Source of the DNA: a virus | Direction: 5' to 3' (one strand) | IMG/VR virus record: IMGVR_UViG_3300032893_000015 | Coordinates: 1-64,000 of that record | DNA length: 64,000 nt | Shown: one piece after another, positions 1 to 64,000 of the stretch | How the letters are laid out: the number at the start of each line of letters is the position of its first letter | Numbering within the stretch: the stretch's first letter is position 1 | Notes under the pieces: generated by a model | Database searches by the model: none | Told to the model about the DNA's origin: nothing | The model's input: the letters and a program-made list of their open reading frames with translations, nothing else | Position numbers and translations under genes: made by a program

Positions 1-429
1 GATGTCGATCTCGGCAACGAGCTGCGCCGCGGTGACTTCCCCGATCCCCGCCACACCCTTCAGCCACTCCTTCCAGATGCGGGTCTTCTTCAGGGCCCGC
101 TCCATCTCCCACTTCAACCCTTCGTCCGCCGCCCTGAGCCTTTCCTCTGCTAGGGCGAGATCCGCTCGGGTCGTCGCGGGCAGTAGGCACGGGATGGTGT
201 CCCCGGTCGCCTTCACCTTTCGGTCCGTACGCATGTGGTGAAAGGCCACGCTCGTCCGGGTCCAGTTCGCGTGCAGCTTTGCCAGCCTTCGCAACTCCTG
301 GAAGGGGTCCTCGTGCTCGGGCTCCGGCCTCGGTCTCCTGGCCACCTTCGCCAGCTTGCCCTTGGGGGGTGGCGGAGGTGTGTACGCCGCCACCGATTCA
401 GTCACCTTGTTCGTATTCGCTTTTTTCAT
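1..429 (-). CDS. Helix-hairpin-helix protein, 3' end outside window
   Basis: An open minus-strand frame runs from an ATG at 427-429 off the left edge (143 codons seen). The start MKKANTNKVTE is followed by a Pro-rich stretch and a charged helical region. The last visible residues, WLKGVAGIGEVTAAQLVAEI, form a helix-hairpin-helix DNA-binding motif like that in the C-terminal part of IS110/IS116-family transposases and in related stand-alone phage proteins. No catalytic domain is visible, so it may be a DNA-binding protein and not a transposase. AGGAACC precedes the ATG. A repeat array lies immediately upstream. Confidence 0.6.
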   Translation of the reverse strand, partial: MKKANTNKVTESVAAYTPPPPPKGKLAKVARRPRPEPEHEDPFQELRRLAKLHANWTRTSVAFHHMRTDRKVKATGDTIPCLLPATTRADLALAEERLRAADEGLKWEMERALKKTRIWKEWLKGVAGIGEVTAAQLVAEIDI

Positions 430-469
430 GTTCGGTTCCTTCACTCTCTTGTTTTCGTTTTTCATTCGG

Positions 470-690
470 GGGATGTCGTCCACTCACCCTCTGTCTCTTC
501 GTTCCGGTCGACTCGTCCACTCCGGCTCCATCTCTTTCGTTCACGACGAATCATCCACTCCGGCATCTACTTTTCGTTCACGCGTCGTCGTCCACTCGTC
601 GCCTTTCACTTCATTCGCGTCCACTCGCCCCCAATCTCTTCGTTCTGCGGGCATCGTCCACTCGCACGCCCTCTCTTCGTTCCCCGTATC
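470..690. repeat. Six degenerate ~37-bp direct repeats
   Basis: The 269-bp gap between two genes holds the box GTCCACTC at 478, 515, 590, 619 and 656, and ATCCACTC at 553. Spacings are 37, 38, 37, 29 and 37 bp. Each copy is followed by a C/T-rich stretch containing TTCGTT or a close variant. It could be an iteron-like origin, an operator array or the relic of a tandem expansion. No convincing gene is seen here. Confidence 0.6.
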
Positions 691-698
691 CCGTTCGT

Positions 699-1292
699 CT
701 AAACCTCCGGCACCCCGCCCAGGCGCCTGACCTGCACGCGCAGCACCGTCACCTTGCCCTCGAGCTCGGCCACCTTCGCCTTCAGCGCGCGTATCTGCTC
801 GTGGGCTCTCTGCCTCGTCTTGCCGCGCGTGACGAACCGCTCGCACACCTTGATGCCTTGCGAGTGCTTGACGACGCGGTGCCCGTTCTCGACATACACG
901 CGGTGCAAGTCCCTGGTGCACGCCTCGAGCGCTTCCTTGCTCGGGGTGGCGTTGTACAGCCACACGAGCATCTCGTCGTCCACCCACTTGGTGACCCCCG
1001 TCTCCCGCATCGCCTTGGCAGCTTCCGCCCGAATCTTGTACTCGCGCAGGCCCCAGGTCGGGTCGACGTTGGCCTTCAGCCACGCCCCGATCTCCTGTCC
1101 CCCTGCCTCTTCCCTGTACTCGCTCCAGTGCTCGGCCAGGCGCATCACCTCGACCGCCACCCTCACTTTACACTGCGCCCCCTTTTGCAGGGTGGCGCGG
1201 AGCCGCTTCCCTATCTCCTCTAGCGGCTCCCTCGTCCCTCCCCCTCCTCCGACCAACCTCTTCGCTTCGTTCTGGGTTTGCTCTTGCAGCAT
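699..1292 (-). CDS. Hypothetical protein with C-terminal coiled coil
   Basis: 197 aa, family not recognised. The N-terminus is charged with a Gly run. The middle (IGAWLKANVDPTWGLREYKI) reads like a globular domain. The last ~45 residues (RALKAKVAELEGKVTVLRVQVRRL) form leucine-spaced heptads typical of a coiled coil. It lies downstream of the portal block and just upstream of the repeat array. Confidence 0.7.
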   Translation of the reverse strand: MLQEQTQNEAKRLVGGGGGTREPLEEIGKRLRATLQKGAQCKVRVAVEVMRLAEHWSEYREEAGGQEIGAWLKANVDPTWGLREYKIRAEAAKAMRETGVTKWVDDEMLVWLYNATPSKEALEACTRDLHRVYVENGHRVVKHSQGIKVCERFVTRGKTRQRAHEQIRALKAKVAELEGKVTVLRVQVRRLGGVPEV

Positions 1293-1313
1293 TCCCCTTG
1301 TCTATGCCGCGCT

Positions 1314-1571
1314 CTAGTACTCCCCAAACGCTTGCAACGTGGTCCACGCGTCTTGGTACATCTTCCGGTTGTTGCTCACCCAGTCCATGAGCCTACTCGC
1401 ACAGATCGAAACCGCCTCCACCAGCGTCGGTCCTTCTCCGGTCACCACGTCGTAGTACCGGTCTTCTTGCATCTTTACGACCGACACCAGATAGCAACTG
1501 TCGTTACGCCAAACCTGCACGCCACCCCCCAAGTACCTCGCTGCCGTCGCCAGTACATCGATGCCCTTCAC
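1314..1571 (-). CDS. Small hypothetical protein, intact paralogue of its upstream neighbour
   Basis: 85 aa. I chose the GTG at 1569-1571 because it overlaps the stop of the upstream frame as GTGA and follows GGGAG. A longer reading up to 1823 in the same frame only runs through the broken neighbour. The protein has an AARYLG motif, then a beta-rich part (YLVSVVKMQEDRYYDVVTGE) and a helix (TLVEAVSICASRLM), an alpha-beta layout like small phage sandwich domains. It matches the disrupted upstream gene in order of motifs, so the pair is a tandem duplication. Confidence 0.65.
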   Translation of the reverse strand: MKGIDVLATAARYLGGGVQVWRNDSCYLVSVVKMQEDRYYDVVTGEGPTLVEAVSICASRLMDWVSNNRKMYQDAWTTLQAFGEY

Positions 1572-1866
1572 AGCCGATCTCCCGCCAGGATCTCCAGTAC
1601 CCTTTGTCGTGTTTCTTCCTTCGCCGAGCCCAGCCACCCCCACCCCTCTTTGACGGCTTTCCCGACCGATTTTTGAAGCGCTTTCCGCCGCCGCATCAAC
1701 GTTCCCTTCCCCGGCTATTACGAACGTCTCGTAAGAAGGGGGGTCACCCACCCCGTAGCGCAGGCGCGCCACCGTAACCCAATAGATCGTGTCGGCTGAC
1801 GCAGCATCGGCCGACACGATCACTTCCCACCCCGAGGTATTTGGCCGCCATGAGCAACCGCTCCAT
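1568..1866 (-). pseudogene. Frameshifted tandem paralogue of the next gene
   Basis: Starting at ATG 1864-1866 (or the second ATG, which has GGAG upstream) the frame reads MERLLMAAKYLG, jumps frame at a GGGG run to WEVIVSADAASADTIYWVTV, and jumps again near a GAAAG to ALQKSVGKAVKEGWGWLG before a TGA at 1568-1570. Removing one base at each place restores a 98-aa protein whose motif order matches the downstream gene (A-A-K/R-Y-L-G, then a strand-rich block, G-E-G, then a helix). This is either a decayed gene or two one-base sequencing insertions. Programmed frameshifting at two sites is unlikely. Confidence 0.6.
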
Positions 1867-1889
1867 GGCCGTTGTCTGCTACTTCACCA

Positions 1890-2327
1890 TCACTTGGTCC
1901 TCGTGTACGGACGATAGTAGTTGATGTAAACCGCCTCGCCGACGTCTTCCCCGAACGCCTCCGACATCACCGCCTTCAACTCGACGCCCAGCGCCCGAGC
2001 GAAGTCTATGCGCTTCGTGATCATCTGGTTTTCTTGAGCGTGTAGCTCCTCGCCGACGCGAAGCATCTCCGCGTTCAGCACCGCGTTCAGCCCTCTGGGC
2101 ACGTTCCCCTGGAGCCGCGTGGGGATTCCCTCCTCATCCAGCACCCAGCACTCCGCATTGGCAACTTTGGTCGGGTCGAACTCGGAGTGCATCACGAGCA
2201 CCCCATGCTTTTTGATGGCCTCGGTCATCCTCGTTAGCCACGCATCCCTCGCGTCGCGAAACGCGTTGCTGTCCTCGCGCAGCCTACAAAAGATGTCTTC
2301 GATCCTCTTCGCTTGCTTGTCATCCAT
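1890..2327 (-). CDS. Hypothetical protein
   Basis: 145 aa, not recognised. Charged helical N-terminus (KRIEDIFCRLREDSNAFRDA), a short beta segment (HGVLVMHSEF), and a helical C-terminus ending YYRPYTRTK. It directly follows the portal gene (15-bp gap) and may act in head assembly by position only. Confidence 0.7.
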   Translation of the reverse strand: MDDKQAKRIEDIFCRLREDSNAFRDARDAWLTRMTEAIKKHGVLVMHSEFDPTKVANAECWVLDEEGIPTRLQGNVPRGLNAVLNAEMLRVGEELHAQENQMITKRIDFARALGVELKAVMSEAFGEDVGEAVYINYYRPYTRTK

Positions 2328-2342
2328 GGTCCCTCATCTCCT

Positions 2343-5300
2343 TCACGGTGGCTCGGCCGGGTTGCGTCCCCCGTTGCCGTTGTCCTCTGCTGGCCCACTC
2401 TTGCCGCCTCCGGGAGGCTTGGCGCCTCCTCCGCCCCCTGGGGGCTTGGCTTTGGGCATTCCTGGCTGGTCCACGGGCCCGCCCGTCCCTGGGGTCATCT
2501 GCTGCTGCTTGGCCTCGTCGTCCTTCTGATCCTGCTGCACCTTCGAGAACTCGTCCGAGCCCTCCCGGCCGAACGCCGCCATCGCAATCTCCGTTGCGGT
2601 CTGCTGGCTCATGATGGCCTTGCCGCCCGTCGCCGTGGTGAGCGTGGTCACCATCTGCTGCTGGTCCATCGGCGTTGGCGGGAACCTAGGGGGCCACTCG
2701 AGCTCCACATCTGCCCCGCCTCCGGGATGGCGATCGGACGGCTTGGGTGTGGTCTCTCCGGTGGGTAGTCCATCGTCCCCGAGCACCGGCACTTGCTCCA
2801 CCCTCGGCGGCAAGTCGAACGACTGATCCGCTTCTTCGGGCTCTTGCGTATCGGGGTTGATGACGGTGACGGGCACCTGCACGCGCGCCTGCGAGATGAA
2901 GAGCATCGGCTCCAGGCACCTTTGCAGCCCCGTGCCGTACTGCTCCTGGAGCATGCCCCCCTTGGACATCATCCGGCTGAACACCATCTTTTGCGCCGCG
3001 GCCGACTGCCCTTGTGCGGCAATGGTGTCCGGGTCCGGAATGACACACTCCGACACCTCCAGGATGGTGCGGCGGTGTTCGTTGAACAGCTTGATGCCCG
3101 CCTCAATCGAGCTCCCCGCGAGCTCCAAGTACTTGGCGTCTCCGTCCTTGTCGACGACGAGGGCATTGTCCGAGCCCTTTTTGACGCCCATCTTGTTGAG
3201 GAAAAGCTTGTCCTCCTTGAGCACGAGCGTGGGGTCCAGGTTCAGCTTCGCGCCTCGGACGATGACGCTGAGCACGCAATCGATCTCGTCCAGGCTCTCG
3301 TACAGCCCGTCGTAATCCGGCAGGCCGTCTTCTCCGTCGGCTGGCAAGTTCTGTATCCACACGAAGTGACTGTCGCGGTCATTGTGGATGACCGACTTCT
3401 CCATGTCCGGTTCCCAGTTCGGCTCCCCCTGCTTGTTCTGGTCAACACGTGCGGGCTTGAAGACGAAGTCACCGTTGAGCGTCCAGTCTCTTCGGTACCA
3501 GTACATGTTCTTGACGACGGCCTGCTTCTCGTAGTCGTACTCCTCCACCGGGTACTGGAAGCACTTGGTGACGTGCGCGGGGATGTACGCCTCCCTGTCC
3601 TCCCACTCGTGCACGAACAGGTCCTCTCCCCGATGCACGCTGAAGGTCGGCTTGCCTTTCGAGAAGGCCCATGACAACCCCACCGTTCCGCAGCTTCCGC
3701 CGATGTTGCGGGCGCGGAGCATTCTCAGGGGCAACTGCCCGATGCGGCTGCACGTCTGCAGGAAGTCCTGGCTATCGTCGTCCCCTCTGACGCGTACGAC
3801 GGGGAAGCGGCCTTCGCCGAACACAAAGTTGGTGAAGGCGTTGACGATGGCTCTTCCGAGTCGGTATGGCGCGCTCGGTCTTCGCGACCGGAGTGGTGCG
3901 TACCACCCGACCTTTTCGCTGGTGAGCCCCGGGTTGGTAAAGCCGATGTTGCTCCCCGCCTGGATAAGGCGCCCATCGAAGTCCACGCGCTTGTAGTCGT
4001 GCTGCGTGCAGTTATGCACGTACGCCCCACCCGCAACGAAGGACTCACACCCTGGCACAGACAAGTCGTACATCCACTCGTCCTCGGCCTCGCGCTCGAC
4101 GCTCTTGACCCGGTCCCATCTCACGTCTGACGTGGCCAATTCGTAGAGTGCGTCGTTTCGATCCTGCTCAGCAAGCCTCGCCAACTTCTCACGACTAATG
4201 TTTCCGTACGCTCCTGCATCCTTCCGTTGCCGGAGCCGCAGCAACATCCCCTGCCAGGCCGCCGGAACAACATCCGTGTTCGACCTTCCCGCGAACGACG
4301 TGCTCCACGCTCTCAATCGCCTGCTTTTCTCCTTGTGAGCGAGAGGAACTACCTCCGCGAACCGCCGTAGATCCTTCCCGCACACTTCCACGATCCACAA
4401 TATTCCGTCGCCAAAGGCCACTTCTGTCTGCTCGCGCCTTCTTACGAAACTCCACACGCCGAGCCGCAACAACAACGACTGCACCTGTCCTGCCAACGCC
4501 CGACTGGTCGTCGCCAGGGTGGCCAACGCAATGTGCTCGTTGACCGATCCATCGCAATCCCACAGCGCCCCTAAAAACGCCGCAATTCGCTCCGCCGGCA
4601 ACCGGAACACACCCCCCGGTACGGACTTTCTTCGCGACCGCACGTGCGCCAACCCCGAACGTTCCACGAAGCGCAATGCTCCGTTCCCCTTCACCCGCAT
4701 CTGCCACCGAGCGCTCGGACTCCTCACCACCTCCCAACCCAACCCCCCTGCAAGTTGCTCGAACTCGGCGCACACCTCCGATGAAATCTTCTGCGTGAAG
4801 CCGAAGTACCCCCTACCGCACGAACCGTCCCCGACGAGATACCCGAGTAGCTTCGCCTCGTGCTCGCTCCATTCGTCACCGCTTCCCGCCGCCAATCTCC
4901 GCGGCGTCGCCACATAGTCCCCCGGCTTGATCCTGCCCGCCCGCGCCCAGCCTATCGCCGCATCCAGGGCACACAGCATCGGATGGGTATCCGAAACCCG
5001 CAGCACCCTCCCGCTGTGTAGTGCAATCGCCAACGGTCGTTCCCGTTTGGTGCGTACCGCCTCCGTCACGTCTGCCGATGCCACGTGACTCCACCCACCC
5101 ACCGCTTGCACCGCCTCCCCCGGGACCACCTGTTCGATGGGTAGTTCCCCTCCGTCTGCAAGCACCACCGGCATGCCGTGGGCAATGCAGTCGTAGTAGG
5201 TGCGCCTGCGACTGAGCGTGCGGTACCGCTCCCCGTCCACGAACACGCCCGCGCGGAACGTTTTGCCGGTGGGTCCGTTCCCTCCGCCCCCATCGGGCGA

Positions 5301-5351
5301 CCACACATTCGTGCCCGCCTGCTGCAAGTTTTTCGCCGCCAGGTTTGCCAC
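2343..5351 (-). CDS. Portal protein interrupted by an intein
   Basis: 1002 codons; without the intein the product is 609 aa, a normal portal size. The portal forms the dodecameric ring through which DNA enters the head and to which TerL docks. The extein reads like a portal: SEKVGWYAPLRSRRPSAPYR, then GEGRFPVVRVRGDDDSQDFLQT, a large alpha/beta wing, and a Pro/Gly-rich C-terminus (GGGGGAKPPGGGKSGPAEDN). Residues 55-447 are a full intein with Cys1, His-Asn at its end and Cys+1, so splicing to YYD-CTQHDYKR is expected. It lies 22 kb downstream of TerL, an unusually large separation. The portal call is by overall pattern, without an alignment. Confidence 0.8.
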   Translation of the reverse strand: MANLAAKNLQQAGTNVWSPDGGGGNGPTGKTFRAGVFVDGERYRTLSRRRTYYDCIAHGMPVVLADGGELPIEQVVPGEAVQAVGGWSHVASADVTEAVRTKRERPLAIALHSGRVLRVSDTHPMLCALDAAIGWARAGRIKPGDYVATPRRLAAGSGDEWSEHEAKLLGYLVGDGSCGRGYFGFTQKISSEVCAEFEQLAGGLGWEVVRSPSARWQMRVKGNGALRFVERSGLAHVRSRRKSVPGGVFRLPAERIAAFLGALWDCDGSVNEHIALATLATTSRALAGQVQSLLLRLGVWSFVRRREQTEVAFGDGILWIVEVCGKDLRRFAEVVPLAHKEKSRRLRAWSTSFAGRSNTDVVPAAWQGMLLRLRQRKDAGAYGNISREKLARLAEQDRNDALYELATSDVRWDRVKSVEREAEDEWMYDLSVPGCESFVAGGAYVHNCTQHDYKRVDFDGRLIQAGSNIGFTNPGLTSEKVGWYAPLRSRRPSAPYRLGRAIVNAFTNFVFGEGRFPVVRVRGDDDSQDFLQTCSRIGQLPLRMLRARNIGGSCGTVGLSWAFSKGKPTFSVHRGEDLFVHEWEDREAYIPAHVTKCFQYPVEEYDYEKQAVVKNMYWYRRDWTLNGDFVFKPARVDQNKQGEPNWEPDMEKSVIHNDRDSHFVWIQNLPADGEDGLPDYDGLYESLDEIDCVLSVIVRGAKLNLDPTLVLKEDKLFLNKMGVKKGSDNALVVDKDGDAKYLELAGSSIEAGIKLFNEHRRTILEVSECVIPDPDTIAAQGQSAAAQKMVFSRMMSKGGMLQEQYGTGLQRCLEPMLFISQARVQVPVTVINPDTQEPEEADQSFDLPPRVEQVPVLGDDGLPTGETTPKPSDRHPGGGADVELEWPPRFPPTPMDQQQMVTTLTTATGGKAIMSQQTATEIAMAAFGREGSDEFSKVQQDQKDDEAKQQQMTPGTGGPVDQPGMPKAKPPGGGGGAKPPGGGKSGPAEDNGNGGRNPAEPP
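4011..5189 (-). mobile_element. Intein with LAGLIDADG homing endonuclease, in portal
   Basis: 393 aa (portal residues 55-447). It starts CIAHGMPVVLADGG after YYD and ends YVHN before CTQHD. Splicing residues are all present: Cys1, a block B DTH at about 121-123, the penultimate His and terminal Asn, and Cys at +1. LAGLIDADG motifs LLGYLVGDG (about 168-176) and FLGALWDCDG (about 259-268) each keep the acidic residue, suggesting an active homing endonuclease. It is expected to remove itself post-translationally and to spread into uninterrupted portal alleles. Confidence 0.93.
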
Positions 5352-5399
5352 CGCTCTCCCATCCCTACTCCGGGTGGAGCAGCCGACCCGGGTTGCTTT

Positions 5400-5825
5400 T
5401 TACGTTTCTTCGCCCGCTTGCCGCCTCGCCTCCACGCTACCACGTAGCGGCGCCTCTTCCCTCTGGCGCTCGTTGGGTGGGGGTTGGGGGGCGAGCTCCT
5501 TTTGCATCCTCAGCGTCTCTTCCGACAGGCCCAGGTGCGGCGTGACTCGCACAGCTTCCTTCACCCGTCGTTTCTCTTCTTCGACCGCTTCCCCCATCCG
5601 CTCCATCAGATACTTCGTCGCTTGCTGCCCGATGTCTTTTGCAAACTCGTCGACCTTGTCCTCGGGATTGGAAACCCGGGTTTCCAATCCCCCCCACTCC
5701 AGGTCCGCCGGTGCCGGCTCCGCCATGACACGCATCCCGAGCCGTATGATCCACCCCCCTATCCGTGCGCGCGCCTCCATGACGGCCTCGCGCACGGCCT
5801 CCCTGAGCACTTTTCTGTCGTCCAT
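5400..5825 (-). CDS. Helical hypothetical protein carrying the palindrome in frame
   Basis: 141 aa from the ATG at 5823-5825. The N-terminal helix (KVLREAVREAVMEARARIGG) is followed by LEWGGLETRVSNPEDK, where the dispersed palindrome is read in frame as LETRVSNP, and then by long charged helices (MGEAVEEEKRRVKEAVRV). It lies upstream of the portal and could be a scaffold or head accessory protein, but this is only positional. Confidence 0.65.
   Translation of the reverse strand: MDDRKVLREAVREAVMEARARIGGWIIRLGMRVMAEPAPADLEWGGLETRVSNPEDKVDEFAKDIGQQATKYLMERMGEAVEEEKRRVKEAVRVTPHLGLSEETLRMQKELAPQPPPNERQREEAPLRGSVEARRQAGEET
5664..5691. repeat. Dispersed palindrome, copy 1 (inside a gene)
   Basis: The 22-bp core at 5667-5688 is ATTGGAAACCC followed by its exact reverse complement. 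Here the symmetry extends to 28 bp with GGG/CCC on the ends. It is read in frame as ETRVSNP in the surrounding gene. Confidence 0.95.
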
Positions 5826-5851
5826 CGGGGGTAACCCTTTCCCGGGGGGTC

Positions 5852-6619
5852 TCAGTACGCTGCGAAAACGCTCCCCGCCGTCGCCGTCGTTCCCGTTGCC
5901 TTGATCTGCTTGGCTCTGACGGGAATCTTCCCTGCCGTGGCTGGGCAGTTCAGGGTGACGGCATCGCCATCCGCCGTGACGATGGCCATCGTATGGGCGG
6001 TCGTCGTGTCCTGGCACCAGAGCCACCTGCACGGTCCATAAGGCATACTGGTGAGCACCGTATCGCTGAAGGTCACGACCTGCATCCCGTTGGCTTCGTC
6101 GTCGGCGTTGGGCGTCTCGGGCATGCCGATGTCGGGTGCCATCCCGAAGTAGTACGTACCGTTGGGTGGGGTGCTGCTGGCGGGGGGCGGCTGCACGATG
6201 AGCACCAGGTCCAGGCCCCCGGGCATGTAGTGCTCCATGTTCGACTTCACCACGGGCCTCTCCGCGCCCGCCGGCAGGTCGAAGTACGTGATGCGCCCGA
6301 GCCTGAGCGCACGCGAAAGGTCGTGCGTCTTCAGGTACACGCCGACCATCCTGTCGAACACGTACAGCTCCGCCCCCAGGTACGCCGCCGCCCCCGTGGG
6401 CCCGCTGTACCCCACGGCCAGCCTTCGCACCGGGTTGCCCGTGGTGTCGCGCTGTCGAACGGCCATGCCGTTGTCGACGGACCCGCTGACGGCCGTGAGG
6501 ATGCCGTTACCCGTCACATACACGGGCGACACCTGCACGGAGTTCGTGGTCGGCAGCGCGTCGATGGTCCAGGGCGTGTTGGCGGCAACGGCACGTTGGA
6601 AAACGATGGGGAAGTTCAT
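5852..6619 (-). CDS. Putative virion structural protein
   Basis: 255 aa from MNFPIVFQRAV; the start overlaps the stop of the upstream gene (ATGA). The protein is beta-rich with few charged residues (PVYVTGNGILTAVSGSVDNG) and ends KIPVRAKQIKATGTTAT, a pattern common in phage decoration, fibre-associated or baseplate proteins. The family is not recognised. Its partner at 6616-7194 is translationally coupled to it. Confidence 0.6.
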   Translation of the reverse strand: MNFPIVFQRAVAANTPWTIDALPTTNSVQVSPVYVTGNGILTAVSGSVDNGMAVRQRDTTGNPVRRLAVGYSGPTGAAAYLGAELYVFDRMVGVYLKTHDLSRALRLGRITYFDLPAGAERPVVKSNMEHYMPGGLDLVLIVQPPPASSTPPNGTYYFGMAPDIGMPETPNADDEANGMQVVTFSDTVLTSMPYGPCRWLWCQDTTTAHTMAIVTADGDAVTLNCPATAGKIPVRAKQIKATGTTATAGSVFAAY

Positions 6620-7194
6620 CGGGCTTCTGCCATCGTCGCGGCAACCCAGATGATGCGCAAGCCGGGTGCCATCCCGTACATCCCAAAGCCGCAGTGCCCT
6701 TCGCTCTGCGGGCTGACGACGCCGTGCCCCCCGATGGTCCACCCCCCGTGGGCATCCTCCGGGCCGAGGTTACGCACCATCACCGGTGGCGTGAGGTCCG
6801 TATACGCCGCCTTGGTCGGGGTGCGCTGACCGCTGTCCGGCACGAACCGCAACACTCCTTCCGCCTGCTTCCAGCGCGTCTGCGTGACGTCCCTGACCAG
6901 CCTCGCCTTCCAGTACAGCCCTCTGACTTCCGGATTGACGTACACGGTCAGTGGACAGACGAGCTCGGGTACGAGCTTGTCCATGCCCACGCCCGCCCCC
7001 CACGACCGCTTGCTGTACCCTCCCACGCTCGACATGCGGAAAAGGTCCGGGTTCACGGGCATCACACACACACCTCTTTCCGCCAGGCGGTGCGCTCGTT
7101 GCCCGTCCACCAGACTCCCGTCCCAGAACTCCCCCTCCGGGTCCCACACGACCACGTGGTACTTCGCCGGCTGCAAATGAATGGCCAGTGACAT
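6616..7194 (-). CDS. Hypothetical virion-associated protein
   Basis: 192 aa. The start MSLAIHLQPAKYHVVVWDPE was chosen over an ATG 36 bp upstream because GAGGAG sits 9 bp before it. Alternating strands and turns rich in Gly/Pro/Trp (YSKRSWGAGVGMDKLV, EDAHGGWTIGGHGVVS) suggest a beta-structured virion protein. It overlaps the next gene by ATGA. Confidence 0.6.
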   Translation of the reverse strand: MSLAIHLQPAKYHVVVWDPEGEFWDGSLVDGQRAHRLAERGVCVMPVNPDLFRMSSVGGYSKRSWGAGVGMDKLVPELVCPLTVYVNPEVRGLYWKARLVRDVTQTRWKQAEGVLRFVPDSGQRTPTKAAYTDLTPPVMVRNLGPEDAHGGWTIGGHGVVSPQSEGHCGFGMYGMAPGLRIIWVAATMAEAR

Positions 7195-7230
7195 CGGCTG
7201 CGCCTCCTCGTACGAGACGCAGCCTAGCAC

Positions 7231-7497
7231 TTACCTTTCATCCACCAGGACCCAGCGATCTCCGCGCTCCTTGGCTCTCTTTTCGTAAGGCTCCAATTCC
7301 GCGAAGAAGAACTGCGCCCGTGACCCCGGTCCGCTTCCGATCTGTATGGGAGTTCCGCGCTCGTTGCGCTTGTACACGGGCGCCTGTGGATCGTGCCAGC
7401 ACAGCGCAAACGTGTATCGCCCTCTGGTGTCTGGTCCGTCGTAAACGACGCATATCGTTTCGCCCGGTCTCGGCAACACCTCCTTCGGCGTGCTCAT
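7231..7497 (-). CDS. Small hypothetical protein
   Basis: 88 aa (MSTPKEVLPRPGETICVVYD). The ATG overlaps the stop of the upstream transglycosylase-like gene as ATGA. A short beta-barrel-like pattern (YTFALCWHDPQAPVYKR) is visible. It could be a lysis accessory protein by position, but nothing specific is seen. Confidence 0.65.
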   Translation of the reverse strand: MSTPKEVLPRPGETICVVYDGPDTRGRYTFALCWHDPQAPVYKRNERGTPIQIGSGPGSRAQFFFAELEPYEKRAKERGDRWVLVDER

Positions 7498-8027
7498 GGC
7501 AGCGGGTGCCGTTGCTCCCACTCCACGGCTCTCCTGGCTGCCATGGGCCAACTTGTCCAGGCCCCCGGCCTTCGCTGCACCAGGTCCCACGCGATGCGCA
7601 CCTCGAGCGGCCTGCTCCCGACCAGGTCTTCGCCGCTGAGCGGTCCTTTGTACACTCCCCCCATCGCCTCCGGGTGCAACTGCCACATGCCCCACGCCCG
7701 CCCCCCGTCGCACGGTCTCGCTGCTACGTGGCTACGGTTGCACGTCCCGTCGTCCACGCCCACGTGAAAGCGTGACTCTTCGTAGGCGATGGCCAACAGC
7801 CTCAGTGCCACCCGTTCGTTCTGCTTCGCGTCCCCGGGGCGCTGCTCGGCTTCCGCCCCGATGTCCTCGGCCACCTGTTGGTACCGCTCCCTCGACGCTT
7901 CGATCGTCTCCCCGTGATACCGCTCCCACGTCGCGCAGCTGATTGCGTTTTTCGCCGTTTCGCAGTCCTGCGGCAGGTTCGCCCACGCGGCCATCGCCGC
8001 CACCAAATACACCACCAGCGCTTGCAT
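7494..8027 (-). CDS. Putative secreted lytic transglycosylase
   Basis: 177 aa. A hydrophobic N-terminus (MQALVVYLVAAMAAWA) looks like a signal peptide. AIAYEESRFHVGVDDG supplies the catalytic-type Glu of lysozyme-fold SLT transglycosylases, and GGRAWGMWQLHPEAM matches the GxxQ-type motif after it. It would cleave the peptidoglycan glycan strand at infection or lysis. It is coupled to a small gene downstream and preceded by a second cell-wall-enzyme candidate upstream. Confidence 0.7.
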   Translation of the reverse strand: MQALVVYLVAAMAAWANLPQDCETAKNAISCATWERYHGETIEASRERYQQVAEDIGAEAEQRPGDAKQNERVALRLLAIAYEESRFHVGVDDGTCNRSHVAARPCDGGRAWGMWQLHPEAMGGVYKGPLSGEDLVGSRPLEVRIAWDLVQRRPGAWTSWPMAARRAVEWEQRHPLP

Positions 8028-8097
8028 TGCTTTGGGCCCTTTCCCTTTGGCTACTCCCCCCTTTGGGGGGACGGCTTCTCTTGCCGTCTTTTCCGGT

Positions 8098-8961
8098 TCA
8101 GCTCTCCGGCACGGGCAACGGATCGCGATCGGTCGCCGCCGTCAGGAACTCGTCGAACTTCGCCGTATCCGCGTACATCTTCAGGTTCGCGTCGTCCGGC
8201 ACCCATTCGCCCAGGGCGCTGGTGATGTCCCTGACGCACGCATCCACCGACGTGCCGTAATCGACGACGTTCTGTTGCGCGCCGGTGCGTGTCGTCCCAT
8301 CCGGCAGCTTCACGGTTTCGGTCGGAACGTAGTGCCCCTCGAAGTAGTGCGTCGTGTACATCTCCTGCGCCAGCAGGAGACCTTCCGTCTGTCCCTCGGG
8401 CAGGATGATGGCTCCGGCGTTCTCGATAACAGCCCGGCACTTGGGCCGGTACTTCCCCGCGATGACGTTCGCGAAGAAGGCCGCTCCGTGCGCGTCCGAG
8501 TCGAACTTCCAGAAAAACACCCAGTACCAACCCCTTCCCGGGCTGCTGTCGACGTGCAGGGCTCCGCTGGGGTCCGCGGCCACCTTGTGCTTGGCCACCG
8601 CATCCGCGAGCGCCGCTCGTGCCGCTGTCACGTTGCTGGGTTGCGGCTGTATGTGCGCGTCCGCGAGCACCGTCTGCTCCGCCAGGGTCGGCACCCTTCG
8701 TTGCACCGCCCCCCAGTTGTACTCCCCCGCCCAGCTATCCCCGCAGTGCGTCTCGTGCTGGGCCACGCCGCACGCGAGTATCGCCCCTTCCAGGGCCAGC
8801 CCCTCCTGGAACACCGCCCTCCACCCCGCCAGCATCGCCGTCACCTTCCCTATCCAGTGCTCTTGAGGTGACTCCGCAAAGGCTCCGCTCGCACCGAACA
8901 GCGGCCTTCCCGCCGGTGTGTACTTCGCCGCATCCGCGACCATCTGCGCCCAGGCACTCAT
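8098..8961 (-). CDS. Putative peptidoglycan hydrolase (glucosaminidase-like)
   Basis: 287 aa from ATG 8959-8961, which overlaps the upstream stop (ATGA). The motif GVAQHETHCGDSWAGEYNWG has a Glu in an aromatic/Gly context typical of lysozyme-fold glucosaminidases and muramidases, followed by GRGWYWVFFWKFDSDAHGAA, a pattern often seen after the catalytic domain. The C-terminal half is unclassified. It could equally be a virion-associated lysin. The assignment comes from motif impression only. Confidence 0.5.
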   Translation of the reverse strand: MSAWAQMVADAAKYTPAGRPLFGASGAFAESPQEHWIGKVTAMLAGWRAVFQEGLALEGAILACGVAQHETHCGDSWAGEYNWGAVQRRVPTLAEQTVLADAHIQPQPSNVTAARAALADAVAKHKVAADPSGALHVDSSPGRGWYWVFFWKFDSDAHGAAFFANVIAGKYRPKCRAVIENAGAIILPEGQTEGLLLAQEMYTTHYFEGHYVPTETVKLPDGTTRTGAQQNVVDYGTSVDACVRDITSALGEWVPDDANLKMYADTAKFDEFLTAATDRDPLPVPES

Positions 8962-9398
8962 GACCCGACCTCCTCCTTGTGCGACTCCGGCACCAGGTCC
9001 AGATGCATCGTTTTCGTCTCGTACGGCGTCTTTGAATGCCCAAGGACCAAGGCCATCAGCCGTATAGATGCCACCTGCAACTCTTCGCGGGCCTGCTGCG
9101 TATGCGGCAGCTCTTCCCACTTCACGAGCATCGGGTTCAGCTTCTCGATGTTGTCGCGCCTTGGTCCGTACTGCCACCCGTCCTCTCGCATTCTCTGGCA
9201 CCAGATGACGTGCTTGCTTTCGGCGGTCCCTCCCGCGAGGACAAACTCGACGATGTTGTGCAGCTTCTGCTTTTCCTGCGAATCCAGGTCGTCCCACTCC
9301 GGCAGCTCGATTCCGAGCGCCATGCAGAACGTCCGGTTGGCCGAGTGGGCGTGCCGTGCACACGCCACTTCGATAAGCGAATCCGTGAGCTTGTCCAT
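8958..9398 (-). CDS. RyR-domain protein
   Basis: 146 aa. The core matches the RyR repeat first described in ryanodine receptors: ANRTFCMALG, then KHVIWCQRMREDGWQYGP, KLNPMLVKWEELP and a final helix (EELQVASIRLMALVLG), in the family order H/N-R-C, W-x8-DGW-x-YG, HP-V-x-LP. In bacteria and phages the domain is thought to bind small ligands, possibly nucleotide-derived, and has been noted near signalling and defence-linked genes. Nothing here fixes its ligand. It is coupled by ATGA to the hydrolase gene downstream. Confidence 0.8.
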   Translation of the reverse strand: MDKLTDSLIEVACARHAHSANRTFCMALGIELPEWDDLDSQEKQKLHNIVEFVLAGGTAESKHVIWCQRMREDGWQYGPRRDNIEKLNPMLVKWEELPHTQQAREELQVASIRLMALVLGHSKTPYETKTMHLDLVPESHKEEVGS

Positions 9399-9460
9399 GT
9401 GCTCCTTTCCCCGGCAAAGTATTCCGGTGGCACCCCCTCCCCGCAAGCTTGTTCGTTCGC

Positions 9461-10039
9461 TTATGGCCCCAATGCTTCGGGCTTCGTTCGGTTCGGCGTC
9501 GAGGGCTGCTTTGCTCCGGGTGCGGGCACCGCCGGCTCGTACCAATCCGAGCACGCCCTTTCCGGGTTGAGCACAGGTCGTTTGCTCTTGGTCTCCACCA
9601 GCTTGTCCGTCCCGCTCCACCGCTGGTAGTCCGGACTGGCGCAGCTCGCCGTCCCGTTGCCGTGCGCCCGGTAGTAACGGCACCACCGGCAGTTGAACCC
9701 ATCTTGCGGGGGAGGTGGCTGCGGCGGTTGCGTCGGCTCTTCGCTGTCGGTGTCCGAGCTCTCCGCCTTCTCGCCCTTCTCTTCTGCCTCTTCGCTGGCG
9801 CTCTCGCTGTCTCCCGAGTCCGTTGGGGGTGCGGGAGGTGGGGGCGGTGGCTTGTCCCACCCTGGCAGCAACATGAAGGGACGGTGGTCCACGGGCAGGT
9901 GGTGCTTGTCGTCGTCGAAGCTTTCGCTCGTCGCCGAGCTTGGGCTGTCGCTTTCGTCCGACGCGACGGACGCGCTTTGGCTTCCGTCCTCCTCTTGCGA
10001 TTCGGCGGATCGCTTCCTTGCCCAGGTACCCAGCGCCAT
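9461..10039 (-). CDS. Acidic low-complexity protein with Cys cluster
   Basis: 192 aa. The first 110 residues are Ser/Asp/Glu/Pro-rich and disordered, including a PPPPPPAPP run. The C-terminus has CRWCRYYRAHG, then a Cys in TASCASPDY and a Cys in ACSDWYEP, a plausible four-Cys metal site. The family is not recognised. The low-complexity half could be a linker in a virion or host-interaction protein. Confidence 0.6.
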   Translation of the reverse strand: MALGTWARKRSAESQEEDGSQSASVASDESDSPSSATSESFDDDKHHLPVDHRPFMLLPGWDKPPPPPPAPPTDSGDSESASEEAEEKGEKAESSDTDSEEPTQPPQPPPPQDGFNCRWCRYYRAHGNGTASCASPDYQRWSGTDKLVETKSKRPVLNPERACSDWYEPAVPAPGAKQPSTPNRTKPEALGP

Positions 10040-10048
10040 GTTGGTGCT

Positions 10049-10711
10049 TTAGGTGGCGAAGCCGAGCAGCTGCCCCGCTCGCACGACCACTCCCGTGCTC
10101 GCCTTCGTGATGGCGTACGTGAGCACGTCCAGCGCCGCAACGGTGCTTCCCGCTACGATGGGTATCTGCACCGGTACCCACGCCGTCCAGTTCCCGCTGC
10201 CTCCTCCGGCTGTCGTCTGCGTGGTCACGCTTCCGATGACCACCGGCGCTCCGCCGTTGGTGCGCTTGTTCACGGTGATGGTGGCGTAGGTCGTGTCGTT
10301 CGCCGTGAGGGCGTTGTTGGGCACGTAGTACAGCGACTTGACGTCTCCGCCGGCCGTTGGCGCCACCATCCCCACCGGCGTCTCCGCCGTCGCCGTTCCT
10401 GCCGCGCCGTCGTCCGCTGTCTTGGTGAACGACACGAAGTTCGAGTCGCTCTGCGAAAGACTGGCCGCCGCCGCTCCGAGCATCGCCCTTGAGCAGAACG
10501 CTTCGTCGGCTCCCTGCGCCCGGAGCTTTTGCACGATGACCGCTGCCGCTGCCACGGTCACGTCCGCCGCCGGCCAGAGCACCCCGCCGGCCCCTTGCAG
10601 GGCCGACTGCAGTAGCGCATCGGTGATGGTCTCTCCCGCCGGTACCATCCGCGGATCGCCCGACCCCGGATACATCGCCTTGGTGCTGTTGAGCAGGATC
10701 TGGCTGGACAT
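10049..10711 (-). CDS. Putative virion structural protein
   Basis: 220 aa, rich in Ala, Thr, Val and Gly with few charges. The C-terminal beta-rich half (YYVPNNALTANDTTYATITV, WVPVQIPIVAGSTVAALDVL) resembles jelly-roll or Ig-like phage virion proteins that end in ...AGQLLGFAT. The N-terminal part is more helical (ITDALLQSALQGAGGVLW). Likely a decoration or fibre-associated protein. Confidence 0.55.
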   Translation of the reverse strand: MSSQILLNSTKAMYPGSGDPRMVPAGETITDALLQSALQGAGGVLWPAADVTVAAAAVIVQKLRAQGADEAFCSRAMLGAAAASLSQSDSNFVSFTKTADDGAAGTATAETPVGMVAPTAGGDVKSLYYVPNNALTANDTTYATITVNKRTNGGAPVVIGSVTTQTTAGGGSGNWTAWVPVQIPIVAGSTVAALDVLTYAITKASTGVVVRAGQLLGFAT

Positions 10712-10755
10712 TTCGCGTGTTCTCCCTCTTTGGTCTTGAGCCTACCGCGCTCCGG

Positions 10756-11067
10756 CTACTTTGGGCAGGTTCCCGCCCCGCACGCTTGCACCTGCTGCAG
10801 GCTCTGCGCCGCCACGACGCACGCCGCATGCGGGTCGACGATGCCCGTGGTCTCTGCGTGCCTGCACGCCCCCACACACCCATCCCCTCCGTCCACTTGC
10901 GCCTCCGGGCACCCGAACTTGGCGAACGTTCGGCACGCCGCGCAGCAGTCGTCCTTGCAGATGGGTGCGAACGCCGCGTCTGCGTCCGAGGGTGTGTTCG
11001 TCGCCGGCTTGCTGAGGGTGCAGGCGAACGCCGCCACCACCAAAACGATCAGGCACATTCTCGCCAT
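10756..11067 (-). CDS. Cys-rich secreted lipoprotein
   Basis: 103 aa. MARMCLIVLVVAAFAC is a signal peptide ending in a lipobox-like VAAFAC, so lipid anchoring at Cys16 is likely. The mature part has nine or more Cys (CKDDCCAACRTFAKFGCPEA and beyond), suggesting a disulphide-bonded fold outside the cytoplasm. The downstream gap of 44 bp leads to the next virion-like gene. Possibly a surface or superinfection factor, but unproven. Confidence 0.65.
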   Translation of the reverse strand: MARMCLIVLVVAAFACTLSKPATNTPSDADAAFAPICKDDCCAACRTFAKFGCPEAQVDGGDGCVGACRHAETTGIVDPHAACVVAAQSLQQVQACGAGTCPK

Positions 11068-11069
11068 GA

Positions 11070-11855
11070 CTACTGCCCTCCGTGCGGGTGTGCTCCGTGG
11101 AGCGTCTCCCCGGTGATGACGTACTTGTCCATCTCACTCGCCGCCAGCCAATCCGGCGTTGCCCAGAACATCGGTCCTGTCCCGTCGCCCCAGTCCTGCC
11201 ACCAGTTCATCCCCCGCAGCAGCCCTGTCCTGGTGTACCCGACGAGCAGCACGTAGTGATTCCCGAGCGAGTCCCCCGTGGGCGCGGTGATGTTCGTCTT
11301 CCCGTTGTAGTCCTCGAACGCCTGGTCAACGGCAATGCCGACCGCCACCGGGTACCCATTGCTGATGGCCACCTTCGCCTCTGCCACGGCGTCCATGCCC
11401 GCGCCTGCGAGCCGGTGATACCCCGACACCTTGTAGCAGCTGGCCAGCTCCTGCTGGAGCAGCGTCGGGTCGTCGTTGATGGCTTCCGGGTCGAAAGGCC
11501 ATTCGGCGAGTCTCGCCACGCCCCACTCCGTCATGCCCATGACCGCCGCGCTGGGCATGCACCCGTCGTCCGTGAGCGGCTGGCCGGCCTGCTTGCGTGC
11601 CCAGGCATAGATGCCCTGCTCGCTCGGGTAGTCGATGGGTGCTCCCGCCTTTGCCGCCCTGACGTGCAGGGCGCGCGCGAGCGTGAACGCCACGCAGCTG
11701 CTGGTGTCCCCCTGGTACCTGTACGGGTACAGCGACACCTGCGGCTCCAGCGTCGCCTCCGGCAGGGCTGTCGCTCCTGCCCCGAACAGCGCCCGCGAGT
11801 TCGGATCCTTGCTCTTGTCGTGCTTGTCGGGGATGTACCCGTACTTTCGCGCCAT
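11070..11855 (-). CDS. Papain-like (C1A) cysteine protease
   Basis: 261 aa from MARKYGYIPDKHDKS. The papain triad can be read: QGDTSSCVAF (Gln of the oxyanion hole and the catalytic Cys), GNHYVLLVGY (His), and GMNWWQDWGD (Asn). The start was chosen after the palindrome, since reading through it adds only METRVSN-type residues. No signal peptide is seen, so it probably acts in the infected cell or in the virion. It sits 2 bp from the Cys-rich lipoprotein gene. Confidence 0.8.
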   Translation of the reverse strand: MARKYGYIPDKHDKSKDPNSRALFGAGATALPEATLEPQVSLYPYRYQGDTSSCVAFTLARALHVRAAKAGAPIDYPSEQGIYAWARKQAGQPLTDDGCMPSAAVMGMTEWGVARLAEWPFDPEAINDDPTLLQQELASCYKVSGYHRLAGAGMDAVAEAKVAISNGYPVAVGIAVDQAFEDYNGKTNITAPTGDSLGNHYVLLVGYTRTGLLRGMNWWQDWGDGTGPMFWATPDWLAASEMDKYVITGETLHGAHPHGGQ

Positions 11856-11878
11856 GGTGCTGCTGAGCGTAGCAGGGC

Positions 11879-11902
11879 GATTGGAAACCCGGGTTTCCAA
11901 TC
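11879..11902. repeat. Dispersed palindrome, copy 2
   Basis: A 24-bp perfect palindrome in the short gap between the methyltransferase stop at 11904 and the protease start. No T-run follows it on either strand. Confidence 0.95.
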
Positions 11903-11903
11903 C

Positions 11904-12608
11904 CTACGCCGGCAGATCCAGAATCGACCAACGCCCTCCGCGCCCCACCCCCCACACGTACCAGGCGTACTCGGTGGCATCGCTCGACGAGTGCTTCGTG
12001 GCCCCTCCGCACCTGGGGCACTTCACGGGACGTTCTCTCCTGGGCTCTCCCGTTGGGAGCAGCGGAATCGTCTCCGCCCACCCACACCCTCGCTTCCCGG
12101 GGAACACGTCGTACGGCACCGCATCGCACGACACCGACAGGATAAACGATGGTCGTTTGGGCAACACATGCAGGTCCGCCGGGTGTTGCTTGTGGAAGTC
12201 GCTACGTGTCTGCGAAGAGATAAAGTTCACGCGCAACAGAAACGCCGCCGCGCGCGCCTGCGGTTTCTCCCGGATCCATTGCAACGCCCTCAGGATGAAG
12301 TCCATCGCCAGGGAGTACGGTGGGTTGGTCACGAGAACCTTCGCATCGGGCCAGGAATGCCGTAGGGCATCGCCACACTCCCCGGCGTGTCCCCGCTGGG
12401 AGGCGACCATCGCACGCTCCTCATCGAGCTCGATGCCGTACGCCTCGCGCCCCTGCTCCTTGGCTACGTCGAGAATCGCTCCCTCGCCGCAACACGGATC
12501 GAGCACCCTCCCAGCCGGCAGGAGTGGCAGGATCGCGCGCGTGCACCAGTAAGGCGTCTCGTAGAAATCTTGCGGCTGTCGTGTAGTGCCGCGGTTGGTC
12601 GCGCTCAT
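11904..12608 (-). CDS. DNA methyltransferase (Rossmann, NPPY type)
   Basis: 234 aa. GRVLDPCCGEGAILDVAKEQG is the SAM-binding motif I (residues ~33-53) and VLVTNPPYSLAMDF is the NPPY catalytic motif of amino-methyltransferases acting on adenine N6 or cytosine N4. A CPRCGGATKH zinc-knuckle-like stretch lies near the C-terminus. No restriction enzyme partner is adjacent, so it probably protects phage DNA or marks it for regulation. The target sequence cannot be told. Confidence 0.82.
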   Translation of the reverse strand: MSATNRGTTRQPQDFYETPYWCTRAILPLLPAGRVLDPCCGEGAILDVAKEQGREAYGIELDEERAMVASQRGHAGECGDALRHSWPDAKVLVTNPPYSLAMDFILRALQWIREKPQARAAAFLLRVNFISSQTRSDFHKQHPADLHVLPKRPSFILSVSCDAVPYDVFPGKRGCGWAETIPLLPTGEPRRERPVKCPRCGGATKHSSSDATEYAWYVWGVGRGGRWSILDLPA

Positions 12609-12636
12609 CCCCGCGTTCTATGCCGCGCGCCTCCGC

Positions 12637-13029
12637 TCAGCTCGTTGCCCTGGTGACGTTCGGCACCACCGTGATGATGCCCGCCTCGATGGTGAAGGGC
12701 CTTCCCGTCGCATCGAACGCCTTCACGTCGTACGGACAGTCCACGGGGCTGTCCGGGAACCCCAGTGTCGGAGCCCCCGGCAAAGTCACCTGGACGATGC
12801 CGTTGTTGACGTCGAGCACCTGTATCGTCCCTCCGACGTTGCTCGTCGTCTGGTACACGGCCAACGTGTCCGGGTCCGACAAGTACAGCTTCACGGTGAA
12901 GTAAAACTTCCACCCCGTGATGGGCGCCGGTTGCGGCGGTATGTCCACGCCGGGAATGACCGTTGGTGGCGCGAGCACTTGCAGCTCGAACACCAGCGCA
13001 TCACCCCTGTACACGCTCCTCTCCACCAC
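12637..13029 (-). CDS. Putative baseplate/fibre-associated protein
   Basis: 130 aa, nearly all beta strands: YRGDALVFELQVLAPP, ITGWKFYFTVKLYLSD, GGTIQVLDVNNGIVQVTLP. This Ig-like layout is common at the N-terminus of receptor-binding or baseplate upper proteins. It lies 4 bp after the large repeat protein gene, its likely structural partner. Confidence 0.55.
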   Translation of the reverse strand: MVERSVYRGDALVFELQVLAPPTVIPGVDIPPQPAPITGWKFYFTVKLYLSDPDTLAVYQTTSNVGGTIQVLDVNNGIVQVTLPGAPTLGFPDSPVDCPYDVKAFDATGRPFTIEAGIITVVPNVTRATS

Positions 13030-13033
13030 CGTT

Positions 13034-15736
13034 TCACCTGCTCCCTGGCTTGTACCCTACGCTCCGCGTGACGACATAGTACCCCCCGTCCCTCGTAACG
13101 ATCTTGAACTCGACGCTTCGGCTCGTGGGTGCGGGTTGTGGCGGAAAGTACGGGGGTGGTATTGGCGGCAGAGGCGGAAGGATGGGCCAGTACCCCGTCG
13201 CCGCCGGCAGCGATAACCCCGTCCACGCCCTCACCCACACGTCCGCCCACTGCGGCTCGCCGAAAAACGTGGGCACGGCGTTGGGCAGCGGCAACGGTCC
13301 CAGTGCAAACGCCGGATGCTGCTCGGTGGTCAGCGCCGTGGGCGCAGGGGCGGTAGCTGGATAACTCGGTTGCCACTCTCCGAGTGCCTTCCCCTCGGGC
13401 TCGGGAGCCATCGTGAAGTACGGCACCGACGACACATGCAATACGACGCCGCGTGCCGCCTCTGGCACGTGCCCGGTCGCCAGCGTGGAGCTCCTTTCCG
13501 GCCTCGGGGGCTCCTCGGTTGCAGCTGGATGCTCCGCGGTGGTGAGTGCTGGCCGCACCAGCCAGTCGCTGAAGACTACCACCGCAATGGTCGCCGTTCG
13601 TTCCGGCTTCGGTGCAAAGGCTATTGCTGGATGCTGTCCCGTGGCGAGGAACCTCCCCGGTGCGGTGGGTGGATAGTTCGGTAGCCACCCCATCGGCGTG
13701 CTGATGGGTGCAGGGGCAAAGGCAAACGCTGGATGCTCGCTCGCGTGCAAGCCTTGCGGTTGCGCTCTCCAGATCCAGTCCGGAAACGAAGCAAAGCCCT
13801 CCGTAGGTGCTGCCAGGTTCGGCATCGGCACCGGATGCATGGCGAAAAAGGGTATCGCCTCCGGGCGCAGGCTTTTCCCTGGCGCTGCGTCCGCCCACCT
13901 CCCTGACCATCCATACGGGGTGCTGATGGGCAAAGGAGCGAAGGCAAACGCTGGATGTTGCGTTGCATGCAGGCCAGCTACGGGTACCCGGTTCAGTCGA
14001 TCGGGAAACGATGCGTAGCCCTCGGTGGGTGCCACGAGGCTTGGCAGCGGCAACGGATAGAGAGCCGCCGCCTGGTGTTGCGCCACATGCAAACTTCTCC
14101 CCGGTGCGGTGTCTGCGTGCTGTCCTCCGAAGGCATGCCCCTGCGTCTGCTCTGGCTTCTGCGACATGGCGAACGCCGGATGCTGCCCGGTGCTGAGTGC
14201 TGTCCTCGGCACATAATCGGCGAACTCCGGTTCCCACCCGTACGGCGTGCTGATGGGAAAGGGACCGAAGGCAAACGCTGGGTGTTGCGAGGCGTGTAGT
14301 CCTTCCGGCGGAACGCGGTTCAGTTGATCGGGGAACGACGCATAGCCCTCGGTAGGTGGTGCCGTGCTCGGTCTCGGTAGCGGGTCGAGCACGAAGAACG
14401 GCATCGCCTCCGGCCGGATCGTTCTGCCGGGTGCGATGTCTGCGTGCTGCCCTCCGAAGGCATGGGCTTGTGGCTGCTCGGGGCGTGGTGGCTGCCCGGT
14501 GGTGTACGGATGCTGGCTAGCATGTAGGGACCTTCCTGGCGCTGCGTCCGCAAAGCTCGCCGCCGCCAGCGGTGTCGTCCTCTCCGGTGCTGGTGGCTCT
14601 CCTGTTGTGTACGGATGCTGGCTCGGGTGCAGGGCTCTTCCCGGGGCAACGTCCGCAAAGCTCGCCGCCGCCAACGTCTGCTGTCGCTCTGGTATGAGCG
14701 ACCCCGCCACGAACGCCATATCGTGCAACGTCCTGACGCGCACTCGTGTTTCGTCCACCGTCGCCGTCGTCACGAGCGACATCGTTCTTTCGGGGACCAC
14801 TACCCCTGGCAGCGCCGCCTGGTCCTGTATGGTCCTGACGCGTACGCGTGTTTCGTCCGGGAACACCGCCTGCGCCAACGTCTTGGTACGTTCCGGCGTC
14901 GGATGCATGGTGAAAAAGGGCTGCATGCTCGCGTGCATCTTTCTGGCGAAGATGACGTCCGCATAACTCCCCTCCCACCCGTACGCCGTGCTGATGGGTG
15001 CTGGTGCCAGGGTTGTCGCTGGATGTTGCGACGCATGTAGGCCCGCCCGTGGCACTCGGTTCAGTTGATCGGGGAACGATGCGTAGCCCTCGGTGGGTGC
15101 TCCCGCCGACGCCGGCACGAGCGCCGCTCCGATGACGACCCACGCCGAGTCCGACTGCGTAAAGGTGGCAGAGATCGTCCCCCCGCTCGACAGCCCGTCC
15201 TCGGCAAGCACGGTATCGCTCCAGCAACCCGACGCGCGGTAAGCGGTGTTGCTTCCGACCGTCCCGGCGGTGAGAACAGGGCCGGTGTTGTCGCCGTTGC
15301 CCTGCACGACCACGAGATCGTTCGCGACCGTGCTGGCCAAGCTGACCGCGAGCTGCAACGTGCTGCCGTTGTTGCTCGCGGCGGTCGCCACTCGCACGCT
15401 CGAGCACGCCGGATACTCGATGATCATGAAGTTGCCAACGCAGTTGCCGAGTCCCGAGATCGTGACCGTCATCGACCCAGCCGATGCCGCTGCTGAGCCA
15501 AGGAAGACGAAGCTCGCCATCCCGACGCGGCGTCCGTCGCCGGTCTGCGCGAGCAGCGTCCAGGATCCGTTGATGTTGTCGCTGCAGGTCACGCCCGGCA
15601 TGCCGCCGGAATGGCTGTCCGCGCCGATGTGCGCGATGAGCGTGTGGCCCGCGCCCACCGCGCTCGTGAAGGTCAGGGCATCGGTCCCGCTGATCGATCC
15701 CTGGGAATTGTTTTGCTGAATCGCGGAGGACGGCAC
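13034..15736 (-). CDS. Large repetitive virion protein, ~20 x ~33-aa units
   Basis: 900 aa. Residues 1-215 are a beta-sandwich-like domain (SGTDALTFTSAVGAGHTLIA to AWVVIGAALVP). Residues ~220-860 are repeats built on xFADxAPGRxLHxxQHPxxxxxPxP, with a recurring longer variant (EGYASFPDQLNRVP, GLHASQHPAFAF, PISTPYGW). A Pro-rich stretch (PPLPPIPPPYFPPQ) precedes the C-terminus. It is probably a long fibre or surface adhesin. The repeats are also recognisable at DNA level and likely expand by recombination. Confidence 0.6.
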   Translation of the reverse strand: MPSSAIQQNNSQGSISGTDALTFTSAVGAGHTLIAHIGADSHSGGMPGVTCSDNINGSWTLLAQTGDGRRVGMASFVFLGSAAASAGSMTVTISGLGNCVGNFMIIEYPACSSVRVATAASNNGSTLQLAVSLASTVANDLVVVQGNGDNTGPVLTAGTVGSNTAYRASGCWSDTVLAEDGLSSGGTISATFTQSDSAWVVIGAALVPASAGAPTEGYASFPDQLNRVPRAGLHASQHPATTLAPAPISTAYGWEGSYADVIFARKMHASMQPFFTMHPTPERTKTLAQAVFPDETRVRVRTIQDQAALPGVVVPERTMSLVTTATVDETRVRVRTLHDMAFVAGSLIPERQQTLAAASFADVAPGRALHPSQHPYTTGEPPAPERTTPLAAASFADAAPGRSLHASQHPYTTGQPPRPEQPQAHAFGGQHADIAPGRTIRPEAMPFFVLDPLPRPSTAPPTEGYASFPDQLNRVPPEGLHASQHPAFAFGPFPISTPYGWEPEFADYVPRTALSTGQHPAFAMSQKPEQTQGHAFGGQHADTAPGRSLHVAQHQAAALYPLPLPSLVAPTEGYASFPDRLNRVPVAGLHATQHPAFAFAPLPISTPYGWSGRWADAAPGKSLRPEAIPFFAMHPVPMPNLAAPTEGFASFPDWIWRAQPQGLHASEHPAFAFAPAPISTPMGWLPNYPPTAPGRFLATGQHPAIAFAPKPERTATIAVVVFSDWLVRPALTTAEHPAATEEPPRPERSSTLATGHVPEAARGVVLHVSSVPYFTMAPEPEGKALGEWQPSYPATAPAPTALTTEQHPAFALGPLPLPNAVPTFFGEPQWADVWVRAWTGLSLPAATGYWPILPPLPPIPPPYFPPQPAPTSRSVEFKIVTRDGGYYVVTRSVGYKPGSR

Positions 15737-15746
15737 GGCCGGGCCT

Positions 15747-16178
15747 CTACGGCCCGGCGGTCCAGGTCACTCCGTCCGCAGCGAGGTAGGCCCCTGGGAG
15801 ATGTGCGAGCGCGGCCGCCGTCTTGTTCAGCACATTTTGCAGCGCGGTCCACTTCGCCGTGGCCGATGCCTCCAGGTCCGCGAACGATGGGGTCGGGTTC
15901 TTGGTCAGGTCGAACGGGATGACCTGTACCTGTTCGACAATGACCCCTGACTGCAACGCCGTGAGCTCCGCCTGGGTAACGCCCCAGCTCACCCCCGCCT
16001 GCCCACTGATGACTCCCGCCGCCGCCGGTGTTCTCGGTACATACGCCGGCAAAGGAACGATCCTGTTGGCGGGTGCCACAAGCCAGAAGGCACAAATGAT
16101 GTTGAGCAACAGCGCACTCGGATCCCCCGACAGGTTCGCGTCGAGCACGATGATCTGTCTGTACGTCGTCGCCGCCAT
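15747..16178 (-). CDS. Hypothetical protein
   Basis: 143 aa. The N-terminal half is hydrophobic and beta-like (YRQIIVLDANLSG, ALLLNIICAFWLVAPANRIV), the C-terminal half helical (TAKWTALQNVLNKTAAALAH). It sits 10 bp upstream of the repeat protein gene and may be a virion component. Confidence 0.6.
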   Translation of the reverse strand: MAATTYRQIIVLDANLSGDPSALLLNIICAFWLVAPANRIVPLPAYVPRTPAAAGVISGQAGVSWGVTQAELTALQSGVIVEQVQVIPFDLTKNPTPSFADLEASATAKWTALQNVLNKTAAALAHLPGAYLAADGVTWTAGP

Positions 16179-16196
16179 TGCCTCGCCCTCCCGTCG

Positions 16197-16679
16197 TCAG
16201 ATGATCCCGTTCGCGCGCCGGATCTTTTCCCGCCTCTGCTCGAACTCCTCCGCCGCGTACTTCTCGTCGTCTTCCTTCCGCTCGTTGAAGTGCGCCATGG
16301 TCCGCATGTAATCGGCCCACTCCGCATTGGTCTTCTTCGCCCAGAGCGCCTGCAGCTTTCGGTTGAACTCTTCCTTCTCCAGGAACTGCATGTCGATGCG
16401 CAGGCGTTCGCGCTGCTCGGCTTCTCCGTCCCCAATGCACGCCTGCAGCAGCCTGCCCTTGGCTTCCATCTCCTCGAGCCGTCGCTCGAACGGCCTGCAG
16501 TACGGAAGCGCGGCGCAGCGCACGCACACGAACCGATCACACATCTTGCAGTGGTCGGCGGGCTGCTTTCCTGGCGGCACGAAGTCGATAAACGAACAGT
16601 GTCCGCAGGTGATGCTGTCCCGTTCGATGGGCTTCTTACCCGGTTCCGTCTGCAATCCGTATCCCTGGGGCCTGCGCAT
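16197..16679 (-). CDS. Zinc-binding protein with coiled-coil tail
   Basis: 160 aa. Two zinc sites are visible: CGHC (residues 25-28), then CKMC, CVRC and AALPYC, forming a treble-clef or RING-like cluster in the first 65 residues. The rest is charged helix (KEEFNRKLQALWAKKTNAEW). Function unknown. It lies opposite the start of the only plus-strand gene. Confidence 0.65.
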   Translation of the reverse strand: MRRPQGYGLQTEPGKKPIERDSITCGHCSFIDFVPPGKQPADHCKMCDRFVCVRCAALPYCRPFERRLEEMEAKGRLLQACIGDGEAEQRERLRIDMQFLEKEEFNRKLQALWAKKTNAEWADYMRTMAHFNERKEDDEKYAAEEFEQRREKIRRANGII

Positions 16680-16719
16680 TGGTGCCCTTCCACCTTACCA
16701 CCACGGCAAAAGCAGGCCC

Positions 16720-16956
16720 ATGTCCAACGCCGCTCTTTTGCTGGGTACCCAGGTCAAAGTTCTGATGCTCGCCGATGGCCGCTACCTTCTCATCAGCGAG
16801 ACCAACCGCATCAAAGTCATTCAGCAGGCTGCCCTCACTACGAGCGAACCTGCCGAAAAAGTTGTGGCCAGCTTGCGCGAACTGGCCAACACCATCGAGA
16901 CGGCTGCCGACGAGCTCCGGCGGGCCCCTCTCCCCGCCGGCATCCTTCGCCAGTAG
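16720..16956 (+). CDS. Small plus-strand protein
   Basis: 78 aa starting MSNAALLLGTQVKVLMLADG, with AAAAGCAGG before the ATG. It fills the 281-bp gap between two minus-strand genes almost exactly and has a protein-like pattern: strands (VKVLMLADGRYLLISETN) then amphipathic helices (KVVASLRELANTIETAADEL). It is the only convincing plus-strand gene, which suggests its own promoter and separate control. Confidence 0.6.
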   Translation: MSNAALLLGTQVKVLMLADGRYLLISETNRIKVIQQAALTTSEPAEKVVASLRELANTIETAADELRRAPLPAGILRQ

Positions 16957-16960
16957 CTGT

Positions 16961-17395
16961 CTAGTCGCTGTCGACGGGGGGTCGCGCCTGCTCGTACGAG
17001 ATGTTGACGCGCTCGTCGACGTGCTTCTCGTTCCCGCGGTCCGAGTGCCCGGAGAGCGCCGCTCGCCAGTAGGTTCCCGTGGGCTTCTTGCTGAGGATGC
17101 CATCGAGCGCCGCAATGGCATCGGTCATCTGCTGCTTGCACGCCGTGTGCGTCGCCCCGAGTGTGGTGTTGGCCGTCTTGATGCGTTCCGCGAGCAATTC
17201 CGCCGCCGCCTTGCGGTTCTCGTTGTGCATCTTCGCCATCTGGTCGTACGCCTTGCGCACCAGATGATTCTCATCGTTCAGGTGCGCCTTCTGCGGCGTG
17301 GTCTCCACCCACTCGTCGCGCGCCTTCTCGAGGTTCGCTTTGACTTCCGAGGCGGTTCCCGCCGTTGCTCCGGTGTCGATCTTCCACTCTTGCAT
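16961..17395 (-). CDS. Helical hypothetical protein
   Basis: 144 aa from MQEWKIDTGATAGTAS. Long helices (RKAYDQMAKMHNENRKAAAELLAERI) are followed by a Cys/Gln helix (HTACKQQMTDAIAALDGIL). Its stop faces the stop of the plus-strand gene across 4 bp. Unknown function, possibly a virion or scaffold component. Confidence 0.65.
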   Translation of the reverse strand: MQEWKIDTGATAGTASEVKANLEKARDEWVETTPQKAHLNDENHLVRKAYDQMAKMHNENRKAAAELLAERIKTANTTLGATHTACKQQMTDAIAALDGILSKKPTGTYWRAALSGHSDRGNEKHVDERVNISYEQARPPVDSD

Positions 17396-17445
17396 TGTCG
17401 TCTCCCTTTGGTCCCCTGAGCTTACCTGCCCTCCGTCTCCCGCTC

Positions 17446-17898
17446 TCAGAGCTCTTCGTACAGGATGTCTTCGGCGAAGGTATTGGTGGTCGCCGCGCTG
17501 ACGCCGAAGATGTACCCGTTGCTCGCGGTGGCCGGGATGATGAGCTCGAAAAACGGTGCCGCCACCCACCGGAAGCTCGCCCGCTGATTCAGCGCGATGT
17601 TCGCGTAGAACGACCCCGACGTGAGGGTCGGGTCCGCGGTGATGGTGTCCTTGACGACGATCGTGCTCGCCAGGGTGTCCGCCTGGTCGCTGGCGACGGG
17701 TGTCTTTGCCGTCCCAGTTCCTGTCGTGGTGCACAGCTGGATGATGTGCACGAACTCGTTGTCCGCTGGGCTCTGGCTGCTGCCGAACTTCCAGTCCTGG
17801 ATCTTGGCTCGGCGGGGCGAGCTCGCCGCCGCCACCGCCAGCCCCACCGACTTGACGCTGCTTCCGCCGCTATTGAGGGCCACTCCCCATCGAGCCAT
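17446..17898 (-). CDS. Putative small virion (decoration-like) protein
   Basis: 150 aa from MARWGVALNSGGSSVKSVGL. Low charge, strand-rich, Thr/Ala-rich: FVHIIQLCTTTGTGTAKTPV and RASFRWVAAPFFELIIP. The layout (DWKFGSSQSPADNEF, then a strand, then TGTGTA.TPV) is one I associate with head decoration or head-associated phage proteins, from memory only. Confidence 0.55.
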   Translation of the reverse strand: MARWGVALNSGGSSVKSVGLAVAAASSPRRAKIQDWKFGSSQSPADNEFVHIIQLCTTTGTGTAKTPVASDQADTLASTIVVKDTITADPTLTSGSFYANIALNQRASFRWVAAPFFELIIPATASNGYIFGVSAATTNTFAEDILYEEL

Positions 17899-17962
17899 CT
17901 GGAACGCTCCCTTTCTGCTTTCCGACCTTTCGTCCACGGTAGCAGCGTGGCCCTCCCCCGTC

Positions 17963-17984
17963 ATTGGAAACCCGGGTTTCCAAT
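17963..17984. repeat. Dispersed palindrome, copy 3
   Basis: The 22-bp core only, in the 92-bp gap between the virion-like gene and the ParB-like gene, 6 bp from the latter's stop. Confidence 0.95.
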
Positions 17985-17990
17985 CCCCCC

Positions 17991-18425
17991 TCACCCGAGA
18001 TCGACCACCCTCGCGTTGGTGTCCGTCTTGCCCCGGAGGATTCTCGCGGTAACCCGATGGTGCCCATCCCACAAGTAGCTCTTGCCCCCCTGCCGTATGA
18101 CCACCGGATGGTCCGTTGGGGTGTGCGCTTCCGGATGTCGTTTCCCGGGAATCGTCTCCGGGTTCCGTATGTACTCGCGAACGCGCTCGGGTTTGACCGA
18201 GTGCTGTATGGCGTAAAGGTCCTTGATCTGCACCTTTTTCACGGGCGCCTTCGCGATGGCCTTGTTGATCTCCTTGTTGGAGTGCTTGTCCTTGATGGCC
18301 TTGCGGTCTGCGAACGGTAAGGGAACTTTCGCGCCGTGATCGGTTTCGCTCCGGGGCATCTGCTCCAGCAGTCGTTCCGCCGGCTTCTCTCCCTGCCGTT
18401 GTGCGGCCCACGCCCCGAGGCTCAT
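17991..18425 (-). CDS. ParB/sulfiredoxin-fold protein
   Basis: 144 aa. The core VQIKDLYAIQHSVKPERVRE...DHPVVIRQGGKSYLWDGHHRVTARI has the ParB N-terminal pattern, with DGHHR as the conserved nucleotide-binding G-x-H-R motif. Such domains use CTP or ATP and occur both in partition proteins and as phage enzymes. No helix-turn-helix follows, so a partition role is not implied. Its ATG overlaps the stop of the upstream gene (ATGA). Confidence 0.75.
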   Translation of the reverse strand: MSLGAWAAQRQGEKPAERLLEQMPRSETDHGAKVPLPFADRKAIKDKHSNKEINKAIAKAPVKKVQIKDLYAIQHSVKPERVREYIRNPETIPGKRHPEAHTPTDHPVVIRQGGKSYLWDGHHRVTARILRGKTDTNARVVDLG

Positions 18426-19051
18426 TCCTTCCCCCCGTGGTGTTCCTCCTCGTGCTTGCCGCCGGCTTTTTCGGTGAGCTTCTGCGCGAGCAGCGCCTTG
18501 CCGCCGGTTGCTCTCCAGGCCACCCCGCCCACAGCCCCCACGGCCGCCTTCTGTATCTGCTCACCAACGTCCCCGTGCAGCGCCCCTTCCTCCGCCTGCT
18601 GCAGGCGCTCGCCCTTCTCTTCCAGCTTCTCCTTCGCTTCTTCCAGGTGCTCCCCGAGCCCCTCCAATTTCTTCCCGACCCACGCCCCCAGGCCTTTGCC
18701 CTCCGGTGCTGTTCTGGCGTGGCTTTCGTGCTCGCTGGCTTTGCCTTCGTGCTCCTTCGCGGCAGCATCGTGGCGGTTGGCTTGCGCCGCGTGCTCTCCG
18801 CCCTGGGGGCCTGCGTGTTCGGCTGCGGTCCGGTGGGCAGCGGCTGCCTCTTTGTGGGCGCTGGCCGCCTCCTGGTGAGCCTTGGAGGCGCTTTGGTGCT
18901 CTTCCCCCGTGGTCGCCCCCTCCGACGCGTCCTTGGCCGTTCTGGAGGCGTGCCGGGCCGCTCTACGGGCAGTCGCAGCGTGTTCGGCCCCTCCGGCCGC
19001 CGTGAACTTCCCTCCCGCTCCTCGCGGGTGTGCTACGTCGTCCCAGGCCAT
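18422..19051 (-). CDS. Ala/His/Glu-rich coiled-coil protein
   Basis: 209 aa from MAWDDVAHPRGAGGKFT, an opening often seen in phage head proteins. The middle is a low-complexity repeat of AxxH heptads (SKAHQEAASAHKEAAAAHRT), then long charged helices (KKLEGLGEHLEEAKEKLEEK). A scaffold or head-assembly role fits, but the family is not recognised. Coupled to the ParB-like gene downstream. Confidence 0.6.
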   Translation of the reverse strand: MAWDDVAHPRGAGGKFTAAGGAEHAATARRAARHASRTAKDASEGATTGEEHQSASKAHQEAASAHKEAAAAHRTAAEHAGPQGGEHAAQANRHDAAAKEHEGKASEHESHARTAPEGKGLGAWVGKKLEGLGEHLEEAKEKLEEKGERLQQAEEGALHGDVGEQIQKAAVGAVGGVAWRATGGKALLAQKLTEKAGGKHEEEHHGGKE

Positions 19052-19076
19052 CTCCCTGGTCGCCAACGTACCACGC

Positions 19077-19604
19077 CTACGGGGCTCGTCTCCCGCGCAC
19101 CGCGTACCACTCCCAAACGTCCGCGCTCGTGGCCCACTGCGCCCAGCCGTCCCCGGTGTTGGGGTGCATGATGGCGCTGCCGTCTGGCAGGTGTCCGAGC
19201 CCCATCGCATGCCCCAGCTCGTGCTCCGCCACTCTCCTGAGCGCATTGCTGCTGGTCATCGTCCCGATGGTATCCCTCGCCAGGTACGTATCTCCGTGCG
19301 CCGTGGTGACGGCTGCGAGCTCCCCGGCTTCGCCCCCGCCTTGCGCCACCCACACCGCCGTTACCTCCTGCTGCGTGGATGCCCACACGCACAGGCGTTC
19401 GTCTTTCGGCGCGGTGCACCCTCCGACTTCGACCGTCAGCTGCAAATCGGGCACCTTGTTCGACCAGTCGAGCGCTGCTCTCTCGATGGCACCTTGCTCG
19501 TCGACGGTGAAGGCCGGGTCGATGTGCAAGGTGTACCGATCCCCCAGCTGCGCGCAGCCGCTGAGGACCAGCAAGAAGATGGCTCCGTGTCTCATCGCGC
19601 TCAT
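19077..19604 (-). CDS. Lipoprotein metzincin metalloprotease
   Basis: 175 aa. The signal peptide MSAMRHGAIFLLVLSGCAQ ends in a lipobox (LSGC). The zinc motif is AEHELGHAMGLGHLPDGSAIMHP, that is HExxHxxGxxH with the downstream Met-turn (IMHP), as in matrixin-like metzincins. It should be an exported, membrane-anchored endopeptidase. Phage genomes rarely carry this; it may remodel the host surface or degrade envelope proteins. Confidence 0.85.
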   Translation of the reverse strand: MSAMRHGAIFLLVLSGCAQLGDRYTLHIDPAFTVDEQGAIERAALDWSNKVPDLQLTVEVGGCTAPKDERLCVWASTQQEVTAVWVAQGGGEAGELAAVTTAHGDTYLARDTIGTMTSSNALRRVAEHELGHAMGLGHLPDGSAIMHPNTGDGWAQWATSADVWEWYAVRGRRAP

Positions 19605-19628
19605 GCGATGGGCTCTTGCCGCGATTGC

Positions 19629-20597
19629 CTACTCGTCGATTCCGTCTTCGTTGCGCGCGCGGTTGTACAGGCGGATTGCCTGCTCGAGAGCCGGCTTGCC
19701 CGCCAGCTGCACGAGTCCTTGGTCATCGGTCACCAGGTCCCTGTCCGGATCGAACCCGTGCTCGATAAGCATCTGCCACCGCTCCCTGTACGCCCGCTTC
19801 TTCTTCGACCCGTGGAACGAGTGTTCGATGCGCCCCGGTGCAAAGCCGACATTGCCATGCGTGATGCGCGTGGCCCTCGCCTGCCATTCGTGGCATCGGC
19901 GAAAGAAGCTCGGTCGCATTCCCTTGTGAATTGACGAGTCGACCGATCCCGCCATCGCCCAGGCCATGTGATGGTCCGCGCTGCCGAGGATGGCAAAGTC
20001 CATCAGTCCCCCCGTCTGCTCCCAAAAGGCGCGGGTCGCTGCCCAAGCGAAGCCCGAGTGCCCGTACTGATACGGCTCGGCGGGGTGTGTCTGCTGGCGC
20101 ACTCCCCGCTGATTCAGCAGCCCAAAGCTCGCGAACGTCTGCGTGATGCCTCCCAGGTGCCCGAGGTCCGCACACTGCTGCCACGGCTGGATAACGGGCC
20201 AGTGTTGCAATTGGTGAATGGTCTCAAGTGCCCACCCTGAATCGCGAAACGTCACGTCCGCATCGACCCAGGCAACGTACTTCCAGTCCCGTGGCAAGGT
20301 ATGACGGACGCCGAGGTTGATGAGGTTCTCTTTGCACCACACCTCTGACTTGGTCCGCACGCGCAGGTCCTCCGGTGCGCTCGTCGCCACTTCGTGGTGC
20401 CTGTCGCCGTACGCCGCCTCGACGATGTGCAGCGAAACGTGCGGTGTCTCCCGCATCGCCTCCATCCACTCCCTCGCCAGTCTGTAGCGCGAGTGGTAGC
20501 GAACCGGATTGCTGACGACACCCACAACGTGCAGCGTCGAGTCGGTCCGTAGCTCCGGATGGTGTACGTGCTGCGTGATGTGCGGGGTTCGATCCAT
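19629..20597 (-). CDS. Glycosyltransferase, GT-A type
   Basis: 322 aa from MDRTPHITQHVHHPEL. TLHVVGVVSNPVRYHSRYRL resembles the sugar-nucleotide-binding start, and WKYVAWVDADVTFRDSGW carries the metal-binding DxD of GT-A enzymes. Later motifs are GHSGFAWAATRAFWE and LGSADHHMAWAM. The substrate could be virion proteins, host surface or hydroxylated DNA bases (a dioxygenase is at 45271-46125), and the sequence does not decide. Confidence 0.75.
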   Translation of the reverse strand: MDRTPHITQHVHHPELRTDSTLHVVGVVSNPVRYHSRYRLAREWMEAMRETPHVSLHIVEAAYGDRHHEVATSAPEDLRVRTKSEVWCKENLINLGVRHTLPRDWKYVAWVDADVTFRDSGWALETIHQLQHWPVIQPWQQCADLGHLGGITQTFASFGLLNQRGVRQQTHPAEPYQYGHSGFAWAATRAFWEQTGGLMDFAILGSADHHMAWAMAGSVDSSIHKGMRPSFFRRCHEWQARATRITHGNVGFAPGRIEHSFHGSKKKRAYRERWQMLIEHGFDPDRDLVTDDQGLVQLAGKPALEQAIRLYNRARNEDGIDE

Positions 20598-20656
20598 GGG
20601 GTGCGCCTCCGCGCCGGAGGATAGAGCACCGCACGTTTCCCGCCGCGACTTCGCTG

Positions 20657-21115
20657 CTACTTCTTTCCGGCTTCGGGATGCCTGGGCAACCGATCGATGA
20701 GCTCCCGATGCTTGGGCGGGTGCCAAAGCCCATCTTGGTCGAACTTCCCGACGTTGTCCGTGTACGAGAACGGTGGCTTCAGCGCCGCTCCGCCTCCGCC
20801 TCCGCCTTGCGCCGTGACAGCCGCCTGCTGGAACACCGGCCTTGGATTCCCCGTGGGTGGGCTTGTCGGTGCGACGGGCGACCCGTCCGGCATCCTCCCC
20901 ATGTGCACCGGTCCCGGTTTCGACGCCGGGGCCACCGCTCGGCGCTTCACCTCTTCGATGATCTCTGCTCCCGGTCCGGTGGCAACGTGCGCCCTGGGTA
21001 TCTCGGGTCGGGGCTTGGGTTGCGACTTCGGGGCAGCTGCCTGCTTCGCGTGGAAGCACTTCAAGCACGCCTGCGCGTTCAACCCGTGTGGACACCTGCC
21101 GTAACTCTGAATCAT
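20657..21115 (-). CDS. Hypothetical protein with N-terminal Cys/His motif
   Basis: 152 aa. CPHGLNAQACLKCFH in the first 22 residues could bind zinc. A long Pro/Ala/Gly-rich disordered middle follows, then a folded-looking tail (NVGKFDQDGLWHPPKHRELI). Unknown function. Confidence 0.65.
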   Translation of the reverse strand: MIQSYGRCPHGLNAQACLKCFHAKQAAAPKSQPKPRPEIPRAHVATGPGAEIIEEVKRRAVAPASKPGPVHMGRMPDGSPVAPTSPPTGNPRPVFQQAAVTAQGGGGGGAALKPPFSYTDNVGKFDQDGLWHPPKHRELIDRLPRHPEAGKK

Positions 21116-21124
21116 GGTGCTACC

Positions 21125-21328
21125 TCATGCCGGCTTGGTCGGCTTCTCGGAGAGTCTCTTGGCCTTCTGTATGACCGCCTGCTGCACGCGTCTGAGGCTA
21201 TTGGTCGACGCCTTGATGCGCAGGTCGTACGTCCCCGTGTTCTCCTCTTCGCTCAGCGTCTCGGAGGGTCCATTCTCTGCCCCATCACCCCCTCCATCCG
21301 GCCGAGTGCCCTCTCCCACCTGCGCCAT
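21125..21328 (-). CDS. Small hypothetical protein
   Basis: 67 aa. GGAGGAAGAGAC directly precedes the ATG, a strong ribosome-binding site that supports this frame even though the first 76 bp overlap the upstream gene. Acidic N-terminus, helical basic C-terminus (SLRRVQQAVIQKAKRLSEKP). Confidence 0.6.
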   Translation of the reverse strand: MAQVGEGTRPDGGGDGAENGPSETLSEEENTGTYDLRIKASTNSLRRVQQAVIQKAKRLSEKPTKPA

Positions 21329-21663
21329 GTCTCTTCCTCCTGCCGGACGTAGTTGTTCCAGTCTTGCATCATTTCGTGTCGTTTTTGGCGTTCTTGCTCC
21401 AGCTCCTGGCGCAACAGCTGGAGTTCCTTGTCATTCTTCTCCGCCGCCGCTTGCCTTTGCCTGTCCCGCTGCTCGTACTCTGCCGCGAGCTCCTTGCGCA
21501 CGCGCTCGACGTCCTTGCCCGTGAGTGGCGTCTCTTCGGGCACGGTCAGCGCCTTGCGCGCCTTCACCCACAGCCGTCCCAGGTGCACGAGCGCGGCTCC
21601 GCCGCCGCCGGCCCCCAGCCACGTAATCCCCTCGTGGAACACTGCATACGGATCGGTTGCCAC
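21253..21663 (-). CDS. Membrane-anchored coiled-coil protein, possible lysis protein
   Basis: 136 aa. A short hydrophobic segment near the N-terminus (GITWLGAGGGGAALVHLGRL) is followed by about 90 residues of uninterrupted charged helix (EYEQRDRQRQAAAEKNDKEL). This topology fits an i-spanin-like or holin-accessory protein, but it is not diagnostic. It overlaps the next gene by 76 bp. Confidence 0.6.
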   Translation of the reverse strand: MATDPYAVFHEGITWLGAGGGGAALVHLGRLWVKARKALTVPEETPLTGKDVERVRKELAAEYEQRDRQRQAAAEKNDKELQLLRQELEQERQKRHEMMQDWNNYVRQEEETWRRWERALGRMEGVMGQRMDPPRR

Positions 21664-21736
21664 CGGTCCTTTCTACCACGCGATCGGTGCGCCTGCGTTC
21701 GGTCTCACCCGGGCACGTACATGACCGCGAACCCCC

Positions 21737-22051
21737 TCATGTGACCCTGACGTTCCCGATGCTCCCGATGGTGAGCTTCGCCCTCTGCGCTCCCGTGTGT
21801 ATCGCCTCCTCGAGTCGCTTCCCCAGCACCCCCAGGTACACCGACTCCTCCAGCGTCCCCGCCTTTATTTGCGGCGACAGGTGTACGCTCACCTCGATGC
21901 TTCGGGCCGTGACTTTGATGCCCGTCATCAGCACCCCCCTCGGATCTTGCGCCGCATACGCGACCAGCTCCCGCACGACTTCCGCCGCCACATCCGGGTC
22001 CGCCGCGATGGGGTGCGAACTCTCGAAGCGGATGGTGCGTTCCTCTGTCAC
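21737..22051 (-). CDS. Hypothetical protein
   Basis: 104 aa from the GTG at 22049-22051, which overlaps the upstream stop as GTGA. Pattern: strand, helix, strand (ADPDVAAEVVRELVAYAAQD, MTGIKVTARSIEVSVHLSPQ). Unknown. A 73-bp gap without visible features lies between it and the upstream coiled-coil gene's start region. Confidence 0.6.
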   Translation of the reverse strand: MTEERTIRFESSHPIAADPDVAAEVVRELVAYAAQDPRGVLMTGIKVTARSIEVSVHLSPQIKAGTLEESVYLGVLGKRLEEAIHTGAQRAKLTIGSIGNVRVT

Positions 22052-22239
22052 GGTCGCTTCCCTCGTAGCCTTCGCACCGTCTCTCTCAGGCAGTTCAGCT
22101 CCACGTTGATGCCCTTGTGCAACTGCCCGCACCCGACACACCCCTCCACCTTCACTCGGGGCTTCTCGTTGTCGGGCTTGGGTGTTGCGCCGAACTCCTT
22201 GACGAACTCCACCGCCGTCAGTCCCACCGGATTGCTCAT
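22048..22239 (-). CDS. Small Cys-containing protein
   Basis: 63 aa. GCVGCGQLHKGINVELNCL provides C-x2-C and a third Cys, and the C-terminus is basic. Coupled by GTGA to the next gene. Function not recognised. Confidence 0.6.
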   Translation of the reverse strand: MSNPVGLTAVEFVKEFGATPKPDNEKPRVKVEGCVGCGQLHKGINVELNCLRETVRRLRGKRP

Positions 22240-22267
22240 CGTCCTTGGTCTCCTTTCGGTTTGTCCT

Positions 22268-22489
22268 TCAAGCCGACGCCTTGTAGATGCCCCAGGCGAG
22301 CTTCTTCGGCGTGACGCGCACCTCTGGGTACTCGTGCAGGGCTTCCGCCATGAGCATGGCTATGTGCTTGTGGGCTCGTAGCAGCTCCCGCCTCTGCGGA
22401 CTGGCTAGGAGCGCTTCCTGTTCGTCGAAGATCCTGCCTAGCAATGCCTTGGTGGCTGCCTTGGGACTTTTCGCCTTCCGCCTACGCAT
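22268..22489 (-). CDS. Small basic hypothetical protein
   Basis: 73 aa, starting MRRRKAKSPKAATKALLGRI, mostly helical, ending KLAWGIYKASA. Unknown. The palindrome lies 20 bp upstream of its start. Confidence 0.6.
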   Translation of the reverse strand: MRRRKAKSPKAATKALLGRIFDEQEALLASPQRRELLRAHKHIAMLMAEALHEYPEVRVTPKKLAWGIYKASA

Positions 22490-22508
22490 GGGCCAGCCTT
22501 ATGCCGCC

Positions 22509-22532
22509 GATTGGAAACCCGGGTTTCCAATC
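22509..22532. repeat. Dispersed palindrome, copy 4
   Basis: A 24-bp perfect palindrome in the 50-bp gap between two short genes. Confidence 0.95.
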
Positions 22533-22539
22533 CCCCGGG

Positions 22540-22980
22540 TCAGGGCCCCCTGCCGAGGGGACGGCGTGCGTTGTCCTTGCACCGCTGGTCCCACTCGTTG
22601 AACTTGTCCTGCGCGTTCTGCAGGAGCAGCCCGATGGCCAGCTGCAGTTGCCCGCTGTCGCACACGAGGCTCTCCGCGTATGGATCCGCTCTCGTGGGTC
22701 CGAAGTGCCTCTCTAGCCCCGCCAGCACGTCGTACCCGACAACAGGCGTTCCCACGCTCTGCACCGCCCCGACGATGGGCACCTGCACCGTTAGGCTTCG
22801 GTAGGTCGCGCTCCAGCTGACGAGTATTCGTGTCGCCGTGACGGGGGCCACTGCCGCCGCCATCGGGTGGTCTACGTGCCAGAGCGTGGTGCTCGCCATG
22901 CTCAACGTGAACTGCCCTCCCACTACCCTCGCGGTCAGCGCCGCCAGCAGCGCCGCATTGCTCTTCGCGTCGTAGCCCAC
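22540..22980 (-). CDS. Hypothetical protein
   Basis: 146 aa. The first half alternates hydrophobic strands (ARVVGGQFTLSMASTTLWHV, ATRILVSWSATYRSLTVQVP), the second is helical (SGQLQLAIGLLLQNAQDKFN). Likely a virion or baseplate component by position, next to the tailspike block. Confidence 0.6.
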   Translation of the reverse strand: MGYDAKSNAALLAALTARVVGGQFTLSMASTTLWHVDHPMAAAVAPVTATRILVSWSATYRSLTVQVPIVGAVQSVGTPVVGYDVLAGLERHFGPTRADPYAESLVCDSGQLQLAIGLLLQNAQDKFNEWDQRCKDNARRPLGRGP

Positions 22981-22983
22981 GGG

Positions 22984-23133
22984 TCACTTCTTCAGGTCCA
23001 GTTGCGCCCTTGCCGCCTTGCGGCGATTGCGTGCTCGCTTCCAGTAGAGCGCCACCGTCGGCTTCCCGTGCAGGTCCTTGGTGTACTTCTGCGGCTTGTC
23101 CCCGAGCGCCCGCACCGCCTCCTTCGTGTTCAC
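22984..23133 (-). CDS. Very small basic protein
   Basis: 49 aa from the GTG at 23131-23133, overlapping the upstream stop as GTGA. Reads VNTKEAVRALGDKPQKYTKD and ends in a basic helix (RARNRRKAARAQLDLKK), suggesting nucleic-acid contact. Function unknown. Confidence 0.55.
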   Translation of the reverse strand: MNTKEAVRALGDKPQKYTKDLHGKPTVALYWKRARNRRKAARAQLDLKK

Positions 23134-23432
23134 TTGTCCCCCTCTTCCTGGATCTCTTCGAACGTCAGCTTGTACCGCTTCCCGTGCTTCACCTGCCCGA
23201 GTGTCAGCTTGCGCAGGTCCATGGGCGGATCCAGGTACAGGTGCATCCCCCCGCGCACGCCCCTGGGGTCCCCTGCCTCCACCTCCATGACCACCACTTC
23301 CCCCGTGGCTTCGGTGATGTCGACGATCTCGCCCTTCTCGTTTTTCGTCTGCAGCTGAGGGGCGGTGTGTTTGTGCACTGCACACGCCACCTTCACCGCC
23401 ATCACGACCTTCGTCTTTTCCGCGTCTGCCAT
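23130..23432 (-). CDS. Small beta-rich protein
   Basis: 100 aa. Strands alternate with turns (TGEVVVMEVEAGDPRGVRGG, HGKRYKLTFEEIQ). It lies 10 bp downstream of the tailspike gene and may be a chaperone or tail component, but nothing specific is seen. Confidence 0.6.
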   Translation of the reverse strand: MADAEKTKVVMAVKVACAVHKHTAPQLQTKNEKGEIVDITEATGEVVVMEVEAGDPRGVRGGMHLYLDPPMDLRKLTLGQVKHGKRYKLTFEEIQEEGDK

Positions 23433-23442
23433 GTCCTTTTCC

Positions 23443-26400
23443 TTACAGGTTGAGGAGCTGCACCTTGTAGGTCGTCCCGTTGTACGAGAGGTACCCGTAC
23501 CCCGCCGACGCCCCGGCCGTTCCCGCTATTGCCGTCTGATTCGTCAGGGCGAGCGGCTGATTGATCGAAACCGCCGTCCCGGTGAGCCGCATGACGTTGG
23601 CGGTGTTCCCCGAGTCGATCTGCACATAGCCGGAATTGACGCCTCCTCGCAGGAACAGAACGGTGCCGTTCTCTTGGTGCCCAAAGTAGACGTTGTCCGC
23701 GCCATCGATCTGCAGGTGGATCAGGTTCCCGCTATTCGCCGAATTGCGCTGCGCGATCCCGACCGACGACCCTCCACCCATGCGCACGTACCCTGTCGTC
23801 GCAAAGCTCGCCCCGAACCCCAGGTAGTCGCTCGACGCCCCCGACAACCCCAGCGCAAGCCCTCCGCCCGCGAACATCGTGACTGTCTGGTTGTGCCACT
23901 TCGCGGCGACGCCGCCGTTCTCGGTGATCTGATAGTAGTCCCCTGACCCGCTGCCCGGCTGATAGCGATGCTCGATCGACCCCGCGGCCCCCGTCGCGTC
24001 GAAGATGATCGGCGCCGAAAAGCTCCAGTCGATGACTCCCGGTGACCCTGGGAAATACGTGTAGGCGTCGACCTGCACATACGACCCCCCCACGTTGTTG
24101 AAGTTGGCTCGTACGAGGCGTCGCCAGTTGAAGTTGCCCGAGTCGGTCTGGTACTCCCACGCGAACTCCATGAGCTGCGATTGCGAGCTCGCCCAGTGGT
24201 ACCCCTGCCTCAGGTCCCCGGGTGGATACTCATCTGGCGTTCCTACGGTAGCCAGCACGGTATTGGTGCCGACGAACCCCGGCACGAACGAATTGGTGAT
24301 CCCGTCCCACTCCGATGTCACCTGCCGCATCGTCTTGTCGAGGTATCGCAGTCGCAGCAACGGATAGGCACTCGTGTTGAACGACAGCTCTCCCAGCGTC
24401 GCGCCGATGGTCGGGTTGCTCCCGATGGTGCAGTTCGCATCGATGGCGAGTCCGGAGCACTGCACGCCGTACTGCAGAATTGAGCCACCTCCGCGGTCGT
24501 CCGTGATCTTGTTGTCGTCGATGAGGAACCGATACCACACCGTTCCGCTCTCGCCGCCCAGGCCGTTGATGGCTATCCCGTAGACGCCTCCGTTGTTGAT
24601 CTCGTTGTTCGTGATGGTCATGTCCGCGCAGACGTTGCCGGCGTTCGCGGCCATCTGCGTCGCGACGTAGATCCCGGTGGTCCCGAACCCATAGACCTTG
24701 TTGTTCGTGATGCGTAGGCCGCCGCCGGTGTTCGGCGTTGCGCTCCCGAAGTTCCCGAGCAGCGACATCCCGTAGCTGTATCCGCTGGTCGGCGTGCCTC
24801 CGTAGATGACCTGATTCGCGTTGATCTTGACGTCCCAAAAGCCTCCGCCGAAGGCCACGCCGACGCCGTTGCCGAAGCCCAGCTGAATGCCGGCTTCGCC
24901 CTGACCAGCAAGCGTGCCCTGGCGGATGCGTATGGTGTTGTTCTCGATGACGAGCTGTTTGACGGTCTTTCCGAAGATCGAAAAGCCGATGACGCCCTTC
25001 TGGACGTTGCGCATGATGTTGCCGGCGATGACGATTGTGTCCGCGTTCGCGCTGTCGCCGCCGCCCGAGATACCCACCGAGGGCCCATCGATCATGTTCC
25101 CTTGCACGTTCACGATGACGCCGTGGGTTTCGATGGCCGTCGAACCCTGGAAGCCGTTCGCGTCGATATCGTTGTTTTGCACCTGGATCTTCGTCGCGCC
25201 GATGGCAATCCAGCTGCAGTCCGGTACGTTCGCGGCGTCCGTCGCCAGATTGAACAGTCTGCAGTTGCGCACGCGCGCGTTGTTCAACAACTGCGGCGCT
25301 CCGTACGTACCTAGCGCATGTATAAAGCTCCCCGTCTGATTGACGGTCGACACGAACTCGACGGTGACGTTCGTGCCCGCACTGATGAGTGTCGTCGCGG
25401 TAATGGTCCTCGCGTCCCCGCTGCCCAAGCCCCCGAAGTTCGGCGCTCCCCAGGTGTTGCCGAGCGAATTGTGATCCGCCATGAGCTTGCGGATGGTGAC
25501 GTTGTTGTAGGGAATGGATCCCGTCGCCGAGTACGCCCCGAAGATGCACGCGTACCCCGTCGTCGCGACCCCTGCCGAGTGCGCGACGATGTTGCCTTGG
25601 ATGCGTATGGCGCTCGCGTCCCCGTCCCCGAAGATGGTGATGTTGTTCCCCAGCTTGAAGATCTCGTTGTCTGCGGCGCCTGGAGTGAACGAGCTGACCA
25701 GCCAGTTGCCCGACGGAATGTACAGCGACCCTCCCCCTAGCGCATTCAGGTACGCGATGGCCGCTCGTATCGACGGAGCTCCGTCCGAGCCGAGCACGGT
25801 GTACAGGCTGTCCGCATACCACTTGTAGTCGGCCGGGTTCTGGTAGCGCGCCGTCGGGATGCCTCCGAACCACGCCGCGTTGACGGTGTACCCCGTCGCC
25901 GCATCCCGCACGAAGCGCCCGGCCCCCACATGCCCCGTGGGCAGAATGGTGATGGCTCCGTCGTCGGCTGCTGTCGATCCCGATTGCCAGGTGAACGACC
26001 CGCCTCCGCCGTCGTTGGGCGTATTCAGCGCCGACAGGTTGTACGGTCCCGACGCTGCTGCGGCGGCGCGCAAGGCTGCCACGTTCGCGAGCGAACTCCC
26101 CTCGGGCATCTCGTCGACGCGCTTCAGGAACGCATCCACCGCCGGGGCCCAACCCTGCGTGTTGCTCCCCCCGAAGTTCATGTCGGAGGCACTGGCACCG
26201 AACCCGGGAATGAGCCTTCCGCTCGGCTCCGCAATCCCGAACACCCGTACGTCCGTATTGGTGTTGGGGGTGGGGGTGGCATTGTCCGCCACCGTCACCT
26301 GCACCCGGTAACACCCCGTGACGTCCGGCGTGAAGGACCAGGTCGGCGTGGCCCCCGTCTGCTGCACCCCGATGGGTAGTGCGCTGCCCACGGGCACCGC

Positions 26401-26565
26401 CAGCATCGAGAACGTCCAGGTGACTACCCCGGTATTGTTCCCGTTGCCGACGTGCACGGCCACGCCTGTCACTCCCGTGATGGGCGACGGCGGATATCCG
26501 GCCGCCTGTCCCGCGGGTGTTGTCGTGCTGCTTTGGGTGAACTGTACGCTAGCGGTTACGGTCAC
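23443..26565 (-). CDS. Tailspike-like protein with pectate-lyase beta-helix
   Basis: 1040 aa, GTG start. Residues ~1-130 are an Ig/PKD-like domain (GCYRVQVTVADNATPTPNTN). Residues ~240-290 resemble the pectate-lyase superfamily entry (SIRAAIAYLNALGGGSLYIP). From ~300 to 720 there is a right-handed beta-helix of Asn-rich turns (NNITIFGDGDASAIRIQGNI, VQNNDIDANGFQGS). The C-terminal ~250 residues look like a trimerisation or fibre tip. It most likely binds or cleaves a host surface polysaccharide. No catalytic residues can be assigned by eye. Confidence 0.82.
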   Translation of the reverse strand: MTVTASVQFTQSSTTTPAGQAAGYPPSPITGVTGVAVHVGNGNNTGVVTWTFSMLAVPVGSALPIGVQQTGATPTWSFTPDVTGCYRVQVTVADNATPTPNTNTDVRVFGIAEPSGRLIPGFGASASDMNFGGSNTQGWAPAVDAFLKRVDEMPEGSSLANVAALRAAAAASGPYNLSALNTPNDGGGGSFTWQSGSTAADDGAITILPTGHVGAGRFVRDAATGYTVNAAWFGGIPTARYQNPADYKWYADSLYTVLGSDGAPSIRAAIAYLNALGGGSLYIPSGNWLVSSFTPGAADNEIFKLGNNITIFGDGDASAIRIQGNIVAHSAGVATTGYACIFGAYSATGSIPYNNVTIRKLMADHNSLGNTWGAPNFGGLGSGDARTITATTLISAGTNVTVEFVSTVNQTGSFIHALGTYGAPQLLNNARVRNCRLFNLATDAANVPDCSWIAIGATKIQVQNNDIDANGFQGSTAIETHGVIVNVQGNMIDGPSVGISGGGDSANADTIVIAGNIMRNVQKGVIGFSIFGKTVKQLVIENNTIRIRQGTLAGQGEAGIQLGFGNGVGVAFGGGFWDVKINANQVIYGGTPTSGYSYGMSLLGNFGSATPNTGGGLRITNNKVYGFGTTGIYVATQMAANAGNVCADMTITNNEINNGGVYGIAINGLGGESGTVWYRFLIDDNKITDDRGGGSILQYGVQCSGLAIDANCTIGSNPTIGATLGELSFNTSAYPLLRLRYLDKTMRQVTSEWDGITNSFVPGFVGTNTVLATVGTPDEYPPGDLRQGYHWASSQSQLMEFAWEYQTDSGNFNWRRLVRANFNNVGGSYVQVDAYTYFPGSPGVIDWSFSAPIIFDATGAAGSIEHRYQPGSGSGDYYQITENGGVAAKWHNQTVTMFAGGGLALGLSGASSDYLGFGASFATTGYVRMGGGSSVGIAQRNSANSGNLIHLQIDGADNVYFGHQENGTVLFLRGGVNSGYVQIDSGNTANVMRLTGTAVSINQPLALTNQTAIAGTAGASAGYGYLSYNGTTYKVQLLNL

Positions 26566-26623
26566 TCCGCCAGGCTACCAGCCGCCCGCTACCGTGTCCC
26601 CCCGCCCCTGCCTTGTCACCGCT

Positions 26624-27037
26624 TCACCCTCGCGTACGGGCCCAGTCGAGAAGGCGCACGTGCTCCTCGTACGACAAATGGCTGACCGCCCTCAACACCC
26701 TATCCAGCATCTCCTCTTTCACGCCCAGATGGCGCGCCTTGTCGCGCATCGCCAGCCTCTGGTCTCTCGCGAACCGTCTGGAGCGGGCGATGTGCCGCGC
26801 ATCCGGAATCCACTCCCCCCTGAAGTCGTACCCTGGCAGCTCCCTGTCGTATCGCTCCGTCGCCACCCTGTACTCAATCGCCAGGCGATAGGCAGCCAGC
26901 TCTTCGGGGGTCACCTCTGTCCACTCCCCTACGAACTCCGCCTTGTGCGTCTGGCGGTACTTCTCCGCCGCCTCCAGCCACCAGCGGATACGTTCGGCGT
27001 CGAACGGCGGCCCCTCTCCCTCCTTCTTCTCGTTCAT
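26624..27037 (-). CDS. Helical hypothetical protein
   Basis: 137 aa from MNEKKEGEGPPFDAER; the ATG overlaps the upstream stop (ATGA). Charged helices with many Arg and aromatic residues (RYDRELPGYDFRGEWIPDAR, HLSYEEHVRLLDWARTRG). It lies between the terminase and the tailspike gene. Unknown. Confidence 0.65.
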   Translation of the reverse strand: MNEKKEGEGPPFDAERIRWWLEAAEKYRQTHKAEFVGEWTEVTPEELAAYRLAIEYRVATERYDRELPGYDFRGEWIPDARHIARSRRFARDQRLAMRDKARHLGVKEEMLDRVLRAVSHLSYEEHVRLLDWARTRG

Positions 27038-27237
27038 CGCTTCACCTTCACGAACGCCTCGTCGAAGTTCTTCTTCGCGGTGTCCAGGCGCGCCTTCGCG
27101 GTATGCAAGTCGTTCATGGCCGCCGTTGCGTGCCGGCTCGCCTCCCGCTCGGCATCGTACGCCTTGTGATACTCCTCCGCCGCCGCCAGCATCTCCGCTT
27201 GCGCCTTCTTCAACTCCTCCATCGGACTCGTCATCAT
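27034..27237 (-). CDS. Small coiled-coil protein
   Basis: 67 aa from MMTSPMEELKKAQAEM; AAAAGGGGGG precedes the start. Almost entirely a charged helix (HATAAMNDLHTAKARLDTAK). It follows TerL directly. Unknown. Confidence 0.65.
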   Translation of the reverse strand: MMTSPMEELKKAQAEMLAAAEEYHKAYDAEREASRHATAAMNDLHTAKARLDTAKKNFDEAFVKVKR

Positions 27238-27262
27238 CACCCCCCTTTTGCCGCCTGGGGGT

Positions 27263-27284
27263 ATTGGAAACCCGGGTTTCCAAT
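27263..27284. repeat. Dispersed palindrome, copy 5
   Basis: The 22-bp core between the terminase stop and the next gene. Its last base is also part of the terminase stop codon. Confidence 0.95.
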
Positions 27285-30274
27285 CACCTGTCCATGACCG
27301 AGCCACCCTGTTGCCCGTCGTCCTTCTCGCGCTCCCTGGTCGTCAGGCCCCATTCCCTCGCCTGCTGCTGCGCAAAGTACGCCGCCATGAGCACGTCGTT
27401 GGTGTGCTTGTCGGGCACGAACTCGATGCACGCATCCACGAACCTCTGCACGATCGGTGGACACACCCCCCGGTCGTCGTTCGGAATGAGCCACGCCCCG
27501 TTCATGATCTCCAGGAACAACCCGGGGATGCCCATCTCCGGGTGCGCTTTCATCGCCGTCGTCGTGTGCGGCTTCACGGGCAAGCTCGCATCGTCATCCA
27601 GCGCGAACTGCCGGAAGAGATCCTGCGCGTTGTGCACGACCATGTCCTCGACGACGAACGACTCGTCATCCTCCACCTCCAAATTCCAAACGTCCATTCC
27701 CGGCTCGATATGGAACGCTGGCGATGCCAACCGCGACCACGGCTTCCCCATCTCATCCCACACGACCGCCCCGCCGCTGTTCCGGCGCTCCCCGATCCAG
27801 ATCCCACCTCGTTGCCGTTCCCAGTGTTCCCGCTCCACTCCCAACCGCATCCTGCGCCATAGCTCCCCGCTGTCTTGCGCAGGCAACCGTAGTTCGTACT
27901 GCGGGTGCCTGCCGTAGATGACCCTCCCGTCCGCGAGTGTCTTGTCCCTGGTGGGTGCCACCTTCAACGCCGGTCGCCACCCTGCCTCGAGCAACGTGGC
28001 GCGCGCAAAGAGCATCCAGTCGCGCGAGATGCTCACCCCCGAAAAGTAAAACGCCTGCCACCGGGTCCGCTGATTGTTCCTCCGCAAGCACCCGTCCCCC
28101 ATCAGCCACCCACGCACCATCGCCAGGCGCACCTCGAGTGGCCACCCGTACCACTCCGTCGGGGGACGTTTGGTGTTGCTCTTCCCGAACTCCCCGAGCA
28201 CCGCCGCCAACCCCTTGCTATGCGCCCTCACGCGCAGCGTTCCCTCGCCCTTCGCCCTTCCCGTCGCCCGCCTGCCCAACACCCGTTCCAGCGTCTCCTC
28301 GACGAACCCCACCAAGTGACTTTCCCCCTCGCCGAACGTCCAGAACGACTGGCTGTCGCTGGAGTGTCCTTCGGCCATGTAGAGCCCGAGCATCAACGCC
28401 ACCCCTTCGTCCACGGGCACCGTCTCGGCAGCAGTATTGCGGTTGCCCTCCAAGTGCAAAAACGGCGCGCTCGCCTCCCACTTCGGTGCCGCCAACGCCA
28501 CGAACGCCTCCCTGTCGGCGAACCCGCCGCTGATCCATCGTTCGGGCCCCACGGGCCGATGTTGCCCCCCCTTCCTTCCCGGCGTTCTGCCCGCCTCCCG
28601 CATCAGGAACGAATGCGTCGGCGACGCTTGCACGGCAACACCCCCCTTCGCTCTCACATGCGTCGTGAACGGCTGCGGCGTGGGCCCCATCACTTTCGTG
28701 ACCGGCCGCCATCTTCCCGCGTGCGTCCACACGAGCACCCCCGGCCGCAGCGTCTCGATGGGTCGGTACCCCCCGTGCGTGAGTACGTTCGTCCCCGCGG
28801 CGAAGCAAGCGTTGTTCTCCACACGCGCCACCTGCACGCCGTACCGGCTGATGTTGTTCTTCAGGCGGTGCATGTTCGACGGCCCGTCCCACTTCCCCGC
28901 CTCGATGTTCAGGATCTGCCTCGTCCCGTCCGGGTGACAGGCGATGGTGAAGAATGCCGTGTCGTCGTTGTGCTCGCCCACCTGTATCGCGAGGTCCACT
29001 CCCGTGAACACGATGACGTCGGGGTTCGCCTGCCAGTCGAAGCGGTCTACGAGCGTGTGGATGCCTCGCTCGCGCGCCCTCTTCTTGCAGAACTCGATCC
29101 ACTCCGGCTTGCACATCGCCGTGGTGAAGTCGAACGCCACCTGCATGAAGTCCTGATTCCACGTATGGGGCAGGAACTTGCTGGCCCGGAGCTTCTTCAG
29201 GTACCAGGCCGGATACCGCTCGGGCCACAGTGGCACCTCCCCCTTGGGGTCGGGTTCGTGCACTTTCAGCCGGCAGTACGGCGTTCCACTCGGTGCGTAG
29301 TGGTCCGTGGGCTCCAGGTCTTCGTGGTCCCAGTACGTCCCCCCGTCCACCCGCATGTACGGGTCGATGTCGTCTCGGATCTCGATGTTCCCGTCCACCT
29401 GCATGCGCAGGGTCGCGAAGCCCTTTCTGATGGCCATATGCACGACGTCCTGCGGATGCCGGGCGGTATTGAGGATGGCCACCTTGCTCTCGTCCACGTT
29501 GGTCATCGTCCCGAGCACCGACCGGTCCACGATCTCGATGACCTTGTTGCGTTGCTCCTCGGTGGCGGTGTTTTCGTCGTTGAGCAGGTCGTCGAGTATG
29601 ACCCAGTCGAGCCTCCTTCCGAGCACCGCGCTGTCGAGGCCGAGGGCAACTAGCGACGGGTCACGTATGCCCATCGGCCGGCGCACCGTGAACTTGTCCA
29701 CGGTCCACGGGTCCCCCTTCTGCGTGCTGCGTATGAGCTCGGGGAACACCAATCGCAGGCGTGGTGACTGCTCGATGTACTGCTTGCACATCGCCAGCGG
29801 CTTGAGCGCCTGCCCCTGCGTCGCGCTCATGATGGCCCCGCGTAGGTGCGGATACTTCCCCAACATGAAGAGCGTAATGGCCACGACGTCGAAGCTCTTC
29901 GAGTGGTCGCGCGGGAGCATGCTCACGCTCCTGCGGTGCGCCATGACAAAGTCCAGGTGCACGCGTTGGTGCGCCGCCGCGGTGATGTGATCGCCGGGCT
30001 TGTACCTCTTCTGCCCTCGGTCTTCCTCCGCGTCTCGGCTGAGCGTGGTGGTACTCGCGCTCTCCGCCTGCATGACGAAGTTGAAAAACGGGACGATGTT
30101 GTGGCGGGCCTTGGTGGCCCTTCGTAGCAGCAGCTCCTGGACCCTACGTACTATCGCCGGGTCCTTGCCCTTGGCCAGGAGCTCCGCTCCGCTCGGCCAC
30201 CGCGTCGGCTTGTCTCGGTGCTCGTCGCAGTCCTTCTTGTACGTGCCACAGGGGCAAAGCTCGAACGCTTCCAT
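27284..30274 (-). CDS. terL: Terminase large subunit interrupted by an intein
   Basis: 996 codons; 603 aa without the intein. This is the ATP-driven DNA packaging motor and nuclease. N-terminal CPCGTYKKDC may bind zinc. The ATPase domain has a Walker A-like RSVSMLPRDHSKSFDV and Walker B LDWVILDDLLND. The RNase H-type nuclease domain has VFTGVDLAIQVGEHNDDTAF and, near the end, KHTNDVLMAAYFAQQ. The intein (residues 490-882) sits in the nuclease domain inside VENNA-AQDLFRQF. GGGGGGA precedes the ATG. The +1 residue is Ala, which should block normal splicing. Confidence 0.92.
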   Translation of the reverse strand: MEAFELCPCGTYKKDCDEHRDKPTRWPSGAELLAKGKDPAIVRRVQELLLRRATKARHNIVPFFNFVMQAESASTTTLSRDAEEDRGQKRYKPGDHITAAAHQRVHLDFVMAHRRSVSMLPRDHSKSFDVVAITLFMLGKYPHLRGAIMSATQGQALKPLAMCKQYIEQSPRLRLVFPELIRSTQKGDPWTVDKFTVRRPMGIRDPSLVALGLDSAVLGRRLDWVILDDLLNDENTATEEQRNKVIEIVDRSVLGTMTNVDESKVAILNTARHPQDVVHMAIRKGFATLRMQVDGNIEIRDDIDPYMRVDGGTYWDHEDLEPTDHYAPSGTPYCRLKVHEPDPKGEVPLWPERYPAWYLKKLRASKFLPHTWNQDFMQVAFDFTTAMCKPEWIEFCKKRARERGIHTLVDRFDWQANPDVIVFTGVDLAIQVGEHNDDTAFFTIACHPDGTRQILNIEAGKWDGPSNMHRLKNNISRYGVQVARVENNACFAAGTNVLTHGGYRPIETLRPGVLVWTHAGRWRPVTKVMGPTPQPFTTHVRAKGGVAVQASPTHSFLMREAGRTPGRKGGQHRPVGPERWISGGFADREAFVALAAPKWEASAPFLHLEGNRNTAAETVPVDEGVALMLGLYMAEGHSSDSQSFWTFGEGESHLVGFVEETLERVLGRRATGRAKGEGTLRVRAHSKGLAAVLGEFGKSNTKRPPTEWYGWPLEVRLAMVRGWLMGDGCLRRNNQRTRWQAFYFSGVSISRDWMLFARATLLEAGWRPALKVAPTRDKTLADGRVIYGRHPQYELRLPAQDSGELWRRMRLGVEREHWERQRGGIWIGERRNSGGAVVWDEMGKPWSRLASPAFHIEPGMDVWNLEVEDDESFVVEDMVVHNAQDLFRQFALDDDASLPVKPHTTTAMKAHPEMGIPGLFLEIMNGAWLIPNDDRGVCPPIVQRFVDACIEFVPDKHTNDVLMAAYFAQQQAREWGLTTREREKDDGQQGGSVMDR
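27629..28807 (-). mobile_element. Intein with LAGLIDADG endonuclease, in TerL, Ala at +1
   Basis: 393 aa (TerL residues 490-882), the same length as the portal intein but clearly different in sequence. It starts CFAAGTNVLTHGG, has the block B PTH at ~552-554, LAGLIDADG motifs ALMLGLYMAEGH (~626-637) and VRGWLMGDGC (~720-729), and ends DMVVHN. The codon after the terminal Asn is GCG (Ala), so the Cys/Ser/Thr needed for transesterification is absent. It may splice by an unusual route, only cleave, or be a bacterial-intein-like domain. Confidence 0.88.
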
Positions 30275-30443
30275 TCCCCCCGGAGTCTAGATCGCCTTTG
30301 AACGCCCCCTCGTAGAAGTACCCGAAGGGCGACACCCTCGTTAGCTCCTCTTTGCTCATCCACTTCACCGGTCTTCCCGGCTCGCCTTCTCGTGGCTCCC
30401 CTTCCGCCTTCAGCCCGTGTGCTTGGGCTCCCTGCTGGCTCAT
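30144..30443 (-). CDS. Small hypothetical protein overlapping TerL start
   Basis: Up to 99 aa from MSQQGAQAHGLKAEGE; AAGAGGGAAGGC precedes the ATG, which overlaps the upstream stop (ATGA). The first ~45 residues (KWMSKEELTRVSPFGYFYEG) look real. The last 43 codons overlap TerL and look like an out-of-frame reading. The frame stays open, so the true end is uncertain. Confidence 0.5.
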   Translation of the reverse strand: MSQQGAQAHGLKAEGEPREGEPGRPVKWMSKEELTRVSPFGYFYEGAFKGDLDSGGNGSVRALPLWHVQEGLRRAPRQADAVAERSGAPGQGQGPGDST

Positions 30444-30739
30444 GCCTTCCCTCTTGCCGCCCTCTTGGCGCGCGCCCTCTCTATGGGGACCACTTCCGCC
30501 CGGTGTTGTTGCTCTCTTCGGGTGACCGTCTGCACGCCCGCCCTGATGCCCACGTAGCCATCGCCTCCGTGCACGACACACACGATGCGGCACGGCCCCC
30601 CTCGCATCACCTCCCGCACCACCTGCCCGACGATCTCTCCGATGCCTCTGGTGGTGGGCTTACGTCGCAACCTCCTGAGCCTCTGCACCACCTCGTCGCA
30701 GACCAAGTCCTCGAGCTCGCGTTCTCTGCCTGCACCCAT
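30440..30739 (-). CDS. Hypothetical protein
   Basis: 99 aa from MGAGRERELEDLVCDE. An Arg-rich helix (EVVQRLRRLRRKPTTRGIGE) is followed by strands (CRIVCVVHGGDGYVGIRAGV) and a basic tail. It lies two genes upstream of TerL, where DNA-binding packaging proteins are common, but no domain is recognised. Confidence 0.6.
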   Translation of the reverse strand: MGAGRERELEDLVCDEVVQRLRRLRRKPTTRGIGEIVGQVVREVMRGGPCRIVCVVHGGDGYVGIRAGVQTVTRREQQHRAEVVPIERARAKRAARGKA

Positions 30740-30781
30740 TGTCGTGCAGGATACGCCCAAAGCTTGCGCTTCTGAGGAGGC

Positions 30782-31465
30782 TTACCGAACGTGCGCGCTT
30801 ATGAGTGTGAGCACCGCGTCCACCTTCCGCCTGCTGGCCTCCGGGTTGTCCTCGGTTCGCGCTTCGTTCAGGTAAAGCCTGGCCCTCTTCATGACATCCT
30901 GGAGCACATCTCGTTGTGTCCTGGTGTCCTCGAGATCCTTCCGCACTAGCAGCAGGGTAAGGGACTCACTTTTTCCTTGGCTGATCTCGTCCAACGTCCT
31001 TTGCAACTCCTCCGCCCTCTTCTCTGCTTTGGTCAGCTTGTCGAGCAACCGCCACGCCTCCTCTTCGCGTTCGGGACCGGGTTGTGCCAGCTGCCGTAAG
31101 CGCTTCGCCGCTTCGCCCGACTTCTCTGGGGTGTACCCCGGTCCCCAGCAGTAAAGGTCCGCTTCCATCGCCGCCAACGACAACGCCGCTAGTTGCGCGT
31201 GCGCGACGGTCAACGCCTTGGTGTACGCGATCACTATCTGATGGCGTTCTTTCGCCAGCTCCCTCCACCTTCTGTCCACTCCCCCGATCTTGGAGTCGGG
31301 GTAATTGGTCTCCGTAACAGGCACCGATCCCTCCGGATACTCCACCCACTTGTACTTCTTCTTCAGCCAGTCAAAGGACCTCTCCTCCGCCTTCTTGCTG
31401 TCCACTCCTCCACTCTCCGTGACTTGGTACTGGTCTTCTTCCTTCGGCATGTCCGTGGTCATGCC
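30782..31465 (-). CDS. Helical hypothetical protein
   Basis: 227 aa from MTTDMPKEEDQYQVTE. After a short acidic start, KVDRRW-like and long helices dominate (AYTKALTVAHAQLAALSLAA, KRAEELQRTLDEISQGKSES). Possibly DNA-packaging related by position. The palindrome fills most of the gap before its start. Confidence 0.65.
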   Translation of the reverse strand, partial: GMTTDMPKEEDQYQVTESGGVDSKKAEERSFDWLKKKYKWVEYPEGSVPVTETNYPDSKIGGVDRRWRELAKERHQIVIAYTKALTVAHAQLAALSLAAMEADLYCWGPGYTPEKSGEAAKRLRQLAQPGPEREEEAWRLLDKLTKAEKRAEELQRTLDEISQGKSESLTLLLVRKDLEDTRTQRDVLQDVMKRARLYLNEARTEDNPEASRRKVDAVLTLISAHVR

Positions 31466-31474
31466 TTGGGTGGG

Positions 31475-31496
31475 ATTGGAAACCCGGGTTTCCAAT
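31475..31496. repeat. Dispersed palindrome, copy 6
   Basis: The 22-bp core lies flush against the stop codon of the upstream gene (stop at 31497) and 9 bp from the next start. Confidence 0.95.
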
Positions 31497-32177
31497 TCAC
31501 TCCGCGTTGCCGTCTGGCTTGCCGTTGAGCATCGGATGCTCCCCTTCCTGTTGCTTGCGCCACGCCTCCGCCGCCGCCTCTTCCTCCAGGCTCTCCTGCA
31601 CCATCTCCTGCATGTCTTCGGGGCTGAGATTCGCAAAGGAATGCAGCAGCGCTTGGCTCACTTGCACGTGCGCTTGCACAACGAGATCCACTTCGAGAGG
31701 CAAATAAGCGCCCGTTAGTTGGGCCAGGTGTTCTTGCAGTCGGATCTTCTGCGCATACAGTCCCGTGACCCTTGCTACCCGATTCTGCTGCGTGGCCAGC
31801 CTCTCCTCTTGGAGGATCCTGTTGGTGAGGCGGGCGATGTCCGCCTTGGCTGCTTGTGTCTGTTGCTCGCGTTCTTGTTGCCGGGCTCCAATCGATTCGG
31901 CGGCCCACTGCTCCCTGACCTTGACGATGAGCTTCTTGGTCCGAAGATGCCCGACTCCATGCGCCTGCTGCATCGCCCTGACGATGGCTCGGGTGTTGTG
32001 GAACTGCGCCAGCAGCTCCGACACCATCTGCATCTGCGCTTCGTGCTCTTCCCTCGTCCAGATCTTGGGCTTGTTCGCTGCGAGGTATTCGGAGGCTTTC
32101 CTCCTCCCTTCCCTCTGCAGCTCTTCGGACAGTTGATGCTTGGGGGGACCGTTGCCTCTACCTGCTCTGCGCCTCAT
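31497..32177 (-). CDS. Possible small terminase subunit
   Basis: 226 aa. Basic N-terminus (MRRRAGRGNGPPKHQLSEEL), a helical part that could hold a helix-turn-helix (QFHNTRAIVRAMQQAHGVGHLRTKK), then a long coiled coil (REQQTQAAKADIARLTNRIL) and an acidic helical tail. DNA-binding region plus oligomerisation helices upstream of TerL is the usual small-terminase layout. The call is from context and architecture only. Confidence 0.4.
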   Translation of the reverse strand: MRRRAGRGNGPPKHQLSEELQREGRRKASEYLAANKPKIWTREEHEAQMQMVSELLAQFHNTRAIVRAMQQAHGVGHLRTKKLIVKVREQWAAESIGARQQEREQQTQAAKADIARLTNRILQEERLATQQNRVARVTGLYAQKIRLQEHLAQLTGAYLPLEVDLVVQAHVQVSQALLHSFANLSPEDMQEMVQESLEEEAAAEAWRKQQEGEHPMLNGKPDGNAE

Positions 32178-32461
32178 TCCTGGGTGAGGGTAGCAGGCGT
32201 CGTTGCCTTTTTCCGGATGACGATGGTATCGCAGGCCAGCTCATGGATCCGTCGAAGCATCTTGCGCTCCTCCGCTCGCTGCTTGGCGAAGTCCGCCAGG
32301 GCATCCGTCAGTTGCGCAAAGAGAACGCCCTCGGTAAGGACCCTGCGTAGTAGGTAGCCACGGATGCGTCGGTTCTGGAGGATGACGTTCTCCGCCTTCG
32401 CGATGATGGGGTCCGGGAGCAGCTCGAAGCATTCATCGGGTTCGAGGTGAAAGGGATTCAT
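32174..32461 (-). CDS. Small hypothetical protein
   Basis: 95 aa from MNPFHLEPDECFELLPDP, coupled by ATGA at both ends. Helical and basic in the second half (AKQRAEERKMLRRIHELACD). Unknown. Confidence 0.65.
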   Translation of the reverse strand: MNPFHLEPDECFELLPDPIIAKAENVILQNRRIRGYLLRRVLTEGVLFAQLTDALADFAKQRAEERKMLRRIHELACDTIVIRKKATTPATLTQE

Positions 32462-32697
32462 GTGCCGCTCTTCGTCGCCTCGTCTGCCAAAACCCCTCCG
32501 CAACGGCCCGACGTCTCCTCCAGCGCCGCCACGAGGGCGCGAAGAGGGGCGGCGTACATAAGTTGACTCGTGCCGTAGGCGTGTCGTTCGCATCGCCTCG
32601 TCCACCCATGGTAGGTGGCTGGCAAGTCGCACTCGCTGCACCTCGGCAGCGCATCGACGAGCGCCTTGGCGAGCGCGCGGAAGTCGGGGTTACTCAT
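32458..32697 (-). CDS. Small zinc-motif protein
   Basis: 79 aa from MSNPDFRALAKALVDALP, with CSECDLPATYHGWTRRCERH as a C-x2-C...C..H cluster. Overlaps the upstream gene by 8 bp. A TTG two codons upstream is an alternative start. Function unknown. Confidence 0.6.
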   Translation of the reverse strand: MSNPDFRALAKALVDALPRCSECDLPATYHGWTRRCERHAYGTSQLMYAAPLRALVAALEETSGRCGGVLADEATKSGT

Positions 32698-32869
32698 CGT
32701 CAAGCACCGCCTTCTTGAGGTTCTCCCACGCGCACGTCGGACAGATTGGCCGTCGCGGGATCAGCCGCTCCGACCATGGAGGCCCGACCGGCTCGCCGCA
32801 TTTCCAGCAAGGGGCGTCGTCGGGCCAGGGACCGAGCTTCGGCGGAGCGGGCGAGTCGGGCTCGGTCAT
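32690..32869 (-). CDS. Small zinc-ribbon protein
   Basis: 59 aa from MTEPDSPAPPKLGPWPDD. CWKCGEPVGPPW and CPTCAW form a four-Cys ribbon 28 residues apart. One of several tiny Cys-rich proteins in this block. Unknown function. Confidence 0.6.
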   Translation of the reverse strand: MTEPDSPAPPKLGPWPDDAPCWKCGEPVGPPWSERLIPRRPICPTCAWENLKKAVLDDE

Positions 32870-33051
32870 CGTGTTGCCTTCCGTTCGCACGCCTCGCAAA
32901 GCTCGATCTCGTCGAGCACGCAGCGCACCGTCTCGGCATGGGACGCCCAGAAGTTCGCGGCCTGCGCATCGCCGCTCTCCTTCGCAGCCGCCATTCCCAT
33001 CATGTAGATCACATGCGCCTGTTCGAGGGCCATTCGTACGGTCCAGGTCAC
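32866..33051 (-). CDS. Small hypothetical protein
   Basis: 61 aa from the GTG at 33049-33051, overlapping the upstream stop as GTGA. Helical (RMALEQAHVIYMMGMAAAKE) with a C-terminal CEACERK. Unknown. Confidence 0.55.
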   Translation of the reverse strand: MTWTVRMALEQAHVIYMMGMAAAKESGDAQAANFWASHAETVRCVLDEIELCEACERKATR

Positions 33052-33089
33052 GGCGTGCCCTCCGGCTCTGCATGCGGCATTTTGGTCAC
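33048..33089 (-). CDS. Possible 13-codon coupling mini-gene
   Basis: A 13-residue frame (VTKMPHAEPEGTP) starts with a GTG overlapping the stop of the upstream gene and ends with a TGA overlapping the next GTG. It may only relay ribosomes between its neighbours; it may also be chance. Confidence 0.25.
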   Translation of the reverse strand: MTKMPHAEPEGTP

Positions 33090-33379
33090 TCCTTCGCGGG
33101 CGGGACCGATGCGTCCTCCCGTGATATCGCCTCGTCGTGTCCGTCTCTCTCCGCCGGTTCGCAATCGAATGCGATGCAACGGCCCCACTGGAAATCGGGT
33201 AGGCACGGCTCCCCATCGGCACGACCGCAGCCTATGCACACCGAGAACGGCGGCGTGTCCGCGCGCCGGACGATCGGGATACGCCGCAAAAGCTTCCGCA
33301 TCTTCGCGACCTGCGCTTCGGCGGCGTCGAATCGCTTGGCATACGCGATCAGCAGGCCTGCGAGCTGCTCCGGGGTCAT
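33086..33379 (-). CDS. Small Cys-rich hypothetical protein
   Basis: 97 aa from MTPEQLAGLLIAYAKRF, ATGA-coupled to the upstream gene. A helical start is followed by CIGCGRADGEPCLPDF and two further Cys, a likely metal site. Acidic tail. Unknown. Confidence 0.6.
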   Translation of the reverse strand: MTPEQLAGLLIAYAKRFDAAEAQVAKMRKLLRRIPIVRRADTPPFSVCIGCGRADGEPCLPDFQWGRCIAFDCEPAERDGHDEAISREDASVPPAKE

Positions 33380-33663
33380 TGCCCGCACCTGCACTCGGCT
33401 TCGGAGTCCAGCATCGCGGGACACGGCGGGTGGTGACCGGGGCGCACGCGGGGCTTTTGCTGCTCGATTCGGAGGCGCGCCTCGAGCTCGGCCACACGCG
33501 CTCGGAGCCGATCGATCTCCTCGCACAATGCGAGGTTCGGCGTGACGCACACTTCGGTCATCTCCCCACCCTCGTGAACGCCGATGCCCTCTGCAGGCGC
33601 CAGCGCGTTGCCCTCGATGCGTGCGTCCGTCAGTTCCGCCTTCGTGTCGATCAGGTCGGTCAT
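33376..33663 (-). CDS. Small coiled-coil protein with Cys tail
   Basis: 95 aa. LALCEEIDRLRARVAELEARLR is a leucine-zipper-like helix closely resembling the start of the protein at 50262-50582 (FALVEEIDRLKERVAELESG). The tail CPAMLDSEAECRCG is Cys-rich. ATGA overlaps on both sides. Unknown. Confidence 0.6.
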   Translation of the reverse strand: MTDLIDTKAELTDARIEGNALAPAEGIGVHEGGEMTEVCVTPNLALCEEIDRLRARVAELEARLRIEQQKPRVRPGHHPPCPAMLDSEAECRCGQ

Positions 33664-34211
33664 GGCTCCTCGAATTGCTTGTGTGCCCGACTGGCCACCG
33701 GCCCTATCGCTCCCTCGCCCTGGTAGTTGCCTTTGTACAGGGCCACCTCCCCAAAGAGCATGTGGAACCGCATCTGCGCTATGCGCATCCCGGCGTAAAT
33801 GCGCACGGGATACACGGTCGTCACCTCTAGCGTGTACTGACCATCGAACCCTGGATCGCCGTAGCCGGCGGTCTGGTGCACCGACACGAAAAGTCTCCCG
33901 AGGGAACTCTTCCCATCCAGCACCGGTACGTAGTGGTCGGTGCGGACGCGCTCGCGCGTGTGCATCAGGTACCCCTCCTCTGGCTGAAGGACAAAGCCAT
34001 CCTCCCCGATGGTCTCGTAATACATCCCTACAGGCCTTCGTATGTCGTACACGAAGCTAAAACCGGTGCCCCTTCTTGCACGGACCCACCCCACCTTGTC
34101 CCCCAGCGTCAGGTCGTAGCTCGCTGGGTTGATGTGCTTGGGTTCGAAGGGATCGATCGTGATGCGATCCGCGTTCACTTGGCGCTGTATCTCCGGTCCC
34201 GTGAGAATCAT
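33660..34211 (-). CDS. dcd: dCTP deaminase / dUTPase family
   Basis: 183 aa, close to the usual ~190. The trimeric dCTP deaminase pattern is clear: MILTGPEIQRQVNADRITID, HINPASYDLTLGDKV, the LDGKSSLGRLFVSVHQTAGY active-site block with its Ser-Arg pair, then GDPGFDGQYTLEV. It makes dUMP/dUTP for thymidylate synthesis and pairs logically with the ThyX encoded at 41988-42680. Coupled on both sides. Confidence 0.9.
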   Translation of the reverse strand: MILTGPEIQRQVNADRITIDPFEPKHINPASYDLTLGDKVGWVRARRGTGFSFVYDIRRPVGMYYETIGEDGFVLQPEEGYLMHTRERVRTDHYVPVLDGKSSLGRLFVSVHQTAGYGDPGFDGQYTLEVTTVYPVRIYAGMRIAQMRFHMLFGEVALYKGNYQGEGAIGPVASRAHKQFEEP

Positions 34212-34375
34212 GGTCGCCTCTTGCCGCGATAGGGTTCTTCCAGCGCCTTGCGCACGGCTTTCTCTTCTCGCAGTGCGCTGTCCGGCGAACGGCAGCCGAC
34301 GACGCGATAGGTCCTGCCGTCCCGCATGACAAACGTCATCGTCCAGGTGTCATCGTCCCCCTTGTGTATTCCCAT
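34208..34375 (-). CDS. Small hypothetical protein
   Basis: 55 aa from MGIHKGDDDTWTMTFVM, with GAGG before the ATG. It reads as a three-stranded beta piece (TYRVVGCRSP) followed by a helix (SALREEKAVRKALEEPYRG). Overlaps dcd by ATGA. Confidence 0.6.
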   Translation of the reverse strand: MGIHKGDDDTWTMTFVMRDGRTYRVVGCRSPDSALREEKAVRKALEEPYRGKRRP

Positions 34376-34607
34376 CCTCGTCCCTTCCTCGCACGGCATA
34401 CCTATCCACCCTCCTGTACCTTCCGTTCCACAGCGCCAGGGCACGCGCGTCGGGGCGATTGACCCGCAGCAGCTTGTCCCGCTGATACTGCTTCCGCCTC
34501 GCTCTCCTACGTCGCTCGCGCGTGGTGGGCGGGAGTGCCGCATCCCTGCACCCCCTGGTCCCCTCTTTTTCGATCCACCGGAGGGGATTGGAAACCCGGG
34601 TTTCCAA
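34350..34607 (-). CDS. Possible basic protein starting inside a palindrome
   Basis: 85 aa if it begins at the TTG inside the palindrome, with GAGG 8 bp upstream. The body is Arg-rich (RERRRRARRKQYQRDKLLRV) and its end overlaps the next gene by 26 bp. No ATG or GTG start is available in the upstream half, so the start is doubtful. Confidence 0.4.
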   Translation of the reverse strand: METRVSNPLRWIEKEGTRGCRDAALPPTTRERRRRARRKQYQRDKLLRVNRPDARALALWNGRYRRVDRYAVRGRDEDGNTQGGR

Positions 34608-34609
34608 TC
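34586..34609. repeat. Dispersed palindrome, copy 7
   Basis: A 24-bp perfect palindrome 1 bp from the stop of the upstream gene (stop at 34611). Confidence 0.95.
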
Positions 34610-34610
34610 C

Positions 34611-35108
34611 TCAGTCCTCGGGCGTTGAGTAGGCGAACGGGGGCTCGGCGTATGGAGTGACCTGTTTGGACCACGCCTCGAACAGGGTCGCGTCCGCCTT
34701 GCTGATGGTGACCTGTCTCGCCTCCCCCACCAGCAGCCCGTAACAGCTCTTGGGGAGCACGTGCCCGTTGCCGGTGAGGGTCGCTTCGAACGCCACGCCC
34801 ACCGCCTCCCACCACACGGTGCTGTTCGCGTCCTCCTTGATGCTCACGAGCACGCGGTCCCCTCTCGCCTGCTCCCACGCCGCAATCCATTCGGGCTTGT
34901 ACACGTCCCCCAACACGACCCAATCCACGAACTCGAGTGCCGCCACTCCAACGTCTACCGTCCCGAGCGCCTCTTCGGGCAAGCCCGCTGCTCTGGCCAC
35001 CGCCCGCACCGCTATGAAGCTCTTGCTTCTTTCGTGTCGCCCGTATTCACCCTTGCTCGTGATGACCGCCGTCTGCACCGCCATCACGAACGCCGTGTGC
35101 CTGTTCAT
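34611..35108 (-). CDS. Hypothetical protein
   Basis: 165 aa. Begins MNRHTAFVMAVQTAVITSKG, with a central strand/helix region (AALEFVDWVVLGDVYKPEWI, DRVLVSIKEDANSTVWWEAV). No family recognised. Its leader contains a strong predicted hairpin. Confidence 0.65.
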   Translation of the reverse strand: MNRHTAFVMAVQTAVITSKGEYGRHERSKSFIAVRAVARAAGLPEEALGTVDVGVAALEFVDWVVLGDVYKPEWIAAWEQARGDRVLVSIKEDANSTVWWEAVGVAFEATLTGNGHVLPKSCYGLLVGEARQVTISKADATLFEAWSKQVTPYAEPPFAYSTPED

Positions 35109-35125
35109 CGTTTTGCTCTTGCCGT

Positions 35126-35218
35126 GATCGGCAGCAGGAGTGGCGCGCGGGCCCGCCCAGGTTGGGCAAGGGGGGAGTCCCGGGTGCCAGGTACCGCGCG
35201 CCGCTGCTGCCGCCGATC
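35126..35218 (-). ncRNA. Structured leader or small RNA candidate
   Basis: The 120-bp gap between 35108 and 35229 folds into one long hairpin: GATCGGC (35126-35132) pairs with GCCGATC (35212-35218), AGCAG with CTGCT (35204-35208) past a 3-base bulge, and GGCGCGCGG (35142-35150) with CCGCGCGCC (35194-35202). A smaller GCCCA/TGGGC hairpin sits in the loop. No U-tract follows, so it is not a simple terminator. Similar GCAAAAC motifs flank it. Confidence 0.45.
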
Positions 35219-35228
35219 GTGTTTTGCT

Positions 35229-35624
35229 TTAGAACCTGCCGCTTTCGATGAGCTCTATCACCGCATCGAACGCTGCCACTCTCCCGGTCTCGTGCTCCTT
35301 ACTACCCCATTCCGCTCTTTCCAAATAATCCGCCGTCCCCCGTCTCCACGCCTTCACCGTCTTCAGCACCGCCTGGAGTGACTTCGTCTTGTCGCGCTGT
35401 TCGGCTCTCGTGCCGCACTCGTGACACTTTGTTGCTTTCGCTCCGCACGAGCAAAAGGACGCTGCTGTCTTGGCGATGACGAGCACCCCTCCGCTCGTGC
35501 ACGCCTGGCACATATGCACCAGGCGTAGCCTCCCCTTCTCGACGACGTACGCCAACTTCCCCACCCGGTACTCGCCCCCGCACACCTTGCACTGCCTCAT
35601 CTTCCCCTTGCCCTTCGTCCCCAC
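35229..35624 (-). CDS. Zinc-finger hypothetical protein
   Basis: 131 aa. Three Cys pairs: MRQCKVCGGEYR, HMCQACTSGG, then FCSCGAKATKCHECG, enough for two zinc sites. The C-terminal half is helical (LQAVLKTVKAWRRGTADYLE). Perhaps a small nucleic-acid-binding regulator. Confidence 0.65.
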   Translation of the reverse strand: MGTKGKGKMRQCKVCGGEYRVGKLAYVVEKGRLRLVHMCQACTSGGVLVIAKTAASFCSCGAKATKCHECGTRAEQRDKTKSLQAVLKTVKAWRRGTADYLERAEWGSKEHETGRVAAFDAVIELIESGRF

Positions 35625-35642
35625 CGCTGGCCTCCTCCCCCT

Positions 35643-35828
35643 TTAGCGTTGCTTCGCCCGCTCCACGAGCGGCCCTGTCACCCACACTGGCATCTCCTCG
35701 GTCACCTCGTCGTCGCTCGGCCACGGCTCGCATGGCGGAACCGACTTCAGCTTCACCGTTGGCGTCTCTCCGAGCCAATCGAGCACGCTGTCGACGCTCT
35801 CGCGGTCGATGACGTCACCGCTATTCAT
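35643..35828 (-). CDS. Small hypothetical protein
   Basis: 61 aa from MNSGDVIDRESVDSVLDW, ATGA-coupled to the upstream short gene. Acidic, ends GPLVERAKQR. Unknown. Confidence 0.6.
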   Translation of the reverse strand: MNSGDVIDRESVDSVLDWLGETPTVKLKSVPPCEPWPSDDEVTEEMPVWVTGPLVERAKQR

Positions 35829-36001
35829 CCCCACCCCGCGTCGCGCGGGAGTCGCGTGCGATGCATCCACACCCCCCGCTTTGCCTTGTTTTCGTATCTC
35901 TTGATCTCGTCCGCATGCTCCCAGTTGGTCCAGTCGGTGAGCCTCGTCCCTATGCTCCCGTTCTGATTCATGCGGTAGACCATCCACCACACCTGCCACA
36001 C
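35825..36001 (-). CDS. Small Trp-rich protein
   Basis: 58 aa from the GTG at 35999-36001, 4 bp after the upstream stop, ending in ATGA shared with the next gene. Reads VWQVWWMVYRMNQNGSIGTR then LTDWTNWEHADEIKRYENKA. The fit between stop, start and protein-like content makes it a likely real gene. Confidence 0.6.
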   Translation of the reverse strand: MWQVWWMVYRMNQNGSIGTRLTDWTNWEHADEIKRYENKAKRGVWMHRTRLPRDAGWG

Positions 36002-36005
36002 GGTT

Positions 36006-36299
36006 TCATCCCCCCTTCTTGTCGCGCAGCTCGAGCAGCTTCCCGAGCGCTTGGTGCAGCCACCGCGCCTGGACCTCCGTCATCGTCACGATCTCGTTCA
36101 GGGACGAACGCATCGTTTGCGCTGTCGGTCGTTCACTCGTCGCCCGTGCCTCCTCCAACTCCACGATCCCGAACTCGTCGGAGTACACAAGCCGCAGCCA
36201 CATCGGCTCGTTCGGACTCGGATACAGATCCGGGTCGTACCGCCTCCAATCGAACTTGGTCGCCGTGGTGTACTTCTGATGCACGATCTCCTTGGTCAT
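36006..36299 (-). CDS. Small hypothetical protein
   Basis: 97 aa from MTKEIVHQKYTTATKFDW. Beta-like middle (MWLRLVYSDEFGIVELEEAR) and helical C-terminus (EVQARWLHQALGKLLELRDK). Unknown. The palindrome lies 16 bp upstream of its start. Confidence 0.6.
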   Translation of the reverse strand: MTKEIVHQKYTTATKFDWRRYDPDLYPSPNEPMWLRLVYSDEFGIVELEEARATSERPTAQTMRSSLNEIVTMTEVQARWLHQALGKLLELRDKKGG

Positions 36300-36315
36300 G
36301 TTCCCTTGCCCTTCC

Positions 36316-36339
36316 GATTGGAAACCCGGGTTTCCAATC
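36316..36339. repeat. Dispersed palindrome, copy 8
   Basis: A 24-bp perfect palindrome at the downstream edge of the structured intergenic region. Confidence 0.95.
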
Positions 36340-36349
36340 CCCTCTGTCA

Positions 36350-36507
36350 CAAGGGACCCACGGACTTATGGGGCCCCGTCTCGGGTCTCCTGGCCTGATC
36401 CAGGATCGGGTTCCGCTCAATTACGGATGACTCAAGACGCTGTTCATCGCCCGTGGGCCCCTTGCGACAGGCGAACCCTCCCCCTTTTCCTCGGAGGGGG
36501 GCTCGCC
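36350..36507 (-). ncRNA. Structured intergenic RNA candidate
   Basis: The 235-bp gap before 36535 holds two strong hairpins. Arms 36350-36363 and 36451-36464 close a ~115-nt element with a 14-bp stem; one pair is G-U in minus-strand RNA but A-C in plus-strand RNA, which favours minus-strand transcription. Upstream, 36470-36507 forms a stable hairpin (GGCGA/TCGCC closing a CCCCCCTCC/GGGGAGGG stem) with no U-tract. It could be a small RNA, a processing site or an attenuator. No tRNA fold is evident. Confidence 0.5.
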
Positions 36508-36534
36508 GGCCATTCTCTTTTGCCGTTTCCTGGC

Positions 36535-37635
36535 CTACAGCAGCGTCCCTGCGAGCCTCTCGAGGTCCAGCCGTACCTCCGGGTCCTCCGTGTGCCGCGC
36601 CACCCAGCTGATGGCGTTGCTCGCGCGCCAGGCCGTCTCTCCGCCCGGTAGGTTGATGACGTCCTCCCCGGCGAACGCCTCGACCACTGCCTTCTGCTGC
36701 GCCTTGGTCAAGTCCTTGGTGGCGGTCTGCAACTGGCGCTTGCTGTACTCCTGTTCGTTGGCCTTGCGAATCTGCTCGACGATGCGATTGCGTCCCGCCG
36801 GCCCGAGCACACCCCTGACAACGTCCTGCAGCGCGCTGACGCTCGCCGCCGTGTCGAGGCGGTAGGTGCGGTCGCTGAACTCGATGTTGTCGGCCAGCTT
36901 CCCGCCCAGGTGCACTTGCCTGAGCACGTTTTCGGTCGTCGCCCCGTTCAGGCATGCGACCCGCAGAAGAAACGCGCGGAACCCGTGCACACCGTTGCCG
37001 TAGTCGCTGTTGCTCCATTCCCCCCCGACCACGACGAACTCACCCGCGGTGGGCTCGAGAATTTCGGGGTGGATGATCTTCAGGGCGGTCCGCGTCTCGG
37101 TGGCGCTCCCGCCGATGGGCAGGGCCCCTACCGCTTGGGCCTCGCGCACCAGCGCGTCCACGAGCGGTCGGCTGTCGAGGCGGCGATATTTGTCGCTGAG
37201 CCACCCTCGCATCTGCCCGCCCACGCTCCTGACCAGCACCCGCTCTTCCTCGACATGCCCGTAGTGCTCGTTGAGCACGTGCGCCGCCAGCTCCTGGCGC
37301 CATTCGCTGCCCTCGGCGAGCTCCTTCAGGTACCGGCTCGGCACGTTCGCCTTCGCCGCCAACTGCCCCAGGGCGTAGTCGCTGGGCACATAGGCATCCT
37401 CCCCGATGACGACCGCCACGCCCTTGTGCTGCCCGGCCGGCACCTCGAAGTGCACCGCCCGAGTACGCACGATCTGGTCCTTGGGTTGGTCGCGCTGGAT
37501 GCGCTCGATGACCATCCCTGCCTCGCGCGCTCCCCGGTCCACTGCCTTCTGGAGCACCGCGCGGTACTTGTCCGCGTCTCGGCCGGTCGCCTGCTGAAAC
37601 GTCTCGAACGGATTCATGCTCGCTGCTGATGTCAT
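36535..37635 (-). CDS. DUF932-like phage protein
   Basis: 366 aa. The block DAYVPSDYALGQLAAKANVP...RYLKELAEG...WLSDKYRRLDSRPLVDALV resembles DUF932-type proteins common on plasmids and phages, whose role is unknown. The C-terminal ~100 residues are helical (RKANEQEYSKRQLQTATKDL). An alternative start is Met7. The leader GGGCAAGGGAGAAACGACC before the ATG resembles the leaders of the three promoter-linked operons. Two hairpins lie in the 81-bp gap upstream. Confidence 0.65.
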   Translation of the reverse strand: MTSAASMNPFETFQQATGRDADKYRAVLQKAVDRGAREAGMVIERIQRDQPKDQIVRTRAVHFEVPAGQHKGVAVVIGEDAYVPSDYALGQLAAKANVPSRYLKELAEGSEWRQELAAHVLNEHYGHVEEERVLVRSVGGQMRGWLSDKYRRLDSRPLVDALVREAQAVGALPIGGSATETRTALKIIHPEILEPTAGEFVVVGGEWSNSDYGNGVHGFRAFLLRVACLNGATTENVLRQVHLGGKLADNIEFSDRTYRLDTAASVSALQDVVRGVLGPAGRNRIVEQIRKANEQEYSKRQLQTATKDLTKAQQKAVVEAFAGEDVINLPGGETAWRASNAISWVARHTEDPEVRLDLERLAGTLL

Positions 37636-37667
37636 GGTCGTTTCTCCCTTGCCCTTGGTCTCTTCAG

Positions 37668-37703
37668 CACCCGCCCTACGGGTGGACCCGACATGGTGTC
37701 GGG
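37668..37703 (-). promoter_or_regulatory. Two tandem hairpins in a leader
   Basis: Inverted repeats CACCCG/CGGGTG (37668-37684) and CCCGACA/TGTCGGG (37687-37703) sit side by side in the gap upstream of the DUF932-like gene. There is no U-tract. They may attenuate read-through or stabilise the mRNA end. Confidence 0.45.
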
Positions 37704-37716
37704 TTTCGACCTTTGC

Positions 37717-37932
37717 TCACCGCTCCACTTGCGCGACGTTCGCCTGCAGCTCCGGGCTCCACCACACCCGACAACGCGATCCGTCGATCGTTACGTACCC
37801 AATGGGGTACTCGTCGCCTCTTGGCGTAACCACCTTCGTTTCCCAGTCATCATTTCTGATGCTCCAATGCACCGCGATGTCCCCTTTCGCCACGAACGCG
37901 TAACCGCTCTCCAACTTTTGCTCGGTCTTCAT
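37717..37932 (-). CDS. Small hypothetical protein
   Basis: 71 aa from MKTEQKLESGYAFVAKGD, a strand-rich domain (DIAVHWSIRNDDWETKVV, YPIGYVTIDGSRCRVWWS). ATGA-coupled to the upstream gene. Unknown. Confidence 0.65.
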   Translation of the reverse strand: MKTEQKLESGYAFVAKGDIAVHWSIRNDDWETKVVTPRGDEYPIGYVTIDGSRCRVWWSPELQANVAQVER

Positions 37933-38174
37933 CGCCGGAACCCCCTGATCCCGAACCGGTACCCGATGGGCTCCGCTCCCGCGAGCGTGTCGGTGCGGTC
38001 CCGGTCCCTCCAGCTGTCCAGGCTCACGTCCACCGTGTACTCCACCAGCCCCGGGAACCCCGCGGGGATGCCCTGCGCGTCGCAAGCGCGCATAAACCGC
38101 CACGCCTCGTCGCGCGTCTTGAATGCGTAGGTCGCCGTGTCCGCCCGCTTCGTCGTCGCCGTCGCCCGTTTCAT
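37929..38174 (-). CDS. Small hypothetical protein
   Basis: 81 aa from MKRATATTKRADTATYAF. Helix (TRDEAWRFMRACDAQGIPAG) then strand (VEYTVDVSLDSWRDRD). ATGA-coupled on both sides. Unknown. Confidence 0.65.
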   Translation of the reverse strand: MKRATATTKRADTATYAFKTRDEAWRFMRACDAQGIPAGFPGLVEYTVDVSLDSWRDRDRTDTLAGAEPIGYRFGIRGFRR

Positions 38175-38374
38175 CGCTCTTCTCCCGCGTCGATGATGTT
38201 CTGCGCGTCTTCGCGCAGGTCCCGCCAGACCTCCTCCGTGGTCATGTCGATCTGCTTGGCCAACCGCCTGACGCTCCGGCCGAACCGGTCTGCAGCTTGT
38301 GGGCTGATGAACCCCGCCACCATCCAATCGGCCAACCCCTGCGCCAGTTTCTCTCGCTCTTGTCCTGCGTCCAT
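38171..38374 (-). CDS. Small hypothetical protein, first gene of a promoter-led operon
   Basis: 67 aa from MDAGQEREKLAQGLADWM. The ATG at 38372-38374 was chosen because AAGGGG precedes it and the upstream Met codon falls on the -10 box. A helical region (AADRFGRSVRRLAKQIDM) could bind DNA. The promoter-like element begins about 35 bp upstream. Confidence 0.6.
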   Translation of the reverse strand: MDAGQEREKLAQGLADWMVAGFISPQAADRFGRSVRRLAKQIDMTTEEVWRDLREDAQNIIDAGEER

Positions 38375-38404
38375 CGTCCCCTTGCCTCCCGTCGTGCTCA
38401 CAAC

Positions 38405-38475
38405 AGACATAATAATCCTTTTGCTTAGGTTGGCAAGGGGAAAAGTTTTGGACGTCGTTTTTTTTTCTCCCCCCG
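38405..38475 (-). promoter_or_regulatory. Conserved promoter element, copy A
   Basis: On the minus strand: GAGAAAAA, then CTTTTCC, TTGCCA (-35, 38431-38436), a 16-bp spacer beginning ACCTAAGCAAAAGG, and TATTAT (-10, 38409-38414). Two other copies (40826 and 61681) share this whole layout. It drives the operon starting at 38374. Confidence 0.7.
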
Positions 38476-38480
38476 GTGGG

Positions 38481-39572
38481 TCACTCTCCTTCCGCCGCTT
38501 TGTGCACGTGGGGTTCCTGGGTATCCGCGTAGACGTACAGCGTCTGCTCCGATTCGTCGCCGTACCGCAGCGTGACCTCTACGCACGTCCGGAACCCTTT
38601 CCGGCAGTTGCTCTCGCTGCACGTGTCGGCGCGCACGATGCGCGTCGCGACTCCATACCAAATGATGCCCCACTCGCCGCCCTTCTGAACGTGCTCCAAC
38701 TCCATCGTCATCCTTTGGTCCAGGGCTAGCTTCACCCGATCGTGCACTCCGTACGCATGCGTGTTCGGACGAGTATGTTCCTCTACGTCGTACGCATCCA
38801 TCGGCTGGTACCCAATCCTTATTAGGTTCTCCACGACGGCCTTCTGATTGGTGTCCTTCGCCACCTGATTGACGTTCCTCCCGTCCCGGGCCGCCCGCTC
38901 GTAGTCGGGCACGAACCGAATGACGTACTCCCGGCACCGTTGTGCAAACAGCACCTGCTTGGCAGCAAGTATCTCCGCCCGCTCCTTCACGTACCTCTCC
39001 CACTCCGCGTATCGCTGCTCGTAGGTGGCAATCGCCAGAGCGAGCGGTCCCGCGCGCACCCCCGCCATTCGCGCCACGATCCGTTCGTCCTCGCGTAGCG
39101 ACTCGCCGAGATAAATACCCTTTGGTCCGTTCGACGTCATCACCGGACGCCCATGTGAGTGTCCCGAGCGTTCGTGTGTGATGTCGCCATTCTTGTCCGT
39201 GAAGTAGGGCCGCTCCCCGCTGTCCGTGATCCAGTCAGTCACCGGCTTTTCGAGCGCCATCCTGATGATCTTTTCCCCCTCCTCACGACGCTTCTTCTCC
39301 GCCGCCTGGCGCTTCTCAGCCATGGCTTCGATCGCCTGGAGCACAGCCTCTACGCTCGGTGCGCTCACCTCCACCTCGACGAGGTGACCGCTCTCCGTGC
39401 GGCACCCTACCGTGTGGCTATTGGGGAACGCTTCCAACGTCTCCTTCGCCGCCTTGCTGAGAAGCTTTACGTGCTCGTCGTACAGCACGATTTCGTCCCG
39501 CCCGTACTTCGACTTCCCTGCCTCGAGTGCAGCCTTGAGCCTGATGTTCACCGCAACGGTAACCTGCTTCAT
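38481..39572 (-). CDS. Hypothetical protein
   Basis: 363 aa with GGAGGAG before the ATG. Reads MKQVTVAVNIRLKAALEAGK, a region of ~80 charged helical residues (AIEAMAEKRQAAEKKRREEG), then ERYVKERAEILAAKQVLFAQ and a C-terminal strand-rich part (CVEVTLRYGDESEQTLYVYA). No catalytic motif recognised. Confidence 0.65.
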   Translation of the reverse strand: MKQVTVAVNIRLKAALEAGKSKYGRDEIVLYDEHVKLLSKAAKETLEAFPNSHTVGCRTESGHLVEVEVSAPSVEAVLQAIEAMAEKRQAAEKKRREEGEKIIRMALEKPVTDWITDSGERPYFTDKNGDITHERSGHSHGRPVMTSNGPKGIYLGESLREDERIVARMAGVRAGPLALAIATYEQRYAEWERYVKERAEILAAKQVLFAQRCREYVIRFVPDYERAARDGRNVNQVAKDTNQKAVVENLIRIGYQPMDAYDVEEHTRPNTHAYGVHDRVKLALDQRMTMELEHVQKGGEWGIIWYGVATRIVRADTCSESNCRKGFRTCVEVTLRYGDESEQTLYVYADTQEPHVHKAAEGE

Positions 39573-39654
39573 ATGCGTACTCCTCCGCGCGAGCTCCGTG
39601 CCCGCGCGCTGCCCCCGAAGGCTGATCCCTCTGAGGCAACACGCGACCGCGGAA

Positions 39655-40053
39655 CTACTTGGAGCGCAGCGTCAGATTGCAAGCCGTCGCGACGCCATTG
39701 ATCGCGACGAGGTACCCGAGCGCCACGAACGACAGCCACGCGATGTGGCTCGCGACCATCGTCCCCTCGAGCAGCACGACGAAGCCCGCCGCCTTCGCCC
39801 CATTCGAGAAGGCCAGCCTCCCCCACGTGAACACCGTCCGCGCGCTGTAGAGCAGCCCGCCGCCAACGAGGTACGTGGGCAGCTGCGCCCAGAGCGCCTC
39901 GGTTGCGTGGATCTCGTAGTGGGCCACGACGAAGGAAGCGAGTGGCACGATCCCACCGAGGCAGAAGCCGAGAGCCGTGGCGAGGCGGTTGTGAGACTTG
40001 AGGGCCGTGCGCACTTGCGCGACAACGCCGGGGGTCTGCGTGGGGCGCCTCAC
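39655..40053 (-). CDS. Integral membrane protein
   Basis: 132 aa from the GTG at 40051-40053, overlapping the upstream stop as GTGA. The N-terminus TPGVVAQVRTALKSHNR repeats that of the upstream neighbour. Four hydrophobic segments follow (LGFCLGGIVPLASFVVA, LPTYLVGGGLLY, GFVVLLEGTMVA, WLSFVALGYLVAI). Possibly a holin-like or exclusion protein, unproven. Confidence 0.6.
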   Translation of the reverse strand: MRRPTQTPGVVAQVRTALKSHNRLATALGFCLGGIVPLASFVVAHYEIHATEALWAQLPTYLVGGGLLYSARTVFTWGRLAFSNGAKAAGFVVLLEGTMVASHIAWLSFVALGYLVAINGVATACNLTLRSK

Positions 40054-40307
40054 GGCCGGTCCCCCTCCCTGACCACAAACAGGCGTGTCATGTCGTTGAG
40101 ATCGGGCCGATAGTACGAAGGGGAATTGGGAGGGTAGCAATCCCACTGCACGGATACCGCACCTTGGCGGGTTACGTATTTGACAGTTCCAAGGGACGCC
40201 GCTTGCTGCCCCGGCCCACCGTTTCCGTACATCCATGCCACACGATCGCCAGCCTTGAGCGCCGTTCGTACTTGGTCGACCACCCCCGGCTCGATGCGCC
40301 GGTTCAC
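40050..40307 (-). CDS. Small hypothetical protein sharing an N-terminal motif with its neighbour
   Basis: 85 aa from the GTG at 40305-40307 (GTGA overlap). EPGVVDQVRTALKAGDRVAW matches TPGVVAQVRTALKSHNR in the next gene, a duplicated ~20-residue module. The rest is a small beta barrel (AVSVQWDCYPPN, MTRLFVVREGD). Confidence 0.6.
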   Translation of the reverse strand: MNRRIEPGVVDQVRTALKAGDRVAWMYGNGGPGQQAASLGTVKYVTRQGAVSVQWDCYPPNSPSYYRPDLNDMTRLFVVREGDRP

Positions 40308-40486
40308 GAGTCCACCGCCGCGTTGTAGCGCCAGACGTATCCACCCTTCCTGATGAGGGGCTCTGCTATCTCTCGCTGTTCGTTCCAACGGTGGCCACAC
40401 TCACACCGCTTCGCCAGTCTGTCGACTCTGACCAGCAGCAGCTCAACGTGTAGTGAGCCGCACTCGGGACATCCCTCGGGGCCCAT
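40304..40486 (-). CDS. Small zinc-ribbon protein
   Basis: 60 aa from MGPEGCPECGS; CPEC and CECG are zinc ligand pairs about 23 residues apart. The opening MGPEGCPECGS is shared with the protein at 60688-61092, and CGHRWNEQR parallels CGHRWHQDR there. Likely a nucleic-acid-binding ribbon. Confidence 0.65.
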   Translation of the reverse strand: MGPEGCPECGSLHVELLLVRVDRLAKRCECGHRWNEQREIAEPLIRKGGYVWRYNAAVDS

Positions 40487-40758
40487 CACCGCCCCCCACT
40501 ATCGACCGTGCCCAACACGAGGATTCGCCTCCCGTGCGTTCCCTTTCGCTCGCTGACGGCGACGCCCGCCCGCTTCAGCCGGCTGAGCAGGTTCGTGCGG
40601 CTGCGTGCGTAGTGCACGCCGTACTTTTTCGCCTTCCCTCGTAGGGTTGAGCCGCTGAGGCTCTCCAGCCCGAGCACTACCCCCCGCTGGTAGCTCCCCC
40701 GCGTGCACGCCAGAGCCGTCTCCAAAACCGCCCCATCCACGTCTGCCCACTTGCCCAT
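40486..40758 (-). CDS. Small basic protein
   Basis: 90 aa from MGKWADVDGAVLETALAC. GAGGGTGAG precedes the ATG; a start 27 bp further upstream is possible. The SLSGSTLRGKAKKYGVHYAR region with repeated Arg/Lys suggests DNA or RNA contact. First gene after promoter element B. Confidence 0.6.
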   Translation of the reverse strand: MGKWADVDGAVLETALACTRGSYQRGVVLGLESLSGSTLRGKAKKYGVHYARSRTNLLSRLKRAGVAVSERKGTHGRRILVLGTVDSGGR

Positions 40759-40821
40759 CGTCTCACCCTCGCTCCCCGGGCTCATTGCCCGTCTCGTCGA
40801 AGCTCCATCGCTTCAACAAGG

Positions 40822-40890
40822 GAGAGTATGAATCTCTTTGCGTAGGTTGGCAAGAGGAAAAGTTCTGGGGGTCTTACTTTTTCTCCCTCG
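40822..40890 (-). promoter_or_regulatory. Conserved promoter element, copy B
   Basis: On the minus strand: GAGAAAAAGTA, CTTTTCC, TTGCCA (-35, 40848-40853), a 16-bp spacer beginning ACCTACGCAAAG, and TCATAC (-10, 40826-40831). Drives the operon starting at 40758. The upstream part reaches into the end of the gene at 40874. Confidence 0.7.
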
Positions 40891-41470
40891 GTCGCCGTTT
40901 CCCGCAATCTGCGCATCGCAGGACCTTCTTTTCCAGCACCCAGCTCCGGCTCCCGCACCCGGGGCACTGTACCTGCCACCAAGAGCCCTCCCTCGGGGGC
41001 CTTGGCTGCCTCCTGGGGGCCTTGGCTGCCTCCTGGTCTGCCCTGGTCCAGTGCTTTGGGTGCTTGTCCTGGTGTCGCTCGGTGAGCTCCCGTACGAGCG
41101 GCGTGAGCTCCTGCAGCGCCCTCTCGTACCCCCTGTTGGAGTACTGTCGGTCGTCGACGAGCGTCCCCTCGTAGTAGGCGTCGACCAGAATCGCGATGCA
41201 CGCGAGCACATGACCAAGGTGGTGCACCTTGCTGTCGCTCGCTCTGTCCTCGCCTTCGTACCAGAGCGCCAGGTGTCGCATGGCCGCTTCGACGTATATG
41301 GTCGCGAGCACCGGTGTCGCTCGCCAATTGGTCCGCCCGTACTTCTCCTTCCCATCGAACAGCGCGAGGCTCCCGACCAACGTTGCCACCGCGGGCCAAA
41401 GCGCGAGGGGTGCTTTCGTCTGCCCGATAACGTCCTTCGGATTACGTCTGTCGACGTTGCGTCGCTTCAC
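40874..41470 (-). CDS. dATP/dGTP diphosphohydrolase N-domain-like protein
   Basis: 198 aa from the GTG at 41468-41470 (GTGA overlap). FDGKEKYGRTNWRATPVLAT, then EAAMRHLALWYEGEDRASDS and KVHHLGHVLACIAILVDAYY fit the dATP/dGTP diphosphohydrolase N-terminal family of phages, which act on purine deoxynucleotides. A C-terminal zinc ribbon (CPGCGSRSW, CADCGKRR) is added. No PurZ-like gene for base Z synthesis is seen in this window. Confidence 0.7.
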   Translation of the reverse strand: MKRRNVDRRNPKDVIGQTKAPLALWPAVATLVGSLALFDGKEKYGRTNWRATPVLATIYVEAAMRHLALWYEGEDRASDSKVHHLGHVLACIAILVDAYYEGTLVDDRQYSNRGYERALQELTPLVRELTERHQDKHPKHWTRADQEAAKAPRRQPRPPREGSWWQVQCPGCGSRSWVLEKKVLRCADCGKRRPREKK

Positions 41471-41730
41471 GTCCCCCTCGGTGGCATCGGATCGTTGAGC
41501 GTGTCTCGGTGCAGGTGCAGCCGCGCGAACGTCGAGATCCACGTCCGGAACTGCCCGCTCATGCACATGCGCTTGAAGGCTTTGGGCACCGTTGTGCACC
41601 CGGGATGCGTGCACTCCCCGCCCACCTCCGCCTCTTCCGGGATGTGCGTGATGGGGTCGATCTCCCGCTCGTAGTAGTACCCCTTGACGTGCGGGGCCCA
41701 TGACGGTGACCACTCGTGTCTCGTCCCCAT
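41467..41730 (-). CDS. Small zinc-motif protein
   Basis: 87 aa from MGTRHEWSPSWAPHVKGY. GGECTHPGCTTVPKAFKRMC gives Cys/His ligands. An upstream TTG is an alternative start. Unknown. Confidence 0.6.
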   Translation of the reverse strand: MGTRHEWSPSWAPHVKGYYYEREIDPITHIPEEAEVGGECTHPGCTTVPKAFKRMCMSGQFRTWISTFARLHLHRDTLNDPMPPRGT

Positions 41731-41735
41731 CCGAC

Positions 41736-41984
41736 TCAACTCTCTTCCCTTGTGAGCACCATCACCTTCTTACCTAGCTTCCTCGCCCACGCATCCATCG
41801 CCTCGGCACAACGTAGCGCCTCCGCCAACTTCTCCGGGTCCTCTCCCGCTTTCCTTCGAATCTCCACCCACAACCGTACGAGGGCCCCCGCGTGTGGATC
41901 TCTGCCCAAGAGCACGAACATCGGTTCGTCTGGCTCTGCCCTCGTATAACAGTCGTACGCGCCCGGGTTGTTCTTCGTTGCCAT
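41736..41984 (-). CDS. Small hypothetical protein
   Basis: 82 aa, MATKNNPGAYDCYTRAEP, then a helical part (LVRLWVEIRRKAGEDPEKLA). Unknown. Lies 4 bp downstream of thyX. Confidence 0.6.
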   Translation of the reverse strand: MATKNNPGAYDCYTRAEPDEPMFVLLGRDPHAGALVRLWVEIRRKAGEDPEKLAEALRCAEAMDAWARKLGKKVMVLTREES

Positions 41985-41987
41985 TGG

Positions 41988-42680
41988 TCAGCTCCTCTCG
42001 AACAACTCCATCGTCCGTGGAAAGCACCCTTTGAGAATCTGGTGCAACGCTGTCGCGTATTCCCGGATCTCCTGCTGCGCGGTGGGGGCTTCTCGAAGCG
42101 TCAGGAACGCCATCCAATTGCGCAGGTTCGCGCTCGCCCGCATCCGGCTGTAGCGCCCAACCGGCAGGACAAGACGCGCGAGCTCCTTGGGCACGCCCAT
42201 CCTCAATGCTTCTCGGTAGTTCCCCTCCGCGAACTCGTAGAACCCCCGTAGGTGATCGCGGTAATTGATGGCTCCGTCCTCGGTGAGTGTTTCCGCACCG
42301 TCGACAGTTCCCGCCTGCTTGTTCTGCTGTCTGCTGTTTGCCACGAGTCGATCAACCGTTGGCACGTACGCGAAGTCCGGTAGCGGAGCGTACCTGGCGC
42401 TCATCTCACTAAACGACTGCGTTCTGTGCCGATGCCATTCACGGAACACGAAGATCGGCGCCTGCACTTCGAAGATCGCTCCCGCGAACTCGAACGGTGT
42501 CGCGTGGTGATTGGTCCAGAGATACTTCAGCAGCTTTTCGTCACCGCTCTGCATCTCATCGCCCCACCCCTGGAAGCCCTTCTGCGTGCTCTGTCGCGCG
42601 GCTTCGATGATCTTCTCGTCGCTCCCCCAGTGCTCCACGAGTCCGATGTACCCGTGGTCGAGAACCTTGTTGTAGATCAC
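41988..42680 (-). CDS. thyX: FAD-dependent thymidylate synthase
   Basis: 230 aa from the GTG at 42678-42680, which overlaps the upstream stop as GTGA. ThyX makes dTMP from dUMP using FAD and NADPH. The signature RHRTQSFSEMSARY (residues ~84-97) and the FREWHRHR lead-in are exact for the family. TPFEFAGAIFEVQAPIF is the preceding strand block, and RLVLPVGRYSRMRASANLRN is the substrate-binding helix. Fits with dcd for phage DNA thymidine supply. Confidence 0.93.
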   Translation of the reverse strand: MIYNKVLDHGYIGLVEHWGSDEKIIEAARQSTQKGFQGWGDEMQSGDEKLLKYLWTNHHATPFEFAGAIFEVQAPIFVFREWHRHRTQSFSEMSARYAPLPDFAYVPTVDRLVANSRQQNKQAGTVDGAETLTEDGAINYRDHLRGFYEFAEGNYREALRMGVPKELARLVLPVGRYSRMRASANLRNWMAFLTLREAPTAQQEIREYATALHQILKGCFPRTMELFERS

Positions 42681-43051
42681 GCTCGTCTCCCTCGCTTCCG
42701 GCTCTCCGTGAGCCACCCGAGCCACTGCACTTGAATCGTCGTACCCCCACCCTTTCCTCGTAGCGTGTTCACCTTCCACTTCTTACGCCGCAGCCTCAGC
42801 GTCTCGATGACGATGTTCGCCCACGGTGGCAGGGCCGCTCCCCTCGGCAACTCCAGATTCAGCTTCCCCGTCTGGTGGAAGTGTTTCTTGTAGCTGCGCA
42901 CGAACTCCGCCGTCCCTCGGATGGCCGCATTGTGCACGGTCACCATGTTGTCCACTTCCTTGCGCACCTCTCGCGTCCCCGGTGAGATGTCGTTGACGAC
43001 GCTCTCCCCGATAACGCTCCCGATGACCCGACTAAGACGCCGCAGGCCCAT
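42677..43051 (-). CDS. Hypothetical protein
   Basis: 124 aa. MGLRRLSRVIGSVIGESVVN, helices, then a basic C-terminus (RLRRKKWKVNTLRGKGGGTT, SRKRGRRA). Overlaps the upstream gene by 20 bp. Unknown, possibly nucleic-acid binding. Confidence 0.6.
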   Translation of the reverse strand: MGLRRLSRVIGSVIGESVVNDISPGTREVRKEVDNMVTVHNAAIRGTAEFVRSYKKHFHQTGKLNLELPRGAALPPWANIVIETLRLRRKKWKVNTLRGKGGGTTIQVQWLGWLTESRKRGRRA

Positions 43052-43502
43052 CCGGGTAATTCTGCTGCTTTAGCAATTCGAGGCTAAGTCTCGTGCGCTC
43101 CTCTTCGAGCGCCTTGGCTAACTTCTGCATCTCGACCAGGTCCGCATTCGCCTTGGCGGTTGCCGCCTTGCTCGCCTCCAGCTGCCGCTTCAGGGCCGCG
43201 TTCTCCATGCTCGTAACTTGGTGCTTTCTTCGCTCCTCCTGCAGCTGCCGTTGCACCGCCGCCGTCTGCTCGCTGAGCTCACTGAGCGACCCTCCGTACC
43301 CATCGATGAGACACGTGACGGCGTTGTGGAAGAGTACCGGGGTAACCCTACGTCCCCCCGGTTGGGGGTTTGTCATCGCTTGCTGCGGTGGGATCGATTG
43401 CGATGGTGCTGCTTGCTCCGGCTCCGCTTGCCCCGCTTCCCTCGCCGCTGCCAGCTCCCGTCTCCTCGCCTCGAACACCTCGTCCACCGTCTGATCCACC
43501 AT
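43032..43502 (-). CDS. Coiled-coil hypothetical protein
   Basis: 156 aa. AGGAGGCG precedes the ATG. Acidic N-terminus (VDEVFEARRRELAAAREAGQ), then long heptads (QRQLQEERRKHQVTSMENAA). The N-terminal 155 bp overlap the end of the next gene upstream in another frame. Unknown. Confidence 0.6.
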   Translation of the reverse strand: MVDQTVDEVFEARRRELAAAREAGQAEPEQAAPSQSIPPQQAMTNPQPGGRRVTPVLFHNAVTCLIDGYGGSLSELSEQTAAVQRQLQEERRKHQVTSMENAALKRQLEASKAATAKANADLVEMQKLAKALEEERTRLSLELLKQQNYPDGPAAS

Positions 43503-43908
43503 GTTTTTTCGCCTCCTCCTGCAGTCCCATGAGTGCCTGCATTTGCGTATGCAGAATCTGGGTAATGATCGCCAGGTACATCCCCCTCGCGACTCCGCTT
43601 GCCGCTGCCAGTCTCGCGCTCACCTCCATGACGTTCGTGACCATGAGCTGCAAGTTTGCGAACGTCTGCACCTCCTTGTCCGTCAACGGCACGAACGTCT
43701 CCGAGTCCTTGACGATAAAGGCGTCTCCCGTGTCGAACTCGACGATGGGTACGCGTACCGGCCTGCCGTTGATCTTCGACACATAGTGGTCTGCTTCGTC
43801 CCCTGCGTAAAAGCGCACGGCCATGCCTATGGTGCCGGTCTCCACGTGCATCAGCCACCACCGCTCTTGCGCCGCCTCGCTAGGACTGTTCGCCTTGCCC
43901 TTGGTCAT
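43348..43908 (-). CDS. Hypothetical protein
   Basis: 186 aa from MTKGKANSPSEAAQERWW, ATGA-coupled upstream. The core (GTIGMAVRFYAGDEADHYVS, VPIVEFDTGDAFIVKDSETF) is beta-rich. The Gly/Ser-rich C-terminus overlaps the following gene by 155 bp. Confidence 0.65.
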   Translation of the reverse strand: MTKGKANSPSEAAQERWWLMHVETGTIGMAVRFYAGDEADHYVSKINGRPVRVPIVEFDTGDAFIVKDSETFVPLTDKEVQTFANLQLMVTNVMEVSARLAAASGVARGMYLAIITQILHTQMQALMGLQEEAKKHGGSDGGRGVRGEETGAGSGEGSGASGAGASSTIAIDPTAASDDKPPTGGT

Positions 43909-44285
43909 GTTTCCTCCGTCGCGAGCTCGTCTAATGCCGCTCCCCTTCCGACGATCTCCTCCGCGTCGCCTAGGAGTACGTTCGGCCCGTTGCGCCACCC
44001 CGGGTCCATCTCGTCTGCGATATCCTCGGGAGTGGGGGTTCTCCTGGCCGGATGCTCGACGCCTCCGCGCTCACTCGCCTCGTACCCCCTGACCCACCCG
44101 CTCTTGTACGCCTCGTTGGCCAGATGAATGGCGAACGCGATCCAATCTCCCCGTGTCGCCTTTGGGCACTCGTTGGCGAACAGGAACGCGTGATCGACCA
44201 GTCGTCTCGGCGGCTCCGGCCCCTCGTAGTACCGGCGCAGGTGCCGTTCGAGTCTCTGCCTCCACCACCGCCCTAGCCTTGTCAC
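43905..44285 (-). CDS. Hypothetical protein
   Basis: 126 aa from the GTG at 44283-44285 (GTGA overlap). Basic start (RLGRWWRQRLERHLRRYYEG), then a helical core (DWIAFAIHLANEAYKSGWVR). Adjacent to the glycosyltransferase. Unknown. Confidence 0.6.
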   Translation of the reverse strand: MTRLGRWWRQRLERHLRRYYEGPEPPRRLVDHAFLFANECPKATRGDWIAFAIHLANEAYKSGWVRGYEASERGGVEHPARRTPTPEDIADEMDPGWRNGPNVLLGDAEEIVGRGAALDELATEET

Positions 44286-45274
44286 GACCAGAGTCTCTCG
44301 TACTCCGGCCCCACTTTCTGGGGGTCGTGTTCGGCGAGCACCATCTTTCCCGCCCGCTGCATCTGCCTCCTTGGGGTCAGCTGCACCGCCTCCACCAACT
44401 CCTCCGTGTTCGCCACCGCCAACGCCGTCTCCCCGTGCCTGACGACTCCTTCCCCCGTGACGAGCCACTTCCTGTTGACGACGAGTATGGCCCCCGCATC
44501 CCACGCCTCCAGAAACGTGTACTGCGTCCCGTCCCCATCCCCCGCAATAGCACTCAGGTCCACGCAGTACCTGGCCGTCTCCGCAATCCGCACGGCTGCG
44601 TCGAGCTCCGCCGGATACGTCCCCCGGTACTGTTCCCTCCACCGTGGATACGAGTGGTCAAGTTTGTGATGCGCATACATCCCGTTTTCCGCCCCGTAGA
44701 TGATGATGCGCTTCTCTTTGGGGAGTCTTTCGTTCGCCCGTGCGATCTCGGTGGTGTGCTTGTCCCAGTCCACCCGTGAGATCGCCACCGCATTCACTAC
44801 TCGAGGCATCCCCACTGTCGCCTGCTGCACATACGGATGCCTGATGAACACCGGCCGAATGCCTTCCGCCTCCAGGTGCCTTCGGTTCGACTCCCTGACG
44901 ATAACCGTCTGGTGACGAGAATCGGTCCTGAGCGCCTCGAACATCTTCGGCGAAAGCTCCGTTGGATCGTGGATGACGACGTGTGCCCCCTCTGCGATGA
45001 GCTCCTCGGCTACCCCCACGTTCTTCGGGCCCACCGCCGTGATGATGCTTCGGGTGCCCCCGGCGATGATCTTCGCCTCGAGCCGATCCACGTTCCGATA
45101 CGTCAACCCTCGTCCGTAATCCCGCTGTCGTGTGGGTGGCTCGCTTCGCTGCCCCACCTTGTACAGCGCCACTTCGTACCCCATCGTCCGCATGGTCAGG
45201 GCCAGGTGCGCCGTGAACGTCACCCATCCTCCAAAGCGCGGCTCCGCCAAATAAAAAAGCGCCAACGTCTTCAC
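44282..45274 (-). CDS. Glycosyltransferase, GT-B type
   Basis: 330 aa. The N-terminal Rossmann half starts MKTLALFYLAEPRFGGWVTF. The C-terminal half has KRIIIYGAENGMYAHHK and the nucleotide-sugar block TQYTFLEAWDAGAILVVNRK, with a Glu in the usual E-x-GT-B place. It is coupled by ATGA to the TET/JBP-like dioxygenase, so glucosylation of hydroxylated DNA bases is the best guess; a virion or host glycan target remains possible. Confidence 0.78.
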   Translation of the reverse strand: MKTLALFYLAEPRFGGWVTFTAHLALTMRTMGYEVALYKVGQRSEPPTRQRDYGRGLTYRNVDRLEAKIIAGGTRSIITAVGPKNVGVAEELIAEGAHVVIHDPTELSPKMFEALRTDSRHQTVIVRESNRRHLEAEGIRPVFIRHPYVQQATVGMPRVVNAVAISRVDWDKHTTEIARANERLPKEKRIIIYGAENGMYAHHKLDHSYPRWREQYRGTYPAELDAAVRIAETARYCVDLSAIAGDGDGTQYTFLEAWDAGAILVVNRKWLVTGEGVVRHGETALAVANTEELVEAVQLTPRRQMQRAGKMVLAEHDPQKVGPEYERLWS

Positions 45275-46125
45275 AACCGTTGTTTCCCTCTGAGCTCGTC
45301 CAGCTGGTCATGCCGGCAGTGGCTCATCTTCTCCCGGAAGTAGTAGACGACCGATATCCGCTCGAACCCCGGTTGCGTCTCATACGGATCGGTGACGCCG
45401 TGCCACTCGTGTGGGTTGAAGAAGATGAGGTCCCCGTCCTGCATGTCCGCCGCCACGCGGTACTCCGGGAACGTCAGCCACCCTCCTCGGTACTGCCCTT
45501 TGCGGCTGACGCTCAGGCACCCAAACCCCTGCTTGTAGTCGCCTGCATCCTTGTGGATGCGCCCGTACACATTCCTGTTCACCGTCAACGTGCTGTAGGG
45601 CGTCCCCTGGATGACGTACTCCTGGGGCGCCTGCTTCGCGACGTACGCTTGCCTGGTGTACCGCTCCGGCAACTCCGCTTGGAACTCCTGGGCGACGTAC
45701 TGCGCCAGCGGCACGATGCGATTCCACGCCTCCACTTCCCTCGCCGTGAACATCGTCGCTCGGCAAAACGGGAAGCGACCCCCCTGCTTGTCGAAGTACC
45801 CGATGACCACACTGGCCACCGGCTGCGTACGGGTACTTTTCGCCCGCACCCCATCCGGCCCCACTTTCGCCACCCGCGGTTGCCCTGCGTACTTCCCTCG
45901 GTTCGTGCTGCCGTACGCCTCCGCTGCATGTGCCAGGGTCGCTCGCGTCGACTCCACCAACTCCTCGGGTATCGCTCTTCTCCTGTACAGGATGAGCAGC
46001 TCTCCGTCCGGCTTGAAGACGTCACAGTCCCGATTGACCAGCAGCGCCACGTCGTCCTCGGTGACGGGCCCTCCCTCGCGCTTCTCGATTCCGCTCGCTC
46101 TACTGCGCAGGTGCACGCGAAACAC
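45271..46125 (-). CDS. TET/JBP-family 2-oxoglutarate Fe(II) dioxygenase
   Basis: Up to 284 aa; the GTG start overlaps the upstream gene by 26 bp, and later GTG starts at 46116 or 46050 are possible. The double-stranded beta-helix ligands are clear: H-x-D in NVYGRIHKDAGDYKQG, the second His in FFNPHEWHGVTD, and the 2-oxoglutarate Arg in FERISVVYYFREKM. GGWLTFPEYRVAADMQDGDL matches the core strand of TET/JBP enzymes, which hydroxylate 5-methylcytosine or thymine in DNA. With the glycosyltransferase next door this suggests hypermodified phage DNA. Confidence 0.78.
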   Translation of the reverse strand: MFRVHLRSRASGIEKREGGPVTEDDVALLVNRDCDVFKPDGELLILYRRRAIPEELVESTRATLAHAAEAYGSTNRGKYAGQPRVAKVGPDGVRAKSTRTQPVASVVIGYFDKQGGRFPFCRATMFTAREVEAWNRIVPLAQYVAQEFQAELPERYTRQAYVAKQAPQEYVIQGTPYSTLTVNRNVYGRIHKDAGDYKQGFGCLSVSRKGQYRGGWLTFPEYRVAADMQDGDLIFFNPHEWHGVTDPYETQPGFERISVVYYFREKMSHCRHDQLDELRGKQRL

Positions 46126-46798
46126 GGCGCATCGCCTCCAGTACCCTCTCCGGCTTGGTCTCTCCCGAGATGACCCCGAGGGCCTTCTCGAACTCCGTGT
46201 GTTGCTTCTCGCTGTAGTACAGCTGCACGACGCGTTGGTGCTGCGCCTTGCCGCTCGGCATGTCGATGCTGCCGGGGGGTGGAGGTTGTGCGTCGATGCC
46301 TTGCTCGAGAGTGTTGCTCTCCTCCTCGGCCATCATCCGCATGTACTCCTCCCCTTCGATACCGAGCTCGAAGGCAAGATCCTCCACTTCCATCTGCGGT
46401 TCGATGCCGCGCACGAGCATCGCCAGTTGCCGCTTGTCGAGCTGACCATGTCGGTAGATGAACTTGAGCGTCAGCGCCTTGGCTTGCTCCTCGGTAAGGC
46501 CATCGATCACCTGCATGGGCCCCATCTCCATGCCGAGATCCCTCCCGACCATCCACCGATGCTCCCCATCGATGATGACGTTCCTCGGGTTCCCTTTCTC
46601 GTCCTTGCCCCAGACGAGGAGGGCTTGGCTACTCAGCCACCCTGCCGACTGGATCCCCTTTCGGAGACTCCTGAGCATATACGGCGTCATCTCGTTGGGG
46701 TTCCACGTATTGGGCCGCACGCTGTTGAGCGGCAGCAGCTTCACCTCCCCGATGACTTTCACCTGCTGTTCGGGCTTGCGCGCCTTTCTCGTTTTCAT
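46100..46798 (-). CDS. ParB-like protein, second of a tandem pair
   Basis: 232 aa from MKTRKARKPEQQVKVIGEVK. SVRPNTWNPNEMTPYMLRSL is followed by VIIDGEHRWMVGRDLGM, the ParB-fold GEHR phosphate motif. Both motifs recur in the upstream neighbour. In phages such stand-alone ParB-fold proteins often sit near base-modification genes and may be nucleotide-using enzymes, not partition factors. ATGA coupling. Confidence 0.8.
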   Translation of the reverse strand: MKTRKARKPEQQVKVIGEVKLLPLNSVRPNTWNPNEMTPYMLRSLRKGIQSAGWLSSQALLVWGKDEKGNPRNVIIDGEHRWMVGRDLGMEMGPMQVIDGLTEEQAKALTLKFIYRHGQLDKRQLAMLVRGIEPQMEVEDLAFELGIEGEEYMRMMAEEESNTLEQGIDAQPPPPGSIDMPSGKAQHQRVVQLYYSEKQHTEFEKALGVISGETKPERVLEAMRRVSRAPAQ

Positions 46799-47457
46799 GT
46801 CGCCTTCGCCGCCCGCTTGACGGCCTCGAACACCGTCGTCGACAAGTCCTTCGTGCCCCACTTCTTCGCGAGCGCCAGGGACATCGCATGGAACTCCTCG
46901 TACTGCTTCGGGCTGAACTTTAGCTGCACCGGTTTCACTTCCTGCACCGGCTTCTCCGGCTCGATGCTCGCCTCTTCCATGGCTAGGTACTTCACCAGTT
47001 CCCTTTCGGGGATTCCCAGGTCGAGGGCCCTGGTCCCTTCGTCCATCGCCCCCTCCAGCGTCTTGAGCACGAGCGCCATCTTCTCGTCGTCGGGCTGCCC
47101 GCGCTTTGCATCGAGCTTCACGGTCAGCGCCTTGGCCTCCACCTCCGTGATCCCGTCCAGGAACACCATCGGCCCGAGCTCCAAGCCGAGCTCCTTCGCG
47201 ATGCCGTGCCTTTGCTCACCATCGATGATGAGGTTTCGCTCTTTACCTTTTTCGTCCTTCCCCCACACCGTCATCGACTGACTGACCAGCCACCCATCGT
47301 GCACGAGTCCGTACTTGATGCTCTCGCGCTCGAAGGCCGTGAGCCGGTTCGGGTTCCACCCATTCGGCTGCACACTCGCGAGCGGTCGCAGGACCACCTT
47401 ACCCACGATCCTCGGCACGTCAGGTACCGGTGTGGCTGCTGCTGTTTTCTTTCTCAT
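46795..47457 (-). CDS. ParB-like protein, first of a tandem pair
   Basis: 220 aa from MRKKTAAATPVPDVPRIVGK. SVQPNGWNPNRLTAFERESI and NLIIDGEQRHGIAKELGL match the paralogue downstream almost motif for motif (GEQR against GEHR), so the pair arose by duplication. The C-terminus is helical (FSPKQYEEFHAMSLALAKKW). ATGA overlaps at both ends. Confidence 0.8.
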   Translation of the reverse strand: MRKKTAAATPVPDVPRIVGKVVLRPLASVQPNGWNPNRLTAFERESIKYGLVHDGWLVSQSMTVWGKDEKGKERNLIIDGEQRHGIAKELGLELGPMVFLDGITEVEAKALTVKLDAKRGQPDDEKMALVLKTLEGAMDEGTRALDLGIPERELVKYLAMEEASIEPEKPVQEVKPVQLKFSPKQYEEFHAMSLALAKKWGTKDLSTTVFEAVKRAAKAT

Positions 47458-47969
47458 CGTTTTGCGCCTCGCCGCCTTGTTGTACCACCCCCGTTCACGA
47501 AGCGCGGCGCCGCACACGTAAGCATCTGCTTCGCCGGCACCAGCGTCACCTCATGATGCCTGGGCACTCCGTACGTGAGCGCAAGCAGATGTCGATAGGG
47601 TGCCGGCAGCACCACGTACCACTCCTTCTTGTTCTGCCGGAGCCAAAGCATCGGTTCCTTCTTCATCTCCTTGGCTTGCCCCTCGGCCTGCGTCCACCAA
47701 GTCCAAACGGGTGACTGCTTCCCGGTAACGAACTGGACCCAGGACCAGTCCTCCCTCCGCTTCACCTCGACGCTGAAGGGGAAGGTATTGGCCGTCGTCA
47801 TAACGTCCCCTGAGGCTTGGAACTCCCCCCGTAGCTTCGGCCCGCCCCACCCTCCGCTGAGGGGCGTCCGCACAAACTGGCACCCGGGCTCCACCGCCTG
47901 CCACCAGGCACCCAGCAGCGCCGCCACTTCCCTCTCCGCCTCGCTGCCCTTGCGCCGACCCAGCGTCAC
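47454..47969 (-). CDS. PDDEXK/resolvase-like nuclease
   Basis: 171 aa from the GTG at 47967-47969 (GTGA overlap). GRRKGSEAEREVAALLGAWW is the typical N-terminal helix with Glu. Then SGDVMTTANTFPFSVEVKRR supplies the D and E-x-K catalytic set, as in small restriction-like or Holliday-junction nucleases. Likely DNA recombination or debranching with the SbcC/D and RecA genes nearby. Confidence 0.65.
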   Translation of the reverse strand: MTLGRRKGSEAEREVAALLGAWWQAVEPGCQFVRTPLSGGWGGPKLRGEFQASGDVMTTANTFPFSVEVKRREDWSWVQFVTGKQSPVWTWWTQAEGQAKEMKKEPMLWLRQNKKEWYVVLPAPYRHLLALTYGVPRHHEVTLVPAKQMLTCAAPRFVNGGGTTRRRGAKR

Positions 47970-48325
47970 TTCCGTTGCCCTGGCTCGTAGTAGCCCTGCA
48001 CGAGCTTCGCCTGGTGCTCTCCTTCGTCCGGTGTCGCTACCAACGTGTCTGCCCATTCCGCAATGGGCTTTGCATCATCGAGCGGACGCTTCGGGTGGCG
48101 GAAGGTCCCCGCCTGCACGAGTGCCAACGCTGCCTTCTTGTTGACGGCGTACACGTAAAAGTCGAGCACCTGCACCCCCTGGTCGGGCTCGTTGTGCATC
48201 GCCGTCACCTTCCACCGTGGTGGCGTCACCTTCGTTCCCATCGCCTTTCGCAGCTTGTCGGGTGGAAACGTTTCCCACTTCCCCCGTTCGTTGTGTGCGA
48301 CACCGTTGGGCTTCTCCGTCTTCAT
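47966..48325 (-). CDS. Hypothetical protein
   Basis: 119 aa, MKTEKPNGVAHNERGKWE; strand pairs (RWKVTAMHNEPDQGVQVLDF) and a helical end. ATGA-coupled on both sides within the recombination block. Unknown. Confidence 0.65.
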   Translation of the reverse strand: MKTEKPNGVAHNERGKWETFPPDKLRKAMGTKVTPPRWKVTAMHNEPDQGVQVLDFYVYAVNKKAALALVQAGTFRHPKRPLDDAKPIAEWADTLVATPDEGEHQAKLVQGYYEPGQRK

Positions 48326-50265
48326 GTGACCACCCTAACCTCGCTTCGTCCCCCGCGTCCCGTGATCAGGATGCTCCCTGGCAGGGTGTCGAGAGCCGCT
48401 GCGTGGTGCGCGACGACGAACGCTTGATCGAACCCCGCCGCCTTCAGCATCCCGGGTAAGTGCCTACCGACGCTCCCCCGGTGCTCCTCGTCCAGGTGCC
48501 CGAACGGCTCATCGATGCACGCCGTGGTCCAGGGATTGGAAACCCGGGTTTCCAATCTCCCCCTCAGCCACCGGCTCGCCCCCAGTTGCAGCGCCAACCC
48601 GGCCAGGTCCTCCGCCCCTCCGCTTCGCCCGAATTGAAACTCCAACCTGTTGACGGTATTCGGGCCCCGGGGGGCGTGGCACCGCTGACACTCCTTCACC
48701 TTCGCGCTGTCCGGGAACGGCATCCCGCACGCGTCGCACGTCCTGGCCAGTCCCTTCCCCTGCTGCTCCCAGCTCGCCTCGACGCGCAGCCCAATGCCGC
48801 ACGCGCCCAGCACGTGGTCGTTGGCCACCTCCTGCACGATCTTGAGCACGCCTTGCGCCAGCCTCCTCTGGGCTCCCTGCCGCCCCAGGATGGTCGCCGC
48901 CTCGCGCCTGGCCTGCTGCTCCTGACCTAGCGTATTGGCGATATCCCGCATCCTCGCCCTGGTCATTCGTAGCGCGTTGATCCGCGCCATCGTCGTCGCC
49001 AGCTTCTCCGCCCTGACGGTCACCTCTTGGCGCAGCCGCATCGCCTGATCCAGTGCCCTGTTCGCCGTCTCCCGCGATTCGGTCATGTCGACGTTCCCCG
49101 CCCGACACGTCGCCACGTACGCCGGCTTCAGATTCTCGAGTCGCTGGCGCATCCCCTGCAGCCTTCCGTGGTCCCGGTCCGCCGCCTGTCTGATGGCCTC
49201 GTAGTGATTCTTCTCCCGCATCCACCGCTGCACCGCTTCCGCCGCCTGCTGCACCTGCGTTGTCACCTCACGAGCGGCTGCGGTGTTCTGCTCGGTACGG
49301 CGATTGATCTCGTCGGTAGCGGGGCACTGTATACCCGCCACGGGACACCGTCCGTCAAACTGCCCTCGTGCCAGCTGCTGCAGCTGCCCGAGGCGTCGGC
49401 TCTGCGCCGCGTGGCCCATCTGCGCCTCCAGGTACATCTGCTCCACTTGCTTGGCGTGCTTTGGGTCCGGCGCTGGCTTCGCTTGCCGTTCCAACAAGAC
49501 GATTGCCTGTTGCAGTTCCTCGTATTCGCGTTGGACGGCCAAACCCCGTTCCCTCTCCGCACACGCTTCCACCGCCAACCGTGTATCTAGCAACTTTGCC
49601 TCTGCGTGCTTTAGTTGCACTTCCAACTCGTCGAGCTTCGCCTCCATCTCCTTGAGCGACTGCCCTTCGCTGAGGGCTCTGTCTTCCTGCTCCGAGACTT
49701 GGATGGCAGCGTTGAGCTCCTCGAGCGCCTTGGACACCTGCAGTAGCTTCCCCCGGTTGCTCTCCTCCGCTCGCTCCAACCTATTGAGCCCCGCCCACCC
49801 TGCAACGATGCTCGTGCGCTCTTCGGGCGCCATGAGCACCATGCGCGCGAGCTGACGCTGCCCGAAATAGCAGCTCGCCTCGAAGTCCTCTCGCGTCAGG
49901 CCCATGACCTTCACGATGCACTCTTGCGCATCCTCTTGCGCGAGCACCGTTCCTCCGCGTGCCACCTTCAGCCGCGTTGTCTTTCCGCGCGTGCGCTCGC
50001 GCGCGATGTGCAGGTCTCCGAACGCGAGCTCGACAGCGCCTTCCTTTTCGCCGTCGGTGATCCAGCTGTCCTCGTACCGATGCCGGTGCACTCCGTAGAG
50101 AGCGAACCGAATCGCTTCGAGCAGGCTCGTCTTCCCTCGCCAGTTGCTGAGCCCCGGGTTGGTCTCGTCGCGTGCTACGACGGCGTACGCCACCTTGCGC
50201 AACTCGAGTTCGTGCTCCCCTCCGAACCGCATCCAGTTGCGCAGCGCCAGAAACGAGATGCTCAC
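48322..50265 (-). CDS. SbcC/Rad50-like ATPase
   Basis: 647 aa. N-terminal Walker A NPGLSNWRGKTSLLEA (residues ~36-51), Q-loop region YFGQRQLARMVL, two long coiled-coil arms with a zinc-hook-like CPVAGIQC near ~307-314, an extra ribbon CDACG...CQRC (~510-530), and Walker B CIDEPFGHLD (~582-591). It pairs with the SbcD-like nuclease to process DNA ends. A palindrome copy is read in frame (ETRVSNP) about 12 residues before Walker B, just after the signature region. This insertion may alter a loop. Confidence 0.85.
   Translation of the reverse strand: MSISFLALRNWMRFGGEHELELRKVAYAVVARDETNPGLSNWRGKTSLLEAIRFALYGVHRHRYEDSWITDGEKEGAVELAFGDLHIARERTRGKTTRLKVARGGTVLAQEDAQECIVKVMGLTREDFEASCYFGQRQLARMVLMAPEERTSIVAGWAGLNRLERAEESNRGKLLQVSKALEELNAAIQVSEQEDRALSEGQSLKEMEAKLDELEVQLKHAEAKLLDTRLAVEACAERERGLAVQREYEELQQAIVLLERQAKPAPDPKHAKQVEQMYLEAQMGHAAQSRRLGQLQQLARGQFDGRCPVAGIQCPATDEINRRTEQNTAAAREVTTQVQQAAEAVQRWMREKNHYEAIRQAADRDHGRLQGMRQRLENLKPAYVATCRAGNVDMTESRETANRALDQAMRLRQEVTVRAEKLATTMARINALRMTRARMRDIANTLGQEQQARREAATILGRQGAQRRLAQGVLKIVQEVANDHVLGACGIGLRVEASWEQQGKGLARTCDACGMPFPDSAKVKECQRCHAPRGPNTVNRLEFQFGRSGGAEDLAGLALQLGASRWLRGRLETRVSNPWTTACIDEPFGHLDEEHRGSVGRHLPGMLKAAGFDQAFVVAHHAAALDTLPGSILITGRGGRSEVRVVT
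48534..48557. repeat. Dispersed palindrome, copy 9 (inside sbcC-like gene)
   Basis: A 24-bp perfect palindrome translated as LETRVSNP inside a conserved ATPase gene with the frame kept. It lies between the ABC-signature region and Walker B. Confidence 0.95.
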
Positions 50266-50582
50266 GCGTCGACCAGCTCACGGAGAATTACGTCAATCTC
50301 CCTATCCTCATTCCCCACCAACAGCCCCAAGATCCTCCTCCTCGCTGCTTCGATTCTCTTCGGGTCCTTGATCGCCTGGCGTTGCTCGACGAGCTTCGTC
50401 ATCTCCCCCTGCAACTCGTCTACCTGCCTTTGCGCATGGTCCCGCTCTTCGAACAAACTCCGCAACTGACTCTCGAGTATCACGATCAAGCCAACCTTCT
50501 CGATTCGAAAACCTGACTCGAGTTCTGCCACCCGCTCCTTCAACCGATCGATCTCTTCCACGAGTGCAAACTCGAGACTCAT
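50262..50582 (-). CDS. Small coiled-coil protein
   Basis: 106 aa. FALVEEIDRLKERVAELESG resembles the protein at 33376-33663. A helical rest (SLFEERDHAQRQVDELQGEM) follows. ATGA-coupled to both neighbours in the sbcC/D operon. Possibly a small subunit of the nuclease complex; no direct evidence. Confidence 0.65.
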   Translation of the reverse strand: MSLEFALVEEIDRLKERVAELESGFRIEKVGLIVILESQLRSLFEERDHAQRQVDELQGEMTKLVEQRQAIKDPKRIEAARRRILGLLVGNEDREIDVILRELVDA

Positions 50583-51052
50583 AGCCCCGCCTCCGCCATC
50601 GCCTCTTCGACGACCTTCGCGAGCAACTCGCGATTCTGCGTATTCGCCTCCGCCACCATACTGGTCACCAGCTCCCTTTCCCCCACCGCCAGCTCCGCCT
50701 CTTGCCGCGCTTGCTCCCGGACCACCGCATCTGGCGCTGTCGACCTATCGATGCGTACGGCCGCCGCCCCGTTCTGCAGGAGCACTTTCTTCAGGGCCTC
50801 CGCGCGCTCCTCGCCTCCGGGTGGTGGCTGCAGTCGAATGATCTCCCCTTGTAGCTTCCCCTCCGGGTCGACCACCGCCCAGTCCCCGATCCCCTTCCCA
50901 TCGGTCCAGCAGAACGCCGAGGGCGGCACCGTCCTCAGTCTCCGGGTCCCTCGTATCTCGACCGCCGTCACCTTCGATTGGAAACCCGGGTTTCCAATGT
51001 CCACGACGACGTAAGGATCGATCGACCTCTGCACCTTGTGCCGGCCTCCCAC
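50579..51052 (-). CDS. Hypothetical protein with in-frame palindrome
   Basis: 157 aa, GTG start with GGAGG upstream. VVVDIGNPGFQSKVTAVEIR shows the palindrome read in a different frame (IGNPGFQS). A beta region and then acidic helices (REQARQEAELAVGERELVTS) follow. Located between the SbcD- and SbcC-like genes. Unknown. Confidence 0.65.
   Translation of the reverse strand: MGGRHKVQRSIDPYVVVDIGNPGFQSKVTAVEIRGTRRLRTVPPSAFCWTDGKGIGDWAVVDPEGKLQGEIIRLQPPPGGEERAEALKKVLLQNGAAAVRIDRSTAPDAVVREQARQEAELAVGERELVTSMVAEANTQNRELLAKVVEEAMAEAGL
50977..50998. repeat. Dispersed palindrome, copy 10 (inside a gene)
   Basis: The 22-bp core near the 5' end of the host gene, here read as IGNPGFQ, a different frame from the other coding copies. 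Confidence 0.95.
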
Positions 51053-51053
51053 G

Positions 51054-51809
51054 TCACGCCTCCACGAGGAGATACCCGGGGGTGTGCTTCTCCTCCGCGA
51101 ACGTCAACCGAGCCACACTCCCCGGGATGTGTATGACGTACTCCTGCCCCGCCGGCCTGAAGGCTTGTCGTCGGTGGTAGTGCCCGTTGATGACGATCTT
51201 CGGTCCCGTCAACTTCCCCACCTCCTCCACCGGAAAGACCACCTCCCTCCCCCGCGGCATCTCCGTTGTCTCCTCCCCGGGCTGCACGCCTGGGATATGC
51301 AGATGTCCCAGTACAAGGATTGGGCGTTCGCTCCGTTTCGCTCTCTGCTCCGCCGCCGCCTTCACCTGAAAGACTGGGTCGTACGCGTGACTGGTCGCCG
51401 TATAGGGCAACCCCAGCACGTCCACCCACGTGTCCTCGTGCTTGTCGAGCTGCATGCTCCAGACGCCCGGTTGCTGGAACACGTAGATTCCGTGTGGCAT
51501 GCCTGCCATCGGGTGCAACACCGTCTGCCCCGTCCCCGTCTCCTGCACGTCGTGATTGCCCGCCACGCAGATGACTCTGATGTGGTGGTGCCTGAGGATC
51601 GTGCTCGCCTGCACCATCATACCCAGCGCCGCTATGACAGCCACCGGCTCGTCCGGGTCGCAGAGATCGCCGGTAAAGATCCAGGCATCGGCGTGGTGAT
51701 TCACCGCCGCGTACACGCTCTCCGTCACCGCCGCTTGGATCTCGGCTGCGCGTGGCACTCCGCACGTCTTCCAGTCGTGATGCAAGTCGCTGACGACGAC
51801 GAACTTCAT
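51054..51809 (-). CDS. SbcD/Mre11-like phosphoesterase
   Basis: 251 aa from MKFVVVSDLHHDWKTCG. The metallophosphoesterase motifs run in order: SDLHHD, IFTGDLCDPDEPV, VAGNHDV, then LVLGHLHIPG and INGHYHRR. A nuclease partner of the ATPase at 48322-50265 for end resection. Begins by ATGA overlap with the recombinase gene's stop. Confidence 0.85.
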   Translation of the reverse strand: MKFVVVSDLHHDWKTCGVPRAAEIQAAVTESVYAAVNHHADAWIFTGDLCDPDEPVAVIAALGMMVQASTILRHHHIRVICVAGNHDVQETGTGQTVLHPMAGMPHGIYVFQQPGVWSMQLDKHEDTWVDVLGLPYTATSHAYDPVFQVKAAAEQRAKRSERPILVLGHLHIPGVQPGEETTEMPRGREVVFPVEEVGKLTGPKIVINGHYHRRQAFRPAGQEYVIHIPGSVARLTFAEEKHTPGYLLVEA

Positions 51810-53026
51810 CGTTCGACCACTTCCCCGTCCGCCGTGATCTCCACCGGTGGATGCTCTTCGAAGTGCCTGCGTACTTCTGTCTCGAGCAGGAAGAGCTTGT
51901 CCTTGGCCACGGGTCCGCTGAGCGCACGCACGGCTGCGTGCTCCCCTTGCCATCGGCTGCTGGTGGTGGCCCCTGCCCACGTAAGCCAACTCCCCTTCGT
52001 GCTGACGATATCGAACCGCCGTGCCAGTTCGACGACGTCCCTTGCCCGGTCATACCCCTCCGGCACGAGCACTCCATTCGAAGTGTGGAAATAGAACTGC
52101 GTCTCGCGGTCCTCCTTCCCCCCGACTTTCGTTTTCTTGATCGTGCCCAGGTGCCTCTCCCCGTACACCTTCCTGGGTTCTCCGGTGTCGCCGCCTCCGT
52201 CCCCGACCCACTTCGCCCGCTCGATGCGCACGACCAGGCTCGCGTCGTAGTAGATGGCGCTCCCCCCTCCAACCTTGTAGTCGTTGCCGAAGCGCTTCGC
52301 CCAGACGTCCGCCTCCGGATCGACCATCTCCCGGGCGATAGCCACAAAGCTCGCCTGCGCGTGTTCAAGCAACGGCACGAGCTCGTCCATCCACGCCGCG
52401 TTCATCTTCGCCTTCAGCTGCGCTCCGCGATCCCGTCCCGCCGTCACCTTTTTCCCGGGTGCTTGCTTCCGGTCCTCGCGCTCCGCCTTGATGATCTCGT
52501 CGAGCAGGTCCTTGGGCACGAGCTTGCGAAGGCTGTCACACACGACGATGGCCGCCGTATCGGGGGGCACCTTCCCCGCCTTACGGGCACTCGCCGCGAT
52601 GTTCAGGAACTCGCGCACCTCCGCGATGGTCTGTTCGTAGCTCCCTGGCTTCATGGCAAAAAAGCCCGGATGGTCGAACGTCGCCGAGCCCATGAGCTTT
52701 TCCACCCACGTGCCTGGTGTCGTCCGCTCCGCATCGATGTACAGCGCGAAATGATCCCGTTCGAGAAAGCTCTCGACTAGCCCCAACGCAAAGATGGTCT
52801 TTCCCTCGTTGCTCGGTCCGTGCAGTAGCGAAAAGCGCTCGACGGGCCACCCTCCAACCTTCGTCGCGTGGTCCAGCTGCACGAAGCGCGTGGGCACCGC
52901 TTTGACGGCCGTGAGCACCTCGCGTGCGGGCCGGAACCTGTCGAACCTCTTGGCCACGCCCTCCAGGGCGCTCTTGCGCGGACGCGGCTCCCGCGCATCC
53001 GCCACCACCCGATGTCGCCCGCCCAC
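51806..53026 (-). CDS. RecA/UvsX-like recombinase
   Basis: 406 aa, GTG start. Walker A LLHGPSNEGKTIFALG and Walker B AAIVVCDSLRKLVP define a RecA-type ATPase. ERTTPGTWVEKLMG follows the first lobe. The protein is longer than short Sak4-type forms. GGGSAIYYDASLVVRIERA matches the C-terminal core strand pair. Strand exchange in replication-recombination, with the SbcC/D pair and a possible SSB next to it. Confidence 0.82.
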   Translation of the reverse strand: MGGRHRVVADAREPRPRKSALEGVAKRFDRFRPAREVLTAVKAVPTRFVQLDHATKVGGWPVERFSLLHGPSNEGKTIFALGLVESFLERDHFALYIDAERTTPGTWVEKLMGSATFDHPGFFAMKPGSYEQTIAEVREFLNIAASARKAGKVPPDTAAIVVCDSLRKLVPKDLLDEIIKAEREDRKQAPGKKVTAGRDRGAQLKAKMNAAWMDELVPLLEHAQASFVAIAREMVDPEADVWAKRFGNDYKVGGGSAIYYDASLVVRIERAKWVGDGGGDTGEPRKVYGERHLGTIKKTKVGGKEDRETQFYFHTSNGVLVPEGYDRARDVVELARRFDIVSTKGSWLTWAGATTSSRWQGEHAAVRALSGPVAKDKLFLLETEVRRHFEEHPPVEITADGEVVER

Positions 53027-53030
53027 CGGG

Positions 53031-54317
53031 CTACTGCCCCTTGCCCCAGGGTAGGTTGTCCTCGTTGACGTCTCCCGGAGCTTCGTTGGCGGGCCCCGGT
53101 GAACGCCGCTTGCGTCGCTTGGCCATCGTGGGGGCCGGTGGTGGTGTTGGAGCTGCCGCCGTCGTCACCGCGTACTGCTTACCGCAATGCGGGCACTGCG
53201 GAGCCACCGCCAACATCGGCTTGCCGCACCCGTCACAGCCCACGATCTCGTCCTCGTCAATAACGCCAGGGGGTGAGGGCTGCTGTTGTGTCGCTGGTAT
53301 CCTGAACGTCGTCTGCGCAGTTTGCATCGTGGATTGTGCAGGCGCGTTCGCTCCGTAAGGGAAGTCCGCCGCCGTTGCCTGCGGACGTGCTGCCCCGGCG
53401 AAGATCTGGTCCCACGGCACCAGCTGCCGAACCGTGCAGTGCCTCTCGAGCATCGTCCGCATCGTCACCGGATCGAACGGCTGCAGGTACCCGCTGAGGT
53501 CCGGCTTGGGTCCGCGGATTACTTCTGCAACCGCTGGCGTGAGCGGCATTTGCTCCATACGCACGGCCGAATACTTCCGGTCGGGGCGTGGCTGTTTTTT
53601 ATCGTAGATCCATTTGATGGCATACGGATTGAGGAACGGGTCTCCGCCCTGCCTTCCGAGTGACTTGACGGCCTTCTCGATGACGTCTTTCACCTCGTCG
53701 CCGAGCCCCCCTGTCTCCACCGCCACCTGCACTCCCGCTTCCGGTGCGCTGTTGACGCAGACGGCGAAGAGATAAGACATCTTCGCCATCATGTTCTCTT
53801 TGAACGATTCGCGCAGGGAGATGCCCTCGTCCTTGAGCATGCGCTTGTCGTCCGGATCCATGTCCTCTTCGCGGTAACTACCGTACGCCCCTCCCGCGTG
53901 GATGATGATCGACTCCTCTGGATCGTCCGCCTCGAACTGCAAAAAGGGCTGCGTCCAGCCGATGACTCGCTCTTGCACCGCCACTTCCAGCCAGTTGAGT
54001 AGCTTGCACACGGGGCAAGTCCTGGGTGGGAACTTTCTCCTCCCGGTGTCGTCCGTCCGGTACTGCTTCTTCAGGATCCCTTCGTCCTCGGGACAGTTGT
54101 ACGGTCGGCTCCAGACGCGCGTGACTTGTTCACCGCTGTCTCTGTCGTCGAGCACGACCACAGTTGGTATCCGGTGCTGCCAGAGCGCGATGGGCATCAC
54201 CTTCGTGTGCAGCCACACGTCGACTTCCCCGTCTTCCCTCCACTTCAAAAAGTCGCCGCTCTTCTCGCTCGCTCGGTGACTGAGAAACTCTTCGAGCGTG
54301 GCCATCTCACGTGACAT
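53031..54317 (-). CDS. Putative ssDNA-binding protein
   Basis: 428 aa from MSREMATLEEFLSHRASE. TCPVCKLLNW (~100) starts a zinc-binding core, with DKKQPRPDRKYSAVRMEQMP and a second ribbon (CDGCGKPMLAVAPQCPHCGK) nearer the end. The C-terminal tail GDVNEDNLPWG is acidic with a terminal aromatic, similar to SSB tails. This layout and its place between polymerase-side genes and the recombinase suggest a gp32-like role, inferred and not demonstrated. Confidence 0.5.
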   Translation of the reverse strand: MSREMATLEEFLSHRASEKSGDFLKWREDGEVDVWLHTKVMPIALWQHRIPTVVVLDDRDSGEQVTRVWSRPYNCPEDEGILKKQYRTDDTGRRKFPPRTCPVCKLLNWLEVAVQERVIGWTQPFLQFEADDPEESIIIHAGGAYGSYREEDMDPDDKRMLKDEGISLRESFKENMMAKMSYLFAVCVNSAPEAGVQVAVETGGLGDEVKDVIEKAVKSLGRQGGDPFLNPYAIKWIYDKKQPRPDRKYSAVRMEQMPLTPAVAEVIRGPKPDLSGYLQPFDPVTMRTMLERHCTVRQLVPWDQIFAGAARPQATAADFPYGANAPAQSTMQTAQTTFRIPATQQQPSPPGVIDEDEIVGCDGCGKPMLAVAPQCPHCGKQYAVTTAAAPTPPPAPTMAKRRKRRSPGPANEAPGDVNEDNLPWGKGQ

Positions 54318-54337
54318 GGGTCTTCTTGTCCTTCCTT

Positions 54338-54934
54338 CTAGGGAACGCCTAATGCCTGCTCCAACGAAGCGATCACCGTATTCGCGAACTCGACCAGTAG
54401 TCTCGGATCGTCCGGATACAAACCCACTGCCGCCTTTGGCGCTGCCCGAATACCCATGTACTCCAGCACCTCTTTCATCCGCCGAGCGTAGGCTGCCGCT
54501 TCGAGCAACGGCATCCGCTGTTCCGGTTTGATGGTGGTGTCGAGCGGTTCCCACGTCCACCAACGCACTCGCGTCGCCCCCCGCGTAAAGCCCCACTCCT
54601 GCGGTGAGAACTTCACCGTTCTTGGATAGTGCTGCACTGCTCGGGCCATAGTGGCTAGTTCTACAGATTCGTAAATGGGCACTTCGTAAACTCGGTGCTC
54701 CGGCTTCGACCCGAGCTCGAACACGTGCACCAGCTTCCCACTTCGATCTAGGTAACTGCGCTCCACTGGACGTGCTGGCTCGTACCGGACGACTGGGTTC
54801 GCTGCTGCGATCGACCTCGCCTTGTCGGTGAGCTTGTCCTGTAGCGGTAAGGGAAGGTTGCCTTTGACGTATCGCTCCGCCATCTCCCGTTGCTCGCGCA
54901 GCCGCCGCAACTCTCTCCGCCCGCTCTTCTTCAT
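54338..54934 (-). CDS. Hypothetical protein
   Basis: 198 aa from MKKSGRRELRRLREQREM. Basic helical start, then strands (YLDRSGKLVHVFELGSKPEH) and a helical end (ARRMKEVLEYMGIRAAPKAA). Part of the replication block. Unknown. Confidence 0.65.
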   Translation of the reverse strand: MKKSGRRELRRLREQREMAERYVKGNLPLPLQDKLTDKARSIAAANPVVRYEPARPVERSYLDRSGKLVHVFELGSKPEHRVYEVPIYESVELATMARAVQHYPRTVKFSPQEWGFTRGATRVRWWTWEPLDTTIKPEQRMPLLEAAAYARRMKEVLEYMGIRAAPKAAVGLYPDDPRLLVEFANTVIASLEQALGVP

Positions 54935-55086
54935 CGGTTCCCCATCGCCTCGAACGTCATCGCGCAGCTCCAGAAAGCCAGCAGCACCGGGACGAGAATG
55001 CACACGAGCGCAATCTCGTCCTTGTACCACTCCACGAACCTCTCCAGCTTCCCCTTTGGGCGCTGGTAGTAGTGCCTCTCGATCAT
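54931..55086 (-). CDS. Small membrane protein
   Basis: 51 aa. After a charged start (ERHYYQRPKGKLERFVEWYK), IALVCILVPVLLAFWSCAM is one transmembrane helix. ATGA overlap with the next gene. Unknown. Confidence 0.65.
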   Translation of the reverse strand: MIERHYYQRPKGKLERFVEWYKDEIALVCILVPVLLAFWSCAMTFEAMGNR

Positions 55087-55096
55087 CGCTTTTTTC

Positions 55097-55960
55097 TCAC
55101 CTCTGCTTGCTGAGCAGCACTTGCAAGCTCTTGCACCTGCTGGCCCACATCTCCGCGAGGTTCCCCATCGAGTCGACCATACTCTTGACGCGCACCCGCT
55201 CCACCTCCTGCGCGCGCCATTGGTCCGGGTGCATCGCCGCCGCTCGGCTCTCCACGTCCGCGTCCGTGATCTGCTTCGAACGTAGTCCCTTGTCCTTCTC
55301 GTACTGCAGGCTCCGGGTGGCTTCCGTACGCATCGCCGCGAACACGACGTCGTTCTCCAGCTCCCAGCGCTTTCGCTCCTGGATGGCACCTTGCCAGAGT
55401 CTATGGGCGATGCGCGCATTCGCCTCCGCTTCGTCCAGCGCCTTGATCATGACGCCGTACTCTCCTCGTTGCTCCCCGATGCGCAGCCCCGTTTCCAGCT
55501 GTTCGTAGGCCGCCGTGGGATCCGTGACGACGAGCTTCTCCATGATCCGTTCGAACGCCGGATCGATTGGTACTTGTGTGGTCGCATTGGCGCTCGCCCA
55601 ATCCGTTGGGCTCGTGTTGACGCTCGCGATCTCCTTCTGCTCCTCCTCGTGGATAGCCTGCTGCAGGGGTGCTGTCGCCTGGTCCACTTCCGCCTTCCGC
55701 CTTCTTCGACGTGGCGGTTGTTCCGCCGCCGCCTCGGTGCCCATCTCCCCGCGCTGCTGCTCGGTGGACTGCATCCAGAGCATGGCCTGCTCCATGCCCA
55801 AGTCCTCTGCCACTCCCATGGCCCCTCCGTGCCCGTTGCTGCAGGTATCCCCGCCTGGTGACTTTACCTGCGGCTGCCCGCACACCGCACAATAGGCCCT
55901 CTTCCCGTCCGGTAGCAGCGCCGGCACCGGTTGTGTCTGTACCTCACTCCGTTTTCGCAT
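55097..55960 (-). CDS. Hypothetical protein with N-terminal zinc motif
   Basis: 287 aa. AYCAVCGQPQVKSPGGDTCS in the first 45 residues may bind zinc. A basic linker (QPPRRRRRKAEVDQ) is followed by helical parts (ALDEAEANARIAHRLWQGAI). Follows the DNA polymerase by 25 bp. Possibly replication-linked by position. Confidence 0.6.
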   Translation of the reverse strand: MRKRSEVQTQPVPALLPDGKRAYCAVCGQPQVKSPGGDTCSNGHGGAMGVAEDLGMEQAMLWMQSTEQQRGEMGTEAAAEQPPRRRRRKAEVDQATAPLQQAIHEEEQKEIASVNTSPTDWASANATTQVPIDPAFERIMEKLVVTDPTAAYEQLETGLRIGEQRGEYGVMIKALDEAEANARIAHRLWQGAIQERKRWELENDVVFAAMRTEATRSLQYEKDKGLRSKQITDADVESRAAAMHPDQWRAQEVERVRVKSMVDSMGNLAEMWASRCKSLQVLLSKQR

Positions 55961-55985
55961 AACGCGGCCTCATGCCGCGTGGTGC

Positions 55986-58709
55986 TTACGAGGCGAACCG
56001 CCGGAGCTCCTCGCGCAGGGCCGGCGTATCTTGCACCTTCCAAACGGTGTCGAGCACGACCACTCTCCCGTCCTCCACCCTCAGCTCTATGACACATGGC
56101 CGGTCCCCCGCGCTCTTCCTCAGCACCTCGGACACAGGCTCCAGCCCCCTGTTGTCCAGCTTCCGCTGATCCACGCGCACGGTGAACTTGGGCTTCGGTT
56201 GGGAGGAGTCCGGTGGATTGGAAACCCGGGTTTCCAATAACTCCTCGTTCGGCTCGAACATGTCCCTTTGCCCGCTCTGGGTGCCCGGCCTGCCCTTCCT
56301 CGGCTTGGGGGGCCGACTCCTGGCCCACCGCTCCCAATTGTCGTCGGGAAACGCCGCCTGCAGCAGGCGTTGGGTAGGTGGGTAAACGAGCGTCTGCCAG
56401 ACGTAGTGCCGGTCGCACTCCCCCTGGAAGTCGCTCGCCGGTATGTGACGCTTGTCGGGGTCTTCGTTCTCCTCGTCGACGACGACGTACTCGATGCGGG
56501 TCCCTGGGCTGACATCTTCTCCCCTGGCCTCGAGCAGCTTGGCGATGCGCACGTGCGCTGGCTGTAGCGCGTCGCTCCCGTCGTTTTTCTTCTTCGTCAC
56601 GTACTCCTTCAGCGACTTGCTGAGCGCCTTGCTGAGCACGATATCTTCGAGCACCAGGTCCCCCCTGAGCACGCGATCGCGCATGTCCAAGACCAGGTTG
56701 TGGTACGCGAGCGAATCCTCTTCGCCGCCAACAAGCATCTTGATGGCTGCGTACTGCAGCTCCGCCGCCTGCTTGGTAGCGTCCCCCCGCTTGTACTCGA
56801 GCCCCCGCACCTCCGGCTCGCTATCCTCGCGTGCCGCCGTCCCCTTGTAGTGCGAGTATTTCCCGACGTACCGTTTTGCTCGGGTGAAGACGAGTCGATC
56901 GAAGGATTTCTCAAACGCGATGGTGATGAAGTTCTCTTTGCACCCCACCGACTTGAGCAACCCCGGGTACAGTTCCGCGTTGCACCCCTTCACGAACTCC
57001 GCGAACTCCTCCCGCGTGGTGCCCACGACCATTATCGAGTCCGTGTCTCCATACACCACCGCCCACCCTCTCTGCTCGGCCGCGTGGATGGTGTTCTCGA
57101 TGAGCCACACTCCGTTTTGTGTGACGCCCTCCGCCACATCCACGTCGTAGTACCTGGAGAACTCGTTTCCGAGCGCTCCGTAAAACCCGTTGGTCACGAC
57201 CTTCAGCCCCATCGAGCGCTTGTCCGCCTCGTGCCACTCGGGTGTGCCCGGCGGTAGCCTCGCCTTCTTATCGTTCCACTGCTTGCGCTCCTGTATGAGC
57301 CTTGCGACCGCCATCGGCAACATGCCCTGCTCGGTGGTGCTGAACCCCGTCCCCGTCTTCGGGCATCGGCAGTGCCCCTCGGGTATGGGACCGTTGACGG
57401 GAATGGGTCGCTTGGTCTCCAGCGACATGTTCCAGGTGCGAATGATGTTCGGGTACATCCCGCTGAAGTCCGCAACATGCACGTTCCGCAGTATCCCGTT
57501 GGTCATCCCGTGCGCCTTGCGCCACGCCCTCCCATCAACTCCCCTCTCCGGCGCATCCACCGTTCTCGGGTGCAGCACGAACGCCCCTTCAAATTGCTCG
57601 GTGTCCGCCTGGGTAGTTTCCCGATCGCGATACGCTCTCGACGGGAAGTGATGCGCTTTCTCCCTGGCCAGCTTGAGCAAAAAGCCGTCCATCTGCCGCG
57701 TCGGGAGCAGAGCGAGGTTGTCGGGGAACAACCCGCACACTTGCGCGACCGCCGTCGTCAGGTCGAGGTAACCGGTTTTCTCCTCGATACGCCGCAGCAG
57801 GTCGGTGTCCTGGATGTTGTACGCCACGAGACGCCCGAGGCTCTCGCCCCCAGCCTTCCACGCCTCGTACGTGTGCTTGGCGTCGAGGTCGTTCTTCCCC
57901 TGCCCCACCACCGCCATGGCGATGTCCTGCAGCCGGAAGGAGCGTTTCTCTTCTCCGCTCTCCGCCGAATGCTTGTTATGGCGCTCGAACACCGCCTTAT
58001 GGTCGAGCCACAGCCACTCACGCAAATCCACTCCCGCGTCCGCGCGCGTGTGCGCCGATCTTGCTGCAAGCACCGGGAAGTCGAAACCCTCGTCCCTGTC
58101 GGGGCTCCCTCCGTTCCAGGCGCAAACCTGGTCGTACCGCCGCAGCACCTCCCACAGATACTGGAGCGTGTCTCGCTCCGCGTAGTCGTCCTCTGCCGCT
58201 AACAGATCGGTGTCGATCTGGCCGGTGGTGTCGTCGACGACGGTCCAGCACAAGATGCGCATCTCCTCCTTGCGCGAGAAGGGAAGTCGACTGTCTGTCT
58301 CCAGGTCGAGATAGCAGCGCCGTGGTGTGGCGATGTTGGTTCCCGAGTCGACAACAAACCGGCGCACCGGGTCGACGTCCGCTTCGTAGTGCGGCACCCC
58401 TCTGGCCAGCAGCGGGTTCTCGTGCCCGTAGCGCGTTCGCTTCTCGTAAAAGAGCGCGTGCCTTTCCTCGCGGCTGCGGAACAGGAACTTCAGCCAGTTA
58501 CCCTCCCGCGTCGCTCCTACGACGCACGGCAACCGCACCATCTGCCGCTGCAAGTCCTCGGGCAGCTCCCCGTGCCTGAAGTACGCTGCCCACTCCGCAG
58601 GTACTTGCGCGACGCTTCGTCGCCCCTGCCCGTCTCGCTGCACCACGTGCAGCCTGGTGCCCTGCACGAACGCGTTTACGACGTCGTTCCCTACCACCCG
58701 CTCCAGCAT
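55986..58709 (-). CDS. Family B DNA polymerase
   Basis: 907 aa. 3'-5' exonuclease: CYLDLETDSRL (Exo I, ~133-143), DQVCAWNGGSPDRDEGFDFP (Exo II), VAYNIQDTDLLRRI (Exo III). Polymerase: VADFSGMYPNI (motif A, ~413-423), LKVVTNGFYGALG (motif B, ~503), VVYGDTDSIMV (motif C, ~553-563). All catalytic acids are present, so it is probably the phage replicative enzyme. A palindrome copy is read as ETRVSNP near residue 824, in the C-terminal extension after the catalytic core, and seems tolerated. Confidence 0.95.
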   Translation of the reverse strand: MLERVVGNDVVNAFVQGTRLHVVQRDGQGRRSVAQVPAEWAAYFRHGELPEDLQRQMVRLPCVVGATREGNWLKFLFRSREERHALFYEKRTRYGHENPLLARGVPHYEADVDPVRRFVVDSGTNIATPRRCYLDLETDSRLPFSRKEEMRILCWTVVDDTTGQIDTDLLAAEDDYAERDTLQYLWEVLRRYDQVCAWNGGSPDRDEGFDFPVLAARSAHTRADAGVDLREWLWLDHKAVFERHNKHSAESGEEKRSFRLQDIAMAVVGQGKNDLDAKHTYEAWKAGGESLGRLVAYNIQDTDLLRRIEEKTGYLDLTTAVAQVCGLFPDNLALLPTRQMDGFLLKLAREKAHHFPSRAYRDRETTQADTEQFEGAFVLHPRTVDAPERGVDGRAWRKAHGMTNGILRNVHVADFSGMYPNIIRTWNMSLETKRPIPVNGPIPEGHCRCPKTGTGFSTTEQGMLPMAVARLIQERKQWNDKKARLPPGTPEWHEADKRSMGLKVVTNGFYGALGNEFSRYYDVDVAEGVTQNGVWLIENTIHAAEQRGWAVVYGDTDSIMVVGTTREEFAEFVKGCNAELYPGLLKSVGCKENFITIAFEKSFDRLVFTRAKRYVGKYSHYKGTAAREDSEPEVRGLEYKRGDATKQAAELQYAAIKMLVGGEEDSLAYHNLVLDMRDRVLRGDLVLEDIVLSKALSKSLKEYVTKKKNDGSDALQPAHVRIAKLLEARGEDVSPGTRIEYVVVDEENEDPDKRHIPASDFQGECDRHYVWQTLVYPPTQRLLQAAFPDDNWERWARSRPPKPRKGRPGTQSGQRDMFEPNEELLETRVSNPPDSSQPKPKFTVRVDQRKLDNRGLEPVSEVLRKSAGDRPCVIELRVEDGRVVVLDTVWKVQDTPALREELRRFAS
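56217..56238. repeat. Dispersed palindrome, copy 11 (inside DNA polymerase gene)
   Basis: The 22-bp core, read as ETRVSNP in the C-terminal part of the polymerase. The frame is kept. Confidence 0.95.
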
Positions 58710-58734
58710 ACCGCGGCTTTTGCCGCGGTCGTCT

Positions 58735-59802
58735 TCACTCCGCGGCTTCTGCCTCGCGCCGGAACCGCTGCACCTTCAGCTCCAGATGTCCCGTCGAGCT
58801 TTCGACGATGAAAAACCGCTGCACGACTCCGTTGGGCAGCTCCTCTTCGCCGAACGGCTCGTCTGCCAATCGCTTGGCAGGCACGAGCTCCGCCGGGTCC
58901 CACTTCTTCTTCAGCGGCTTCTTGTACAGCTTCACTTTCGTGTTGCCGAGGATGGTCGCAACAGTGACCTTCTCCTCCGCCTTGCGCCCCCCGCTCGCGC
59001 GCGGTCCGCCTCGTCCTTCCGCGTTGCGTGAGGCTCGGGTGTGTCCGCTCTTGGCCTTGGCCTTCTTCACCTCTTCGGCGATCTCGCGCTTGGTGGCCCC
59101 CTCGGCCACCTTCCCGAGCAGCGCCGGCTGCTCCTCTTTTGGTGCCGTCAGGACGAGTGCCAGCTTCCGGTAGCCCCACGCGCGCACCTGCTCTTCCGAG
59201 TACTCCTTCGCAACGTCCATCAGCTGATAGGCGTTGGTGGGCGTCATGTGCAGTTCGTTCGCCGCAAACGCATCCCACGACTTATACGCCTGCTTACCGT
59301 CCCGCTGCCGCAGCTTCCAAAGTTGCGCGGTGAACAGGATGGTGATGGCCCGCCCCAGGTGCCAGTGACTGACGGCCACCTGCCCCTTGAGCTCGAGAAT
59401 CTTCTTCACGCCTTCGTTCAGTTCCCGCTCCGTGAGTACGCTGCTCGCCGGGGTCAGGTCCGAACTCGGCGCCTTCGCGAGTGCGTGTCCGTTCGTCGGT
59501 GCCGCTGCCACCGGCTTGCTTTCGTCCAGTTCGTCGTCGAAGTCGGTCCCGCAGTACGGGCACTCGTCGAGCGTCTCCGGGCTCTGCCCGTTGCACGTAT
59601 CGCACTGCGCCAGCTGATCCTTCGTGTACTTCGTCGCGTAGTGCGTGGCGAGTATCGCCACGAGGTCCTCCACCTTCGCCTCTTTCGGTACGGTGAGTCC
59701 CTCCTGCTTGAGCACCTTTTTCACCTGCTTCGGATCGACCGCCCCGAGCGTCACTCCGTGCACCGCGATCTCCGACTTGTTCTTCGTTGTCTGCGTGTCC
59801 AT
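58735..59802 (-). CDS. Hypothetical protein with zinc ribbon
   Basis: 355 aa. QCDTCNGQSPETLDECPYCG (~66-85) is a zinc ribbon. SHWHLGRAITILFTAQLWKL and helices (PTNAYQLMDVAKEYSEEQVR) follow, then Lys-rich disordered segments and a terminal domain. It lies immediately upstream of the DNA polymerase gene. Possibly a replication accessory or DNA-binding regulator. No family assigned. Confidence 0.6.
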   Translation of the reverse strand: MDTQTTKNKSEIAVHGVTLGAVDPKQVKKVLKQEGLTVPKEAKVEDLVAILATHYATKYTKDQLAQCDTCNGQSPETLDECPYCGTDFDDELDESKPVAAAPTNGHALAKAPSSDLTPASSVLTERELNEGVKKILELKGQVAVSHWHLGRAITILFTAQLWKLRQRDGKQAYKSWDAFAANELHMTPTNAYQLMDVAKEYSEEQVRAWGYRKLALVLTAPKEEQPALLGKVAEGATKREIAEEVKKAKAKSGHTRASRNAEGRGGPRASGGRKAEEKVTVATILGNTKVKLYKKPLKKKWDPAELVPAKRLADEPFGEEELPNGVVQRFFIVESSTGHLELKVQRFRREAEAAE

Positions 59803-59841
59803 GTGTTCTTTGCGCCTCCTCGTTTCCCGTTGTGATCTTTC

Positions 59842-60504
59842 CTACGCCGCCTCTACGACGGCCAACCTCTCTGCCACCTCTCGTGCCGCCCGCACGACGA
59901 CGCGTGCCGCCTGCTTCTCGCTGCCCATGCGGCACCGTCGCCTCGCCTCCGGATCGGCGTACAGTGCTTCCGCCGCCGCAGCAAGGTCGTCCGTCTTCAC
60001 GACCGCCAGGACGACCTCCCGTTCCGCTTCCGTCCGGCAGTGTCTGAGCGCCCGGTCGATGGCTTCGCGCACCTCCACTCGGTCCTCGTGCGAGGGCTCT
60101 TGCGCCAGGTGCTCCTCCGCCCACCGCTCCCCGCCGTGTTCGTCGTCCGCACGTTCGTGGAACCCGAACTCCATCCTACTGGGGTTGGCGTCGGCGTTAC
60201 CGCTTCGCTTGGCCCCCCGGTACCGATGCATGGCCTTCTTTGCCTTGTCGACGGCGTTGTAGACGACGTACGCATCCAGGGCAACCCCGCGCGCCGGGTC
60301 GAACTTCCAGACGCTGTTCCACGCGCCCAGCAGCATGTCCTGTTCGAGGTCCTCCGTGTCTACCCACCGTGAGATGCGCCACCGCTTCAGCAGGTACCTG
60401 ACCAACTGCCTCCAGCGGTCTCTGGTCCTCACGGCGAACTCATCGAACGTCTGCCTACCGTCGTACAGCGCCCAGCATTCGCGGGCGAACGCATTCTTGT
60501 CCAT
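59842..60504 (-). CDS. Sigma-70-like RNA polymerase factor
   Basis: 220 aa from MDKNAFARECWALYDGRQ; a start 24 bp upstream is possible. WVDTEDLEQDMLLGAWNSVW is a region 2-type sequence (core-binding helix of sigma factors), followed by FDPARGVALDAYVVYNAVDK, the usual transition to the promoter-melting helix. The C-terminal half (REVVLAVVKTDDLAAAAEAL) could be region 4, but is less clear. It could redirect host RNA polymerase to phage promoters. Confidence 0.65.
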   Translation of the reverse strand: MDKNAFARECWALYDGRQTFDEFAVRTRDRWRQLVRYLLKRWRISRWVDTEDLEQDMLLGAWNSVWKFDPARGVALDAYVVYNAVDKAKKAMHRYRGAKRSGNADANPSRMEFGFHERADDEHGGERWAEEHLAQEPSHEDRVEVREAIDRALRHCRTEAEREVVLAVVKTDDLAAAAEALYADPEARRRCRMGSEKQAARVVVRAAREVAERLAVVEAA

Positions 60505-60559
60505 TCGGCCCACCGGCCTCCTTCCCACGCCACCTTTTTCTGACCCTACCTCCGCTTGC

Positions 60560-60706
60560 CTACGCGAGCAAAGGCTTTCTCCTCCGCACCGACACTTGCC
60601 ACCCGAGCGTCCGCAGCCGCCTAGCCGTGACGAACACTCCCGGCCACCGCCGATCGAACCGCACGACCTTCCCCGCCCGCACCCCTGTCACTTCGTACTC
60701 GTACAT
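60560..60706 (-). CDS. Very small basic protein
   Basis: 48 aa from MYEYEVTGVRAGKVVRFD; the strong GAGGGAGGAGAC before the ATG supports it. Reads RRWPGVFVTARRLRTLGWQV, a small beta/helix fold rich in Arg. Unknown. Confidence 0.6.
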   Translation of the reverse strand: MYEYEVTGVRAGKVVRFDRRWPGVFVTARRLRTLGWQVSVRRRKPLLA

Positions 60707-61092
60707 GTCTCCTCTCCCTCCCTCTTCTGTTGTTTTGCCAGGCGCGCGGCTCTCCGCGCGCACGTGACGCACGTCGGCGGCCCTTGCACTTCCGTCGCCC
60801 CCAGTCGCTCCTCCTCCACGTTCCCGCAGAGCGTCATTCCGTCCCCCCTACGCACCGCGTGCGTCTGCGGTCGCATCACCCTGTCCGGCTTCTCGTAACT
60901 GGGGAACGCTCCCCTCGCTCCCCGACCGCGGTCCGCCCCGGTCAGCTCCTCTACGATGCGCACGCGATAGTCCCGGTCCTGATGCCACCGATGACCGCAC
61001 CCCGCACACTGGCGAACGACCGTGTTCGTCTTCACCGCCAGCAGTTTGGTCGCCTCCACCGAGCCGCACTCAGGGCATCCTTCCGGTCCCAT
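60688..61092 (-). CDS. Zinc-ribbon protein, paralogue of 40304-40486
   Basis: 134 aa from MGPEGCPECGS with GGGGGGAAAG before the ATG. CPEC/CAGC and later CVTC provide two zinc sites; CGHRWHQDR parallels CGHRWNEQR in the paralogue. The C-terminus is Lys/Glu-rich. Likely nucleic-acid-binding. Confidence 0.65.
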   Translation of the reverse strand: MGPEGCPECGSVEATKLLAVKTNTVVRQCAGCGHRWHQDRDYRVRIVEELTGADRGRGARGAFPSYEKPDRVMRPQTHAVRRGDGMTLCGNVEEERLGATEVQGPPTCVTCARRAARLAKQQKREGEETCTSTK

Positions 61093-61103
61093 CGCTTTCC
61101 CCC

Positions 61104-61226
61104 CTACGCCGCCGTTGCGACTTTGGAAGCCAACGAGAGCGTTCCCGCCCCCCAGTCCCAGCCTGGGCGCGCCTGGCCGTCAGAAAAGGCGCGCAGGCAT
61201 TTGTGCTGCTTTGCTGAGAGCTTCAT
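61104..61226 (-). CDS. 40-aa protein
   Basis: MKLSAKQHKCLRAFSDGQ..., with GAGGAGAAGGG before the ATG (61224-61226) and stop TAG at 61104-61106. The rest reads WGAGTLSLASKVATAA. Short but well positioned between two genes and protein-like; the QHKCLRAFSDGQ helix recalls small winged-helix starts. Confidence 0.5.
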   Translation of the reverse strand: MKLSAKQHKCLRAFSDGQARPGWDWGAGTLSLASKVATAA

Positions 61227-61238
61227 CGTCCCTTCTCC

Positions 61239-61640
61239 TCACTTGTCGTCTTGGTCGTCCTGGCACGTCTCGGCAGCTTTCAGGTCCTCGATCACCTCGC
61301 GCAGCTTCCGGCCAGTCGCGGGCTTGAACAGCTGCTTGAAGATCTCGTGCTTGGCGGCGAAGGTAGCCGTGTCGCGGTCCAGCTCCTTGAGGTTGCTCCA
61401 GCCCGTCGGCGGCTCGAAGACCTGACCATGCAACACTGCTTCCGCGTACTGAGCGAATCGCCACGACACCTCCTGGGCGTTGACCACCGTCCTCCCGCGG
61501 AGGTCATCCAGGTCCTGCGCGAGCCGGAACAACATCAGCTGTTGTTCCGTCAGGAACAGCTTCCATTGCTCTTCCGTCACGTCTTTCATGTCTTCGGGCT
61601 TCTCGATCGCTGCCATCACAATGCTGTCGAACTTGACCAT
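61239..61640 (-). CDS. Helical hypothetical protein, first gene after promoter C
   Basis: 133 aa from MVKFDSIVMAAIEKPEDM. AAGGGGAGACGACG precedes the ATG. Mostly helical (LFLTEQQLMLFRLAQDLDDL, FKQLFKPATGRKLREVIEDL), acidic end. Unknown; as the first gene of the early block it could be an early regulator. Confidence 0.6.
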   Translation of the reverse strand: MVKFDSIVMAAIEKPEDMKDVTEEQWKLFLTEQQLMLFRLAQDLDDLRGRTVVNAQEVSWRFAQYAEAVLHGQVFEPPTGWSNLKELDRDTATFAAKHEIFKQLFKPATGRKLREVIEDLKAAETCQDDQDDK

Positions 61641-61676
61641 CGTCGTCTCCCCTTGCCCTTCGTCCTGCTGACAAGG

Positions 61677-61745
61677 AAGAGTATTATTCCTTTTGCCTAG
61701 GTTGGCAATAGGAAAACGCGTGGTCGGGTACTTTTTTCTCCGGGG
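61677..61745 (-). promoter_or_regulatory. Conserved promoter element, copy C
   Basis: On the minus strand: GGAGAAAAAAGTA, TTTTCC, TTGCCA (-35, 61703-61708), a 16-bp spacer beginning ACCTAGGCAAAAGG, and TAATAC (-10, 61681-61686). About 45 bp upstream of the gene at 61640. Confidence 0.7.
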
Positions 61746-61781
61746 TCCCTTTTCCCCCGCTCTTTTCCGCCGGTTCCTGTC

Positions 61782-61805
61782 GATTGGAAACCCGGGTTTC
61801 CAATC
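61782..61805. repeat. Dispersed palindrome, copy 12
   Basis: A 24-bp perfect palindrome in the gap between the end of the gene at 61822 and promoter C. Confidence 0.95.
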
Positions 61806-61821
61806 CTCTTGGGGTTGGCCC

Positions 61822-62307
61822 TCAGGCCCCTGCCATCGCCCGCTGCAGCCGCTCCGCCAGGTCCGCCGCCCGCGCGTGCGTACGCTCGCTCCGCTGCGTC
61901 GCTGCGATGTGCCTGCGCAGCACGATGCGCAACGTTCGCACATAGTCCTGCAGGTCGAGCACGGTGAGGTCCTCGCCCGTCGCGCTCTCGTAGTACACGC
62001 GCTCGTCCCCATCCCGAGTAACCAGCTCGAGTCGGCCCGTCTTTCCGACGGCCAGCACCCGCTCCCCCCGGCTGACGTACGTGTCCACTCCGAACCGTCC
62101 CGTCGCGCGCACGTGCGCCCCCCAGTACCCCTTGGCGATCTCTCTCATCCCCCTGAGCGGCGCTCCGTCGAGTGCTCGTGCCAGGCGCTCTTCGATGAGC
62201 CTGATGGTCGCGCGCACGCGCTCCCGCGTCTCCTCCGCGCGATCTCTGATGCGGTCCGTCGCCTCCGCCGCATCTTCCATCTGCCTCTGCAATCCTCCGC
62301 TCCTCAT
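61822..62307 (-). CDS. Hypothetical protein
   Basis: 161 aa from the ATG at 62305-62307, which overlaps the upstream stop as ATGA. Coiled-coil N-terminus (QMEDAAEATDRIRDRAEETR), then a beta domain (VRATGRFGVDTYVSRGERVL) and a helical end. Unknown. Confidence 0.65.
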   Translation of the reverse strand: MRSGGLQRQMEDAAEATDRIRDRAEETRERVRATIRLIEERLARALDGAPLRGMREIAKGYWGAHVRATGRFGVDTYVSRGERVLAVGKTGRLELVTRDGDERVYYESATGEDLTVLDLQDYVRTLRIVLRRHIAATQRSERTHARAADLAERLQRAMAGA

Positions 62308-62576
62308 GCGGTTGCTCCCGCAGATGGGCGTCCGCCTCGTCGCCCCATATCGTGGTGCCACCCTTCCCGTTCCGCCCGCTCCTTCACCCTGTCCAGTCTC
62401 GCCCGAATGCCGAGCTTCGTGACATACCTGGAAAACGTGAACTGACTGATCCCCAGCAGCTTTGCGGCTCTTCCCTGGTGTGCCTTTGCCCTCTCGAACG
62501 CCCTCACCATACTGTCCGACGCGCGCGCCGGGTCCGCCACCACCATCGCGCTGATCTTGCTCCTTCGGTATGCCAT
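62304..62576 (-). CDS. Fis-type helix-turn-helix protein 1
   Basis: 90 aa. HQGRAAKLLGISQFTFSRYV matches the Fis/HTH_8 motif seen at the end of NtrC-type activators, without their AAA+ domain. A short helical N-terminus precedes it. It likely binds DNA as a dimer. It sits next to a second such protein. Confidence 0.7.
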   Translation of the reverse strand: MAYRRSKISAMVVADPARASDSMVRAFERAKAHQGRAAKLLGISQFTFSRYVTKLGIRARLDRVKERAEREGWHHDMGRRGGRPSAGATA

Positions 62577-62605
62577 CTTCCCGCTTTCCCCTCATGCCGC
62601 CGTTT

Positions 62606-62836
62606 TCACAGGATGCGGAACCGTAGCCGGATCTTGCGCTTGATGATCATCGGCATGTCCTGGATGTCCAGTCGGTAAAGCACCTTCCAAAGCGTCCGGG
62701 ACCCCATCGCCATTCGCTTCGCCGCCTCCTTCACATCCCCGCCCGCCTTGTACAACACCCTTTCGATGAGAGCCTTCGCCTCCTCCGGATTCTCCTTCAA
62801 AAGGATGGTCAACTCCGTACTGGGCCGCCTTCCCAC
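62606..62836 (-). CDS. Fis-type helix-turn-helix protein 2
   Basis: 76 aa, GTG start overlapping dnaG by 28 bp (a TTG at 62812 would avoid this). KAGGDVKEAAKRMAMGSRTL has the same G-x-x-x-x-A-A-K-x-L/M pattern as its neighbour. A tandem pair of stand-alone HTH proteins suggests a phage DNA-binding or regulatory system. Confidence 0.65.
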   Translation of the reverse strand: MGRRPSTELTILLKENPEEAKALIERVLYKAGGDVKEAAKRMAMGSRTLWKVLYRLDIQDMPMIIKRKIRLRFRIL

Positions 62837-63759
62837 AACGCCTCCCTGAGCTCCTCTGGTCCGATGTTGTCCGGGTCCTTTCCCTTCCCGAGCCTAACAC
62901 GCCGCACCCGCGTATACCGACCCAGCGCCCCCTCCAGCACCTCGCCCGCCCGCTCCCCCGCTTCGTCACAATCGGTAACGATGACCACTTCCCTGAACAG
63001 CGCCATTCCCATGAGCTGCAGCGGCGTGACGCGCGCCCCTCCGATCGCCGCGTGACTTGTCCCCGTGGGAGCCACCCTCTCCACGGCCAGACTCTTGATG
63101 GCCCCCTCGGTCACCACCAACGTTCTCCGATTGCTCGTGTCCCAGTGCTGCTGCCCCCACATGACCCCGCGGTCCCCGCCCTCTTCGTTACGCGGATAGA
63201 GGAACCGCTTTTCCGCCAGTCCGTACGCCCTGGCGATGTATCCGAAAAGCTTCCCGCGCTCGTCTGCGATAGGGAGCACGATCCTCCCGCGCAATCGTCC
63301 TTCTACGGCGTACCCAATCCCCCACCGCACCACCTGCCACGGCTCGATTCCCCGCCCCTGCACGTAGCGCCTTGGCTCCGCGGGCCAGGTCTCGAGCGGC
63401 TCTCCCACGACCGTCCCCGCCGGCAAGCGCATTGCCTTTGGCCCGGTCACCATCTCGAGCCTGAGCCCCGGTTGCTTGACCAGGTCCGCCTCCGTAACGC
63501 CCTCCTCGGTAATCCACCGGATGGCCGCGCCCGCCGTGGCGTACCCCCGCACATGCTGCACGAGCTCTACGAGGTCCCCTCCCGCTTCGCACGCTTGGCA
63601 GTGATGCAGTCCCGCCTTTTCCCCGGTCTCCCGTATGTACCAGCTCGGCGTTCTGTCCTCGTGATACGGGCATCGCGCCTTCAGGTCCGCGCCCGACCTT
63701 CCCACCACTTCGATGCCCAGCCTTTCGAGCACCCTTCTGACGTCAGCCCGGACGCCCAC
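62809..63759 (-). CDS. dnaG: DnaG-type primase
   Basis: 316 aa from the GTG at 63757-63759, chosen because AGGAG lies 5 bp upstream; a longer start would overlap the helicase gene further. CHC2 zinc domain: CPYHEDRTPSW and HHCQACEAGGDLVELV. TOPRIM domain: TLVVTEGAIKSLAV (Glu) and VVIVTDCDEAGERA (DxD). Makes RNA primers for phage replication and overlaps the helicase gene. The helicase-interaction domain appears absent, giving a shorter protein than bacterial DnaG. Confidence 0.92.
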   Translation of the reverse strand: MGVRADVRRVLERLGIEVVGRSGADLKARCPYHEDRTPSWYIRETGEKAGLHHCQACEAGGDLVELVQHVRGYATAGAAIRWITEEGVTEADLVKQPGLRLEMVTGPKAMRLPAGTVVGEPLETWPAEPRRYVQGRGIEPWQVVRWGIGYAVEGRLRGRIVLPIADERGKLFGYIARAYGLAEKRFLYPRNEEGGDRGVMWGQQHWDTSNRRTLVVTEGAIKSLAVERVAPTGTSHAAIGGARVTPLQLMGMALFREVVIVTDCDEAGERAGEVLEGALGRYTRVRRVRLGKGKDPDNIGPEELREALWEGGPVRS

Positions 63760-64000
63760 GCTTGCTCCTACTATTCTGTCTGGCTCTCGCCCGCGCGTGC
63801 GATTCGGCAGGTGCTGCAAAGTCCTGCAACTCTCCTCCGCCGTTGCCTATGGGTTCGAACGGAATGCCCCGGCCGTTGGTGATGGATCCGAACTCCGCAT
63901 CCCAATCGAACTCGACCACCAACGGCCACTTCCCGTGCCTTTGCTTCCAGAAGATGACCTCCAACCGGTCATCATCCATGCGTTTCCAAAGCGCCGGTCG
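63743..64000 (-). CDS. dnaB: Replicative helicase C-terminus, partial
   Basis: Open to the right edge; the visible 85 residues end RGRPG. RLEVIFWKQRHGKWPLVVEF matches the DnaB pattern near the C-terminus (xxKQRxGPxxxVxxxF), followed by a disordered basic tail. The catalytic motifs lie outside the window. The overlap with dnaG supports a helicase-primase pair. Confidence 0.72.
   Translation of the reverse strand, partial: RPALWKRMDDDRLEVIFWKQRHGKWPLVVEFDWDAEFGSITNGRGIPFEPIGNGGGELQDFAAPAESHARARARQNSRSKRGRPG

Follow-up and report, generated by a model that had tools for sequence, protein, structure and literature searches.

The terminase large subunit (TerL) gene of this virus carries a mobile LAGLIDADG intein that probably splices without a nucleophile at the +1 position, by aminolysis of a thioester. 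Inteins are conventionally defined as requiring a nucleophile at +1. To our knowledge, the lack of one is known mainly from bacterial intein-like (BIL) domains, whose main activity is cleavage. At least five environmental viruses, this one included, have the same TerL intein, and in all of them it is followed by Ala.

The window analysed covers the first 64,000 bases of a virus record 100,610 bases long. The ORF at 27284-30274 (-) translates as ...VARVENNA, then CFAAGTNVLTHGGYRPIE...SFVVEDMVVHN, then AQDLFRQF.... The intein starts Cys-Phe-Ala-Ala-Gly-Thr and ends Val-Val-His-Asn, confirming the first-pass annotation, which had described a Cys start, a VVHN end and GCG (Ala) as the +1 codon. 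The phrog_38 (terminase large subunit) profile matches residues 50-489 (E 8.7e-43), stopping at the first intein residue, and NF033889 matches with E 9e-19, under that model's own cut-off. Pfam Hint_2 also matches the ORF (E 3e-8), with the Hint domain beginning at residue 489. The features are as follows.

27284-30274 (-): 996-aa ORF of the TerL precursor, with the intein inserted in frame (profile matches)
28808-30274 (-): N-extein, comprising the TerL ATPase domain and the RNase H-like nuclease as far as VENNA (alignment with uninterrupted TerLs)
28808-28822 (-): VENNA, the final five N-extein residues, including the conserved acidic nuclease residue (E, codon 28817-28819); all 80 uninterrupted homologues have VENN, in part because of how they were searched for
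27629-28807 (-): intein, 393 aa, predicted Hint splicing domain with LAGLIDADG homing endonuclease (translation, Hint_2 profile, AlphaFold2 model, structure matches)
28805-28807 (-): Cys1 codon TGC; Cys is invariant in the 20 inteins and one BIL-like domain compared
28613-28624 (-): block B, residues 62-65, SPTH (Ser62, His65); TPNH in the other four members (sequence)
28364-28390 (-): LAGLIDADG motif 1, LGLYMAEGH (sequence)
28091-28114 (-): LAGLIDADG motif 2, RGWLMGDG (sequence)
27629-27700 (-): blocks F and G, ending VEDDESFVVEDMVVHN (sequence)
27644-27646 (-): residue 388, Asp, five before the terminal Asn (comparison of inteins)
27629-27634 (-): penultimate His392 and terminal Asn393 (sequence)
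27626-27628 (-): Ala+1 (GCG), first C-extein residue; Ala in all five inteins at the site
27284-27628 (-): C-extein, the remaining TerL nuclease domain (AQDLFRQF...HTNDVLMA...) and stop codon (alignment)

Junction. The insertion point lies within the nuclease active-site segment of TerL, three residues past the conserved Glu of VENN, which is presumed catalytic as in TerL nucleases generally. Ala+1 occupies the position two after the second Asn of VENN. At this site 80 uninterrupted TerL homologues from viral contigs read VENNAAQD, a unanimity that is partly by design, VENNAAQD itself being among the search patterns. TerLs found by other routes also keep the Ala and the Gln after it: Zobellviridae (E[VI]T[AV]AQ), Arthrobacter phage Kitkat (ESDAAQ) and the MAG contig L130 (VETNGAQD). 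A distant relative in the Zobellviridae alignment (L004) has ENNSGG there instead. When the flanks of one intein-bearing gene (L091) are joined and aligned with an intein-free one (L050), 600 of 600 bases align without a gap at 79.8% identity. Because of the uninterrupted homologues and this gapless joined site, the intein is exactly Cys1-Asn393 and Ala+1 is a TerL residue. The first-pass annotation had assigned this Ala to the terminase and proposed aligning uninterrupted homologues as a check; the alignment bears out the assignment and shows the junction to be exact. It had also considered a junction one residue away. Starting the intein at the Ala or Ser before Cys would leave TerL with VENN-AQD, missing a residue that every homologue has (VENN-x-AQD), and this excludes that placement.

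Family. DNA patterns and profile scans revealed four further inteins at the identical TerL site, a family that had gone unnoticed in the first-pass annotation. They lie on contigs from four other metagenomes: L090 (94 kb), L091 (18.6 kb), L094 (68 kb) and L097 (141 kb). Pairwise identity among the five inteins is 42-60%. Cys1, the block B His, the penultimate His, the terminal Asn and Ala+1 are present in all five; the block B Thr is present in four and is Ser in the window. The five +1 codons, with the window included, are GCG, GCT, GCA, GCG and GCC. The -1 residue is Ala in three members and Ser in two (L094, L097). We considered a special role for this Ser and dropped it, as intein-free TerLs with VENNSAQD occur. 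No clade member with Cys, Ser or Thr at +1 was found in scans that left +1 free (WTHxGRW, MAEGH, VENN[AS]CF); L094 was first found by a pattern that fixed Ala+1. A scan of 84,980 species genomes gave no intein of the family, a second scan gave three intein-free TerLs, and the initial single-protein scan of viral contigs gave no match. Of two matches to an HNAQD pattern, L092 is unrelated and has no open frame, and L111 is an unrelated BIL-like domain in a proline-rich protein.

These sequences dispose of a sequencing or assembly error that changed a Ser, Thr or Cys codon to GCG, a case the first-pass annotation had raised: an Ala GCN codon is one base from Ser TCN or Thr ACN, but five independent contigs with four different Ala codons, together with Ala in the uninterrupted homologues, refute it, leaving it a negligible chance.

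Phylogeny and mobility. A tree built from 20 inteins plus one BIL-like domain groups the five Ala+1 inteins in a single clade (support 97/94). Cys or Ser occupies +1 in every one of the other 15 inteins, whose host proteins include methylases, ribonucleotide reductases, DNA polymerase I and a portal protein. Because the five form one clade and all 15 relatives have Cys or Ser, Ala+1 is most simply a derived state tied to the TerL site. A second tree, of 85 TerLs, has the intein carriers dispersed between TerLs that lack the element, and five changes are needed to explain them. The L091 TerL is 87% identical to intein-free L050, and between L090 and L091 the inteins are 60% identical and the exteins 49%. 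From these three observations, the element moves horizontally between TerL genes. The Ala+1 intein is horizontally mobile and belongs to a clade specific to the VENN[A/S]^AQD site in the TerL nuclease active centre.

One member appears to separate homing from processing. The L094 intein (L094:5264-6373 (-)) has lost both LAGLIDADG acidic residues (MARGE, GAG). It keeps Cys1, TPNH and His-Asn, and its blocks F and G are 62-71% identical to those of other members. Judged from these residues, L094 is probably dead for homing and apparently competent for processing. Since splicing residues are kept despite a decayed endonuclease, selection appears to act on processing and not only on homing.

TerL is needed for DNA packaging in tailed phages. 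A profile search found one TerL per record in all five intein-bearing records, which may be incomplete. All five intein-bearing exteins retain the nuclease D-E-D carboxylates (GVDLA, VENN, H-x-x-D-x-LM) together with the ATPase lysine. With a single TerL per record and its catalytic residues kept, functional TerL is presumably produced. This weighs against a dead or decaying intein, in which the +1 residue would be a degenerative mutation and TerL would be non-functional or supplied elsewhere. The decayed L094 endonuclease fits such an account, but the other splicing residues are conserved in five members from five metagenomes, all ORFs are open, the TerL residues are intact, and a second TerL was not found in any of the five possibly incomplete records. 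We regard decay as very improbable.

Fold. We modelled the intein with its flanks using AlphaFold2. From an alignment of 13 sequences, to which distant inteins had been added, the model had pLDDT 84.7 and pTM 0.87; an earlier model from five sequences had pLDDT 62. VIA-align matched the model to the TliVMA intein 7qsu (Z 31.1, rmsd 2.8, 323 aligned) and to PI-PkoII 2cw7 (Z 28.5). The predicted fold is a standard Hint domain with a LAGLIDADG endonuclease. At this level the modelled fold has no power to tell an intein from a BIL, the Z score against the Clostridium thermocellum BIL 2lwy (Z 17.1, rmsd 1.7, 129 aligned) being close to that against the Ssp DnaB mini-intein variant 6frh (Z 18.4).

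Mechanism. The first-pass annotation held that standard splicing is unavailable at Ala+1, and we agree: with no side-chain nucleophile at +1, the usual branched intermediate cannot form. In the route we propose, Cys1 would form a thioester at the N-extein junction and the branched step would be skipped. Asn393 would cyclize with the help of His392 and release a C-extein that now begins with Ala+1. This C-extein would be kept close by the Hint fold and by the interleaving of the two TerL halves, and the alpha-amino group of Ala+1 would attack the Cys1 thioester, making the VENNA-AQDLF peptide bond directly. The homing endonuclease would copy the element into the conserved empty site. The residues that this route requires are conserved in the five inteins. 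Ligated TerL would contain the junction peptide VENNAAQDLFR in the window and VENNSAQDYILQFAR in L094; TerLs of intein-free relatives encode similar peptides. We infer both ligation itself and aminolysis as its route.

The precedent, as the first-pass annotation had noted for BILs in general, is type A BILs, which likewise have a non-nucleophilic +1. Ending in His-Asn and lacking a +1 nucleophile, they can splice, though cleavage dominates, and in the route proposed for them a thioester forms, Asn cyclizes, and the amino group released in this way attacks the thioester (PMC4031507). Another review states that type A BILs cannot ligate their flanks (PMC7765530), and a third that BIL products are predominantly cleaved (PMC7664689). 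Since the reviews disagree on BIL ligation, the precedent is itself weak. A counterpoint to splicing is that dominant cleavage, by analogy with the type A BILs studied (PMC4031507), would waste TerL. A second counterpoint is the Asn at block F position 4, where Asp is usual, although several Cys+1 relatives have Asn there too.

Three outcomes had been offered unranked by the first-pass annotation: splicing by an unusual route, cleavage only, and a terminase working in two pieces. We favour unusual-route splicing because Ala+1 is conserved in a mobile clade within the nuclease active site of a TerL detected once per record; cleavage with a two-piece TerL is the main rival. There, Cys1 thioester hydrolysis and Asn cyclization would leave two associated TerL pieces, a non-covalent heterodimer split inside the nuclease domain. 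The residues for both cleavages are all present, and BILs without a +1 nucleophile mostly cleave (PMC4031507). Phages with two TerL genes exist, e.g. Arthrobacter phage Kitkat, but the Kitkat split falls between the domains, whereas the cut here would fall three residues past the conserved nuclease Glu. Moreover, the VENNxAQD stretch is unbroken across the junction in all five members, and the flanks of an element that only cleaves would not have to match the uninterrupted protein residue for residue. Overall, we consider cleavage only to be unlikely, at roughly one chance in six. Kitkat (L122:1-3076) is in its own right a natural two-piece terminase, with separate ATPase and nuclease genes and six other annotated genes between them.

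A branched intermediate could also form if a nucleophile had escaped recognition elsewhere, such as a clade-specific Ser or Thr or an extein side chain, in a class 3-like manner. Block F can be its source, as class 3 inteins demonstrate. The comparison of inteins, however, found no clade-specific Cys, Ser or Thr near the junction (blocks F and G). At the positions of Ser93 and Thr271 each of the five Ala+1 inteins has Ser or Thr and most relatives have neither, but the Ser93 column is Thr in PolA inteins and Thr271 lies within the endonuclease; Ser383 is common to ordinary Cys+1 relatives. Block F position 4 is Asn and not Cys. The class 3 mechanism proper, which has a Cys at that position and no N-terminal nucleophile, is ruled out, Cys1 being present. 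Such a nucleophile is therefore improbable.

Returning to splicing by aminolysis, one fixed difference in block G sets the clade apart. Position 388 is Asp or Glu in all five Ala+1 inteins and Gly or Asn in all 15 Cys/Ser+1 relatives; the L111 BIL-like domain, which is also followed by Ala, has Glu. With one clade and one extra domain as its basis, a link between Asp/Glu388 and Ala+1 is suggestive. The change is a single event in a single clade, and it could serve cleavage as well as ligation. A broader proposal is that these elements are an unrecognized class of mobile intein wholly dependent on nucleophile-free ligation, tuned (perhaps by residue 388) for efficient splicing and inhabiting an active site where the host protein has to retain Ala at +1. 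We hold the chances of this to be evenly balanced.

Comparison with known systems. The intein interrupts a conserved protein in frame, alleles without it exist, and its predicted fold is that of a Hint domain. It resembles class 1 LAGLIDADG inteins (TliVMA, PI-PkoII, and the methylase inteins of EBPR siphovirus 2 gp44 and mycobacteriophage Doug gp68) in Cys1, the block B His and the terminal Asn, and in having a Hint fold with an inserted endonuclease, a conserved active-site insertion and horizontal spread. Measured against class 1, Cys1 and His-Asn are found in 5/5 members, and of block B Thr-x-x-His the His is found in 5/5 and the Thr in 4/5 (Ser in the window). The Cys, Ser or Thr at +1 that would carry the branched intermediate is Ala in 5/5. 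The relatives compared all have Cys or Ser at +1 and Gly or Asn five before the terminal Asn, whereas the TerL clade has Ala and an acidic residue.

With type A BILs (C. thermocellum BIL, PDB 2lwy) the intein shares the Hint fold, the C-terminal His-Asn and a non-nucleophilic +1. BILs sit in hypervariable regions of non-conserved proteins (PMC7765530). Unlike them, the TerL intein carries a homing endonuclease, occupies a fixed site within an enzyme that is conserved and essential, and has counterpart alleles that are empty. It thus lacks one defining class 1 feature, the +1 nucleophile, and two BIL features, the hypervariable location and the absence of an endonuclease. By its endonuclease, its conserved essential host enzyme, its empty-site counterpart and its phylogenetic grouping with ordinary LAGLIDADG inteins, it is not itself a BIL domain. 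We infer, by analogy, a ligation step like that of type A BILs in an element that endonuclease, fixed site, empty alleles and kinship mark as an intein. Some natural inteins that depart from the four-step pathway lack the N-terminal nucleophile and depend on +1; the TerL clade reverses this, keeping Cys1 and lacking a nucleophile at +1. A literature search, mostly of open-access texts and with '+1' not a searchable term, found no mobile intein with Ala+1, and an earlier report is possible.

Other phage TerL inteins are known. Those of mycobacteriophages occupy seven sites (a-g), all in the ATPase domain; the ones tested splice, and some of their endonucleases are active (mBio 2016, PMC5050341). 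They too lie in a phage TerL near catalytic motifs, but the site of the clade described here is in the nuclease domain, outside the ATPase-domain set surveyed in mycobacteriophages (PMC5050341). In Caulobacter phages CcrBL9 and CcrSC (L112:2548-5364, L113:2548-5364), we observed a TerL intein at the Walker A motif (GHAK^). It seemingly lacks Cys1, has a Cys in block F (CLCLTVEEDHSF) and Ser at +1, and is class 3-like. The L111 domain (L111:2279-4162 (+)) is a BIL-like Hint domain in a 334-kb viral contig; it ends FVVHN and is followed by AQDIP, with AQD as in TerL.

A conserved mobile Ala+1 clade in an essential viral enzyme is a natural test of efficient ligation without a nucleophilic C-extein side chain. 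If nucleophile-free ligation is true, a wider range of sites is open to intein invasion, and it suggests ligation tools whose products carry no leftover Cys, Ser or Thr.

Two further features of the window were noted. A 582-aa open frame at 27905-29653 (+), antisense to TerL and the intein, is most likely a high-GC shadow frame. The sequence ATTGGAAACCCGGGTTTCCAAT, a perfect 22-bp palindrome, has 12 exact copies in the window and 18 in the 100.6-kb record, against an expectation of 0 for its 20-bp core; none of the other loci compared contains it. The window copies (22 bp each) start at 5667, 11880, 17963, 22510, 27263, 31475, 34587, 36317, 48535, 50977, 56217 and 61783. One copy ends at the TerL stop codon, and the palindrome may be a dispersed operator, stoperator or terminator-like element.
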